Positions 1 to 64,000 of a stretch of 64,000 bases of DNA are shown here, in pieces. The number at the start of each line of letters is the position of its first letter. The first letter of the stretch is position 1. The stretch is from Termitomyces sp. T153. Its lineage: Eukaryota; Basidiomycota; Agaricomycetes; Agaricales; Lyophyllaceae. Below the pieces are notes generated by a model. That model did not search any database, was not told the origin of the DNA, and worked only from the letters and a program-made list of their open reading frames with translations. The stretch lies in contig JACKQL020000064.1 in NCBI GenBank assembly GCA_018296165.2, positions 124,001 to 188,000 on the forward strand, read 5' to 3'. Position numbers and translations under genes: made by a program.

Positions 1-707
1 TCTTCCGTTCATGTATTTTTACCACCAGTCCGGGCTGATATTGACTAGTTGAGCTATATTTATGCCAGTATTCACTACTTATTGGCCTCTGCTACTAATG
101 TAATAAATTCGACAGAGAAGGATAGACCACTTTAGTTGACTCGAAAAAACATAACTTTGCCTGAAAAGCTGCCGTCCCGTAAAGGACTCAGCTTTTCGAG
201 CCCGCTATCATGACATGATTCGGATTTTCGTCTTTGAAAACGACTATCACAGGGTCAGAAATCTGCAATGATGTGGCAAACGCTGAGGACACCGGAACCT
301 GATCCGATATCGGGCAAATTGTTTCAGCCCAGATATCCTGCTAGTTTTGAGTTTTTTCCAAGGTCAAGACGCACAAGACCTTTAAACCTGACAAGAGTGC
401 ACCTTCATCGTGTGGGCGATATTTATCAGTCATGATACTTAGTAGCAAATCCACGAAAGTTTGACGTGTTTACGAGCGAAGTGAATCTGTGAACGTTTAC
501 TCAAGGCCCCGACGACCTCTATCCAGATAACCTTAGGATCTTCACTGAAAAATGCATCGCGAATCTGTACAAACAACACACAGGAGCTACCATTAGAGTT
601 GGGATATGCGGAAAATATGTCGTCCCTTCTAGAGACTACGTAGGTACTCAGCTCAAACAACCACCTGCACGTCACATTAGTCGGCGAATAGATCGGTAGA
701 TTGAGAG
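1..707. other. Left-edge non-coding stretch
   Basis: I see no convincing gene here. A 94-codon minus-strand reading frame overlaps the 3' end of the arabinanase gene but has no recognisable motif and lies in its downstream region, so I treat it as chance. A gene ending left of the window cannot be excluded. Confidence 0.5.
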
Positions 708-2358
708 TTAACATACTGGCCAACCAGAGGAGAAATCAAGGCGATTGATGCCAAGCTGGTACGGGTAACGGGGTCAATGAGAAATACTGAGAAATCCTGA
801 AAATGAATCTCTGAATGACTTACAAAGCTTCCAGATGGTGTATAATAATCTAGTGGCCCGAAAGGATGTTAATCAAGATTAGAGATAGGGGGTTGCAACA
901 TACGGTATACGAGGATCGGCCCATCCACGTCAGTCATAATATCTTGACCACCGGGTCCAATAATCTACGAGTCGAAGAAATCAGTACATCAGCATTGCAT
1001 TATTTAAGAAGTTCGATTTAGGCTCCCGTACGTTATCATGACTGCCTAGAACGAGAGTTCCGCCGCCGTTCAGAAGAGATACACCAGCTTGATCGACATA
1101 ACCGCCCGTTGGGCTTCGTTTAGAGTGTTCGCGTCAAAGATGGTTCCTTAGCATGTTTAGATTCCTGACCTTGTAGATCTCCCAACCCTGATATTATACG
1201 TGCTAGACGTGCCCTGGCAGCAAAGATCCCAAGACGAGAACAGGTAATAGAAATTGCCGAATTTGTAGATAGTGCTGGCCTCAATGGCACCATTGTTAGC
1301 TGTGCGCTGTGCTAGCGACGTGACAGCCGAGCTTGATGGCTTCCCAGTCGAGGAACTTAAGCTTGATGATTTGTTAGCGGACGTGGAGCGAACAAAAATA
1401 GGCACTCAGATGACAAACATTTCGAGCTTGATTCCCGTCCAGAAACTACCGAGAGAGAGGTACCAGTTGCTACCATCTGTGATTCAATTACTGAGTCGTG
1501 TTATTTGTCGGTAGAATAATGGCAGAGTTCACCGATGAGAAGACTGAGGTGTAACAGCTGGATATCAGGAATAATGACAAGGCATTGACGGTTCTTAACT
1601 CACTTGGGATCGATGGCCTGCATTGCACGTCAGTGAACCGCAGAAAATGAAAAGGCAGAACAGTTACGTTGTAGTTATTGCCGGGAGAAGTCGAAGCGAC
1701 AAGACCTTCATTTACAAAGCTTCCTAATAGACTTAGACATGATCAGGGCTCTCACATAGCATGAAGCTCACCAGGCAGTCCAGTAGATGATTTGGCGAAG
1801 AATATAGCAGACTATGGTAGCAAGAAGTCAAGCATATGCCACCATAAAAATGACATTCTGACATTCTGAGACCCAAAAGTTGAGGCCGCGTAATAGAGCT
1901 TTCCTAGATGATTAGTCCAGGATGGCAACATGAAGGTCGCGGAATCTCACGTAGAATTGCCCGTTGAGGTAAGTGCAGTCAGGTGCCCAAAGGGCTCTAT
2001 TAAGCGGCTTCAATTTGTCGGTAGTGGCTACAGAGATATAATTTACCCATTAGATGTTCCCGTATACGGGTCAGTCCAGCTGGCGCCGTTGGGCCAAACC
2101 ATTCCCCTATAGGTCCAGGCGGTGCGATCCGGTGACGTTCGAATTTCAATACCTACACCGGTAGCTTAGAGGAAGATGTTTGAGCCAAGCCGTCACAAAA
2201 ACCGAAAAGAACCTACAGAAGACGAAGTACATTCCAGTATCATCTTTGCACATAGTTGGATCATGGACAGCGGTATCGCCAGTTACTACACCGGGACCAA
2301 CAACAGCTCGAGAGAGGGTAGCGAGCAGGAAGGGCGTGAAACAAGAAAGCAAATTCAT
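708..2358 (-). CDS. GH43 arabinan endo-1,5-alpha-L-arabinosidase
   Basis: Secreted glycoside hydrolase family 43 enzyme that cuts alpha-1,5-arabinan in plant cell-wall pectin. The first exon gives a signal peptide (MNLLSCFTPFLLATLSRA) followed by GVVTGDTAVHDPTMCKDD, holding the catalytic-base Asp of the five-bladed propeller. Later exons read WPNGASWTDPYTGTSNG, LWAPDCTYLNGQFYV, AIDP (pKa-modulating Asp), NGAIEASTIYKFGNFYYL (general-acid Glu), VSLLNGGGTLVLGSHDN and GPGGQDIMTDVDGP, ending in LGINRLDFSSGWPVC and TAA. The coding sequence is split by at least eight short introns, and those I traced have GT...AG borders and keep frame (for example the exon pair ending IKLE and starting ILSSSTGKPS). 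I saw no breaking mutation. The start is the ATG of the signal peptide; an upstream in-frame extension has no secretion signal. It diverges from the dehydrogenase gene at 3133. The family call is strong, exon borders are approximate. Confidence 0.88.
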
Positions 2359-3132
2359 CTTGGATGGTAATTCTGTGACTGTGATACTGTCAGCATTTAT
2401 AGGACATCGGGTTGTGTTCCTTGAAACAACCGATAATGTCCCATCTTGGTGGTCACCACACTGTTTAGAAGTAAAAAATATCACAATTACGGAGCCTAAT
2501 GCGGACCGCCAGTCCTCCGAGGTCGTGTGAGGGTAAGTCCACGTGAAGGTATCAAGCGCGATACATCGGGTTGGGTGTGAGATATTCAGGAGAAATTACA
2601 AGACTTTAGCTCCCATCAGCATGTCTGGAATGACACGCCGAAGGCGGATATTGGTGACCTCCAGAAAGGATATCGTTGCACGGTCACTGAATCAATGTCG
2701 AAACAGCATATCATTGCGTGTTAATTTGACCTAACTGAAACAGACAGTCGTGAATGTAGACGCCTTAAAGTTGTCGCGAGCAGATTCTGATACAGTTAAG
2801 AGTGCAAAGAGTCCCGAGGCACGAATTTTCAACAAAATAACTTTGTGATGAATTCAGAGAGTTAATGAAAGAAAAAAGTGTAAATACGTTAGATGTAAAT
2901 GCTCGAAGACAGTGAAATCTTAATCTCCAGAGAGGACTTGAATCAAGCTCGAATGGGTAGCAAATGGGTCAAACACAGCGTTTACATAACTTCGAGGTCC
3001 GACGTCTTCACACTTTTCACGGAAAGCCTGTCCGGAGGAGTCCATCTACATGACCCCGTGGCCTACCAGAATGCTTCCGGTTTGCGCTCCTATCGATAAA
3101 AACTCCTTTCCTCCCACTAAAGCAACAGCTTA
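2359..3132. promoter_or_regulatory. Divergent intergenic region between GH43 and dehydrogenase genes
   Basis: About 770 bases separate two genes read outward from here, so it should hold both promoters. A 66-codon plus-strand frame at 2899-3099 has no recognisable motif. No operator or motif could be assigned by eye. Confidence 0.5.
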
Positions 3133-4809
3133 ATGGCCATTCCCTCTACCATGCAAGCAGTTAGATGGCATCCTCCTGCCTTCGATATCAGGGTGGAGTC
3201 TGTTCCCATTCCTCAGTACGTGTATGATCGTCGCTTCATTGAGATTTGGGTCTGAGTGCGATCAGAATTCAGCACCCAGACGATGTTATCGTCAAAGTCA
3301 GGGTCAGCCAAACTTTCGTCCATAATAGTTTTGTTAGATAAAGACGATTACGATAGCTCGCTGGTTTATGTGGTACATAAGGCTCACTCGTCTATAACAT
3401 TCATGCCAGCTCAATCATTTGATTCATAGGTAGCGATCTTCATATCTACAGAGGACATGGCGGTATTGACAAAGTGTGAGCATTATCTTGCCGCCAGGGT
3501 ATTTCCAGGTTTCACTTTTTTCGCAGCCATACATCTGGACACGAATTTATTGGGGAAGTTGTATCTTTGGGTTCGAGCTATGGATCGAACGTACAAGGTC
3601 GGCCGAAATTGTATTCTACCTTGAAGGTTGGCGACAAAGTTGTGTCACCTTTCACGAGCAACTGCGGGGAATGCCAGTGAGTCAAGATCATCATCACATC
3701 AAGTTATGCATATATAACCTTTCCGGAGTGTCTGTCGGCTTGGCTATACAGCCAGGTGCCCAGAAGGAGTCCTGTTTGGGTCGGCTCTTCTTGACGGAGG
3801 ACAGGCTCAGTACGTTCGTGTCCCAAGAGGCGGAGGAACACTTTTTAACTTGAGCAATCCCGATACATGGTCCTCATCACTTCCCGCGCAAGAAAAAGAA
3901 AAATGCTTGACTAGGCTTGCCGATGCTTCCCTTCTACTGTTAGCAGATATTTTACCGACTGGCGTTTTCGCTGCACTGCAGGCTCTGACTCATCCCAAAG
4001 TGCAGCCTCTCTTGATAGGGCGACCATGGCCTCTGTGCTTTTCCCCTGAGATAAGCGCTGCAGAAAGCAATGAGGTTGGCTTGACTGCAGAGGATCGCGT
4101 TCTGACCTTTGCTATTATTGGTTTGGGTCCAGTGGGAATTTGTGCGGCTGTCAGTCTCCTCGATGCATTAGCCACGCGGAGAGTCCCCTTCCGTATTGTA
4201 GCAACCGACTTGCTTGAGTCGCGGAGGGAAAAAATGAAGACAGTATATGATGCAATTGATGCGTCTGGCAAAGGAGCGGGAGAGTTCGTGGTCTTGTCGG
4301 CAGATGATGCGAAGGTCTACATTCATGAAACGACAGGAGGTGTTGGGTGTACTGCTGTCCTGGAGGTGTACCTTTTCTCTTAGCCCAGTAAGTAGCATTG
4401 CTGAACAGCTTCTATAGGTCGTTGGTCATCCAGATGCTTTGACCTCAGCATATGATCTCGTTCGTGCTTTTGGTATAATTGTTTCGGTCGGCATGCACAG
4501 AGTGCTACCAATACCATATACTGGTCGCCAATTGTATAACAAGAATGTTTCCTTCGATTTTGGTCGTTGTCCAGCTCGCGCCATGTTTCCTGCGGCATTT
4601 GATTTGTTAGGTGAGTTTCTAACTGACAAATCCAGGTTAACAATCTCAACATATTCAATTCCTTAGTCAAACGCCAAGATGTGTTCGGTACGGTTGGAAA
4701 ACCAGCCAGTCTCATTGACAGAGTTGTGGGCTTCAATGCGGCACCTGAGAGTTATCGTGCATTTGATCAAGGTGAAGTTGGAAAGGTCATTTTCAATCCC
4801 TGGGATTAG
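3133..4809 (+). CDS. Zinc-dependent alcohol dehydrogenase (GroES-like, MDR family)
   Basis: Medium-chain NAD(P)- and zinc-dependent dehydrogenase acting on alcohols or polyols; substrate not determinable. It starts MAIPSTMQAVRWHPPAFDIR. Short introns follow; after splicing the exons read HPDDVIVKVRLAGLCGSDLH (catalytic-zinc Cys, partly on a 16-base micro-exon near 3357-3372), then SGHEFIGEVVSLGS, LKVGDKVVSPFTSNCGEC and CRLGYTARCPEG (the structural-zinc cysteines), LLDGGQAQYVRVPR, and a Rossmann nucleotide site AIIGLGPVGICAAVSLLDA. The last exons read GHPDALTSAYDLVRAFG and FNAAPESYRAFDQGEVGK, ending KVIFNPWD and TAG. Family length is about 400 residues and this matches. At intron 1 the GTACGT donor with the GATCAG acceptor gives the family-typical PQIQHPDD. 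It looks intact. Identity of the family is sure, function within it is not. Confidence 0.9.
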
Positions 4810-5556
4810 TTGTCGGTATATTTATCTGTACTACCCCCTTAGACATAAACTAGCTTTCGCCATCGTCAGGAATGTCGACAGCTCATGCGAACAAATTGAC
4901 GTTTGATAAATAAAGAAATTCCAGATGCGTTTACTTGTGGATCAGCTGGTTTTGGCATAGGTCTTTTATCAGGCTATAAGTACAAAAAAATACATTAACC
5001 TTTGATAGGGCACAGAAGCGGGCCAACTTCGCTCTTCGCGAGGGGCCGTGAGGGCGTTTACAGCTTCTCAAAAGAAACACATCAGAATGAAAAATTTTCG
5101 AGATATGGAGGAAATTGGATCGTGGAGTTCGATGCGAAGGGCACCAAGCAGCCAAGACAACTGCCATGGAAGAAACTCTAGGCGTTGAAGGATGGGATGA
5201 GTATGTAGTCGGATGAGGTCCTTAAGCATTAAGCTTCGGGGTTGATCGAAGCAGGTCATACCTTTTGGTAAACTCCTGTGAAGGGCACTTAGAGTTCTCT
5301 AGCCGTTACAGATTACTGAAAAGTTTAAGCAGTCAGTAGATCTAGAGTCAGGAGGGGTTCAACTAGAAGCTTAGACTGAGTTCGAAGCAAAGAAACAAAT
5401 GATAACAACTGGAATATGGCGATCGCCCTTGTGCACTGGGCCTCGCACATCATATAATCCAACGTGTTTGAATTTATTCAGACTACTTACTGGCCTCATG
5501 TTAGTGGCTTAGAACGCTTTCCGCCACCTTTGAATGATTTGTTTTCAATAGTGTCC
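4810..5556. other. Intergenic, no gene recognised
   Basis: This stretch lies between two plus-strand genes and should include the dehydrogenase terminator and the MON1 promoter. Short frames exist on both strands around 4930-5260 but none shows a family motif or a plausible gene structure. Confidence 0.5.
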
Positions 5557-7869
5557 ATGCCGCGGTCTCCCTCACGAACCCGAACGCCTCCGAGTAGTTC
5601 GTCAACTTCTGACGTTGCTCCGAAGACACCAACATCCCTTCTTGTCGCACCCAACATTCGCTCGTCACCATCTCTGTCTAACCTCCATATTCACAGCCCC
5701 TCCTTAGAGTTGTCTAATATACTCCCTGTACCGTCAATACACACACAATCGTCAAGTGTTCTTGATAGTACGGCCTCATCAGTCATCAATCTGGATCTGA
5801 ACGAGGGAATCCTGGTACATGATGGCGATGTGGAAAAAGAGTGTCCAGAAGAGATTAATGTCACAACCTTGGAGTCCAATATTCAGAGAAGCGACGAAGC
5901 GTCTAAAAGAACGCTGCGCGATCATCTCAGGAGGACTCTAAGCCACGCAACTATAAGATCAGGTATCGTTCTTTTGCTCGATTTACTTCACGAAGATTGA
6001 CCATTTAGGAGGAGGTGCAGCGATTTCTCACTCATATCTCAAGGACACGTCGCCGGACGATGAAGATATCAAGTTCGATTCCGGTAATGTCGCAGACTTG
6101 AAATTGACTGAGCGAGACTCATCATAAGATTCAAGTATCCAGATATACTCCTAGGCAGTACTTTGTGCTCACTGATGCTGGGAAGCCTGTCTTCGTCAGG
6201 TCGCTTCATTCAATTACTTACATCATTTGAGACTCATTGTGTAACAGCCGACCAGATGGAGAGGACTCCGGGAACACAGCAGCTACTGTTGGCGTAATGC
6301 AAGCTCTTATATCCGTCTTCCTCGATGACAATGACAAAATGAGATGCATCAACGCTGGAAGAACGCGTATCTCATTCGTACTTCGGCCCCCTTTGTATTA
6401 CGCCTGTTCTTCATCATGGGGAGAACCTGAATCAGTGGTGAGTCTACTTACACCAATTTGCAAATTTGTTCCCTCTCAACAACGCTGTTGAAGAAAGACA
6501 CGCTCTCACCTGGAATATCTCCATCTCCAAATCTTGAGTATTGTCACGGCAGTGCAACTACGGCGGATATTTGAGCGACGGACAAACTTTGACCTGGGAC
6601 GACTACTGAATGGTGAGCACAGTCTTTCCCATCTTATGTTACTCTGCTAGTCTTACTCAGGTGTCACAGGAGCTGAAAATCTCCTCTCGTCCTTGTTGAT
6701 CCGGCTCGAGCTCGACCTCTCCATGAGTACATCGTCTCTTCAATGCCTTAAACTAGACTCAAATTTAAGGAAACGAGCGGCTGAAGCGCTGTTACCTCCT
6801 TCCAAATTGAAGGGTATTCTATACATCATCCTTATGGCAGAAGGCAAAGTTATTACTCTCATCAGACCCAAGAAACACTCAATACATCCTGCTGGTAAGA
6901 AACTGCCCTCGAAATGAGGATTTTCACTACCATGAAACTCCTTCAGACATCCACATCACTCTCAATACAATTCACTCGCCCTCAGTATTAAACTCGCCTG
7001 CCTCCTCATCGTGGATTCCGCTTTGTCTACCAAAATACAATTCATCAAGTTTCGTCAATGCCTACATATCTTTTTTGTGCCGAAATAATGAAGTTGCTTC
7101 ATCCCTATCTCAACTCCAGTCTGAAGATGCCAACTCAAAACCTACTCTGACGACGCAAGAACAGATGGTTCCGCCTTATATGGCTTCGACAAAATTGTGT
7201 ATCGCCCTGGTTTGCATAAGTGGTGGCGGCGATGTAGAATCCATACGAGGGTGGTGTGAAGCAGCAACTACGGTGGGTTTTATGCAATTTTGCACACCAT
7301 GAATTTGCTTATGAATTGTACAGCGACTTGAAAAGGATGGGATGTTAGATGCCATAATCAATGCATGCTCGTCCGGACAGATTGAATACTCCGTTGGAGA
7401 TCTGGGTATACCAGGACTTCGTCATTTTATTTATAAGTCACGGTCTCAAGTACAAATCACGACGCCTACATTCGAGGATCCTTATGGTTATCTTGAGGAT
7501 CGTCGGAGGTAAAAACTTCAGAAGAATATTCTTGAGGTTGTCGTCTGATTCTAGCTCAGGTTAATTACCCTGTATCAAATCCTGCATGACGCAATCCACG
7601 CCAAGTCGGGTCAGGAAGGAACTCTCAAACTTCAATACATTCGGACGGAGAAGGAGAGTGTTATGGGCTGGGTTAGTAACAGATTCAAGTCTTCCTTCCC
7701 GCCTCTGATCTGATCTTCGTGAATATAGATAACTCAACCTTTTGAACTCTACATTGCATTGTCTCCGATGTTGCCGAAGGCGGCCGCTGTTGGGGCTGCC
7801 AATGCTGTTGCACGGTGGGTTAAAAAAGAAGAAGCGAAGTTGTTCTTGAGAGATGCACCGGTATTTTGA
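5557..7869 (+). CDS. MON1: Vacuolar fusion protein MON1
   Basis: MON1 pairs with CCZ1 to form the exchange factor that activates the Rab7/Ypt7 GTPase on late endosomes and vacuoles. The N-terminal 140 residues are Ser/Pro/Thr-rich (MPRSPSRTRTPPSSSS) as in fungal MON1. The longin core is then recognisable across several exons: YFVLTDAGKPVF, GVMQALISVFLDDNDKMRCI, a QILSIVTAVQLRRIFERR segment with NFDLGRLLNG, ILYIILMAEGKVITLIRPKK, then HSIHPADIHI, SWIPLCLPKYNSSSFVNAYI and GLRHFIYKSRSQVQ. The C-terminus FELYIALSPMLPKAAAVGAA with WVKKEEAKLFLRDAPVF is diagnostic. Introns are short. I chose the ATG at 5557 because the earlier in-frame methionine adds residues unlike the family. It looks intact; exon borders were not all fixed. 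Confidence 0.9.
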
Positions 7870-9091
7870 ATGTTTATATTCTACTGGTGTTGTGACCGGA
7901 AGTGCCTCAGCCTCACTGCCACTCACGTGTGTAGTATATGCGATCCCTGCGCATGGGAGATTACAGACGAAATATGTAGAAAGGATGATGCAATTAACAC
8001 ACTTGAGGCTCAACTGTAACGAAGTTACGGTTTAGTTTCACGCAATGTAAACCAGACCAATAAGTATGTAATGGATTTCAGTACTGTCGGTGAAACCAGA
8101 TATGAAACGAGATGTCGGATGGCTTCGGCTTCCATCAATATCATACGGATTCCTTAGATAATAGGGAACTTACATCTATAGTACACAAAATATGAGTGTG
8201 CCAAGTTTTGTATTTTTTTACTTTCGAGGAAGGATGCCAGAGACATCCCAATGGAAGGGTCGTTTTGAACGTGAAATGAAACGTGACGGGTATGTGACCC
8301 TGCCAAACTTTAGCACTCCGCGTCACAGTTTGCGAAGAGTCCAGGATAGGGATGCCGAGCTGAGTTTAAATATTTGTCACGCCAATTCGTCCCTCTGTCG
8401 TTCGAAGCCTTGCTTTCTCCCTTTTATACGCATTATACATAATCAGATTAAGCCAGATTAGTAGATATCATGTATCCTCACCTACACGACAACTTTGAGA
8501 AAAATTAGACCTATAACACGCTGGAAATACACAGATGATAGTAGATGAAATAGTAAAATTCGACCATCCTCACAAGTTTGATTTTTGCTTCCCAATGACA
8601 CGAGGTGTCTAGCTTTTTACCATAGTATCTCTTCATGATGTATTTAGTCCTTTCCAAACAACTTGAACAAAACTTGAGGCTAGAGGCTGAAACCAAAGAC
8701 AATCTCGACTGAACTTGCAAAATTTGGCCCAATGATCAAGCAATCGCCACACAACACCGGGCTCATTCATACCAGACTCAAGATCCAAAGATTTACAGTC
8801 TAGTTGTACTTAAGTTAGGAAGGATCAGATACAGAAGTGGCTCGATCCCTCAAAAAATTACATTTTGCAACTCCCTACGGTTTTGCATCCCAGTACACGC
8901 GATAGTATGGCCTTCTATAAATCTAGCCGTCGGCTTGGATTACTATCGCCCATCATTGTTGTGATTTGTGTGTGATGACCGCCTTTTTCCATTTATAGAT
9001 TTGAAGTTAACGGCGGAAAGTAGATAACTTTTGTCACAATTGGTCACGGACTCGCCTGTCACTGAAAAGTATTTGAGGTGTCTTTAATTTC
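7870..9091. other. Intergenic, about 1.2 kb without a recognised gene
   Basis: Between MON1 and the IGR-motif gene. The longest frame (8192-8461, plus) has no motif I recognise. Base composition is mixed. I see no repeat or mobile-element trace. Confidence 0.5.
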
Positions 9092-9671
9092 ATGTTCTTC
9101 GCCAGCTTGGCCTCTACGTCGCGATTGTGCGCCGCAGCACCTCGCTTTACACGCTCAGTGGTCAACAGAGCCGCGTCTTGGCCTGTTCCTTCACCGCGGG
9201 GTATCGTCTTTGCCTTCAAAAGCTCGACACAAATACTCACCATTGAAAACCTTCGAAATAGATACCATCACCACTCCTGCGGAATTCCTCAAGGCAATCG
9301 GCCGTTCCTCCGAGACCAAACTAGAGGTTGACCAGTGGGATGCACTATGGAAGCTGTCAGGACATGATTTGAGGCAGAAGGGACTAGCTGTTCGTGACAG
9401 AAGGTATGTTGAACTTGGTAAACTTCTGAGACAGGTTTATATTGAAAGGCATCTTATATCGTAGATATATACTATGGTGTATGGAGAAGTATCGTAGTGG
9501 GCTTCCAATTGAATCTTTCGCCCACGAGCCACGGCCGAAAAAGACAGTTCGGGGGTAAGACATTTGTGTAATTCGTCCGTATCATGTTCATGCTATGTTT
9601 TTAGTTGGGGCCCATCGGTACAAAACGGAAAACGAATACGGTCAAGACGAGACAAGAGCAAGAAGAAATAG
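9092..9671 (+). CDS. Mitochondrial small-subunit ribosomal protein mS41 (IGR motif, FYV4-like)
   Basis: Component of the mitochondrial small ribosomal subunit. The first exon encodes an Arg/Ala/Ser-rich, acid-poor presequence (MFFASLASTSRLCAAAPRFT). The body reads TPAEFLKAIGRSSETKLEVD with the IGR motif, then WDALWKLSGHDLRQKGLAVR, and after splicing at 9403 RRYILWCMEKYRSGLPIESF, ending with a basic tail (NGKRIRSRRDKSKKK) and TAG. Two GT...AG introns in the second half are clear. The join between presequence and body is not: the body is in another frame, and the only GT...AG that restores it is a 22-base stretch at about 9211, shorter than usual fungal introns. It may be an unusual splice, or the start may lie elsewhere. 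The family call rests on the IGR domain. Confidence 0.75.
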
Positions 9672-9754
9672 TTTTCATTATTTGATTTTGAATCAATTCG
9701 TTGATAATATAGACGCTTGTGATGGTCACCTCTGGAACTCATCATTCTGCTGCA

Positions 9755-10048
9755 TAAGCATATGTACCAACGGAGGATGCGACTGCTATCAAGACTCAAG
9801 TTTCCAAAATTTGGGTGAAATGGCAAAGGGAGAGTCAGAAATCGGAAGGTGTCCGAAGAGATTACCCCATCAGTATGCTTTCGACATCATCGCCAACGCT
9901 GGAACAATATTTAGCGTTCCAAAAACCCAAATTTGCATCAAACATTGTGATAACATACTCTATTTCGGCTTCTAGTAACCCTCTTCCTACTTCTCCGGCC
10001 GTAAATCATTCAGAACATACTCAAAGCAGGCTTCAACATCTACCTTGA
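9755..10048 (+). CDS. Uncharacterised open frame downstream of mS41
   Basis: A 98-codon frame with gene-like codon use (...AYVPTEDATAIKTQVSKIWV ... HTQSRLQHLP) but no in-frame ATG near its beginning and no family I recognise. A single TAA separates it from an upstream ATG at about 9722 (MVTSGTHHSAA). It could be the last exon of a small unrecognised gene, a relic, or chance. Confidence 0.25.
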
Positions 10049-10403
10049 GCTCTTGCACAATTTATATTGTACATTGTGACCGAATAGACCATATACATAT
10101 GTATGTAGACATGTGGATCCATACTCAAAGCATTTCAGGTCCTTCGGGCGACTCAAAGTCTGAAGCACAGTGGCATTTGCACAATTTGTTTCTTTTATAA
10201 TTCAGCGTGGCTGGCCGATATCTGTTGTTATAACTTGCCGCCTGAAAACCTCTCGGCGAATACATACATGTGATGTGATCCGCACCCGGTGCCTTTTAAC
10301 ATGACCCCTACATCTAGGTGTGAATCACGGACCATACATAGATAAGGGTTCACACACTTTCTCCGAGCCATTTGAAAATTCCGTCTTCCTCCTCCACAAC
10401 GAC
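10049..10403. other. Intergenic region upstream of SEC14-like gene
   Basis: Nothing recognisable beyond the presumed promoter of the plus-strand gene that follows. Confidence 0.45.
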
Positions 10404-11798
10404 ATGTCTGGAGAGTCGGAGGATCACTGGCAGGTCCAGGCATTAGAGGCTTTTCGAAAACAGGTTTTCAACGAAGGGATACTTCATGACGGGGATTCTG
10501 TGGGTACTGATGACGAAACGTTACTGTAAGTACAGTAACTCGATTGTTGAAGTGAGAGGTTGAACTTCAGTGAAGGCGGTTTCTGCGCGCTCGCAAGTTT
10601 GATCTGCTTGCAGCCAAGAAGATGCTTAAAGACTGTCAGGAGTGGCGTAAGACAGTTGAAGGGGTGGGGATTGATGAGCTATACAAAGCGATAGATCCGT
10701 TCAACGTGCGTTCGCCCTCGAGCTCAAGTATAATGATCAACCCCTTATCTTCAGTATCCTGAACGAGGGGCAGTCTTCGAATGCTGGCCGATGTGGTTCC
10801 ACAAGGTGCGCTTCATCGAGGGTGAAATTCATGGTCACTTCTACAATATTGCTCGTGTAACAGACAGATAAAGTTGCTTCTCGCTCAAATAAGGCCACGT
10901 TACTCAGTTTCTAACCCTTGATATTTGATAGAAAGGTCGACCTTTAAACATTCATTATTTCAGTGGGATGAATCTCCCCAAGCTTTACGAAGTCTGTACG
11001 CCTGAGCGACATTGGCAGAGTATCTTAGTCAATGCAGAATGTGTGAGTGCGTTCTTGACCTTTCGAGGCCTTGTTCACTCGGTAATGGATAGCTGGCTCG
11101 TGAAATTTTGCCCGCCGCGACAAGAAAAGCTGGCCAACCGATAGGGTCAGTTTTTGTCATTGTTGATCTGAAGGGGTTTGGGTGAGTTTCTACTTTCTCA
11201 ACTTTAATCAAGATCATATTTACTCATCTTATCTTGTAGATTGTCACAGTTTTGGCAGATGAAAACTCTCGCTCGAAAATCCTTTCAAATATCGCAAGAT
11301 TACTTCCCCGAAACGTGAGCGATCTGTTTCTTTGTATCGGTACCTTTTTTTCATAGTTCTGCCAATAGCATGGGCCAACTGGCGATTGTCAACGCTCCTT
11401 CCATTTTTCCTGTGATATGGGGCATGATCAAGCCTTGGATATCGAAAGAGACAGCTGACAAAGTGGATATCCTAGGCAGCGACTATAAGGATGTTCTGCT
11501 CAAGCTTATTGATGCTGACTGTCTACCAAGTTCGCTTGGGGGTACGTGCGAGTGTCCTGAGTACGGAGGATGCCACAAGAGCTGTCCAGGACCTTGGATG
11601 GACGGCCGAGTTGGATGGGAATCTGCAAGGCAGAAGACATCTTCCAATACTTTGTTGAGAATGCCAATAGACAATTCTCATCATCACACGAGCTCAACGG
11701 AAAAGCTTTCGCGTGCGACTCACGGGCCCAAATCAAGCACTGTGGTCACAGAAAATACAATGACAGGTGGAGTCCTGTATCTGGAAGAAGCAAAGTGA
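10404..11798 (+). CDS. SEC14-type CRAL-TRIO phosphatidylinositol transfer protein
   Basis: Cytosolic lipid-exchange protein of the Sec14 family that binds phosphatidylinositol and phosphatidylcholine and supports Golgi traffic. It starts MSGESEDHWQVQALEAFRKQ. The CRAL-TRIO N-domain reads LLRRFLRARKFDLLAAKKML, followed by CQEWRKTVEGVGIDELYKAI. The lipid-binding domain gives YPEREAVFECWPMWFHK, RPLNIHYFSGMNLPKLYEVC, SVFVIVDLKGFGLSQFWQMK, SQDYFPETMGQLAIVNAPS and FPVIWGMIKPWISKETADKV, ending in DCLPSSLGGTCECPEYGGCH. About 60 residues of low-complexity tail follow to TGA at 11796. Several introns of about 50-70 bases interrupt it. The tail from about 11600 is less family-like, so the true stop or a further intron could differ. 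It is the last host gene before the transposon block. Confidence 0.85.
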
Positions 11799-12033
11799 GA
11801 GGCTGGTGTAAGTGTCCGCCTTGTAAACTCTGTGTATCAAGACATTTACATTTGATTTACTGTAGATTGTGATTTTTTAGACTCGATTACTATATTCTGT
11901 GGCACTCCAATTTCACTGGCTGATTCTTTGTTTAAATATGTTGCAGGTGCAGGCCACTGGAAAGTCAACATACTTGGGACATGACAATGGATTGGCAGTT
12001 GAGTTTTATGTGAGGAGTCAGGTTGACAGTCCA
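11799..12033. other. Host flank of element A, with left target-site copy
   Basis: AT-rich non-coding sequence ending in GTCCA at 12029-12033. The same five bases follow the other end of element A at 27458-27462, so this is the left copy of its target-site duplication. Confidence 0.8.
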
Positions 12034-12481
12034 TGTAAGGGCAATTTTTGGAGGCTGTGGCTCAATCACACAGCTGGCAAAGGGAAATTCAAAGTCTATT
12101 TAGTACTGTACAGTATTTACTGAGATAACTACTCACCTGGCAAAGGGAAATTCAAAGAAAACAAGTTTGGGAATTTTCTAGGCTAGATGTGATGCTTCAG
12201 AGGCTTCAGAAGCATGAGAAACAACTGTACAGTATAATAGAGAAAAAAAGACACAAGTGATGTGTCAGCAATTGGTCAGTAGTTACATAAGCCAGTGGCA
12301 GTGTCAAAGGGGCCACACTTGTCTGAATTATTGACAGAGAACCAGTGCAGCCTGAGGGCTGAAACTAGGACCAATAAATAGGGAAAAGGAAGGAGAATAA
12401 AGAAAAACTATAACAGAGCAAATCTGACAAGAACTGGAGAAGGAGAAGGAGAAGGGGAAACAAGTGAGACAGCCCCTGACA
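12034..12481 (-). repeat. 3' LTR of element A (448 bp)
   Basis: Matches 27034-27457 over its length. On the minus strand it begins TGTCAGGGGC and ends CCCTTACA. Differences from the other copy are mostly transitions, for example AATTTTTGG here against AACCTCTGG there. Confidence 0.95.
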
Positions 12482-12494
12482 CTACCCCCCCTCT
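12482..12494 (-). other. Polypurine tract of element A
   Basis: On the minus strand the sequence AGAGGGGGGTAG abuts the 3' LTR, the expected site for plus-strand priming. Confidence 0.8.
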
Positions 12495-12639
12495 AGGCTG
12501 TAGCGCCTCAACACACTGGGTAGAAGAAGTCACAAATTGCCTGATCAGCTGGTGAAATAGGGTAAATGCCTCAAATAGCTTTTGGGGCATTGGGATGCCT
12601 ACAGTAGAAGTCTCAGACCAAGCCTGATGCATGAACATT

Positions 12640-15637
12640 AGCCTGTGGTTCCCAAGAGATGTCCTCGATGCTATATCCCTTCCATTTCACCTTGAACTGC
12701 AACTTTCCTTAGAATACCCTGCTGTCTAAGATTTCCTCCACCTCATACTCCTCCTTATCATTGATCAGGACTGATAGTAGGGGTAGCTTAGGGTGACAGC
12801 CTGGGATTGGATCCTCTGGAGCTGGAAACAACTTGACCACATTGAAGACTGGATGCAATTAGCAGAGGCCTGCTGGGAGTTTAAGTTGGTATGCTAAAGG
12901 CCCTACCTTCTTCTCCATTGTGAAGGGGCCCAGATGACAATGTGACAGCTTCAGGAATGGCCTTGTTGTCTTAATGTCTGAGCTATCCAAGTACACATAG
13001 TCCCCAGGCTTGTGAACTGGGGCAGGTGTCTGTCTGTGATCATAGTACCATGCCATGTCTTCCTTGGCCTTCACCAATGTAGCTTTTGCCTCCTTCTGTG
13101 CCCTCCTCATCTGATTCACAAACTTGTTAACAGAGTCATTCTCTGAGGGGTGTGCCTAATGATAGGACCCAGTTGTTGCTGAGCACCATTTTTGGCATTT
13201 CAGACTTAGCAGCAGCTGACTAGTTTAAATTTGGCACAAGTCATGACACTCCGTATATGGGGCTCAGCCCAGAGTCAGGATTGACATAGCCCTTGCATGG
13301 GATCTCAGTGACTCTTAGTGCCCATAAGACTTATCAATTATGAGGAATATCATGTAGAGCCTGGACTTTGGGTCTAGGACAGTAAGGCCAAGACCTTTTC
13401 TGGCAACAATTATTAGTGACTCTAGCAACTCTTTAGTGACAAAAAGGTGTTTTCTTACTATATATGGACATATTGCCAAACACATACCTTTTTTATTATC
13501 ATTTCCCTTGTCAAGCTTACCAACATACTTGAATGGTGTCTACACTTCAGAGACTTTGCTTATAGCTTTTCACTTAGTTACAGACTGATGCCTCATATGA
13601 ACCATAAACACATTGACAGATGCCATTGCTAGTGGCAACTATTTGCTTACTTTCCCATACTATACTTTTGAATCATATAAATACTGCCTGTACATAGACA
13701 CTTGACCATCAAATAAATCCTCCTTGAATAGAACCCATCTATCTCTAAGCCTACCAGCTTGAGAGTTCACTTTGCCTCTATCTTCACTCTATTCCTTTAC
13801 TTGCTATTGACTTTGACTTATTAACAAATCTTACCAACTTTGACCTTGACCTAGTGTGGTACCAACTGTGAGTGCCCTTTGTGTTATCTTGACTTAGCAA
13901 TGTTAGTGACTGTAGCTAGTGACTAGTTTATGTTTGTCTCCCAATTCCATCTCCCTATTACCATTTCCCCCTTTCTATTATATTCCTTCACTCCCCTATC
14001 ACCCTGAAGAGTTTGCTTTGTCTTAGCAACACTTTCTGCCTTCACCCATTCTCCTTTCAGTCACTAGTGACTTAAGCTAGTGATAGCAACTCCTCTCAAC
14101 TTCACCTCATAACACAGCTCTTGCTCTTGTTCTCTGGGATGGTTACTAACTTGCCCTCTACTATTAACTTCCTACTGCCAGCTACCTTATCTAGTGACTA
14201 GTGCCAGGGTTCTCTTTTTAAGTTTCCTGCACTGCATTAGGCAGCATAGGAGTACATTACTAAGGTTCAAATCCCATGTAAGGGTGCCTGCCAGTGTCCA
14301 GGAAGAACAGAGTCATCTGTGTGCAAGAGTGAATGTGGTTGTTATATTGGAATTCTGCATCTAGCAGCAGCTCATCTCAGTCATCCTGCCTCTCATTACA
14401 AATCAGGCAGAGATACTGTTCCAGTTCCTGGTTAACACATTCTGTCTGCCTGTTGGACTGAGAGTAATAGGCTGTGGTAGTATGGAGCTTTACACCTAGC
14501 AGGCAATACAGTTCTCAAGTGAATTCTGCTACAAACTGAGGGACCTAGTCTGAGACATACCCATCTGATAGACTGTGGAGTTTTGCCATAGAGGTCCACC
14601 ACTACCATCACAGCATTGTACCCATGAGCATCTGGGAGTTCCACAATGAAATCCACTGATGCAATACTCCAGCAAGCAGCTGGAATAAGAAGTGGGTGGA
14701 GCTGGCCCATGGGTGCTTGGTGGCAAGGTTTAGTGCAGAGACAGAGGTCACAGGTGCTAGTGTAGGTGCCTACATATTAGGAGATCTGTGGCCACCAATA
14801 GTTCTGGGATACCAGCTCTAGCATCTTTCACCTTCCAGGATGTCTAGCTACCCAAGAGTCATGATGTTGTTCTACAATGTGCCAGCAAAGTTCTGGAATG
14901 TTAGGCACATAAATGCATCCTCTGAAGGTCAGCAGCCCATCCTGAAGACCCCACTCATCAGCATGCACTGACTTGATTCCACTTGCCCATTGAGCTTGTA
15001 GGGCCTGTGCAGTCTGGGCAACTGCATCCTCCTGTGCATCCTCCTGGTTCTCTTGTCAAATGTTCCTAAGGATGTTTGCCTCATCTCCTTGAGCCACAAT
15101 CCCTTCTAGCACATGGATAGCAAAGAGCTCTGGCTTGAGGAGGACAATGTTGTCATTATCTCCTGCTCCAGTGCCATGATCAGCCCACCTGGACAGTGCA
15201 TCTGGTTTGCCCATGCTCCATCCTAGTTTGTGGTGCAATAAGAAGTCAAAGTTGGCCAGATACAGAGACCACCGAGCTTGATGTTGATTGAGTTTCTTAG
15301 CAGAGTGGAAGTACTCCAGATTCTTGTGGTCTGTTCAGACTTCAAACTTATGCCATGCACTCTTGAGAAAATGCTGCCATTTTTCAAAGGACTGAATAAT
15401 TGAGCATCTCCTTGTTATGGATCTCATAGTTCCATTCCACCACATTAAGGCTCTTAGAGTAGAAGGCTACTGGATGCCATTTGCCATCCTTTTTTGACTG
15501 CTGGGAGAGGACTGCCCCTGTAGCAAAGTCTGAGCTATCTGCTTCCACATAGAATGGAGAGTCATCATTGGGGAACAGGAGGACTGGCTTTGAGGTCACA
15601 GATTGCTTGAGGGCATCAAAGGCAGCTTGCTGTGGGG
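12640..15637 (-). pseudogene. Element A RNase H - integrase - chromodomain (degenerate)
   Basis: Minus-strand reading of the 3' half of pol. RNase H: KPVLLFPNDDSPFYVEADSS and GAVLSQQSKKDGKWHPVAFY at 15384-15599, then KPDALSRWADHG near 15190. Integrase core: SVDFIVELPDAHGYNAVMVV near 14650 with the first catalytic Asp, then ELEQYL and a segment ending MGFEP near 14265. After the 1.1 kb insert it resumes KEAKATLVKAKEDMAWYYDH, KPGDYVYLDSSDIKTTRPFL and LHPVFNVVKLFPAPEDPIPG. It ends in a chromodomain at about 12640-12757: EYEVEEILDSRVF, a stop, then FKVKWKGYSIEDISWEP. Chromodomains at this place define chromoviruses and steer integration to marked chromatin. Several stops and frameshifts make it a pseudogene. 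Confidence 0.88.
13160..14259 (+). mobile_element. 1.1 kb insertion in integrase of element A, probable solo LTR
   Basis: The integrase reading frame stops at 14263 and resumes at 13156. Removing 13160-14259 plus one copy of CTAA restores a continuous frame, so CTAA (13156-13159 and 14260-14263) is its short target duplication. The insert has no coding capacity. It has a TATA-like ATATAAATA at 13675-13683 and AATAAA at 13712-13717, both on the plus strand, as an LTR would. It starts TGATAGG but lacks a clean CA end. It contains many copies of AGTGAC or TAGTGACTAGT. LTR is the best guess; a non-autonomous DNA element is possible. Confidence 0.6.
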
Positions 15638-15642
15638 GCTCC

Positions 15643-16695
15643 TGTCAGGTTCCGCTGACCACGGGGGCTCAGCTACACTGGGTGAGTCCTTACTAGGTGA
15701 ACGTGATTCCCTGCACTGACAACCAAGCATTTGGAGGTGGTCCAAGCACTGGGGACTTGTGAGGATAGCCAGGGGAGATTGATCTGAGCAAGTTCAGGGA
15801 GGTCTGGAGGAGTAGAGGATGGGTTGCGGAGGAGGGGGACGGACTTGGCAGGGTTCAGGCATGAGTCCGTGTGTAGGTACTGCAGGTGTGGAGGAGGCGG
15901 AGGCTACACAGATGACAGGAGCAGAGCTGGAGTTCTGATGGGGGATCAACAGGGATTGATGGAGTTCAGAGCCAAGTGTATAGCAGGGTCCAGGGGTAGT
16001 AACAAGCATTGGTGGTTCATAATTGTAATTGCGGAGTTTGTGAGGACATTATGGTTGAGGACTTGAGCACAATAGACAGAATCAAATGGGATGAGGTGGA
16101 GTCAAACAAAATAGGATGAAGATGAGATGAAAACGAGAATAGATTCAGGTGGAGACATGGAATGATAACAAAAAGATAATGGAACAGAGATGAGATAAGA
16201 CCGGGAGACTGAGAGTAAGGAAAATGAAACACAAGACACAAAACACGAAACACAAGAAGGAACCAATCAGACCATAGGTAACATTAAGCAATATCAAGAC
16301 TAGAGTACGAAGAGCTACTCTATGTCTTATATACTGACTACTGAAGAGCTCCAGGGACATTGGCTGTGGTGGTGGGGCTTGGCAGAGCTTGACGGAGTCG
16401 ACGGGTGTTGGTTACAATCAGAGGGCGGGCCACGTTGATATGTTGATGGGATCAATTGCGATGTGGTCCGTTCCAAGGCTGTCATGATACTCCAGGGTAA
16501 GTCCAGGGGAAGCACTGGCAGCTGTGGGGAAGACATTGGAGTTGGCTAGGGGGCCGTCGGAGTTAACTGAGAAGGTGCCGGAGTTAGCTGGAGTAGGCAC
16601 AGAGTGCTGGGGAAGTTTGATGAAGCATCGGGGGGTTCTGGGGAAGTGGGGGTTTGTCGGGTGGTGTTTGGGGCTTCAGGGAATGGGTCATGACA
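15643..16695 (-). repeat. 3' LTR of element B (1053 bp)
   Basis: Aligns end to end with 21563-22614. On the plus strand it starts TGTCAGGTTCCGCTGACC and ends GGGTCATGACA. TATA and transcript-start motifs are present as in the 5' copy. Confidence 0.95.
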
Positions 16696-16708
16696 TCACC
16701 CCCCCTTC
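16696..16708 (-). other. Polypurine tract of element B
   Basis: Minus-strand GAAGGGGGGGTGA directly abuts the 3' LTR and is nearly identical to the tract of element C. Confidence 0.85.
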
Positions 16709-16959
16709 AGTGTCGAGACTCTCAAGATGCAGGGAGGCGGGTTGGGGATTGGCGGGGCGTGGGAGTCAAAGCCCAGTAATATTGATCAATCCACAGTGAG
16801 TGACAGCAGCATGGGAAGCAAAGTCAAAGCGTGGCTGCCACTGCATCAGGGGGTTCTTCCTAATCAATTAAAAGGCCCCGGGGCTCCTCAAATTCTTTGT
16901 CATGTCCCCCCCCCAGTTATTCAGCCGCTTCCCCTGCCCTGTTGATTTCAGACACAGAC

Positions 16960-18293
16960 ATGGTAATCATGTATGACAGCAAGGGGGAGGAGTTCGAGTG
17001 TTGGCGCCGAGCTGGTATGATGTACCGGAGTCGTGAGCAGCATTGACCTGTTTCTTTGGGGTGGCTGACAGGGTTCTACAGAGTCGTCCGTGGTGGTGGT
17101 GGGTTCTCTGGGGGTCCCTAGGCAGGCCAAATTTCATCCCACAGTGCCCCGATTGGTGGCGGGAGATGCGGAAGGGGTCCCTCCACTGCAGCAAATCCCT
17201 CAGGTGGAGGTGATGGCAGAGGAGTTTGCAAGGGTGTTGGCACAGGCTTGGGGCCCTCCAACGCTGGAATGGTGCCAAAACAAGGCCCTGGTGAGTCTTT
17301 TTGAGTTCTCTTTTGTTGCATGCACTGATCCGTTGTTCTCAGTGTGTTCTCTGTGCGTGGCGGGGCAAGGCCTGCATCTTTGATGCACCCTCTGTGGGTT
17401 CATGGCGTGATACTTCTGTTTGCCTCCCCTATCATGCAAACCACAAGAAGTGCTCAATCTCATTGGAGTGGCAAGCGGCGTGCATTGCCGCGGAGCAGGG
17501 GTGGGGTGAGGACTGGGTGCAGAGTCAGCTGGGTGAGGTGCAGAGGACCCGGATGTCGGGGGAGGCAAGCTTGGAGCGGTCTGTGGGGCAGATGGGGCCT
17601 CCGCGGGGTGGGCGGAGGGAGGGGGCATCCTCAGTGGCAGACCATGGGAAGCGGAGAGCTTCAACAGGTGAGGCAGGATTGAGATGCGGCGTGGGCAGAG
17701 AAGGAGGCATTGGAGCAGGCGTGGAACACCTTGGTGCAGGGGGCGCCGGAGCAAGTGTCGGAGGTACAGAGCTTGCGGGAGCGTCTGACGCAGCAGGAGG
17801 GGCGGCCCACAGAGGAGGCGGAGGAGTGGGAAATGGCACCGGAGGCTGGTCTGCTACGGGTGGAGTTGGAGGTAGCAAGGCGGAGGGAGGATTGGCTGGC
17901 CAACAAGGCCGCTTCAGGGCATGCGGGGATCCTTCGTAAGTGTTGTTCCCACTTCTCCACCTGTTACTAAACAGATCGTGTTTGGGACCAGGTTGGGTGC
18001 AGGAGCACCGGGTTCTCTTGGATGGTGCCTCCACGGCATTTGCATCAATTCAAGACAGGTTGGCGCAGATGCCTGGGGATCAGCCTCCAGAGTTGCAGCA
18101 GGGGATGGCGAGGATGGGGAGGTTGCTGGCGGGGCATTGACGGCGTAATGCAGTGGCCCCAGGGTCGTGGAGGGAAGTGGCAGCGGACGCAGGGGAGGCT
18201 TTGCTGGGGCTGGTGGAGGTCTTGGCGGTGGTGCAGGCCCAGATGGAGATTGATTTGGGGGTAGGGATGGCGGAGGTTCTGGGGGAAGAGTGA
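16960..18293 (+). CDS. Antisense Cys/His-motif protein carried by element B
   Basis: Spliced gene opposite in strand to the element. I recognise no characterised family. Putative exon 1 starts MVIMYDSKGEEFECWRRAGM; after an intron comes PQVEVMAEEFARVLAQAWG, then GPPTLEWCQNKAL. A clear GTGAGT...CAG intron (about 17291-17340) leads to CVLCAWRGKACIFDAP, DTSVCLPYHANHKKCSISLE and WQAACIAAEQGWGEDWVQSQ. So there is a CxxC...C...C...H..H..C pattern that could bind zinc. A basic/Ser-rich linker, a Glu/Leu-rich helical segment (SEVQSLRERLTQQEGRPTEE), another intron, and WVQEHRVLLDGASTAFASIQ follow, ending GMAEVLGEE. The same protein is found in element C with the same introns and order. Flaws: an in-frame TGA at 18138-18140 and an unresolved frame change near 17680. 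Probably recently intact. Confidence 0.6.
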
Positions 18294-21200
18294 GAGGGCA
18301 GCTGGGCCCCGTTTCTTGTCGTCTTTGAGTTCGCCGCCCCGCTCCACCTTGTATCATATATTTTTGTACTTTACAATGCTTCCTTGTCATTCCTGGGTGT
18401 GTGAAGTGAGACTTTAATTTGTGTGAGGGTGAGGTAAGCAAAACACGCAGGGGTGCTGGTGGGAGTTGAATCTCCAGTGGATCCAGAGGCGGGGGTTAGG
18501 CCCACTAGTGCCATCTGTGTCGGCTGGCCCTGGGGTTGTTGGGGCGGGGTGGAGCGCCATAGGAAGAGTTTCAGGGCTCGGTGGGGGTGTTGGGAGTCTT
18601 CCTGTGGAGTTCCATGGCGCTTTTTGGTGGCATTGCTGGGTTTGATTCCCAGGGTCCCAGACCCAGGGTGTAGGGGTTTTCCCCAGTCTGCAGCAGAGAC
18701 ATGTGTTGTGCTGGTTCAAGGGGGTGGACCTCTGGGTCTCCAACGTGTGTTTGGGGCAGTCGGGGCTTCGATCTTTTGTTGGTGTGGCTGGCAAGAGGGG
18801 CGGGGTCTTCCAGCGGTCCGGCCTTTGTGCCAACATGGGTGGTGGGGTGGCAGAGGTCTTTTTGATGATGGTGGGGGTGGTGGGGTGAGGTTTGTCCTTG
18901 GGGCACAGTTGGTCAGAGGAGGGAGTCCCTAGCGGCTTAGTGGCGGAGCTCCCGGGGTAGTGGTCCCTGTAGTAAGTTTGCAGGGGACTGGTTTCTGTGT
19001 CATCGGTGCTGTGGGATTGGTCAGCATAGGGGCGGTGGTACTCCCTTAGGGTTGCAATTTCTGAGTTGAGGATGCCCAGAGATTTTCATTTGGTGGGGTT
19101 GTGCGGGGCAAGCTCCAGAGTATTGTGCTTGGTGAAGGGCACTCGGGATTGGGCTTGCTGTGCTCCAGAGTGTTGGTCCAGGTCGAGGTCGTGCTCCGGA
19201 GTATTGCGTCTGTGGGTGGGCATGTTTGAGTGGTGCTTTGGTATGCTCTGGAGTGTCAATGACCAAGGGGGCAGGGTGCGGGGTGATCAGTCCTGACCAG
19301 TTCCTTTGGGTCCGGAGCTGAAATTTGAGGTTCCGGGTCATCTACGTGGCATTGCTTTCCTGACCAAAGGTAAGTCCTGAGACGGACAGAGGGGTCTTAT
19401 GTATTTCTGACACTCCCTCGAGTTTGGAGGTCTGTTGGAGTTGTATTGGTGGATGTTTCTTTTGGGCAGGGGCAGCACGGGGGTTGGTTGGGGAATGGCT
19501 CGCCTCAGTGGAGATGCTTTGGGGCTCGTTCCGAGGGTTGTTCCTTCTGGGGGTTGGTGGTTCCTTCATTGGGGAAGAAGTGGGCAGTCCTGGAGTCAAC
19601 ACAAGGGTCACTCGGTGGAGGTTTGTTGGTTGTGTTGGCTTTGGGGGAGGTGCGGGTGGAGGAAGGGGTCTGAGGTGCATTTTGTCGGTCCGCAGTTCCA
19701 AGCGCAAGTACCAGGGGTCTGGAGCTGATGCAGGGGTTGGGGTTGGGTCTTAACTTGCGAGTGGGGTTGTGTTGCAAATTGGAGGGGGAGCTCTAGAGTG
19801 GGGTTTTTTGCAGAGCAGCGGAGTTGTTGTGCAGGAGTAGCGGTGGCTCCTGGAGCTGAGCTTGGATGGGGGAAGATGGTTGTTCACGATTGTTGGGGGG
19901 CAGCGGGGAAGTCAGTCGCAGGGAGGCACTGGAGTGAGACTCTCCAGGAGTCATGGCAGGGTTGAGGCAACTCTTCATTTGTGTTCCAGAGCGGCCTGGA
20001 GGTTGTTGTGAATGCAGGGGTGGCAGTGGGGAGAGGCACCGCTCGCTTCTTGGGGAAGGCATCAGCAACTTTTAGGGTACTCCAAGAGATTACTTCGCAT
20101 GGGGTTTGTTTCGGGTTACTCCATTGATGCGGTTCCTGCTTGATAGACATTTTCCGGTGTAGGGGCAGAGTTGTACGGGGTGTGGGGCTGGCATTGTAGG
20201 TCCCCTTGGTTGGATATTGGAGTCGGAGTGGGGGCCCCAGAGTTGTGTTGCTAGAATCTGGAGTGGGTCAGAGGGGTGGATCGGGGCAGCTTCGAGTCAG
20301 CACAGGGTTATTTGGGTTGTTGGTCCTGGCAGGGAGGTCCTCCATGGATGTCGGAGCATATGCTCTTTGGATCATCAGGACATTTGAGTGGGTTGATCAG
20401 CAGTCTCTGGGATGATGGTGGGGCTTCTCCCTCCCTTATGTGAACAGGTCAGTGATTTTAGAGTACTTTGGGAACTACTTCGTGTAGGGCCATTTTTCCT
20501 ATAGTTAGTTCAGGGTAACTCCTGTGCTGGGGTTTACTTTGTGGGAGGTGGCAGAGTCTGGTGGCGGAGTTTACATCTGGGGGTGGTGTGTGGGGATGGT
20601 CGGCATCGAGGGTCTTTAACGTCGGGGGTTCCGGATCATACAGGAGAAGGTGGTTGAGGTAGTAGGCAGGTGCTGAAGTAGTGGGTGGGGGTCCGGAGTT
20701 GTTCTTCATTGAGGTTGGGGTGCTGGGGTTCTCCTCGTGAACTCTGGGCTGGGCTTCAAGCAGCGGGGTGGGGGTGTGTAGCTGTTCCTAGAAGCTCGAG
20801 GATTCCTTGGTCTTGTTCTGGAGTTGTTGGGGTCAGGTCGGAGGTGTCGGGGCCCTTTCATTTGTTGGCAGAGGTGATGGCCAAGTCAACGGGGGGGGTC
20901 CTAACTGATCCCAGAAGTGGGTTCTGTAATTGGGGGTTAGCATCAGTCTCGGAATCTTGTGTCATTGTGGATGAGGTTTTGCTATTGGGGTGGTAGACAG
21001 ACTCGATATTGTCAGGAACCCGCTGGGTCTGTTCCTGATGGTGCACGGAGCTGCTGTGGGTTGGAGGGTCCAACAGTGGGGTTCGGGGGAACACATTCTC
21101 AGAGGTCTTGTTGTTGTCTTGGGGGAGGTAGGCGATTGGTCTTTCATGTGGTGAGCAGCTTTTCCCCGGCGGGGCCTTTGCTACTGTTGTTGGAGGGGTG

Positions 21201-21549
21201 AGGGTGTGGTGTTGGAGAAGTTGTTGATCACTGGGTTGAATTGTTGCTGGGGTTTTGGGTGAAGCTTGGGTGATGTTGGGGTCTGCCTCTGTGAGGGGCA
21301 GAGCTGGCGGAAATGGTGGGGGGGAGTGTGAGAGCTGTAAGAGGGTGTCCATGGATAGAGCCATTATATGGATGTAACCAGGGCGGAAGGGACATTTTGT
21401 GTCAGATCCACGACTCAATGTGCCTTGACAAATTGGGCAGGGCAATATGAATCATAGTGGTTTCTAGGCATGGGCTGGTTGTAGACATCGGGGTGTTTGT
21501 CAGGTGTGTGTGCGGGGTTAGTGCGGACATTACGAGCAGGGTAAGAGAG
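18294..21549. other. Unassigned interior of element B, strongly strand-skewed
   Basis: G- and T-rich on the plus strand, C-rich on the minus. Minus-strand frames translate to Pro/Thr/Ser/His-rich, low-complexity protein without retroviral motifs. One frame near 21440 has a CPICQGTLSRGSDTKCP pattern but no ATG upstream. Around 19090-19260 the phrase CTCCAGAGTRTTG and close variants recur about every 50-60 bases. This is where gag-pol would be expected; I find no trace of it. Confidence 0.5.
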
Positions 21550-21561
21550 AGTCTTGATATT
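21550..21561 (-). other. Self-complementary primer-binding site of element B
   Basis: One base inside the 5' LTR the minus strand reads AATATCAAGACT. This is the exact reverse complement of AGTCTTGATATT inside the same LTR (minus strand of 22209-22220), 32 bases downstream of the TATA box. This matches the self-priming arrangement known from Tf1 of fission yeast. Confidence 0.8.
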
Positions 21562-21562
21562 A

Positions 21563-22614
21563 TGTCAGGTTCCGCTGACCATGGGGGCTCAGCTACACTG
21601 GGCGAGTCCTTACTAGGCGAACATGATTCCCTGCACTGACAACCAAGCATTTGGAGGTGGTCCAAGCACTGGGGACTTGTGAGGATAGCCAGGGGAGATT
21701 GATCCAAGCAAGTCCAGGGAGGTCCGGAGGAGTAGAGGATGAGTTGTGGGGGAGGGGGACAGACTTGGCAGGGTTCAGGCATGAGTCCGTGTGTAGGTAC
21801 TGCGGGTGCGGAGGAGGCAGAGGCTACACGGATGACAGGAGCAGAGCTGGAGTTCTGATGGGGGACCAACAGGGATTGATGGGGTTTGGAGCTGAGTGTA
21901 TAGCAGGGTCCAGGGGTGGTAACAAGCATTGGTGGTTCATAATTGTAATTGCAAGTTCATGAGGACGTTACGGTCAAGGACTTGAGCACAATAGACAGAA
22001 TCAAACGGGATGAGGCAGAGTCAAACGAAATAGGACAAAGACAAGATGAAAACGAGAATAGATTCAGGTGGAGACATGGAATGATAACAAAAAGATAACG
22101 GAACAGAGATGAGATAAGACTGGGAGACTGAGAGTAAGGAAAACGAAACACAAGACACGAAACACGAAACACAAGAAGGAACCAATCAGACCATAGGTAA
22201 CATTAAGCAATATCAAGACTAGAGTATGAAGAGCTACTCTATGTCTTATATACTGACTACTGAAGAGCTCCAGGGACATTGGCTGTGGTGGTGGGGCTTG
22301 GCAGAGCTTGACGGAGTCGACGGGTGTTGGTTACAATCAGAGGGCGGGCCATGCTGATATGTTGATGGGATCAATTGCGATGTGGTCCGTTTTAAGGCTG
22401 TCATGATACTCCAGGGTAAGTCCAGGGGAAGCACCAGCAGCTGTGGGGAAGACATCGGAGTTGGCCAGGGGGCTGTCAGAGTTAACCAAGAAGGTGCCAG
22501 AGTTAGCCAGAGTAGGCGCGGAGTGCTGGGGAAGTTTGACAAAGCGTTGGGGGGTTCTGGGGAAGCGGGGTTTTGTTGGGCAGTGTTTGGGGCTTCAGGG
22601 AATGGGTCGTGACA
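21563..22614 (-). repeat. 5' LTR of element B (1052 bp)
   Basis: Pairs with 15643-16695. On the minus strand, TATATAA lies at 22252-22246 and the inferred transcript start AGTCTTGATATT at 22220-22209. Many differences from the 3' copy are at CpG sites. Confidence 0.95.
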
Positions 22615-22619
22615 GCTCC

Positions 22620-25600
22620 CACTGCCATGCAGTATCCTTAACTGTGAGGTTAAAGAGGGGTTGTGCATGGTGGGAGAGATCATGTATGAACCTCCAATAG
22701 AAATTGACAAACCCAAGAAAGGCCTGAACTTCCTTCTTGTTCCTTGGCTTAGGCCACTCTGCTACACCTGCTACTTTGATAGAGTACATCTCAGCTGTTC
22801 CATGCAAAATAACAAACTCAGGTACTCCACTTTAGTCTGTTCAAATTTGCACTTCTCAGGCTTTAAATAGAGCTGGTGTTGGCGGAGGTGTTCCAAGACC
22901 ATGCATGTAACTCAGTGATGCTCTTCCAGAGTTCTTGTGTAGATGAGGATATCATCAAGATACATGCAGACAACACCTTCCACAATCAGATCACAGAAAA
23001 TGTCATTCATCATAGTCTGGGAGGTGGCTGGACTATTGGTGAGACCAAAGAACATTACCAGAGGTTCAAAAAGTCCATGATTAGTTTGGAATGCTGCTTT
23101 CCACTTATCCCCTTCTTTGATGCATACATTGTTGTAGCCTCAGTGGACATCCAACTTTGTGAAATAGTGTGCACCTCAAAGATTGTTGACAAGTTCTGAG
23201 ATAAGTAGCAAAGGATAGTGGTTCTTCACTGTCATTGCATTCAGGACACAATAATCCTGAACCAGATGAAGAGACCTGTCCTTCTTCTTAATAAAGAAGA
23301 CTGGGGAGGCCATTGGAGACTTGGAGGGTCATATTCATCCTGAGCTAAGATTCTCCTGCAGGAAAGTGTCCAGTATAGTACTGGGTTAGAGTAATACTGA
23401 TAGTTCTGGGGCTTTCTTGAAGACTTAGGCAGTCTACTCCAATTTCACACTGATGTCTTAATAAATGCTTGAAGTTGAAGGGGTTTACTTCCAAAATATT
23501 TCTATTCTGAATGCAGAGAGGTCTCAACAAACTCCAGCCTAAGTGATTCACTCCCTGGGAACCACCAAGCCTTTGCCTATTAATTGCCTGTCCATTTGCT
23601 ACTCTACTTGGGCTATTTATACCTCTTTCTACAGTGCACAGACCACCCCCTACATGTGACTTTTGGTTCCATACTTTCCAGCTCCTTATTCATAACTGTT
23701 ATTCTAATTCCCCCTTTTGGCATGCTTGTTTCAATGCTACAGGCCAGTTCCTGGTTCCATCATTCCTCCTTTGCATTCTTAGCTTCTATTTGCCCCATTT
23801 ATCTTTCCCTCCTTTGTATTTCTTCCATTCATATTCTTCCCCATTCAGTTTCTTCCCTTCTTCTTCCTTTATTTATTCCATATTCTTCCCCATTCAGGTT
23901 CTTTCCCATTCAGGTTCTTTCATTCATCTGTCCCCTCCCATTCATTCCATTCATCTTCCTTTATTCATTTCATATTTTTCCCCTTTCAGGTTCTTTCCCA
24001 TTCAGGTTCTTCCATTCATCTTCCTTTTCCTTCCCTTTATTCCATTCATTTCATATTCTTCCATTCATCTTCCTTTCCCTTCCCTTCATTCCATTCTTTC
24101 TCATTGATTCCCCCTTTATCTCCTTTCAGTCAACATTCCAATCTGGTTATTCTTAGATCAGATCTAGATCTTGCCAGAATTGATACCACTCAGGTGCTTT
24201 TGCCAGTCCCATGCTTCCCCTCCCATTACAGTGATTGGACTATTATTGAGTGTATAGTCTAGTATAGTCCTTGTCCTATCCTGTTCTGTATTTCTTCTGA
24301 TGTATTTAAAGGGATAATGTTGCTGGAACTTGTTCTACCAGGAGGCTTACAGTTTTCAGCCTTAATAAATGTTTGTTTTGACTTCTGGTGTTTATTATAT
24401 TCCCAATGGTGTGACAACATCATATCACCAGCTTGTCCTGTTTATGGGGTGCAAGTGGATAGACCTTGCAGCTGGAGGGCTCCACATCTGGTATCAGCTC
24501 AATTGCATGATTCCACTGCTTGTGCTCTGGAAGTGAATCAAAGGAGGCCTTGGAGAATACATCCTCAAAGTTATGGAGGTGATTAGGAACAGTGCTATAG
24601 AAAGGCTTGGGCTGTGAGTTTGCTGCAAATGCCTCAGCCAGATGCTGAGAAGTCATCTGACTGGCCCAAATCTCTGCCACTGTAGGAGGGGGGCAGAGGG
24701 TTGTAGCATAGATCTGATCACCCACCTCTATAGTCTCATCTAGGGACTCTGCATCTGGAGTATGGGTCCATTTTCCTTCACCTTCCTCTTCCTCTGGAGA
24801 TTCATGCCCAACACCTCAGGCATCCTTGTAGAGGGCCTCTTTATGAGGGAATACCAGAGGGGAGGGACTCAGGAGGTCAAGATCAGCATAAGGGAGATGC
24901 CCAGTGTGACAGGCATGTACAGCAGCATGCTCATAAACTTTGGCTCTCTGCTCTTTACAGGCTTCTTCTGCACAGGTAACACAGTGACATGGGCAATGAC
25001 TCATCTTCATCTCACCCTTAGTCCAGTCAATCTCTGGGTTGTGCTCACATAGCCAGGTGAACCCCAAGATCATGTCTTGCTTTTCCAAACTAGTGATGGC
25101 AAAGGCAGCTCACTCTGAGTGGTCTTAGTAGCAGAGGAACAGGTCCACTATAAAGCAAATAGAGCCAGCTTCATTGAGCATGCCATCAACATTGTATATA
25201 GGGATAGGATGAGAAAGGGGGCAAGTGGTCAGGCAGTGTCATTGCATGTAGTCAGTGTCAAGGAAGAGGCCTGTTGCACCACTGTCAAGGAGGGCAACCA
25301 CACTTCAGATCTGTTGGGTATCCATTGTCTCAATTTCCACCTGTAGCTTCAGGGAGTTGGTAAAAGGAGTGGAAGCAACAACATAACAATGGGGGAGGCA
25401 GCATTCCCATGCAGGGATCCAAAGGTGTGGGCTAGGGAGTGTGTTTCCAGCTGAGACTTTAGCTGAAGGGGGAGTTTGTACATCTGAGGAGGGGCTTATT
25501 GTTTTAGGCACAGTATCAACAATGGCAACAGATATATTTGATTCTATGGACAGGGGGGTGAAATGATTAGTACTGGGCAATGGGGGCATACTGGTCATCC
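22620..25600 (-). pseudogene. Element A protease and reverse transcriptase (degenerate)
   Basis: Minus strand. Protease region near 25088-24830: KQDMILGFTWLCEHNPEIDW with TKGEMKMSHCP. Start of reverse transcriptase: LHNFEDVFSKASFDSLPEHK and HAIELIPDVEP at about 24600-24450. After a 1 kb insert it continues [20 protein letters not shown], then [60 protein letters not shown] and the catalytic box [13 protein letters not shown] near 22930, then the thumb region FLGFVNFYWRFIHDLSHHAQ up to element B. Stops are frequent. Confidence 0.88.
23365..24418. mobile_element. 1 kb insertion with pyrimidine-rich repeats inside element A reverse transcriptase
   Basis: The frame DKLVI...DTFLQENL of reverse transcriptase is split by about 1,050 bases of foreign sequence; exact borders are uncertain and I found no clear target duplication. 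Between roughly 23750 and 24130 the plus strand is almost pure C and T, built of repeats such as TTCCCATTCAGGTTCTT and TTCCATTCATCTTCCTT. To its right there is a TATTTAAA box and AATAAA signals, so a solo LTR or a non-autonomous element is possible. Confidence 0.5.
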
Positions 25601-26917
25601 ATTGCCCTTTTAAAAATCCTCAGACTCTGTAGGAACCTCCTCCAATATATTGGCCACTTTCTCAGAATGGACAGCTATAGGTGCATCTGGAGAGGGGGTT
25701 CTTGTGGCATCCCAGGCTGTAAGGAGTTGGATGAGCAGCTCTTCTTGCTCTGATGCTAACAAGTAGCAAACCTCTAGCTCTTGAGAACAGTAACAGGCAA
25801 AATGACCTGCCTTCCCACAGCATCAACACAGCAAAGGGGTAGTGGACTGCTATCAGGAAGCATCAACATCCATTGGGACTCCTTAGGGTAAGGAGTGCAG
25901 GGGAGCAACATGAGGCATGAAGGAAGGAGCTGCACCTGGTTATGAGGATACTAATGCAGGTGTAGAAGAGGGAGCTTGGGGGGTGAATCCTTCACAAAAA
26001 AAAGGGAAGGTCAAGGGTTGTGTCCATCACAACTCACATTGCAGTTCCATGAGCTGCCACTGCTCATGTGCCACCTTGTACTAGGTATTGACATGCTCAT
26101 TATCTGGGCACCCCTCTGCCATGCTGTCAATACAATCTCTGAGAGAGGGGTGGAGTCTGTTATGGAAGATTAGACAGAGTTGTAGACTGTCTGGATATCC
26201 AGCCTATTCAACTAAGGCACAAAAGGAGTCAATGTACTCATCAAGTGACTGCTTTCCTTGACCATACTGAGTTTGGTCTTGAAGGGAGAGAGCTGTAGTT
26301 TTGGCAGGGTCAAGAGGGAAGAACTCCACTCAGAACTCCTTTTCAAACTCCATCTAGCTAGAGAAACTCTCCACTCCTCCTAGATGTTGGAAGATATGCA
26401 GTGCATAAGTTGAGGCTTAACCAGCCTTCATGTAGGAGAGGACCCAGGCAATTTTCAAGGCATCTAAGGTAAAGGCTTCACCACTCAGCTGGATATAGGT
26501 GATGCAGGACTGGAGGAAACATTCTCTAGCCTTATGATCTCCATCATATACATTCAGGAGTGCAGGACAAGGGAGTTTGGAATGAGGAGCTGAAAGGCCT
26601 AGGCTAGATGCAGATGCAAACTGTTCTGCAGCAGCTGGAGCCAAAAGGCCTGAGCTAGGTGCAGACACAAACCATTCTGCATCTGCTAGGGGAATCAAAG
26701 GAGTGGTAGGTGCAAGGGGGAGATGTTCCAGAAGGGCTTGTAGAGAAAGGCACACTGCTTCAGTAGTTTGATGGAGTCCACTGAGTTCAGCCATGTGGAA
26801 AGTAAGGGAGGCTTGGATAAGTTGAACCTGTGTCTTCAGGGACAGCAAACAACTCCAGGCATTGTTCTGGGGGCTTGAAACATCAGGGGGAGGTGCTGGA
26901 GAGGTTGGCTGGGTCAT
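25601..26917 (-). pseudogene. Element A gag (degenerate)
   Basis: Minus strand. The start MTQPTSPAPPPDVSSPQNNA leads to a long frame with a helical region and a capsid-like segment (ECFLQSCITYIQLSGEAFTL, then DALKIAWVLSYMK) typical of Ty3/gypsy Gag. Near 25835-25790 a nucleocapsid zinc knuckle of the C-x2-C-x4-H-x4-C type survives (CGKAGHFACYC plus one stop in the knuckle). Gag would form the particle and bind the RNA. Interrupted by stops. Confidence 0.8.
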
Positions 26918-27020
26918 AGGAAGGGCACAGGGGCACTAAGACACTGGTGGGAGAGAGAGCTTTTGAGGAACCAAGTAGAAGCTCAAGTAACCAAAAAGGG
27001 GGCTCCCAGACTGAATCTAG

Positions 27021-27031
27021 AGACTTGTTCT
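27021..27031 (-). other. Possible self-priming site of element A
   Basis: Two bases inside the 5' LTR the minus strand reads AGAACAAGTCT. Within that LTR the minus strand has AGACTTATTCT (27168-27158), which pairs at 10 of 11 positions; the 3' LTR copy has G at the mismatched place. No conventional tRNA-complementary site is obvious. Weaker than in B and C. Confidence 0.45.
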
Positions 27032-27033
27032 GC

Positions 27034-27457
27034 TATAAGGGCAACCTCTGGAGGCTGTGGCTCAATCACACAGCTGGCAAAGGGAAATCTAAAGTCTATT
27101 CAGTACTGTATAGTGTCTACTGAGATAACTACTCACCTGGCAAAGGGAAATCCAAAGAGAATAAGTCTGGAGATTCTCTAGGCCAGGTGTGATGCTTCAG
27201 AGGCTTCAGAAGCATGAGAAACAACTGTACAGTATAACAGAGAAAAAAGACACAAGTGATGTGTCAGCAATTGGTCAGCAGTTACATAAGCCAGTGGCAG
27301 TGTCAAAGGGGCCACACTTGTCTGAATTATTGACAGAGAACTGGTGCAGCCTGAGAGACCAATAGATAGGGAAAAGGAAGGAGAATAAAGGAAAACTGAG
27401 CAAATCTAATAAGAACTGGAGAAGGAGAAGGGGAAACAAGTGAGATGTCCCCTGACA
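27034..27457 (-). repeat. 5' LTR of element A (424 bp)
   Basis: Pairs with 12034-12481. Followed by target-site copy GTCCA at 27458-27462. The plus-strand phrase CTGGCAAAGGGAAA occurs twice within it. Confidence 0.95.
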
Positions 27458-27462
27458 GTCCA

Positions 27463-28141
27463 TAAGTAGATACATTCTAATTATAATCAACCTTAGACAC
27501 CATATAGTCAGCCTCTGACTGCACCATGTTATTCTCTTGATGCTTATGGTATATACAATTCTCCTTGCAGTAATTAATATATTCTCTTCTCACTACATAT
27601 GTGCTATATAGTGAGTACTGTCTGCTTTCACTTTGTTCAACTTAGTTACTGTAAGGAGATTAGCCTTTGGACCATCCCACCCTTGCCTAGCTTAGTCTGT
27701 GGGGATTGGCACCTCTATCTAGCTGACCTCCAGACCACCTGGCCCCTTCTTACTCCCTCACTGTCTCAGCTCCCAGGCCTAATGGGTATATTGTACTTGG
27801 CACATGGTATATTATTGTTGATCATTGATCCTTCTATAGTGTACTGCAGATAAACCTGACCTGTCTTCAGTGCCCTCAATTTTGAACCTCTTGTGTAGTA
27901 ACCAAAATTTCAGAAGGAAACCTAGGTCAATGGTCATAAAAATGCAATAAAAAATGTTGTAGATTATGTAATACAGTCCATGAAAAGTGGAAAAAGTCAA
28001 AACTATAGAGTGCCAATTGTACCATCCTCATGCATTAAAATGCCCAAAGGAGATTGTTGATCCCAACAAGCAAAGGCATAGAACACATTAGAGAAGCATG
28101 AGTTTGTATCTAGCCTTAACAATGATGATCTCAGTGCAAAA
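27463..28141. other. AT-rich flank between element A and the DDE transposase relic
   Basis: Non-coding and poor in CpG. It is contiguous with 11799-12033 once element A is removed. It probably contains the 5' non-coding end of the DDE transposon that follows, but I could not find terminal repeats. Confidence 0.45.
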
Positions 28142-28568
28142 ATGCATGACCCTGACTACTTGCCTAGTTTGGAAGACCTTTTGTCCAACTCTAAGAGTCT
28201 ATGCAGGGGCTATAAGGGTGCCTTCTCACTTTATGTGGTCTTAAACACCATTAGCAAGAGATTAGGTGGCTGGGAAGATGAGGATTATGAGGAAATGGAA
28301 GAACTTACAGGATCTGATTTAGAGCATGCTGTTGTTTTAGAGTCTGCAGAAGAAAGGGACACTGATCACAGAAAACCTGTGAGTCCATCAACCTTCTGAC
28401 AAGACATGTGTGATGTACTGATCTTGGTGCAACAGCCAGTAAAGCAGCTGCATCTCAAAGCCTTCCCAATATTTAGTGGAGCTGGATGGTTGATCATGTA
28501 CAAAAAAAAGGAGTTGTCAGTGGCTGCTAAAGGGTGTACAAAGATTGATACCTTCTTCAGATCACAAC
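28142..28568 (+). pseudogene. DDE transposase relic, N-terminal part
   Basis: Reads MHDPDYLPSLEDLLSNSKSL and an acidic stretch (GWEDEDYEEMEELTGSDLEH). After a frame change comes KKKELSVAAKGCTKIDTFF, as in N-terminal regions of a DDE endonuclease family that I recall as common in Agaricomycete genomes. The gene stops at the ACAAC target site of solo LTR D and continues at 41897. Confidence 0.6.
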
Positions 28569-29344
28569 TGTCAGGTTCCACTAACCACAGAGGCTCAGCT
28601 GCACTGAGTGAGTCCTTACTAGGCAGATGCAACATCCTGCACTGATAACCTGGCATTTGGAGACAGTTAGGACTTCAGATGCTTGTGAGGATAAGTGGGG
28701 GGAAGTGATTCAAATGGGTCCAGAGTGGTCCAGGGAAGTCTAAAACAAGGTACAGAGAAGGTTTGGACTTGAAGGAGTGTCAGGCACAAGTCTGGAAGTG
28801 AGTATTGGAAGTGCAGAGCAAACAGAGGCTATATGAGTGATGGAAGCAGGGCCAGAGTTTGATGTGAGATCAATGGATGTTGATGGTTCTTGGGGCTGAG
28901 CAAATAGCAAGGTCTGGAGTTGGTTTATGAATGTTTGAGGTTTGTAATTGTAAGCATGGGATTTGTAATAGTGTTAAGGTTTAAGGGACTTGAACACAAT
29001 AAAGGAAACAGAGTCAAATAAGACAAGATGGAGTCAAGATGAGATTGAGACAAGAATGAAAATAGATTCAAGTGGAGATACAAGATGATAATGAGACAAT
29101 AATGGAGATAGAGGCAAGACAAGACCAGGAGACTGAGAGAAAGGAAAATGTAACATGGAACACAAAACACAAGAGAGAAACAATCAGAAACACATTAGGT
29201 AAGACAATATCAAGACTAGAGTACTGGATGTTACTCTACAACTTATATACTGACTACTGGGACAGCTCCAGGGATAGCAGGTCCAGTGGTGGGGCTTGTT
29301 GGAGTCATGCAGAGCCAAAAGGTGTTGGTTGTGATCAAGGAGTG
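28569..29344 (-). repeat. Solo LTR D, left part (B family)
   Basis: Starts TGTCAGGTTCCACTAACC, a diverged copy of the element B LTR, with target duplication ACAAC at 28564-28568 matched at 41892-41896. It is split by element C; the remainder is at 41543-41891. The two parts together are about 1.13 kb with no internal region, hence a solo LTR left by recombination. Its transcript-start motif AATATCAAGACT is intact near 29208. Confidence 0.88.
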
Positions 29345-30366
29345 TATCACAACCTGCTCCCTAGACCCCAACATTGTTTCCAGTCCTCCCCAATGCTCTG
29401 CCAAACTCCCCCGACCCTCATCCACCCTCCATGCCCACTCTGGGTAACTCTGACACTTCCTCAGCAAACCCTGATAGCTCTCTGATCAATTCTGACACCT
29501 TCTCCACAGCCATTGATGCATCCCCTGAATTCCCCTGAACTCCTAAGACTTTCCCCACTGCTCCTGACCATGTCACACAACCCTGACCCCCCACCCTAAT
29601 TCCCCTGACCTGCTGGGGAGCACCCCAATGACCCCGGAGCAACTCGCTTTCCAGCTGATCCCATCAAAATGTCACCATGGCCCACTCCATGATTGCACCT
29701 GACACCTGTTGACTCCACGCAGCTCTGTCAAGCCCCGCTGCCATATCCTCTGCCCTCCAGAGCCACCCAGTAGTCAGTATATAAGTTGTAGAGCAACCCC
29801 TAGTACTTTAGTCTTGATATTGCATTTACTGGTTTCCTATGTTTTGTCTTTCATCTCATCTCAGTTTCTATTTTTAGTTTTGAATCTATCTCTTTTCTCT
29901 GTTTCATCTTGCCTTGTCTCTGTCTCATCTTGACTGTGTATATTTCCTTTGTTTCCCTAAGTTCCTTTCTTCTCCAACATCAGCATGAACTCCGTGCATG
30001 CGCTATAACCTGAACATTCTTATGACAACTCCTTGCTTGGCCCCAGAACCCACCAAGCCTTGGTGATCCTCCTTCAAACTCCAGCTCTGCCCCCATCAAC
30101 TGCAAAGTCTCCACTTACCCCGCAGTCTATTTGCACACTTATGAACTTGTTCCTGATGCCTGCCTAGGTTTGATGTCTAATATACTTGGTCTTAGACTCC
30201 TTCAGACCATTCCAGACTTGCTCAGACCACCTCCCCTAGCTTCCCTTTGCAAGTTCCTTCACTCTGCACCAACTCTGGGATGCTAGGTTATAAGTGCAGA
30301 GCATTGCATCTGCCTAGTAAGGATTCACCAGTGTAGCTGAGCCCCCATCATCAGCAGAACTTGATA
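29345..30366 (+). repeat. 5' LTR of element C (1022 bp)
   Basis: Starts TATCACAACC where the other copy has TGTCACGACC. TATATAA lies at 29778-29784 and the inferred transcript start AGTCTTGATATT at 29810-29821, 32 bases downstream. Confidence 0.93.
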
Positions 30367-30367
30367 T

Positions 30368-30379
30368 AATATCAAGACT
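30368..30379 (+). other. Self-complementary primer-binding site of element C
   Basis: AATATCAAGACT one base inside the 5' LTR is the perfect reverse complement of AGTCTTGATATT at 29810-29821, the inferred 5' end of the element transcript. Confidence 0.82.
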
Positions 30380-30398
30380 CCCCCTTACTCCATTCTTG

Positions 30399-33000
30399 AT
30401 GTCTGCGTATAACCCCATGTACAATCCTGCCAGCTACTTAACTGATGTCTATAGTTGACCAGTACCTGAAAATCCCTATGCCCCATTCTATCCAGGCCCC
30501 TCTGCAGATCAGTACGTCGTTTGTCACTGGACCCCTGACTCCAACCAGGCATTCTATGCCCCTTCCATTGGCCAGGGAATACCTCCGGGCTGGCACTTCC
30601 CCCCCACATTCTCTACTGATGGCAACAATCCCTGTATGTACCCTGGAGGATACTCCGCAGTGCCCCCTAACTCCACCTATCCTCCCCCCACCCACTATTA
30701 TGCATACCTAGTCCCCACTGCAGCCCCAGCCCCTCTAGAGCCCATGGATAATTACTCTCTCCCTTGTCTACCATTCTCCACTCAAGTTTCCCCTTCCCCC
30801 AGGCAGCAAAGGGTTAAAGCCTATATCCAACAATGTGATAAAGTTCTCCACTTCCTCCACCTCTCTCCCATGGAGTTTGCAAGATGCGCCTGCACCCTCC
30901 TCACCAACCTAAGCTACCCTGACACCTCCACAACTCTGGAAGTCTGGGTGGATCATTTCCTTAACTTCCATGAGCACTATCTGCAAGGAAACCTCCTGGA
31001 GACTATGCAAGGCACCCTGGGTATTGACAATAACTTATGGAACAAGCTCTGCGCATTGGTTGAAGAAATCCACACCAGCCTAAACCCCCACCCCTTCAAA
31101 GATCCTCTAAACCCCACCTGCTCCTTCCATGTGCAATGCAAGAAACTTGTCAAAACGCAAAGCAAAGCCCTGCTTCCTATTCCCCATCAGCAGAAAGAAC
31201 TCAATGTGGCCTTCAGCATCTTAAGGAACCTTAACCTCACAGGGGGATTGTTTGACCAACCAGCTGCTCATACCTTGGCCCTCTCCACTTGTTTCTGGGC
31301 CAACTCTGTTCCCAGTGCCTTCCAAACCTGGGACCAGCCCACCGTCCCTGAACTCCGCTCCCAATGGCCACCCCCATGCATTGACGATGACAACTGGACT
31401 CTTTTCTATGTTGACAAGGCTGGTAACCCCACTAATGAGCACGCCCCATGCAATAGCCCCCCATGAGACTGACCCCCCCACTTCAATCTCCACGCCCCCT
31501 ATGTCAACACCCCTCTGTCCTGCTCCAATGCCCCAGTTCCCCTGCAACAGCCCATGGGCCCTGGAGTGCCCCAACCACCCTTTTCCACCAACCCCCCTCA
31601 TCCCCCACCTGCTCTGGTGCCTAACCCTCTCGCCAACACAAATTACTTTGGACCCCCTACCCCCAGAAGACCCCCTCCCCCTCAATGGGCCCCGGGGCCT
31701 GCCCTAGGCAGCATGGGCCAACCCCCCAGCAGAGGACCACCCAACAGCAGACCCCCTGGAGGATGGGGCCCAGCCATGGACAACTTCCCCCCCCAGCAGA
31801 GAAACAGAAACAACTACTATTACTACTACAATGCCAGACCCCTGCCCCAAGCTCAAAACTTACAGGACAATACTTGCAACACACTGGCCTGGGAAGGTAA
31901 ACATGACATTCAGAAGCCTGAACCCTTCACTAGCCACAACCCCCAGAAGTGGCAAATCTTCCTAACTCAGTGTCTGACTATGTTCTAAGCTAAGCTGATT
32001 ACCTTCCAACTTGAGAGCTCATGAGTAGCCTTCACCATGTTGTATTTACAGAGTATTGCCTTCAATCACTACACTGCACTACTCTGGTTTAATCCCAACA
32101 ACCCTGTGCTCTCCAATTGGCTTGCTTTCACCCAGAAATTCTTGAGTAAGTTTGGCATCTTTGACACTGTAGCAGAGGCAGAGAAAAACCTCTTCAACCT
32201 CTGAATGTGTGACAACAAACACTTCATGACCTTTATCATACGATTCAAATGGGAAGCCTACAAGACTGGCTGGAACTACAATGCTCTCTGGTTTGCTCTC
32301 CATTATGCCCTGCCTCAATGGATCAAGGACATCCTTTGCCTTGCACCTAAGCAAACCACCTACAATGGGTACAAGGTGCTCATTACCTAGGTTGACCAAC
32401 ATTACTGGGAAAATCACAGCAAAAACACGGTGCCCTGGACCCCTTGGAATACCTCCAGTAATACCAACTGGCAGGCTGGAGCAACCAACAGCATTTGACC
32501 CTCAATCCCCACCAACTCCACCAACCCTGCACCCCGTTTTTCTCTGGGCCAAGGAACTACTAGCACCAATTGACCCCCGGGACAACATCCACCTGCCCAG
32601 CTCAACACTGCTGACCTCCATGAAACCTCAGAGCCCCTGGATGCCAATCCTAATGACCACAACAACATTCTGGACCCTACCAATGACCAAGAAGCCTTAT
32701 GCGCAAATAGGATCTGGGATAGCCCATGGATCAATGTGCCAGAGGAAACTCAGGAGAAATGATGGAAGGAGGGTGCATGCATCCTATGTAGTGAGCAGGG
32801 ACACTTTATTCACAGTTGTCCTGAACAACAGGTGATGGGATGTGCCATGTGGATGATTGTCAGAGAAGACTGTGACTACTAGTTTACAGAAAATGAGTCA
32901 GTAGTTTATGTCTTGAAGACACACTAGACCATGGACCAGACCCTGACATTTTCTCCACTCTGGCCACACTTCTCTGCACAACGATACTCACTCCAGACAA
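30399..33000 (+). pseudogene. Element C gag (degenerate)
   Basis: Starts MSAYNPMYNPASYLTDVYS, then a TAG. It continues with a Pro/Tyr-rich N-terminus, a helical segment (RVKAYIQQCDKVLHFLHLSP), a long Pro-rich linker, and a capsid domain (HYTALLWFNPNNPVLSNWLA, then FTQKFLSKFGIFDTVAEAE). A nucleocapsid zinc knuckle CILCSEQGHFIHSC lies at 32778-32819. Several stops break it. The particle-forming role follows from the family. Confidence 0.85.
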
Positions 33001-36000
33001 CCTTCCAGCACACCTCCCCTCCCATTCCTCCACCAACTTTCTTCTTTACACCACTCTTTCCTTCACCAACAACTCCATCCCCACATTAGTTGACAGTGGC
33101 ACCACTAATAACTTCATTGATGAGTCTCTGGTGGTGCTTGCTCCCCACCCCCTCCAATGCCTCCCCATCTTGATTCTCCTCAAACTCTTTGATGGAGACC
33201 CCACCCCAGCAGGAGACATCACACACTGCCTGTAAATGACCATGACTTTTTCCAACAGATGACAGCAAGAACTCTGACTACTTGTCACAAAACTACACCT
33301 CTCCACCCCTGTTGTCTTAGAGTTCTCATAGCTCCACTCCACCAACTCCTGCGTTGACTGGCCCAGCCTCACCCTCCACCTCAACTGGGACAACCCCACC
33401 AACTCCAGGCTGATACCTTTTGATATCTCACTCTCCTCCAAGAACTCCAAGACCACAATCAACCACCCTCAGACTCCTCTGCAGCTCTGCTCCAGGTCCA
33501 CACGGTCATTTGTCATCAATGTCTGACTTGACAGCTTGTCCGAGGTATTTTCCACCCTTGTCAACAGTAGTGCCTCCAGCACCTTCATCAGCAGTCAACT
33601 TAACCTCTGATGCAATGACCTCGACAAACCCCTTGAGCTCCAACTCTTTGACAGCAGCTCCACCATGACCAGAATCACTCAATACTATGACAACACCCTC
33701 ACCCTCAACAATGGCCTGCAGTTTCAGGCCTGGCTCCTTGTCATCTAACTATCTCTGTTGACTCTGATTGTGCTCAGACTCCTGTGGCTGCAAGACATCA
33801 ACCCTGACATTGACTGGAAGAACCTCACCATGTGATTCTCCAGCCCCAAAGCAAGTTTAGCGGCTGCCATTCCCCTCTGCCTCTAGTCTATCTTGGGCTC
33901 TGACATCTCCCACCCTGGTGCCAGCACTTCCAGAGCAACCCAAAGCCCCTCAACTGCCAATGGCAACTCCGATGGAGAAGGAAGCACAACTCCACCTCAG
34001 TCACCCTCAATCAAATTATAATGGCTGCCTCCCAACATATCTTGGAATCGATACAAAGGCCTGTGGTACCCTGACCAGCAATGCTCAAAACCCCCAACTA
34101 ACTCCACCACCACTCTGGGCTTGACCGCTACCACCCCAACATCCAACTCTGTCAACTCCAGAAGCCTCAACATTAAAATCATCAGCACCATCCCCTTTGC
34201 ATGCATTCTACAAGATGGCACCCCCACCTTCCAGTTACAAATCATGCCAGCCCTACCAGAAGAGCACCTCCACATAGGAACCACTGTGCCAGAGAGCAAA
34301 ATGGAAGAACAGATCCTATCTGAAGTAGTTCCCCCAGAGTATTATGAGTTTGCTGACATGTTCTCTGAAGGGAGTGCCAAAGAACAACCCTGCACCACTC
34401 CTATGACCACAAGATTGACCTTGAAGAAGGTACCTCACCTCCATTTGGCAAGATCTACAACATGTCTGAGATTGAGCTCTGAGCCCTGAAGGAATACCTC
34501 AACAACATGCTTGACAAGAGTTTCATATGCCCGTCAATCTCCACCACTGATGCTCCAGTCCTGTTTGCCAAGAAGAAGGACAGGTCACTCCAGCTCTGTG
34601 TGGATTATTGGGGGCTCAACAAAGTCACCAAAAAGAACCAGTATCCCCTCCCCTTGATTGGAGACCTTGTTAATTATCTCCACAGTGCCAAGATCTACAT
34701 AAAGATAGACCTCTGCTCCAGCTACAACAATGTCCAGATCACTCTGGGACATGAATGGAAGACCGCCTTTCACACCTGCTATGGCCTCTTTGAGTACCTC
34801 ATAATGTTCTTTGGATACTCTCCTGCCACTTTCCAGTACTTCATAAATGATATCTTCTATGACATGAATGATATTTTCGTTATTGTGTATCTGGATGACA
34901 TTCTGATCTACTCAAATTTGCCAGCAGAGCATCTGGAGCATATCCACTGCATCTTGGAACAACTCCAGGAGTATCACCTCCATGCTAAACCTAAGAAGTG
35001 CTCCTTTCACATAATGGAGGTTGAATACCTTGGGATCATTGTCACCCCCAACGGCATGCACATAGACCCTGCCAAGGTTAATGCAATACTTAACTGGCCC
35101 CTGCCATGGAACATCAAGGAGGTACAGTCATTCCTGGAGTTTGCTAACTTTTATTGCCATTTCATTGACAACTACTCCAGAATCACCAAACTCCTCAACC
35201 GACTCACATGGAAGGACACCCCTTGGGATTGGGACAGCAAGTGCCAGAGTGTATTCCTCCTCCTGAAGAAGGCCTTCACCTCCACCCTGGTCCTCCACCA
35301 TTTTGACCCCTCCCTGCCGATTGTGCTCAAATGTGATGCCTCTAACTATGCTATCGCTGAGATACTCTCCCAGTTGGACTCCAGGAGCAAGGATCTCTGT
35401 CCCATTGCCTTCTACACCCAATCAATAATTCCTGTGGAACTCAACTATGACATCTACAACAAAGAACTCCTCATGATTGTTGAAGCCTTCTGTCAGTAGT
35501 GGGCCTATCTCAAGGGATCCCCACACTGCATCCAAGTCTACTCCAACCACAACAACCTGCAATACTTCATGACTATGAAACAGCTCAGACACTGCCAAGC
35601 TCAATGGTCCAAAACCCTCTCAGAGTATGACTTCACCATCCACTATTGCCCTGGGCAACTCAGCACAAAGCCCGATGCCCTTACTCAAAGGTCCAACATG
35701 TATCTGAAGAAGTCATTCAAAGCCAAACAGAATGCATTCAACCATGGAGTGGTAATCCCCTCCAAACATCTACATGCTGTGCTAATTTTAAATGAAGAAG
35801 GAATCCTCCAGCAAATCAGGAATTCACTCCCAGACTCCTACTTCACCCAGCATGACCCCCACAACAACCCTGATGAGTTGAGCACTAAGAATCCTTTTTT
35901 ACTGTCTCTGGACCACTGCCTCCTGCTCTGGAGTGGACAAATTTATGCTCTGGACTACAAGTCCATCCGCCTCAACATACTCCAGCAACACCACAACTCC

Positions 36001-37282
36001 AGCTCTGGGGGCACCCAAGAATTTGTAAGACCCTTCAACTCATCTTCCAGACTTACTTTTGGCCAAGAATGAAGAAGGATGTCACACAATACATAAGGGC
36101 CTGCAAACCTTGTCTCTAGGCCAAGGTACTCTGCCACTGCCCCCACAGATTATTGAAACCCCTCCCTGTCAGCCACCACTCCTGGTTCTCCCTATCAATG
36201 GATCATATCATTGAACTCCCTGACTCCAAAGGTTTCAACATGATCCTCATCATCATTTGCTGCCTCACCAAACAAGCCCTCTTCATCCCCTGCCACACCA
36301 CTGACAATGCTCCAGAGTTTGCCAAACTGTTCCTTGAGCATGTATTCTCCAAGCATGGACTACCAGATGACATCGTCTCCAACTGTGGACCCCTGTTTGT
36401 ATCCCAATTTTAGCAATCACTATGCAAGGCACTCAAAATCAAAACCAGCCTCTTCACTGCCTATCACCTAGAGACTGACAGACAAACAGAACAAGTAAAC
36501 CAGATGCTGCAGCAGTATCTCCACCTATATGTTAACTATTTACAGAATGACTGGCACACATAACTCTCCCTTGCTGAATTTACCTACAACATGCCCCACT
36601 CCACCCCCAGAGTCTCCCCCTTCTATGCCAACAAAGGCTACAACCCCCAACTCACCCTATCCCTAAAAGACATCTCCTCTCATGTTGCCCACAAGGTTGC
36701 TGAGGACCTCCGATCCCTTCACCAGTTCCTCTGGGATGAGATAAACAATGCCAATCAAGCCTACTCCAAATATGCTGATGCCCAACACAACTCTACCCCC
36801 AACTGGCCCCCCAGCACCTTAGTTTGGCTTGATCAATGCAACCTCAAGACTTGGAGGCCCTCCATCAAACTAGACCACAAATGTCTTGGTCCTTTCAAAG
36901 TCCTCTAGAAAGTCTTCATGCATGCCTACAAACTCAACCTACTTCCAGGCTTGAAAGGCCTCCACCCTGTATTCCACATTTGACTCCTTGAAAAACATGC
37001 CCTGGACCTCTTTTCTAGCCAATGCTCTGACCAACCACCCCTCATCAAAGTTGAAGACAAGTACCACTATGAGGTTGACCAAATCCTCAACTCCCACGTG
37101 GTTCACAGGCAACCCCAGTACTGAGTCCACTGAAAGGGCTATGGACCTGAGGATGACATGTGGGAACCCCAAAAAAACCTTGATGGAGCCCCTGACAAAC
37201 TCCAGGACTTCTATTGACAACACTCCACCAAGCTCTGGGACCCCCAGGACTAGCAAGTACAGATGGCATCAGTGGGTGTAAC
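33001..37282 (+). pseudogene. Element C pol: protease, RT, RNase H, integrase, chromodomain (degenerate)
   Basis: Protease active site TLVDSGTTNNFIDESL near 33085. Reverse transcriptase from 34507: APVLFAKKKDRSLQLCVDY, GLNKVTKKNQYPLPLIGDLV, KIDLCSSYNNVQI, YSPATFQYFINDIF and the catalytic box [13 protein letters not shown] near 34890. RNase H: VLKCDASNYAIAEILSQLDS. Integrase: MDHIIELPDSKGFNMILIII near 36200, then HGLPDDIVSNCGPLFVSQF, TAYHLETDRQTEQVNQMLQQ and FTYNMPHSTPRVSPFYANKG. A chromodomain closes it (YHYEVDQILNSHVVHRQPQY, stop, VHWKGYGPEDDMWEPQ) near 37050-37180. One 330-codon frame (34507-35499) is still open. At least six stops occur downstream. Confidence 0.92.
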
Positions 37283-37476
37283 CCCCGCCTCTGGATTCAC
37301 TAGGGATTCAACTCCCACAAGTACCTCCTATGTGTTTTGTTCACTCTCCCTCACTTAACACTAAAAAGAGTCACTTATCCAGACCAAATGTCCAGAAGCA
37401 GCTGTATACCAATATTATACAATGTTACAGAGGTATGACAGGCTTGGAGCACAAGAAGACCAGTCCAAGAAAGCCC

Positions 37477-39090
37477 CTACTCCTCCTCCTCCTCTGACTC
37501 CACCTCTGCTATCCTCCCCACCAGATCCACCTCCAGTTGTGCTACTACCATTGCCAGAATTTTGGGATGCCCTGGAAGCAGCTCCACTATGTCCATTGCT
37601 ACCTCCCACCACACTCCAGGATCCACCATCGCCCTCCGCTGATGCCCTGCTAGCAAATGCCCCATCTGTGTGACCTCCTGCCCCAACTCCAGTGGAAGAT
37701 CCCTGGGCATCCTCACCAACCTGTTGTGGATGGACCTCAGTGCTGCTGATGCTCTGTCAAGGAGGATGCAGTGCTCCCTGGCCCAATCTGCAGAAATCAG
37801 CTTGTAGAAAATGGGAAATAAAGGAAGCACTTACAGAGCACTCCCTGCTGCCCCAAGGCTGCCTTGTTGGCAAGTTACTCTTCCCACTGCTGCGCCCTCT
37901 CCGCTGTTGCTTGGGTCACTGCTGCACTGGGCCCCCACTGAGTCCTCCACACCCCTGACTGCTGCTCTGCTGCCTCCACCCACACCTTTAACAGCCTCAT
38001 ACATACTCACAGCTCTTGAAGCTGCGACAATTGTTCCATGGTGGTCCCCATGGCAATGTCCTTATCTCTACACACCAAGTTCCATTCCCTCTAAGCTCTG
38101 TCCAGCTACCTTTAAAACCCATCCCTCTCCTCCCCCATCCTACAAGCTTCCTCCCCACATGTGGCCAATGACCACTCCAACTCCTCCACCTGATGCTGCA
38201 GGAAAGCCTCAGTGGCTGACCACAACCCTCTCGCAGACTGCTCAACTAAGGCCCCAGAGATTGGGGGATACACCATGGGACCCAGAGGGCCTGCCATCGC
38301 CAGCTCCCCCTGTGCCTGCTTGCTAGGCCCTGCCTCCGGTGAGGAGGATGCCCTCCACTTACCCTTGTCACATGTCGTGGGGGCCCCCTCCCTCCATCCA
38401 CCCTGTGGGGGCCCAACTTTCATTGGGGGCCACTCCATGCCAACTCTCCCCTCTACCCCAGAACCCTGCTCTGACATCCTACCCCTTCGACCCTCCTCCA
38501 ACTGCACTATGACCCACTCACAGTCCCACTCCTGCTCTGCCTTGATGCAAGCAGCATGCCAACTCAGAGTGACAGAGCACTTCTTGTGCTGCAAGTGACA
38601 CAGGAGACACACTGATGTGTCCCACTACACTCCTAGCACAGGCTCCTCAAACTTGCACTGTTCACCCCACCAGGTACAGGACATGCACTAGAGACATGGG
38701 TTAGCTTGATAAGGAAGGGACATGCCAATGATGCACCAGGGCCACCGCCTGACACCACTCTAATGTTAGGGGACCTCTTGCCTGCCCTGCGGCCTCTGCA
38801 AAAAGCTCTGGCATCACATCTGCCTGCATGACTCTCAATCTCATAGGAATGGAGTGGACCACTCCAGGGCTAATACCAGGCCTGGAATGAGAAGCAGGGA
38901 CCGATTCTGCCACCGACTGTGCTGGGGCCTCCCCCAACAAAAGCCCTGAGGGGCCTGCCACCGCCACCAACAACTCTGATGGGACTTAATCAGCACTCTG
39001 TCCATGACAAGTAAGGGATGGCACTTACAACTATGGTACATTGCCTAGACCCACTTATGGTCCTGCCAATCCTCAGAGTCCTCAGAGGAA
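37477..39090 (-). pseudogene. Antisense Cys/His-motif gene of element C (degenerate)
   Basis: Homologue of the antisense gene of element B, lying between the chromodomain end and the 3' LTR and converging on pol. Minus-strand reading: EDWQDHKWV, stop, AMYHSC before a GTAAGT donor; ARGPLTLEWCQAVAL; then CMSCTWWGEQCKFEEP, a stop, DTSVCLLCHLQHKKCSVTLS and WHAACIKAEQEWDCEWVIVQ; then WSATEAFLQHQVEELEWSLA; then DWAREHCILLDRASAALRSI and ending AEVESEEEEE. Cys, His and intron places agree with B. The homology continues upstream of the start (AWELKSSNIDQ against AWESKPSNIDQ), so a promoter may be shared as well. Confidence 0.62.
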
Positions 39091-39351
39091 GAAATTGAGG
39101 TATGTGCTGAGGGGGATGGGAACACTGCTAGAGAGTACATGGAGGACAACATTGGGAAAGTTTGGGAACTCCGGAGTACGTCTGACCCTTTTTAATGACT
39201 TGGGAGAAACCCCCTGATGAGCAGCGGCCATGCTTCAACTTCATTTCCCATGCTGCTGCTGCTACTGCAGTCTGATCAATATTGCTTGACTTCAATTCCC
39301 ATGCCCTGCTAATCCCCAAACTGTGCCTCACATCTCAAGGGTCTCAATGCT

Positions 39352-39364
39352 GAAGGGAGGGTGA
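39352..39364 (+). other. Polypurine tract of element C
   Basis: GAAGGGAGGGTGA immediately precedes the 3' LTR. Confidence 0.85.
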
Positions 39365-41537
39365 TGTCACGACCCACTCCCTAGACCCCGACATTGTCTC
39401 CAGTCCTCCCCAATGCTCTGCCAAACTCCCCCAACCCTCATCCACCCTCCATGCCCATTCTGGGTAACTCTGACACTTCCTCGGCAAACCCCAACAGCTT
39501 CCTGATCAATTCTAACACCTTCTCCACAGCCGTTAACACATCCCCTAAATTCCCCTGAACTCCTGAGACTTTTCCCACCACTCCTGACCATGTCACACAA
39601 CCCCGATCCCCCACCCTAATTCCCCTGACCTGCTGGGGAGCACCCCAATGACCCAGGAGCAACCTGCTTTCCAGTTGATCCCATCAGAATGTTGCTGCAG
39701 CCCACTCTATGATTGCACCTGACACCTGTTGACTCCGCACAGCTCTGTCGAGCCCCACTGCCATATCCTCTGCCCTCCAGAGCCACCCAGTAGTCAGTAT
39801 ATAAGTTGTAGAGCAACTCCTGGTACTTTAGTCTTGATATTGCATTTACTGGTTTCCTATGTCTCATCTTTTGTCTCATCTCAGTTTCTATTTTTAGTTT
39901 CAAATCTATCTCTTTTCTCTGTCTCATCTCGCCTTGTCTCTGTCTCATCTCGACTGTGTATATTTCCTTTGTTTCCCTAAGTTCCTTTCTTCTCCAATGT
40001 CAGCACAAACTCTGCGCATGTGCTATGACCCAAACATTCTTATGACAACTCTGGACCTCACTCCTTGCTCAGCCCCAGAACCCATCAAGCCTTAGTGATC
40101 CCTCTTCAAACTCTGACTCTGCCCCCATCAACTGCAAAGTCTCTGCTTACCCTGCAGTCTATTTGTGTGCCCATGAACTTGTTCCTGATGCCCACCCAGG
40201 TTTGATGTCTAATATACTTGGTCTTAGACTCCTCTGGACCCATCAGGTTCTGCTGACCATGGGGGCTCAACTACACTGGGTAAGTCCTTATCAGGCAGAT
40301 GTGATTCTCTGCACTGACAACTGAGCACTCGGAGGTGTTCCAAACACTGGGGACTTGTGAGGATAGTTAGTGGGAATTGATCTGAGCAAGTCTGGGGAGG
40401 TCTGGAGGAGTAGAGGATGGGTTGCAGGGAAGGGGGATGGGCTTGGCGGGGTTCAGGCATAAGTCTGTATGTGAGTATTGCAGGTGCAGAGGAGGCAGAG
40501 GCTATGCAAATGATGGGAGCGGAGCCAGAGTTCTGATGGGGGATCAACAGGGATTGATAGGGTTTGGAGCCGAGCATGTAGTGAGGTCCAGGGTTGGTGA
40601 AGGAGTGTTGGAGGTTCGTAATTGTAATTATGGAGTTTGTGAGGGCATTATAGTTAGAAGGACTTGAACATGATAGACAGAATCAAACGAGATGAGATGG
40701 AGTCAAATGAAATGAGACAGAGATGAGACAAGAACGAGAATAGATTCAGGCAGAGACATGGAACAATAACAAAATGACAATGGAATAGAAACAAGACAAG
40801 ACTGGGAGACTGAGAATAAGGAAAATGAGACATGGAACATGAAACACAGGAAGAAACAATCAGAAACACATCAGGTAAGGCAGGTAATCTCAAGACTAGA
40901 GCATGAAGAGCTACTCTATGTCTTATATACTGACTACTGGAGAGCTCCAGGAATGTCGGCTGTGGCAGTGGGGCTTGGCAGAGCTCAACAGAGTTGACAG
41001 GTGTCAGTTACAACCAGAGGGTGGGCTGCATTGATATGTTGATGGGATCAATCATTGACATGGGCCATTCCGAGGTCATTGTGATACTCCAAGGCAAGTC
41101 GGAGGAATCAGGGTGTCAAGACAATGACATGTAATGGGGTCAGGCATGATAGGGGAGTGGTCCCAGTGGCTCAGGAGATCCAGGAAAAGCGCCGGCAGCT
41201 GCAGGGAAGATGTCAGAGTTGGCCAGGGGGCCATCAGAGTTAGCCAAGAATGTGTCAGAGTTAGCCAGAGTAGGTGTGGAGTGCTGGGGAAGTTTGACAG
41301 AGCATTAGGGGAGGTTCTGGGGGGATGGGGGTTTGTTGCATGATGTATGGGGGTCCAGGGAACGGGTCATGACAGGACCATTCCAGACTTGCTTGGACTG
41401 CCTCCCCTAGCTCCTCTTCGCAAGTCTCTTCACTCTGCACCAACCCCAGGATGCTAGGTTATAAGCGCAGGGCATCACATCTGCCTAGTAAGGATTTGCC
41501 AGTGTAGCTGAGCCCCTGTCATCAGCAGAACCTGACA
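39365..41537 (+). repeat. 3' LTR of element C, split by solo LTR F
   Basis: Starts TGTCACGACC, matches 29345-30366 up to 40240, and resumes at 41375 to end CAGAACCTGACA. Without F and one target copy it is about 1,033 bases, close to the 1,022 of the 5' copy. Confidence 0.92.
40241..41374 (-). repeat. Solo LTR F (B family, 1134 bp)
   Basis: Diverged copy of the element B LTR inside the right LTR of C, with target duplication GGACC at 40236-40240 and 41375-41379. Its outer end reads CATCAGG instead of TGTCAGG, and it has about 80 extra bases near 41100-41180 relative to B. No internal region, so it is a solo LTR. Its priming motif has decayed (AATCTCAAGACT). Confidence 0.88.
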
Positions 41538-41542
41538 GGGTG

Positions 41543-41891
41543 GGCTGCAGTGATATACTGATGGGATCAGTTGGGGATGCAGGCTGTCCTGGGGTCATTG
41601 TGATGCTCTGGAGCTGGTTGGGTAAGTCAGAATGACAAACTGGTAGTGCATGCTGGCATCAGAAACAGTAGGGGAGGGTCCCAGGGGCTCAGAAGAGGCA
41701 GAGGAAGTGTCAAAGGCTACAGAGAAGCCATCAGAGTTAGCCAGGGGGCCATTACGGTTTGCCAAAGAAATGTTGGGGTTATCTAGATAGTGAACAAAGG
41801 TTGGGGGAGTCAAAGGGGGAGTTGGGGAGGAACTTCAGAGGAGCAAGGTGGCTGGTAACAAGGTCCAGAGTTTTGGGAATGGGTTGTGACA
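41543..41891 (-). repeat. Solo LTR D, right part
   Basis: Continues the LTR broken at 29344 (TGATATACTGATGGGATCAG matches the same place in B) and ends GGGTTGTGACA before the target copy ACAAC at 41892-41896. Confidence 0.87.
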
Positions 41892-41896
41892 ACAAC

Positions 41897-43665
41897 TCTT
41901 GGCATGAACCTCTGAGAAAATCTTATGACATACATGAGATAACACCAAATCTGGATATGTCTTGTGAGATGAACAAAGAATCCATAAGTGGGACTATAGT
42001 GCAAGAGATTGATGAAAAAATCACACCATCCTTGGCAGGTAGAACTTTTAATGATTAAAAATTGAATTTCAATTGAACTCACCAATAGATGTGAATAAAG
42101 GCATAGAATCTGTGTGGCAAGAATTCGCTGAGGATATTCCAATTAAGGATTTGCTTAATATGACAGTGAATGATGATATGAACAATTCACAGCCTAATGT
42201 GGAAATGATTGTTGAAAAGCTGCTGAAGGAAGCACAACAACATAAATCTTATAGAACAATGTTCAAACTGCAGGCTATTAAAGATTACTTTGCCTTATGT
42301 GCAAAGTTTTCAACAAATCCCTCCATCAAGAATCTACAAACATAAGCTAGTATGTGTGTAGCAAAAGGTGTTGGTAAAGGCCCATACCTTACATGACAAA
42401 TATGTCACCTTGCCCTTCATCTCAAACACTTCCATGCACTGCCATCTACAGGATTAGGAAAGCACAATGCCCATCTATCACTTTTGAATAATGTACATGT
42501 TGCTCAAGCTATTTGACAGTATCTCACAGTTGTTGCCATTGGTGAAGTGAGTGAAGTGTTTCAAACAATTAACTGAAGAGAGGATGCTCACAAGGAATGA
42601 GACACAGATTACACCATTAAAACTTGCTCAACAAGTGAATGACATTATTATTCCAGCACTTGGTCTTGTTATTAGAAAGTCAAAGATTTCGTGAAGTTGT
42701 GCAAGGCAATGGCTACATAAGCTTGGATATGCTGTGAGGCAGGTCCAAAAGGGTGTCTGTGGATGGACATGAAAAAGAAGATGTTGTTGAGTATCAAAAA
42801 AAGTTTCTTGTGATAGTCAAAGAAAATGAATGGTAAGTTATATATTTGAGATTCAAAGATTGAATTCAACTTTAATTGACATTTTATGATATCATTATGA
42901 TGACACAACTCTAGAACCAATTTCACCAACACTCAGGCCTGGTGAAAAGATCCACATTCCAATCTTTCAGGATGAGAGCATATTCCACTCAAATGAGGTG
43001 AAAATGTCAATCTGGGCACAAGAAGGAAGACTGTCTCTTTGCAAGAAAGGTCAAGGATGCTCTATACATATGTCTGATTTTGTTGTTGAGCATACAGGAT
43101 GTTTATGACTTAATGAAGAGCAAATTACACATCAAGAAACCCTTCTAGAGTAATCACTGATGCATGTGAAATCACTCATCCAGGAAAGAATGCTGATGGC
43201 TGGTGGAATGCACAATGACTGATTGCACAGGCAAGATTCTAATATCCGAATAATTAGTATATCAGTTTAAATGATGTCTTAAAATAGGTAAAATGGACAA
43301 TACCACTATTCAAGAAGCTATATCCTGGTGCAGTTGCTGAATTCTTCTTTGATCAGTCAACTGCACACAGTGCCTTTGCAGCCAATGCACTAAATGTGAA
43401 GGAGATGAATCTCAAGCCAGGTGGAAACCAACAGTGCATGCACAATATACAAATTCCAGATGATAACCCAAATATTGAGCTCTGTTGCAAGATACAAACA
43501 ATGTCTTTTGAGAAAGACTTGCCTCCTGACCATCCAGACTTTGAATTTTCTGGCAAGGCTAAAGGGATGAAGCATGTACTGGAGGAATAGGACCTTATGG
43601 AGGAGTTGAAAAGGCTCAAAGGAGACACTGGCATGAAGCATTGGAAGCATCTACAAAGCATGTAA
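41897..43665 (+). pseudogene. DDE transposase relic, central and C-terminal part
   Basis: Continues the gene cut at 28568. Readable pieces: KLLKEAQQHKSYRTMFKLQA, IKDYFALCAKFSTNPSIKN, TGLGKHNAHLSLLNN, LAQQVNDIIIPALGL, GYAVRQVQKGVYVDGHEKED (with indels), HIPIFQDESIFHSNEVKMSI with a catalytic-type Asp, VKWTIPLFKKLYPG, AEFFFDQSTAHSAFAANALN with the second Asp, KEMNLKPGGNQ and DHPDFEFSGKAKGMKHVLEE. The family is one I recall as a DDE endonuclease repeated in many Agaricomycetes; superfamily (pogo/Tc1-like) is inference. Many stops and frameshifts. It moved DNA when intact; now a fossil. Confidence 0.7.
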
Positions 43666-43739
43666 AATACTATAGCATCATAGCTACAAATTGCATTTTA
43701 ATTTATATAATACAAATCAAAACTGATGGAGTAATGGCC

Positions 43740-44170
43740 ATTTTAAAATATTCACTCATTGGGACAGATTTTTGAGCATCTCTAATTTTGGTATTTAGTA
43801 CTTTGTATGTCCTCCATTTGCCTTGATAACTGCTTGAATCTTTCTAGGCATGCTTTCTATCAGTCTTGGGCATACCTCTGCTAGTATTCCATCCCACTCC
43901 TTTGCAACCTCTCCCACAATTCATGCACACCATGAGGTGTTTGATACTGCCTAAGCTGCTTCTTGAGGTACTCCCAGTGTTCAATAGGGCTAAGATCAGG
44001 GAATTGGGCAGTGGCCACCAGAGGACATCAAAGTTGTTGTCTTCAAACCACTTGTTAGCCCTCTCTTGTGCAGTCAATTGAGCATGAAGAGGATTGTTCC
44101 TAGCTTTGACCTGATTTTGCAAGGTCTGTAAGCCTTTTTTGAGTACTTCAAGTGGTTTCAGACCCATAAG
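43740..44170 (-). pseudogene. Tc1/mariner transposase remnant, C-terminal
   Basis: Minus strand reads NNPLHAQLTAQERANKWFED, NNFDVLWWP, then (after a frame change) SPIEHWEYLKKQLRQY and HGVHELWERLQRSGMEY, as in Tc1-like transposases around the third catalytic residue (consensus WPAQSPDLNPIEHLW). Only the last third is present, 5' truncated. Confidence 0.75.
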
Positions 44171-44684
44171 AACATCATAAATTCATTTCAACTCATTTTT
44201 GGTGTATGTCACATAACATTGCAGATGTCATATCAAAACATATCAAAAATATGGGTTATGTTGGTTAAAAAGCTATAGGTTATGGGGTATGAGGGGTTCA
44301 TGGGTTATGGTGTCAAATTTACTGCAGACCGACCCGGTAGATTGAAAATCCTATGGGATATGGGAGGTTATGGGGTACCAGGGGTATGGTGTTCGACTGT
44401 AATTACCTATACGTAACCATAATAATTATGTAATACAGTTTGTTTCACTTTTCTGACCCAAACTTGTCCGAATCACGTGGGGAAGCAAAGACAGTTGAAA
44501 TTAGTGCTCTTTGACCCCCGTTGTAACCATTAAGCTATTAAGCTCTTGTAGGTATGGATTTTACGTGTCAAAGTGTGTAAGGACGTCTGAGCTATCGGTT
44601 GTTGCCTTCCTTTTTTCTTCGACACTTTAAAATGCTTGGTGCTCTGGCTGCGGTCGTTACCATCGCCTATCTATTGTACTCAGA
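44171..44684. repeat. G-rich imperfect repeat and upstream region of GH71 gene
   Basis: Two copies of a GGTTATGGGGTA..AGGGG..TATGGTGT block lie about 95 bases apart between 44270 and 44400, with further GGGTTATG scraps near them. The rest is presumed promoter of the glucanase gene. Confidence 0.5.
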
Positions 44685-46707
44685 ATGATGTCTCGTCTGT
44701 CGTTACTCTGCCTTGTTCTTCTATCTCTTTTCGCGGTTCAGGCAATCGCTATACCTGTCAAAAAACTCAATAACTTTCGTTCTAGACACCACTCGCTTGC
44801 GGAGGCAGTTTCAGGCTCAAAGAGCACCGGTGCTTCCCCTCACACTCTCAATTTATCTACAATCATACCGACCAGTGGGCCACTTGATTCGATGTCTTCC
44901 AAATTCCTTTCGAGTGCACCCACAAGGCGCGGAAAGAAATTGAAGCGAGATACCCAGCCTATTCCTTCTTCGAAATATGTTGCCGCTCACCATATGATCG
45001 GCAATACCTATCCATATACTCTTCAAGACTGGTTAGACGATATCGCACTAGCCCATAGTTCTGGAATAGACGGATTCGCTTTGAATATAGGAAGGGACGA
45101 ATGGCAGCCAGACCGTGTCTCAGACGCGTAAGCAGTGTCAGTTATACTTTTGTTGTTATGAACTTGAGATAAATCATCAGATTCGATGCGGCGAGTCAGT
45201 TTGGTCTGGACTTCAAGCTTTTCTTGTCCCTTGATATGACGTATGTGACTCCATAATACGATCTCACTCGATGCTCAACACATATATCGATAGCTCCATG
45301 CCTTGTGAGACAGCTGCAGATGCGCAAACTCTTCGAAATCTTGTCTTGAAATTTATTTCTCGCTCCAACTACATGCAAGTGAACTGTCAATCTCTTGTTT
45401 CCACATTTTCTGGAGAGTCTTGCACCTTTGGACACAAAAGTGCCTCTGATGGTTGGAGTAGTGAATTTGTTGACCATTCAGACTTGCAGGGCAAGATTCG
45501 ATTCGTGCCGTCTTTCTTTATCGACCCATCATCATTTGGTTCTTTCAACGATGTTATGGATGGTGATTTTAATGTTTGTCCCATGCGTTGTTGTACTTCA
45601 TCTATTGATGGTTACATATCCTCATAGTGGAACTCAGGCTGGCCCATCCAGGTCACAGCGGATTTCGTACGAAATTTGATTTCTGACGCCCCTGTAAAAA
45701 ATGCACTTTCCCTTCTCGCAACAACCTCATTCAATAAAATTGTCTCCGCCGTCGATCTTTCTTTGAGTTCGGTGAAGAAGGCTCTCGGCCAGATTATCGG
45801 TTCGCCAGATTCTGACGTGCAGCACGTTCATAGTCTTGCCGCTTTGTCCAGGAACATTGCATCTCGCGATGGAGCCTCAAAGCCAACATACATGGCGGCC
45901 GTCTCTCCGTGGTTCTTTACTCATTATGGAGCGGATTCATATGATAAAAATGTGAGGACTTCGGGATCCCTCAAAATGAGTGTATACTCAACTCGATGCA
46001 GTTCATCTATCTCTCAGACCAGCACCTCTACTCGAAAAGATGGGAGTCTTTGATTGCCACTCGTGACCAAGTTGACATCGTACAAATTCTGACTTGGAAT
46101 GACTATGGAGAGTCGCACTACATTGGGCCGATCAAGGGGGCACAGCCAAACAGCCAGGCTTGGGTGGATGGTATGGATCATATTGGTATGCTTTTCTTGT
46201 GATGGATTATGTTTGGATTGAGATGGCTTCTGCAGGTTGGTTGGATCTTACCAGCTATTACGCGGCGGCTTTTAAGACAGGATCTTTCCCCAGTATCGAG
46301 AAGGATAAAATTTTTATGTGGTCTAGAACCCACCCTACGCATGCAACCGCGCCTGATCCCGTTGGCCAGCCTACAAACTTTGAGCTAGTTGGACATTCCC
46401 ACTTCTCCTGTCGTCAACCTGCTGATTGTTTAATATGTAGTTTGAAGATGCCGTTTGGGCGGTAGTCATGACGACAGCCCCCTCAACAGTGATTCTCTCC
46501 ACTTCGTCGCGCAATTCGATGACATTTCATGTCCCAGCTGGCCTGACAAAGTTGTCCATACCCATCTCAGCTGGCGATGAGATGCAGGGTATCATTTCGC
46601 GCGATGGAAATGCCATTGTGACGTTGCATCCATCAAATTTCACATTCAGAAGAAACCCAGAGGTTTACAATTTCAACGCTTTCGTTGCTAGTGCATCTGC
46701 TGACTAG
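44685..46707 (+). CDS. GH71 alpha-1,3-glucanase (mutanase), secreted
   Basis: Endo-acting glucanase on alpha-1,3-glucan of fungal cell walls, used in wall remodelling or attack on other fungi. Starts with MMSRLSLLCLVLLSLFAVQA, a signal peptide. A Ser/Thr-rich spacer and basic site (RRGKKLKR) precede the catalytic domain: KYVAAHHMIGNTYPYTLQDW, GIDGFALNIGRDEWQPDRVS, FGLDFKLFLSLDMT, RFVPSFFIDPSSFG, the WNSGWPIQV segment, YMAAVSPWFFTHYGADSYDK, DIVQILTWNDYGESHYIGPI and WLDLTSYYAAAFKTGSFPSI. A C-terminal beta-sandwich-like part ends FRRNPEVYNFNAFVASASAD. About six short introns interrupt it. Intact as far as seen. The alternative start three bases on (second Met) is equivalent. Confidence 0.92.
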
Positions 46708-46834
46708 TACCAACCTGTCGTTATTTATTTTCTTGCTCATCCTCCCCATTCTACATAGCTGTGATCTCGAGAATAATGCATGTGCTGGTCCATACATGAA
46801 TTCAAAGTGTATTCAAACACATGGAAAGTTACAG

Positions 46835-48116
46835 TCAGAAAATGAGTATGAAATCCTGGATTCTGTCTTTGGCATCTTGCGCAATACATTCTGCAATCCA
46901 TGTCAAGTTTCTGATCTCCTGCTCCTTTAACTTCATGTAGCTGTAGAAGACACCGTACTGGAACTGTTGCAAGAAAGCCTGCTTGTTCAACTCCACTTCT
47001 GTTGAGAAGAAACGGTCTTCGAGCCGCGCAGCCATGGCCCCAAAGTCATCTCCGCTTGAGCTAGCACCTGTAGGTGCCTCGGAGAAGAAAGATCGATACT
47101 CAGACACGTTCTCACATATTTGCCGAACTTGGTCGATGTCGTCCGCTTTTGCGAGCTGGTTGTTGCCTTCTGGGAAAAGACGGCCGATGGCAGGGAAAAG
47201 CTTCGCGCGTGACTCCTTCGACAGCTCAGTACCAAAAGAGTTAATGGTGATGTTGATCGTCCGCCGGTCAGCTTCGAAAGCGAGGATACGGTGCATGACG
47301 TCGGATGTCGGGGAGCTCAGAGTCGTGGCGAAGTTGAAGAAGTCCTCAAGATAGGCTTTGTACAACGTATTCCGGATGATTTCTATGTTGAGATCATCGA
47401 GGTCAGACGCGGTCAGGCAATCACGAAAGTAAGGGGCTAAAAGCAAGACTTAATATCACGGAGCGATCATTTCAGGAGACATACCAATTGGTGTTTCAAT
47501 GAGTACACTCTGGTACAACTCGTCGACATTCGTAGCGACACAAAGTACTGGCATTGAGTCAAACACACCCAGAGGATGACAGCGTTTAACGAGCTCATGA
47601 GTATCTCGCTCATGTAGTGTTCCGGTGATTAAAAGGATGACATTGTCGATCATATAGCCATAGCTAGATTGCTTTACAATGAGCAGAATTTTGGAAAATG
47701 GTGGCATAAACTGACGTGATATAATCCAGAAATTTGCGTAGAGGTTCCACAGCATTGGTTCGCAGATATTTGAATTGCTCAACTAGAACTTCAGTAGCCT
47801 TGTCTGCTATAGTGGAAGTTGAAATGGGAAGTGGCTCGTTGGCAAGGAAATTGCCATAGTCTGTCGCAGAGAGTTGAGTCCGGAAATCTGAAAAGATGAG
47901 TTGGGACACGAACGAGGGTCTATCTTAACTTAACGCATACCTTCCAGCGTTTCACACTGGGTAAGGTTGGCATATTGGGATTGGGTGAGGATGCCAGCCT
48001 TGTAGCCTCTCACAATTCCTTCGAGAAACCCTGTATTTGCCTATGGATCGATGTATGAGTTGTCATTGGGCACATGGGGAGTGATTAGTCCATACATTGA
48101 AGAACAGAGCCTCCAT
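46835..48116 (-). CDS. VMA6: V-type proton ATPase subunit d
   Basis: Subunit d of the V0 sector, which links the rotor to the membrane ring in vacuolar acidification. Exons on the minus strand read [100 protein letters not shown] and [20 protein letters not shown], then [20 protein letters not shown] and [19 protein letters not shown] before the stop. Three or more small introns. Length about 350 residues, as in the family. The start ATG at 48116 begins the conserved N-terminus. Confidence 0.95.
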
Positions 48117-48278
48117 AGTCGTTTCTGTGAAACGGTCGCGACGTCGGAGCTGCTGCGATTATGTACCCACGTGGACAAGTCGCCCGTGTACGGCTCAGGC
48201 TTCTTTGTTACTATGTTATTATTCTGATATATACCTCCGCTATATAACTAAAGACTACAAGACTACACCTCGGTAGAC

Positions 48279-48794
48279 CTAGCTGTAGAAAGAGTCGAGT
48301 TCAATAGGAAAGTCGAATCGCGATGACCACTCGATGCAAACATTCACGTGATCCCTCCGCGTTTTCAACTCCCAAGGGTGCGACGGCGAAAAGAGCGCGT
48401 AACCTTTTCCGAAGTGAAAACACACAAGAATTGGCGCCCGTTGGTGGTCGGATGACAGAATCTGGATCTTGAATGAATATCCCTCCCGCTCCAATCGCCC
48501 AACTTTCTCAAAAGCTTGTTGTAAGTACCTGATGTAGCAATTGTTTGCTCGTCGATATTATTGAAACGGCTGGAAGGCACTTGTGAACGCGTCAAGCTCA
48601 CGTATAACCACGAAGCAGGATACTCCCGTTTGTCACTGTCTCAGTGAACGCATTTTCTAGGCATTCAGCGGACCAAATGTTTGGAGAAACAACTGGATCA
48701 GCCCAACTGCAGTCTGCTTTGTACTCAGAAGTTGATATTCAACGCCTAGACGTTATCAAACAAGCTGGCTACCCCCATTCACACGGTCAAACAT
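48279..48794 (-). CDS. Small unrecognised gene between VMA6 and the MFS permease
   Basis: I recognise no family. A two-exon core is well supported: YKADCSWADPVVSPNIWSAE, CLENAFTETVTNGSILLRGY, then a 73-base GTGAGC...CAG intron (48529-48601) and YLQQAFEKVGRLEREGYSFK, IQILSSDHQRAPILVCFHFG and RFDFPIELDSFYS with TAG. Codon use is gene-like and the splice joins frames exactly. A proposed first exon (MFDR, ATG at 48792-48794) with a 59-base intron is less sure. Product about 130 residues, no membrane segment. It could instead be the tail of a longer decayed gene. Confidence 0.45.
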
Positions 48795-48951
48795 TTAACA
48801 AGTTCTAAATGGAAGAAATGATGTGATTCCACCAACTTCTGAGATTATGGCGTAATTCTACCAACTCCTGACGACAATACCATATAAATTTGGATCTTGG
48901 GGATCCAGCCACTCCTTGAGCCGGAGCGGTTTCTGGTCATTTCCTTTTCCA

Positions 48952-51362
48952 ATGACTCCAAACGCCCTTGCCAGGAAACATCCAAACCAAAATTCCGAAT
49001 CTCTTCGAAACGACAAGTATGTCGAGACTCCGGAAGACAGTAAACTTACAAGAAAACTTGATCTTCGGTTAGTCCGCGTCAGACTTTGAGTGTCTCTTTG
49101 AACTGATTTTCTGACTAGCTTGATTCCTATTTTTACGACTCTGTACCTCTTGAGTTTCCTCGACCGGTAAGTTCTCTAGCAGGTTCATATCAGCACAACA
49201 TGTTCGTTCATCAGTGTTCACTCTGCTTTACCAGGACGAACATCGGCAACGCTAAGTGGGTGACCAGCCGTTCCGGCGATTTTTACTGACCTGCTCTCTT
49301 ACATCAGGATCGTCGGATTGGCAACGGTTGGCTAGCTGCATCATCTTTGCGGGAATATCTGATTGTAGAGTGTGCCCAGGAGCTCGAAATTTCGGGATCC
49401 GAATACAACACCGCTCTGGCTCTCTATTTCGTCGCATATGTACTTTTCGAGATTCCTGCAAACGTATGTCAATCATCTTGAAATTTGCATGAATGATGTC
49501 TAATTCAATTGTAGATTATGTAGGTCACGCCTCAGCCTCTGTATACTCGAATTTCTCATCTCTCCCTAAGCTTAAAGCGATTTAACCCTCAAATCTGGCT
49601 GCCCACCCTCACACTCGTTTGGGGCATCGCGAGCATCGCGCAAGGGTTGGTCAAAAATAAAGCTGGCCTGTTTGGCGTTCGTTTTCGTGAGCCTAGCACA
49701 TAATTCGTCCCGAAAAAATGTTGATTGTTCGATAATGTCAGTGCTTGGGATGACGGAAGCTGGCCTGTTTCCTGGGGTTATCTATGTCTTTTCTGTCTAT
49801 TATCGCAGGTATGTTTTATCTTGAGTGAGACTATTGATTGAAGTACCCGATTTGTACCACAGGAACGAACGTAGCTGGCGAGTCGCTATCTTTTTCGGAG
49901 GTGCTGCCTTAGCAGGTGCATTTGGAGGTTAGTGACAGAGCTCCGTTCTCTCCCATGTGCAGAGGGTGATTTACGACTTCTCAGGTATATTAGCCTATGC
50001 AATTGGAAAAATGGAAGGAGTGGGGGGACGAAGGGGCTGGGAATGGTATGTGATTCTGAATTCTTGCAAGTTCTATGCGAGTCTCTTACATTGGGATGAC
50101 TGGAATTCTTACAGGATTTTCATTCTGGAAGGTGTAATAACCGTTACAGTATCCCTGTTTGCCTATTTTATCGTACCAACCTGGTCACATTCGGCGAAAT
50201 TCGTATGTTGTTGACTTTGCCAACGAAGTACACTTATGATGACTCCGCCAAAATAGCTAACAGAAGCAGAGCGCGAAAAGCTCTCTGTTCGTCTTAATTC
50301 TGACTCAGATGCGGGACAAAAAGAGAAATTCCAATGGTTCTATGTCCTTCAGGCCTTCAAGGATCCCGTCGTATTGGGTTATGCTCTTCTGTTTCATGGT
50401 TTTGCATTTGTCCTTTACTCCCTTAGCTTGTTCTTGGTATTTTTATCTTCACGCTAGGAGAAACAAAGGCTCACCGTCTGTCCAGCCTACCATCATCATC
50501 GATCTCGGTTTTGCCAGCTGGCAAGCCCAGTTGCAAGTCAAACCCGTACCATCAATTGTCGCTTTACCACTAACCTCTGTTTTATGTATAGGCTCACTGT
50601 GCCACCCTATGCGCTTGCAACTCTCGCAATTGGGTCCACTGTTTGGGTTTCTTCCAATCTCAACCTTCGTGCCCCGTTTATTGTCGGGGCCGCCATCATC
50701 GCCATCATCGGTAAGTACTCCATTGACGTTCTCGTAAGTATGCTGACTTTATGACCAGGCTATATTGTTCTAATTGCGACGCATCATCGTGTGTATTCAC
50801 GGCCATGGTAATCACTCTGTTTTGAAACTGACATGGCACTCTTCAGCCGGTACGCAGTATTTCGGAGTGCATTTGGCTGCTGTCGGTGTATACACTGGAA
50901 ATGCTTTACTGCTCAGGTTTGTCTTGCCTCAATGTCCGTGTGTGATTAGCATTAGCTCAGTTGTCTTAGTTGGCCAGGTGAAAATGTATCCGGCCAAACC
51001 AAGCGTGCGGTTGCCATCGCCATGCAAATCACGATCGGAGATATCGGCGCCGTCGCTGGGTGAGTCTAAGTTGCAACTAACGGATTCCTCTAAATGATGC
51101 TCCTTGCAGTGTGTTGATCTATAGACCTTCTCTCTCTGCTAATGATTTCCGCACGCCTCATGCTATTGCGGTCGGGTATCTTGCTTTTGCCATCATCATT
51201 GCCACAGCCCTCGCGATTTATATGAAAAACGAGAACAAACGTCGTGATCAAGTTGTCAACGAAGGGAAGGAAGTGGAGTTCTATACGCGTGAACAAGTCA
51301 AGGCGAAAGAGCAGGGTTACGAAATGGGTGACCGAGATGTTCATTATCGATATGTCTACTGA
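48952..51362 (+). CDS. MFS transporter, anion:cation symporter family (DAL5/TNA1-like)
   Basis: Plasma-membrane permease of the Major Facilitator Superfamily, most like fungal allantoate, nicotinate or related acid carriers; substrate unknown. Cytosolic start MTPNALARKHPNQNSESLRN, then TM1 LIPIFTTLYLLSFLDRTNIG with the family DRTNIGNA box, EISGSEYNTALALYFVAYVL, IWLPTLTLVWGIASIAQGLV, GMTEAGLFPGVIYVFSVYY, ERSWRVAIFFGGAALAGAFG, GWEWIFILEGVITVTVSLFA, a central loop with LTEAEREKLSVRL, then six more membrane helices, including RAPFIVGAAIIAIIGYIVLI, and the tail EQVKAKEQGYEMGDRDVHYR with YVY. Introns are numerous and short. About 480 residues. It looks intact. Confidence 0.9.
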
Positions 51363-51747
51363 TGACTGGAATAATTGTATACGCTGTTCCTACAAGTTTC
51401 TTCATGGGACCTATTATATACAGTAGTATATATATACATGGCATCTGTCGGACAGATGAAGTAGCGCCCTTGTGGGGTCAATATGGACGGCACATCGCAA
51501 TAGAAACACACCATCTTAGATGACAATCCATGTATGACTCCTGCGACTGCCGTCAACATCCATGGCGACTGGCAGACAGACATCGAGGTCGTTGATAATT
51601 AAGTACTACCCTAGTATGTCCTTACCCATAAGTATTTGTAATGATAGAGTACAGATTATGTTGGGATTGGTATGATATTTGAATACAGGCGCGCGGAGAG
51701 TGGCAAATATCCATGCTAGAGTTATGCAGGTCGATGCAGTAATCAAA

Positions 51748-54700
51748 TCATGAATTTCGAGTAGTTTTTCGTCTCTTCGTTCTCGTCGTCTGAGGGTATT
51801 CATCATCCTCATCGGTGCCGTTATTCTGCGAGATGGTGCGTCCACAAAGGAGCATTCGCTTTGTCTCCTCCTTCAATCGAAGCTCCCGAAGGTTCGATGA
51901 AAGGGATTTGTAGAACTCGCTCTGAAAGCATTCTCAGCTGAAAAGGGATATTCGCGTGGGAATGACTACACACTTTATACACACGAGACTTGACGCCAGG
52001 CTCAAGAAGTGCATTGTGTTTACTCTTTTGTTCTTTGTGCTATGAACCCAACATAAGTCTTCAAAAATTTGAAGCAATGCACAAACTGACCTTCCGTTTC
52101 TCCTCCTTCAGAAGTTCACCCAAGTGGAAAATCCATTTCTGAAGGTTGCTCTCCTGAATCTTCGGCTTCTTCTCGATCTCATCATCAGAGATACCTTCGT
52201 CATCAGAATCGGGTATGGCATAGGACTTGATAGTAGTCGCAGTTCGTCGTGGCCGCTTCCGTCCACCAGCGTGTGTGGAAGATGACGAAGATGCCTCTAG
52301 TCTCGTCTTCGCGCTGAAGGAAGGAGACAACAATGCATATAAAGCTTCTATCTTGACTGGCATATTACTAGCTGCCTTAACTTCGTCTTGAATATAATCA
52401 TCCTCGTCGGAATAAAACTCGCAGTTCTTGAAGATCTCAGTATAGAGGCGATGATTCTGGTAAGAGATTTTACAACTCAATGACGAATCATTAGTTAGAC
52501 AGCGAAAACTCACTGGTATTTTTCCGAGGCGCGCGAGTATTTTGAAGTGTTTAAGAGTCACCGGCACACGTTCGGAGGGCTGTGCATAAGTGCGGCGCGA
52601 AGTACTACCAAAGCTTGAAAGGAAGTTCTCCAGGATCTATGACTGGATAAACATAGAGTACCCGATTGGTAAAGTCACTAACATTATTGTTATTGTTGAT
52701 AACCGCATGTGTCATAAATATCGCAGTGAGACGACTGCGAGGGCTGAATGTTTGTTTGATCCAATGACCAACGGGCATAGTATCTAGGGCGGCATCTTTG
52801 TCAAGATCCATCGAAAGTAGAACGTTGGACAAAGCAAACCTGAAGGATAAGACAGTTTGCGCACTAATTCCGATGACAAGACGCTATGGTAGGGTACTCT
52901 ACGTCTTGACCGCATAACCGGCATGAATTCATCGTGTCGTATCATGGTAGTCAAAGTTTCTTGAGAAATATCTCCCTGTATTTGCGATAGTTTAAGAAGT
53001 TCATAGTTGAAGTACGCTCATTAAATAAATCGAACGTCACATACCAGATTCATGGAAACTTCACTGTCCATATCCATATCCTGCGAATTTCCTTCGTCTG
53101 AAGGCTGAACACAATGTTCTGCGTCGCTTGATATATAACCGGAATCTGATAAATTATCCTTGCTGCTACCCAGAATATCAAATGTAGTATGATCCTGACT
53201 CAGTTTGGCTTCAAATTTCCGACATCTAACGATATCGCCGGGAGGAGGTAGGTCTTCAAGAGTGATATTGTATTTGGGAACGACCTCTCTTAATAGGTCT
53301 TTGACGAACCCATAACGAAACTCAAGGTGACCAAGTAGGTTACCCTGGTAAAAAACCTTCAGTATCTGCGAACCAAGATAGTGAAAAGATCTACTTTGCA
53401 AGGTATTTCCAAACATGTCGAGACGACATCTTCAACGAGTTTCCTTACCTCTTGCGTTGACATTCCTTTCCGTTCTTCCTCCGGATGTCCCAGGTGCGAT
53501 GTCGCGTAGTCAATAACAACTTGTGGGTGGCTGATGAAGGGGTTTAGAAGGACGTTGAACACATCCTTTCTCGTTATTGGCGTCAAGTTACGGGCCTCGA
53601 TTTTTGCATGGATGGTTCCAATACAGGTATTTATTTCGATGCCGTTGAAAAAAATAACCAGCATAACGAGGCGGGCAGTGGGATCAGATGACGGATAGTC
53701 GGAATACAAGAGTCGGAGGGGTTCGGTCGACGTCGAGTAGCATATTGACCGTGTATTCGCAAAGGTCTAGAGAAAGTCTATTGGATGGACAACCTCAGTC
53801 TTTCCGGATATAGAGATTACCTTGATTAGATCCTCAACCAGATCACTGTGGTATATTGCTTGAGATCTAGACAATGACCAAGCCAGGTGTTAGAGTCAAC
53901 TTACGCAAGCTCAAATCGAAGGTCTCCAGATTTGTCCAAGACCTTCAAGGCGTGATATCCAGCCACATTGACCTTGGCTTCCATACAGACCTCTGCTGCT
54001 ACAGTCCTACTGACGAACATGCTGAACCCTTGTCAAGCTAGTATATAGAAAGGTGATGACCATGTTTACTGACGTGTTGTCAAGCCTACAAAGCTCTCTG
54101 ACATTTTGGACAATCTCTTCTGACGCTGTATCATTTGCTAACGCTGTACGCTCGAACATTTTGCGGAAAACGAAATCGCGATACTATGCAAGATGACCGT
54201 TCCCTAAAAGGCATTCCAATGTAGAATATGAAGCCTTACCTTTCTGTCCATATAAAATCCATTTCTTACAGCATAAGGAAGAAGTCGCGGTTCAATTGCC
54301 AAGGCGAGCGGAAATTGTGCCATGAGAGGGTCCTGACAGAAAGTAAATCAATGGTGTAATTGGGCAACAAGTAATGTACTCTGCTGGAAAAAGGAATGAA
54401 CTGTTTCGGAGAGTGGGAAGTGAACTCAGATTGAGTATTACAAACTATGTGCCATAGACAAACATTGTATTGTTCCAGTATTTCCCGAATAGTGTCCCAA
54501 TTTACAGTCTTGAGGGAGGTTGGCCACCTGCTCTGTTTAAGAAAAGTGTTGAAAATATATCCATCATCCTCGTTCTAAATTGGAGTCAGCTGGTGTTCAG
54601 TCAAAATCTGGTATGAAACTTACCTTGGCCCGAGGAATATTCCCATACATCTCTTCAGCTAACTTCAAGAAATGCAGGAAGACACGCATAGGTACAGTGC

Positions 54701-55135
54701 GAACCCAGGGTGACTTGATAAAATGAGATGCAGTGTGAAAGTAATGATGCATTGACACTTGAACGAGATATCGGGATAGATGGGCCCCGCTTATTAGAAG
54801 AATCTGGGGTAGACAATGACAGAGGTGGAGCTGAGTTATTTTTAGGAAGCGAGAATGGGGGATAACTAACATCGAGAACCCGTTCATCGAGAACTTTGCC
54901 TCTGCCAAGTGCATGGAACATTGCTTCGGCAGGACCATAATGGGTTAGGAAATAATGGGCTCTGACATAAGGTTCCCGAGAGAAGCGGTAGAATCGTTTG
55001 TTGACATGCGTCAAAGGGCCTGGGTCAGGGAGCTCGTAGAAGATAGCTTGCATCACTTCATCTAATGAGAGAAGTTGAGAATTCATGCAATGCGGAGCTA
55101 CATAGGGCAGCGAACTCACCGCAGAGACGTTGCAT
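51748..55135 (-). CDS. Large F-box-like protein of unknown function
   Basis: Long multi-exon gene. The N-terminus after splicing reads MQRLCDEVMQAIFYELPDPG followed by THVNKRFYRFSREPYVRAHY, an F-box-like start; F-box proteins bring substrates to SCF ubiquitin ligases. Then FLTHYGPAEAMFHALGRGKV, ISGAHLSRYLVQVSMHHYFH and a long alpha-helical body with no repeat I can name (for example EASEEIVQNVRELCRL, GYHALKVLDKSGDLRFELAN, HPQVVIDYATSHLGHPEEER, HLEFRYGFVKDLLREVVPKY). The C-terminus has an acidic/Ser patch (PDSDDEGISDDEIEKKP) and a basic tail (RTKRRKTTRNS). The intron after codon 5 (GTGAGT...TAG, about 55068-55121) makes the F-box join. An upstream in-frame start at 55273 is possible. I recall this protein type as conserved in basidiomycetes without a known role. 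Confidence 0.7.
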
Positions 55136-55391
55136 GACGCTGGGCGCCGAAATGAAGTAGAACGGACAAGCGGGTTGTGAGAGAAGCGAGGGAGAAGTGG
55201 AAAATGAGGAGATCTGGGAGCCGCTGTCCGGGTGAAAGGAGTGATAATGTTGATGGTAGTGGAATAAGTCCAATCCTTACCCATGGACCGGTGCCACTGC
55301 TCGGCCAGCAGATTCGGACGGCGACTGATTGTTTAAGTCAATCAGTTTGCCTTATTAGGTTCATGATCAGGCAATCAATTCTATTTTTGTG

Positions 55392-56585
55392 TTAAAATTG
55401 TCTTTTGTAGTAACCCCTCCATATCTGCCAAGGCAATTTCCAGTCCCTTAACTGCAAGCTCGGCGCGAATGCGTCAAAATTAACCTTTTCAAGCCGTGCT
55501 AGATAATGGGCAACTGGTATCTTGAGTCTGATATGAGTAGCGATCGCCCGAGACCAAGTTGAACACTCACCCCAGCCAGAAATATTGGCACTGCCCTTGC
55601 AGGTACTTTGCTTCCCATGCCTTCCTCTTTCAGCATCTCACGAGCAGTAATTAAGTGATCATTCGCGGCCGTCGCAAACTCGAATACTGCATCTGATATG
55701 CCCTCAGCTCCTGGTCCATATCGGAGGACGTCCTCTTGTATAACACCGTGTTTGGCGGTAATTTCAGCAGGGATAATCACATGGCCCTGCTTCACATGAT
55801 AAGGGAGTGCTCGAAGCAGAGTGGTAAACGTTTGCGCAGTGCCCAAGTGAGACGCTGCATGTGAGAGTGCAGATGACGGGATAGACAACAGGGAAAGTAA
55901 GAGGTAGAGTAACGGGCTTGACGTTGACTCTGCATGGGCTGTTATCGATTCCATTGTTATGTGTGTCGGAGTGCTCAATTCGGCGTCCTGAGCTGAAGTA
56001 TCAGTAAGGGTAGTGGCCACTCGTGGACGCGAGACGTACTCTGGCATCTACAATGCGCTTCAGGTGATATGCAGGAAGGTTAACTCGCTGTGAAGCTTGA
56101 TGTAAAGCAAGTGCTATTGGATGCCGAGGTGGTTTACCCTGCACTCAACTATAAATCGGCGGAAGTATTGAAACTCGGACATCATACCTCGTGGATACCT
56201 TTTACAGCGTCCCTCCAGAACTGGATCCTCATTTTTCCTATTGTTTGATTGGATACATGTTCCTGTACCATCGCAAGCTCAACCTGGCCAAGTCACTGTT
56301 TGTTTAATCCGTTCCGTTTGAGTTGAATGTGGCAGGACGCACAGAAAAGGCTTTAAGCGCAAAATACCCACCTTTGGAAGGCCCTGGATAGAAATGAGAC
56401 ATTAGGAATCCCTCATAATCGTGTTTTCGGACGAGGTCCTGGCAATACTCCACAGGGTCCGCAGGGGGTGTGTTTTCCGCCGAGGTCGCGAGGGTGCGTC
56501 GTGGGAACTTAATGAATGACTGAAGTCTGGGACTGACCCAGCGAGAAATCATATAAACATTTTTGCACCGCGTCTGACCCAACAT
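55392..56585 (-). CDS. NDUFAF6-like mitochondrial complex I assembly factor (squalene/phytoene synthase fold)
   Basis: Mitochondrial protein with the isoprenoid synthase fold, related to NDUFAF6, which helps assemble NADH dehydrogenase. The first exon has an Arg/Ser-rich presequence (MISRWVSPRLQSFIKFPRRT) and DPVEYCQDLVRKHDYEGFLM. Later exons: HPIALALHQA-like region, THITMESITAHAESTSSPLL, YLLLSLLSIPSSALSHAASH, LGTAQTFTTLLRALPYHVKQ, GHVIIPAEITAKHGVIQEDV and EFATAANDHLITAREML, ending FDAFAPSLQLRDWKLPWQIW with RGYYKRQF and TAA. The ATG at 56583-56585 or the one at 56552 could start it. The Asp-rich catalytic motifs of true synthases are not seen. The last splice acceptor is uncertain. Confidence 0.85.
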
Positions 56586-56846
56586 CCGGGCGAACGACAG
56601 GGCAAACAAGGGAGGGGTAATAGACGAGACGGAAAAGGTTAAAAATGAGGGTTATGACACATGTGACCTTTCGGCAGGAACACGTGGACACAGTGGGGAG
56701 ACGTGTGTGCGGTCGACACTCAGCCATACAATGCATAACTAATTATTGAAAACCAGAACAAATGGGTACATTACAATATTCGTTCACAGGTACAGAAGCG
56801 ACTCTGGAGCTTGCGGATCCGGGTAGATAAGTAGGAAGCTCAAAAC

Positions 56847-58001
56847 TCATTTAAGCTCTGCAAAAATCCCGTAAGTTAACGAGGATAAACGTTTGACGCA
56901 TGCACATACCCGACCATATTCGATTTTTCTGTCCCATAACATTGGGCCGTCCAGCGCCGCGATTTCTTCGTCGTAAGATGATGATGAAGACGAGCACAGC
57001 AAAAATGAATCCAACACCTCCGATTACTCCGCCTGCAAGAGTGCCAGCTAGGTATTTCCTTTGTTCGAGAGATGAGGAAGACGATACATATCCTGGTATC
57101 TCCTCAAGATTTGCGAAAGAAGCATTGTACATCAAAAAGTCGAAGCCGACGAAGAGAGGAGGAGATATCTGGGTTATTTGGACAGAAAGGGTGTGGTTGC
57201 CTGCTGGCATGGTTGATGTCGAAAAAAGACAGTTCATGGGCAACCCATCCAAGGTCCCATCAGGTATTGATGCCACCGTGGATATACCATCGACAGTATA
57301 CGTCGCTGAAAAGTCGTGTCCTACAGAGATGTTGACAAAGGCTCCGAAGATTGCGACCGAACTACCTATTCATTACATGAGCACGAATATACCCAGCTGG
57401 ACCATATACTAACCTGAAAAATTAAATTCTAAAGTGTCCCCTGCATTTCACTCCAGTGCGTTGTGTCGCGAAAAAAAGCAGTGGAAAGATCGCGAGGCAT
57501 TGGAAACGGGATCTGAGTTGACCAGTTACCACCATAAATCAGGCCGGGGTCAGTATCGTCAACAACGATGGTTTGATTCTGCAAGGGTGTCGAGGGACCA
57601 GCTTCCACAATCAGATAATCGAAGGTGGGTGTATCTAGACTGCCTGGAGCATAAACTAGGGTGTGCTGCTCATCAGGCACTAGTGGCGATTGGAAGGAAC
57701 CCCGATTATACTGAGTGATCCATCATGAATCGTCGAGCTTTGCAGAGTGGTTTTGCAAAGACGGGCTGAAAATCATAACCTCCACACCGGTACCTTAGGA
57801 AGCCTTTCAACCATCAGTCATATTGAAACAATTCTCAGCTGTACCATAGAATGTGTACTGGAACCATCCTTCTAGACACTGATCGCTAGCTGTGGTAGTC
57901 CAGGTCTTGTTCAAATACGCTCCAGATACTGTCTCTTTCGTCACTGGACAGAGATACTTCAGTTCTGGACTTTGGTCGTCAACAATGAAGTGGACAGCCA
58001 T
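56847..58001 (-). CDS. Single-pass membrane protein with extracellular beta-sandwich-type repeats
   Basis: Belongs to a type of basidiomycete cell-surface protein that I know only as hypothetical. The ectodomain has two segments beginning HFIVDDQSPELKY and TIVVDDTDPGLIYGGNWS, with FFRDTTHWSEMQGTL, GDTLEFNFSGSSVAIFGA, FSATYTVDGI and AGNHTLSVQITQ; the motif order resembles galactose-binding-like folds. It is rich in Asn-X-Ser/Thr sites. A Gly-rich membrane helix (GTLAGGVIGGVGFIFAVLVF) is followed by the stop-transfer IIILRRRNRG. A GTATGT...CAG intron before the last codons gives WSELK and TGA at 56847. No signal peptide is visible at the ATG 58001, so an upstream exon may be missing. Confidence 0.65.
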
Positions 58002-58347
58002 GTCTGAAAAGCGGTGGAGGCGAACGACATTTGACAGGAACTAGTATTTTTATCCAGCGGCGGACGCCAAGTAATATCTGTCAGTAACATGTCTCTCCTA
58101 GGATATTCTCAGCGGCCCGATTCTCAAGCACGTCAAACTCTCGAACGATCACGATAGCCGACCTAGAAGAAGAGGTCAGTCTGAAGCGAAAATTGGATCA
58201 AGGTGAACAGGTATTCAAGTGTCCAAGATAAACAGGTGTCTGGATAGATATTCATGGATTGATATGAAAAAATATGGCGCAATCATTGTAATTGTTACTA
58301 TAGAGAAAGGATGGGGACTGATCGTAGTATATTTTCCCTTTGATGCC
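58002..58347. other. Intergenic, nothing recognised
   Basis: A 23-codon plus-strand frame starting MSLLGYSQRPDSQARQ at about 58090 is short and has no motif. No repeat seen. Confidence 0.4.
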
Positions 58348-58926
58348 TCAGGAAAGCAATGGTCCGTCGAGCACTATTGAAGTCACATTATTCGTTATGA
58401 CTACGAGTTCGAACAGAATGAGCTGAACGTACTTTGGTAAGGATTCAAGGCCCAATGCCTTCATCGCTTGCTCCCTTGCCTGGCGCGCGTCGGCTAAGGT
58501 TAGTGCTTGGTTCGTAGGTTTGAAAGCTTTTTTAGGTTTTTGTTGCGCAAGATGCTCTCGTATTTTAAGCCTTAACCGCAATCCTTCATGTCCAAGAACT
58601 TTGGCGCTAGACTTCTCCACATAGTTGTCGATACCACCGTGCTGAATAATGTCTGACCTTAACCTCCATACAAGCGGGGAGAAAACAAGGCAGACCTTCT
58701 TAATTGTTCTCAAGGCGCGTGTTGTAACTTTTACTCGCACATCTTCGCCTAGTGCCTCAGAGGGGAGCCGTTTGCGCTGAACGTTGGGTAGCCAGGTACG
58801 CCGCGTTTTGTGTTTTGAAAAAGGGACATTATTTCCGTATTGCTTGGTCTTTCCTTGGAAAAGACCAAGTTGTGAACGTTTGAATGGCTGAGAAACGACA
58901 GAGAATATGGGTAAAGTGGGAAACAT
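58348..58926 (-). CDS. Mitochondrial large-subunit ribosomal protein bL28m
   Basis: L28-family protein of the mitochondrial 54S subunit. MFPTLPIFSVVSQPFKRSQL, GLFQGKTKQYGNNVPFSKHK and TRRTWLPNVQRKRLPSEALG show the L28 core with its basic TRRTW box. RVKVTTRALRTIKK is spliced (GTCTGC...CAG) to HGGIDNYVEKSSAKVLGHEG, then LRLRLKIREHLAQQ. The C-terminus is uncertain: either read-through to TGA at 58348 (ending LDGPLLS) or splicing at a GTACGT donor with a longer end. The ATG is 98 bases from that of the divergent SDHAF1 gene. Confidence 0.88.
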   Translation of the reverse strand: MFPTLPIFSVVSQPFKRSQLGLFQGKTKQYGNNVPFSKHKTRRTWLPNVQRKRLPSEALGEDVRVKVTTRALRTIKKVCLVFSPLVWRLRSDIIQHGGIDNYVEKSSAKVLGHEGLRLRLKIREHLAQQKPKKAFKPTNQALTLADARQAREQAMKALGLESLPKYVQLILFELVVITNNVTSIVLDGPLLS

Positions 58927-59024
58927 GGCGCGCACTACTGAGAGTCGAAACGTCACGGTCAATTTGCCGGGTGTCTGTTTGGCTTCGACTTCGATTCAAA
59001 ATAACGCATCTGCACAACCCTGCC

Positions 59025-59401
59025 ATGTTGACCCGCAAGTCGGGACTTCAGAAGGAGGTTCTGGCGCTCTACAGACGGTTTGAGGCTTTTTGTCTGAATT
59101 GTCAGCTGATGTGTTGATATAGTCAGTCGACTTCAGGGCTCTTCGGATGGTCTACTCTAAGCCAGAATCCAACCGACCGAAATTCTTGCTTTTTGTGCGA
59201 TACACTTTCCACACCAACGCATCAACGATATCTCCTCGTAACGTCAGTGCCATCGAGCATGTCCTCAGGAAAGGCGCACGCCAAATTGAAATGTATGAAA
59301 GCCCAGCAGTTAAGGATTGCTGGGTTTCGGATGAAATGCTTGCATGGGAGAATGGTTTGGAAAGCAGGTCCACTTCGGGACACACCGTAAAAAAGTACTA
59401 G
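59025..59401 (+). CDS. Succinate dehydrogenase assembly factor 1 (LYR protein)
   Basis: LYR-motif matrix protein that helps insert iron-sulphur clusters into the SDH iron-sulphur subunit of complex II. Exon 1 MLTRKSGLQKEVLALYRR holds the LYR motif, spliced within the second Arg codon (GTTTGA...CAG) to ALRMVYSKPESNRPKFLLFV, RYTFHTNASTISPRNVSAIE, HVLRKGARQIEMYESPAVKD and CWVSDEMLAWENG, ending VKKY. About 98 residues, normal for the family; the CWV ending block is typical. Shares a 98-base head-to-head promoter with bL28m. Confidence 0.9.
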
Positions 59402-59490
59402 ACTTTGGACGACACCAGAAACGATATCATATGATGGCAGCTATTATGAAGTCCGGTCCAAGGTATCCAAGGACTCCTTGCAAGCCAAAT

Positions 59491-60393
59491 CTATGAATTG
59501 ATGAGTAACCCAGCCACTCGTTGTGGCTGAGAATGGCCTTCAGGAGATGCCTCCTTCGTAGCTGCTTCCTTCGTAGCTGCCTCCTCCACGGCTGCATTCC
59601 TCTTGGCCGCCTCCCTCGCCGCCTTTCTTGCGAGTTTCAATTCGAGTCTGCGAGCCAGATACTCTTGTCTCTTTTTCATATGTCGGATTTTGTGCTCGCG
59701 GGCTTTGTTCATAGAATCCAGCACTTCCCGGTCAACTTTCTCGTCGCGCTCTGTTTCCACAATCTTAACGGCACCCTCGTATGCCAATCGTCGCTCGTTC
59801 AATACGGCCTTGATCCGCGCCATCGATTTTCGGGTCTATAGAGTTGAGACTAAGAGAGTATAATAGAGATGACGTGGAAACTTACATGGTGCACCCTGTT
59901 GCTGGAAACTTGTACAGCGGTGTCCGATATTCCCATTCGCCTCGCTTCCTCCTTCTGGGTAGCCAATAAGTTACGCTCGCGCAACAAAATGTACCAAAGC
60001 GTGTGAAGATCTTTGAAGCTTTTTAACCTGAGTTCCGATGCTTTCCATGACCTTCCTAGATGATCATAACCTCAATGTAGCTGAACGACCGAATTTTACA
60101 GACTCACCAGTTTGTTTGTGTCTGTTCTGGGGATCTTCAACGACTTCGTATTTAGCTTCTCCTTCCAGTTCATCCCCATTCTCCTTTCTCCTGAAAAAGC
60201 CCCAGAGGCCATGGTCTTCCCGCACCGGGACCTTGTCTCGGAGAATGCGGGACAGTTTTTGTGGTCGGCGTTGGGTCAGGGATGAACTCGGAGAACCAGA
60301 CGGCGTCTGAACGACTTGGGCAAAGGAGCGAGAAGCAAGGCGGGAGTTGCTTGCCCTCGGTCCACGGTTGACGATAGCGCGGGCGGCAAACAT
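59491..60393 (-). CDS. Mitochondrial large-subunit ribosomal protein uL29m
   Basis: L29-family protein (yeast Mrpl4, human MRPL47). Exon 1 is a presequence ([20 protein letters not shown]) and [20 protein letters not shown] with [20 protein letters not shown]. The middle exon reads [20 protein letters not shown], then [20 protein letters not shown] (partly across an intron), and the last exon [40 protein letters not shown], followed by an Ala/Glu/Lys-rich helical tail with two THR/LYS/GLU/ALA repeats ([13 protein letters not shown]). Its start is 132 bases from the divergent RAD50 start, and its end is 90 bases from the end of the convergent SDHAF1 gene. Confidence 0.88.
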
Positions 60394-60525
60394 TGGTCTA
60401 ATAAATCCGCGTCAGTGACTCTTGGGACCAAAAACTGAGATGGGGTTGGTAAATATCCGCAAATACGTAACACTGATGTGACCAGTCGCGTCGAATAGTC
60501 GTGTCGGCACCGAGTCTATCCTCTC

Positions 60526-63500
60526 ATGGCTTCTCTTAACAAACTTGCGATACGAGGCATTCGTTCCTTTGATGACAAGCAGATATCTGTTATCGAGTTC
60601 TTCTCTCCAGTCACTGTCATTGTTGGGCACAATGGAAGTGGCAAGACTACAATTATCGAATGTTTGAAGTACGCAACCACGGGCGACCAACCACCAAACA
60701 CTCGTGGAGGTGCTTTTGTACACGACCCGAAAATGGCAAATGAGAAAGAGGTCAAGGCACAAGTCAAGTTGCGGTTCCACGCTGCTAATGGAACACGAAT
60801 GCTTGCTGTGAGAAACTTGAGCGTCACGGTGAAAAAGACCTCTGGTTTCACGATGAAGACCCTTGAGAGTATCTTGGCGCTTGCGGATGGAAACGCGGAA
60901 AAGGGTGGAAAGGTATGTCTTCTGATCTGTTTCACCTTCCATTGATTTTAGAATGACCCAGAGGGGTGTCATATCCACGAAATGCGCCGAGATGGACACT
61001 GAAATACCTCAACTGCTTGGAGTCTCAAAAGCCGTTCTCGAGAACGTTATATTTTGTCATCAGGAAGATTCTTGGTGGCCGCTTGCAGAGCCTTCCGCCC
61101 TGAAAAAGAAGTTTGATGATATCTTCGAGGCGACGCGGTATGTTTGGTGTTCCATCAATACAAAGAAGAGGCAGCTTATTTTTGCTTCCCAAGCTATACG
61201 AAGGCTCTGGACAACATCAAAAGCCTCCGGAAAGATCGTGTCGCTGACTTAAAGGCCGAGAATGAACGACTTCAAAGTTTGGCACGTGAGAAGGCTCATG
61301 CAGACAAGCTAAGGGAGCGGATATCTCAGTTGAATGCCACAATTGCTGAGAAGCAAGTGGAATATGAACAGACCAAGAAGGAGTATGAAGTCATTGTAGA
61401 AGCTAACCAGAAATTCTATGACTACGCCACGAAGTTCCGTGAGTTGTTTGTGAAGTATGAAGCTCTAGATGGGAAAAAGGCGCGTCTACATGCTGATTTA
61501 GACGAAGCTAAACTCAACTTGCAAGAAATCGTTGGTTCGTATCGTCTCGTAGAGCTGCCGGTTTCGTTTCTCACTCTTCAATAGGGACTGATGAAGAACT
61601 GGAATTGCGCTTGCGTCGTTTTGATGAGCACATCAATGCTCAAAAACAGAGGAAACGCGTAGAAGATACTAAGAAACAGGACCTCGAGGATGAGTTGACC
61701 AACGTTCGAAAACAGCATACCGAACTTACAGCTCAGCATGGTGGACTGGTCGCGGAAGCAGAGGTTTGTCGTCCCTCCACGATCGTCTCCCCGAGGCTCG
61801 AGTTCAGCCTTACATGCTAGGCTCAAGATCAAAGGTTGGCTGAACGCGAACAGCTTATACACGAAGTTGCCGAGAAACATGGCATTAAGGGTTTCAATGT
61901 GACTCCCCTGGAACGAGAGAAGGTCGTGGATTTCTTGTCAAAGCTCAACGAGATGAAAAACAAACATCGAACGGATTTAGAAAAACTTCAAGTAGTTGTT
62001 TCACGCTTTCCTTTCATTCACTACTTACGCAATAAACCAGAGCGATCTTCGGACCAAAACTGAGGAGTACGCTCACAAACAAAGGATGATGGACACTGAG
62101 CTGAGCAAACACAAGCTAGAGAAGGAAAATTTACGAGAACAGATTGTATGTCTTTTTCTCTTCTCGAAATCATCTGCCTACATTGAACTCAGATTGAACG
62201 TCAAAAAACGATCAAAAAAGACGAACGCAAACTTGAGAACTTAATCACCATTCCCTCCCAATTGAAGACGCTTCAAGATGACATGGACGAAAAGAGAGCA
62301 CGTTTGACAAAGCACAAAACCGACATGAGCACGGCTCAGTATGATGTTAAGCTAACTGAAGTCCTTAGCAAAGTCAAAGTTCTCGAAGATCGACGAGAGT
62401 TACTTAACAATGAACTCAGAACTCTGGGTCTACAATCGGACGTCAGAGCAAAGCTTAATTTGGCGAAAGAGGATATCAAGACGAAGGGTGCAGAGATTCT
62501 CAACACGTATGTTTTGTGATGTAAGCATAAACAGTTCTCTAAACTCAATTCTAGACTTGAATTGGCGAATGTCAAGATCCGCAAGCTCACGAAAGAGAAA
62601 GATGTGACCGTTGATACATTGGAGCCAGAAGTAAACCGTCTCACAGCGTTTGTTGCGAATCATTGCAGTTATAATTATAACTCGTCACTCATAGTAATAC
62701 TCCAGAGGCCGCGAACAAAGATGCGAGGAACTAGAGAGACTTGCGAACACTGCCAATAATAATGTTTCGAAAGCAGAAGCCACAATCAGCAATGCGAAGG
62801 CTCAGCTCAAGACGAAGAAGGATGAGCTTAGAGGTGAGCCTTACGTCATCTTGAGCAGGTCGATTCTCATACTATTTTCTAGTATTGGAGAGGCGGCTCA
62901 AAAACGAGGTTGAAGGTGAAACCCTAGAGGCAGCAATTAAGGAGGCTGTTCGCGAAGCTGGACATCGGAAACAGTACGCTCCACTTTCTTTTGCTTACGA
63001 GTCATTCTCACCTGGTCGAAGATTGGATGGTAACCTAAGCGGAGGTGGTGCTGTATACGCTAATCTTCTGCGTGTTGGAAGACAGCAGAAGATGTGCGCA
63101 GCATGCAACCGACATCTGACTGATGAAGAGTTTAAAGTTTTCGAAAAGCATGTGAGTTTGTTGTTTCTTGTCTTCCTCCAAGGACGAGCAGCCCTAAATA
63201 TGTTTAGATGGAAGAAATGAAGAAGAAGGCATCCCCGGAGGCAATTGAGGACAATAAAAATGAAATGCAAGAATGGGAAAGTGAACTGGAGCGCTTACAA
63301 AGCTTGCGTCCTGTGGACGCTACTTGCCATCAGCTGAAAACCAAGGACATACCTGCACTGGAAAAGGAAATCAAAGAACTTGAAGACTCATATCCGGATC
63401 TCACTCGTGAAGCAGAAGAGGTAGGAGTTCACGTCGTGCTCACCGATTAAAATAGCGATCATCATCAATAGGCGGTTGATGATCTGGACGCGGTTAAACG

Positions 63501-64000
63501 GGAGCTCAAGGAAATCGGTGTTCTCAAGGAACATATCAAGACTATCGCGAGGCTTCGTGGAGAAGTCTCACGAGCAAAAGATGACGTTGCTCACTATGAG
63601 ACGGAGCTACAGGCCTCTGGATCCGTCAAAACAGCTGATGATGTCCAAAGAGACCTCGATGATGTAACAATTGAATTGTGAGGCTATCTTTACATCCATT
63701 TAATTGTGTCATGACATATGCCCAGGCGATCTCTCGAACGTGAAAAATCACAGATCACGACAGAACGGGAACGGCAGAAGGAAGCTCTCCGACTCATTGA
63801 AAACAGTATTCATGAGATGGAAATGAAGGAGAAAGACCTTATCAGCGAAGTAAAGGAGAAGGAGAAGGTCGAGAAAAGCATAGCGGAAATGCAGCAGGAG
63901 ATCATTACTTTCACCAACCGAACAAAAGTGCGCTCCAATAGTGATCGATGATCTTTCGCTCATAACAAAGATACAGGAGTTTGATGTCAAAATTTCGGAA
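60526..64000 (+). CDS. RAD50: DNA repair ATPase RAD50 (5' part, runs off the window)
   Basis: SMC-like ATPase of the MRE11-RAD50-NBS1 complex in double-strand break repair and telomere upkeep. Starts [20 protein letters not shown] with Walker [21 protein letters not shown]. The Q-loop region is [20 protein letters not shown] followed by [14 protein letters not shown]. Long coiled coil follows ([20 protein letters not shown] and so on). The zinc-hook exon reads [20 protein letters not shown] with the CxxC at about 63093-63104. The second coil begins thereafter. The Walker B and signature motifs must lie beyond 64000. At least ten short introns of about 50-60 bases. No disruption seen. Confidence 0.95.

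What the first reader, a model, noticed from the sequence alone, without database searches (positions are those of the whole stretch)
16960..18293. Spliced antisense gene with a conserved Cys/His motif carried by two different chromovirus-type elements
Elements B and C each hold, between the integrase end (or its former place) and the 3' LTR, a multi-exon gene on the opposite strand. Both copies keep W..CQ..AL, intron, CxxC....G..C.F..P, DTSVCL.CH..HKKCS, AACI.AEQ.W...WV..QL, a helical segment, a phase-1 intron, W..EH..LLD.AS.A..SI..RL..MP, and an acidic end. Cysteines, histidines and intron places agree although the DNA has diverged, which suggests selection on the protein. I know of extra antisense frames in some plant LTR elements, but not of a characterised protein of this type. 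It may bind nucleic acid, regulate the element, or act on the host. This is the best candidate here for an undescribed system.
Basis: partly seen in the sequence, partly recalled or inferred. Interest (0 to 1): 0.78.

Follow-up and report, generated by a model that had tools for sequence, protein, structure and literature searches.

The report
Antisense gene in mushroom retrotransposons
Retrotransposons in the genome of a termite-farmed mushroom carry a hidden, spliced gene on their opposite strand whose protein has been kept under selection and looks like a nuclear DNA-binding regulator, so these elements may encode their own control protein.

Summary
Confirmed, and larger than reported. The gene lies on the window + strand (about 16,902-18,293) beside the 3' LTR of element B; the second copy on the - strand (about 39,152-37,480) in element C. 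Both are decayed members of a multicopy family. An intact copy elsewhere in the genome (L041) has four exons, three short GT-AG introns and a 514-aa protein. Hits listed by three protein searches are all Termitomyces 'hypothetical proteins'. C and E elements have Ty3/Gypsy pol, with a chromodomain shown in C. B and D elements have paired LTRs but no detectable pol, yet keep the gene; D lacks the Cys cluster. In-frame dN/dS for E-E and E-C pairs is 0.19-0.39 (0.13-0.22 without CpG changes), against 0.8-2.9 in other frames: a selected protein gene. Within B the signal is weak. The Cys spacing (C-x2-C-x6-C-x15-C-x2-C-x6-C) equals that of fungal Zn2Cys6 factors, but Pfam's cut-off is not reached (best seen 18.5 of 21 bits). 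A basic nuclear-signal-like stretch and long predicted helices follow. Best reading: a retrotransposon-encoded nuclear regulator, a new family of the known antisense 'aORF-3R' kind. Function and expression are untested.

The parts
15643..16701 (.). LTR of element B next to the antisense gene (3' LTR in the sense of the element, which runs on the - strand)
   Evidence: direct repeat with 21563-22620, 93.1% identical
16778..16788 (+). conserved AATATTGATCA between LTR and gene; candidate promoter or binding element
   Evidence: same place in 33 of 34 distinct copies of subfamilies B, C, D and E; in the 5 E copies it is part of a perfect 18-nt palindrome
16902..17032 (+). exon 0 of antisense gene, element B copy (frame shifted by an extra C after the ATG; first in-frame Met at 16960)
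   Evidence: alignment of 21 copies; exon model from L015 and L041
17082..17290 (+). exon 1 (ends EWCQ..A), element B copy; intron 0 = 17033-17081
17343..17935 (+). exon 2 (Cys cluster with one Cys changed to Tyr, basic stretch, helical part); about 200 bp missing relative to most copies; intron 1 = 17291-17342
17992..18293 (+). exon 3 (W..EH..LLD.AS..., acidic end) with a premature TGA; intron 2 = 17936-17991
21563..22620 (.). other LTR of element B
30459..31466 (+). gag-like reading frame of element C (63% identical to a frame of E element C306; no Pfam match for this piece at E<0.1)
34483..35499 (+). reverse transcriptase of element C
   Evidence: RVT_1 4.6e-24
35500..36072 (+). RNase H part of element C
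   Evidence: open frame; 75% identical over its first 119 residues to C306
36984..37250 (+). chromodomain at the end of pol of element C (with stops)
   Evidence: Chromo 3.2e-11, stops read as X
37480..37785 (-). exon 3 of antisense gene, element C copy
   Evidence: tblastn to L041 exon 3 (L029)
37836..38687 (-). exon 2 of antisense gene, element C copy (all six cluster Cys present, one stop inside the cluster loop)
38740..38973 (-). exon 1 of antisense gene, element C copy
39030..39152 (-). exon 0 of antisense gene, element C copy
39273..39283 (-). conserved AATATTGATCA upstream of the gene in element C

Best explanation
A Ty3/Gypsy chromovirus lineage of Termitomyces carries, between integrase and 3' LTR and on the opposite strand, a real four-exon protein gene of about 470-514 codons. 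Shown here: the gene model, its position, its presence in element families with and without pol, and purifying selection on the protein in E-E, E-C and D-D comparisons. Inferred: the transcript starts in or just inside the 3' LTR on the antisense strand, is spliced by the host, and yields a nuclear protein with a zinc cluster (Zn2Cys6-like spacing plus a conserved His and a seventh Cys), a bipartite-NLS-like stretch (KGKRRASPSPEAGPSKRAR), long helices that could dimerise, and a conserved helical C-terminal domain with an acidic end. Most likely it binds DNA of its own element (LTR or LTR-gene spacer) and regulates transcription or counters silencing there. It would thus work like retroviral antisense regulators or TE-encoded anti-silencing proteins without being homologous to them. 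Non-autonomous B and D families could borrow gag-pol in trans but carry this gene, and in D it is under selection, which points to a product that helps the element carrying it. D, without the Cys cluster, may be a modulator or antagonist.
For: L041 (E type) reads as one intact 514-aa protein with introns of 51, 49 and 51 nt; the annotated Termitomyces J132 protein P0054 shows the same junctions. Against L041, 4 E and 4 C copies: in-frame dN/dS 0.19-0.39 (0.125-0.215 after dropping codons with CpG differences), against 0.79-1.69 in the other two frames (0.97-2.93 non-CpG) and 0.47-1.37 in LTR pseudo-frames (0.54-1.54 non-CpG); introns 47-52% identical against 68-70% for CDS in E-C pairs. D-D (3 pairs): 0.31-0.40 in frame against 0.64-1.33 in the other frames; non-CpG 0.18 against 1.42 and 1.16 in the one pair with enough changes. 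Own-genome search: 30 of the 54 rows that span residues 1-392 or 1-393 of the 393-aa query have no stop (105 of 2389 candidates scored, best first). E element C306: LTR pair 97% over 786 nt, gag, protease, RT, RNase H and integrase on the other strand. B: 0 of 12 elements with paired LTRs has a pol match inside; D: 0 of 1. Six-Cys pattern in 60 of 234 proteins held, many of them fragments; 46 of 70 that cover the region; spacing 2-6-15-2-6 in 59 of the 60. Basic block K.R[AV][SF]...SK in 176 of 234, with five or more K/R in 113. Zn_clus is the weak Pfam match of 8 of 10 cluster-bearing proteins. Short helices sit at the two CxxC motifs, and helices 273-331 and 337-367 are mostly of high confidence.
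Against: No expression data. Pfam Zn_clus stays below its cut-off of 21 bits in every protein whose score I saw (10.6-18.5 bits, best E 0.0022), and the matches align half-clusters of 13-23 residues, not the whole domain. Both AlphaFold models are poor overall (mean pLDDT 58-59) and the second gives the cluster about 40. No meaningful fold match. No enrichment of paired CGG half-sites in the E LTR plus spacer (best z 2.3 in 48 tests). D has no Cys cluster yet is under selection, so the cluster is not essential to every role. For D the non-coding pseudo-frames go down to 0.42-0.45, not far above the in-frame 0.31-0.40, so the D result rests mainly on the frame contrast and on one pair. Within B the signal is weak: non-CpG 0.50 in frame against 0.67 and 0.95; all changes 0.47 against 0.80 and 0.57, with spacer pseudo-frames 0.51-0.65. 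The nuclear signal is my reading, not a predictor's.
Confidence: 0.55

Rival explanations
1. A real, selected antisense protein gene, but the protein does not act as a DNA-binding regulator: it could be a particle or Gag partner, an RNA chaperone, or a factor aimed at host proteins, with the Cys region as a structural zinc site.
For: Zn_clus cut-off not met in any protein whose score was seen; a conserved His and a seventh conserved Cys lie outside the Zn2Cys6 pattern; D lacks the cluster but is still under selection; most of the invariant columns over B, D and E members lie in the C-terminal helical part.
Against: Basic NLS-like block in 176 of 234 proteins; six-Cys spacing as in Zn2Cys6 factors; long helices follow, as in many dimeric factors (recalled).
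Confidence: 0.27
2. The antisense transcript, not the protein, is the agent (double-stranded RNA or small RNAs that regulate the sense transcript).
For: Discussed for other antisense genes of LTR elements (PMC7264820, passages read).
Against: Selection acts on codons: third positions change most and in-frame dN/dS is far below the other frames (with less power); introns diverge more than exons. This does not exclude an added RNA role.
Confidence: 0.07
3. A captured host gene that rides along (transduction) with no role in the element.
For: Introns that are antisense to the genomic RNA would not be spliced out during retrotransposition, so a captured host gene could keep them (inference); the origin is unknown.
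Against: Present beside the LTR in four diverged element families; B with D and C with E group the same way by LTR and by protein, so it has probably been inherited with the element for long; under selection; no relative outside Termitomyces 'hypothetical proteins' among the listed hits.
Confidence: 0.08
4. Similarity is only nucleotide homology of non-coding DNA; the reading frames are chance.
For: The window copies themselves are broken.
Against: Intact full-length frames with matching splice sites, annotated proteins of four Termitomyces genomes, dN/dS in frame far below the other frames.
Confidence: 0.02

Closest known systems
Antisense additional ORFs between pol and 3' LTR (aORF-3R) of plant LTR elements: maize Grande gene23, rice RIRE2, Silene Retand, bean PvRetro13
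   Same: Same place and strand; Grande GENE23 is nuclear and is transcribed from a promoter upstream of it (PMC7264820, passages read)
   Different: Here in a basidiomycete chromovirus lineage, with three introns, a zinc-cluster-like domain, measured purifying selection, and presence in pol-less families. Sequence relation not tested: their sequences were not at hand
brtn of Boty / BcGypsy1 in Botrytis cinerea (Zhao et al. 2011; that paper not read, known from citing papers PMC7264820, PMC8365987 and PMC4227169, passages read)
   Same: Antisense additional gene in a fungal element whose gag-pol has a chromodomain
   Different: Ascomycete; not compared by sequence; no domain of brtn reported in the passages I read
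Fungal Zn2Cys6 (GAL4-type) transcription factors, Pfam PF00172
   Same: Cys spacing within the recalled range, short helices at both CxxC motifs in one model, basic block and long helices after the cluster, weak Zn_clus matches
   Different: Below Pfam's cut-off; extra conserved His and Cys; flanking conserved helices; no fold match
HTLV-1 HBZ (recalled; an antisense promoter inside the HTLV 3' LTR is mentioned in PMC7264820)
   Same: Antisense, spliced, next to the 3' LTR, nuclear regulator with a helical dimerisation part (HBZ traits recalled; presumed here)
   Different: HBZ is a bZIP protein; no bZIP family among the Pfam matches
VANC anti-silencing proteins of Arabidopsis VANDAL elements (start of abstracts in a search listing only: PMC5735166, PMC10398659)
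   Same: TE-encoded protein that binds its own family's DNA and counters silencing (proposed here only)
   Different: DNA transposons (recalled); the role is shown there and only proposed here

Membership tests
aORF-3R (antisense additional ORF between pol and 3' LTR) | position between pol and 3' LTR, antisense to gag-pol | tested here: met
   element C of the window and E element C306
aORF-3R (antisense additional ORF between pol and 3' LTR) | present in most copies of a family, not a one-off capture | tested here: inconclusive
   copies were fetched by the gene, so copies lacking it were not sought
aORF-3R (antisense additional ORF between pol and 3' LTR) | antisense transcription | not testable with these tools
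   no RNA data
aORF-3R (antisense additional ORF between pol and 3' LTR) | sequence relation to Grande gene23, Retand, PvRetro13 or brtn proteins | not tested
   sequences not at hand
Zn2Cys6 (PF00172) | C-x2-C-x6-C-x(5-16)-C-x2-C-x(6-8)-C (range recalled) | tested here: met
   60 of 234 proteins held match (many are fragments); 46 of 70 that cover the region; spacing 2-6-15-2-6 in 59 of the 60. The 24 misses, listed, are Cys changes or missing pieces. D members lack the region
Zn2Cys6 (PF00172) | Pfam gathering score reached | tested here: not met
   10.6-18.5 bits against 21 in the proteins whose scores were shown
Zn2Cys6 (PF00172) | two-zinc cluster fold | tested here: inconclusive
   short helices at both CxxC in one low-confidence model; no fold match
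Zn2Cys6 (PF00172) | zinc and DNA binding | not testable with these tools
   needs bench work
Chromovirus (Ty3/Gypsy with chromodomain) | RT and chromodomain in pol of element C | tested here: met
   RVT_1 4.6e-24, Chromo 3.2e-11
Chromovirus (Ty3/Gypsy with chromodomain) | RT, integrase and chromodomain in pol of E element C306 | tested here: inconclusive
   RT, RNase H, integrase H2C2 and rve found; its chromodomain was not tested apart
Chromovirus (Ty3/Gypsy with chromodomain) | pol present in element B of the finding | tested here: not met
   0 of 12 B elements with paired LTRs, window copy included, has a match to the pol of element C inside at E 1e-5
HBZ-type antisense bZIP factor | bZIP domain | tested here: not met
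   no bZIP family among the Pfam matches

The most novel reading that the evidence does not exclude
Pol-less families B and D have kept, as their only recognised protein gene (in D under measured selection), a family-specific nuclear factor that licenses or protects the carrier's own LTR. D, which has lost the zinc cluster but keeps the helical and C-terminal parts, would be an evolved antagonist or decoy of the full-length factor. That would be a regulatory contest between autonomous and non-autonomous retrotransposons, fought with antisense-encoded proteins.
Probability: 0.2. Interest if true: 0.82.

Novelty: new variant of a known kind. Interest (0 to 1): 0.6.

Why it matters
Antisense genes of LTR elements are known but their functions are not (PMC7264820, passages read). 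Here is a family with many copies (some 270 scored candidates over four queries, not checked for overlap), intact members, clear purifying selection, a testable zinc-cluster-like domain, and a natural domain-deletion relative (D). It makes the question whether retrotransposons encode their own antisense regulators testable in a fungus, and the pol-less carriers test whether such a protein acts for the element that carries it.

Tried and rejected
Telomere idea: several contigs begin at a similar distance from an E or D gene; one contig start read (C112) looks like the start of an LTR, so assembly breaks in repeats are likely; the other starts were not read. Non-coding homology: rejected. CGG half-site pairs in L041 LTR plus spacer: nothing beyond the noise of 48 tests. 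Solved structures by sequence: none with one sequence; three chance-level hits with a profile. Fold searches: only generic long-helix matches; two chance-level rows for the second model. Relatives outside Termitomyces: none among the rows listed in three searches (120 of 130, 120 of 128 and 89 of 89). Those searches need shared 5-residue words, and searches scored only the best 7996 and 7992 candidates, so distant families may be missed. Within-B selection used 15 of 21 aligned sequences (window copy, L021 and L022 left out for the exon-2 gap, L013, L024 and L028 for larger gaps): weak. One search gave 8 of 20 fetched B loci, 4 C, 4 E and 4 D against L041 with protein-guided alignment, which leans towards low dN (B 0.26-0.33, D 0.30-0.36); one search repeats E and C with nucleotide alignment. 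A first pattern for the basic block gave 0 because it was one residue off; one search repeats it.

Full report
What is there. The window is part of a 72.4-Mb assembly. Its closest named relatives by protein are Termitomyces (the P0001 protein of Termitomyces sp. T112 is 96% identical to the L015 query piece; T112 lies in Agaricales, Lyophyllaceae). The second copy is on the - strand at about 39,152-37,480, inside element C, whose pol with RT and chromodomain runs on +.

The gene model. Relatives were fetched from the same genome (20 stretches of about 10 kb, plus loci from searches). In L015 the exons are 130, 209, 790 and 302 nt with introns of 49, 50 and 56 nt, phases 1, 0, 1, and one stop at the first junction. 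In L041 the same four exons give an uninterrupted 514-aa protein with introns of 51, 49 and 51 nt, all GT-AG. The annotated protein of Termitomyces J132 (P0054) shows the same junctions; P0001 of T112 uses another donor at the first intron. Exons 0 to 3 are each found in C-type loci L029-L032 (exon 2 of L032 in two pieces) and E-type loci L033-L036 (exon 1 of L035 in two pieces). The window copies are broken: B by a frame shift after the ATG, a Cys-to-Tyr change, a gap of about 200 bp and a premature stop; C by 6 stops among 464 aligned codons.

Selection. With L041 as reference and nucleotide alignment, in-frame dN/dS was 0.347, 0.385, 0.370 and 0.194 for E copies L033-L036, and 0.248, 0.236, 0.217 and 0.268 for C copies L029-L032; the pairs share one reference and are not independent. 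Leaving out codons with a CpG difference gave 0.125-0.215. The other two frames gave 0.79-1.69 (all) and 0.97-2.93 (non-CpG). LTR pseudo-frames gave 0.47-1.37 (all) and 0.54-1.54 (non-CpG). In E-C pairs introns were 47-52% identical and coding sequence 68-70%. Three D pairs gave 0.31-0.40 in frame against 0.64-1.33 in the other frames; in the one pair with enough non-CpG changes, 0.18 against 1.42 and 1.16; D non-coding pseudo-frames ranged from 0.42 to 2.15. Fifteen B copies compared with each other gave only 0.50 (non-CpG) against 0.67 and 0.95, and 0.47 against 0.80 and 0.57 with all changes; non-coding pseudo-frames were 0.51-0.83 (all). This fits B copies being mostly relics that decay after insertion, with some older constraint. 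CpG sites account for much of the difference between copies: dropping codons with a CpG difference took the differences between L041 and L033 from 147 to 62.

Which elements carry it. Four subfamilies appear. E and C: C306 is a near-whole E element (LTR pair 97% over 786 nt, the far LTR ending at the contig end) with gag, protease, RT, RNase H and integrase opposite to the gene; its RT is 77% identical to that of window element C. B and D: 12 B elements with paired LTRs of about 1.1 kb have no pol match between the LTRs, and neither has the one D element read in full length (LTRs 97.6% identical, 6.1 kb). B and D LTRs match over nearly their whole length at 70-71%, as C and E do at 68% over 881 columns, while B or D against E or C matches only in part. 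The proteins group alike: the D proteins I looked at are 58-66% identical to the B query where they overlap (P0026, P0036, P0040, P0084) and 37-39% to the E protein (P0026, P0040, P0084). So the gene has probably been inherited with the element since before these families split. D proteins lack the Cys region. In a search of the own genome with the E protein, 30 of the 54 rows that span the query have no stop; these frames read through the last intron (only the best 105 of 2389 candidates were scored, so the sample leans to intact copies).

The protein. The rows listed by three searches are all Termitomyces hypothetical proteins without a precomputed Pfam domain (limits in Tried and rejected). 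Of 70 proteins that cover the region, 46 keep six Cys in the spacing 2-6-n-2-6; n is 15 in 59 of the 60 proteins with the full pattern. A His before the last Cys (90% or more) and a seventh Cys after it (invariant) are conserved too. The spacing is that of fungal Zn2Cys6 clusters, but Pfam's Zn_clus is matched only weakly: 8 of 20 members at E<1 and, in a second set chosen to hold the cluster, 8 of 10, with 10.6-18.5 bits against a cut-off of 21. The matches cover half the domain each. AlphaFold (mean pLDDT 58) puts short helices at both CxxC motifs and long, mostly confident helices at 273-331 and 337-367, then a helical C-terminal part. A second model was poorer at the cluster. The block KGKRRASPSPEAGPSKRAR looks like a bipartite nuclear signal (my reading); a pattern for it matches 176 of 234 proteins, 113 of them with five or more K/R.

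A conserved 11-mer, AATATTGATCA, lies between LTR and gene in 33 of 34 distinct copies (L038 lacks it), in all four subfamilies; in the 5 E copies it is part of the perfect palindrome TTGATCAATATTGATCAA. It has no CpG, so CpG decay would spare it; I treat it as a candidate promoter or binding site only.

Comparison. [quoted passage not shown] Zhao et al. 2011 not read). PMC7264820 states that no clear similarity to other proteins had been described for them, that one is nuclear, one has an SMC domain, and that functions are unknown. I found no description of this Termitomyces family in the searches, which cover only an open-licence library and of which I saw listings and the passages named. 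I therefore file it as a new variant of a known kind. It is not filed as a Zn2Cys6 factor, since the curated cut-off is not met; that it works like one is a separate, open claim.

Confidence. That it is a real, spliced, selected antisense protein gene: about 0.95 (splicing is inferred from sequence, not from RNA). That it is a nuclear DNA-binding regulator of its own element: about 0.55.

Noticed in passing
window 40241-41375: A B-type solo LTR (83% to the B LTR over 300 nt) sits inside the 3' LTR of element C, splitting it; a nested insertion.
   Followed up: partly
window 12036-12453 and 27036-27435: Repeat pair about 15 kb apart, probably the LTRs of a third element (A), with element B and other retroelement pieces between them.
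   Followed up: no
G000 contigs C112, C241, C289, C109, C181, C10; C32, C39, C52, C85, C98, C256: Contigs begin at similar distances from an E-type or D-type antisense gene. One start read (C112) looks like an LTR start, so assembly breaks at near-identical repeats are likely.
   Followed up: partly
L009-L028, gene region: B copies differ largely at CpG sites, consistent with CpG decay of old repeats; methylation was not tested.
   Followed up: partly
L041 and other E-type rows: Many E-type genes are free of stops, and L041 is CpG-rich, so this family was probably active recently in this host.
   Followed up: partly
P0036, P0231 (proteins): Some public gene models join the antisense gene to neighbouring protease-like retroelement sequence, an annotation artefact to watch for in Termitomyces proteomes.
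   Followed up: no
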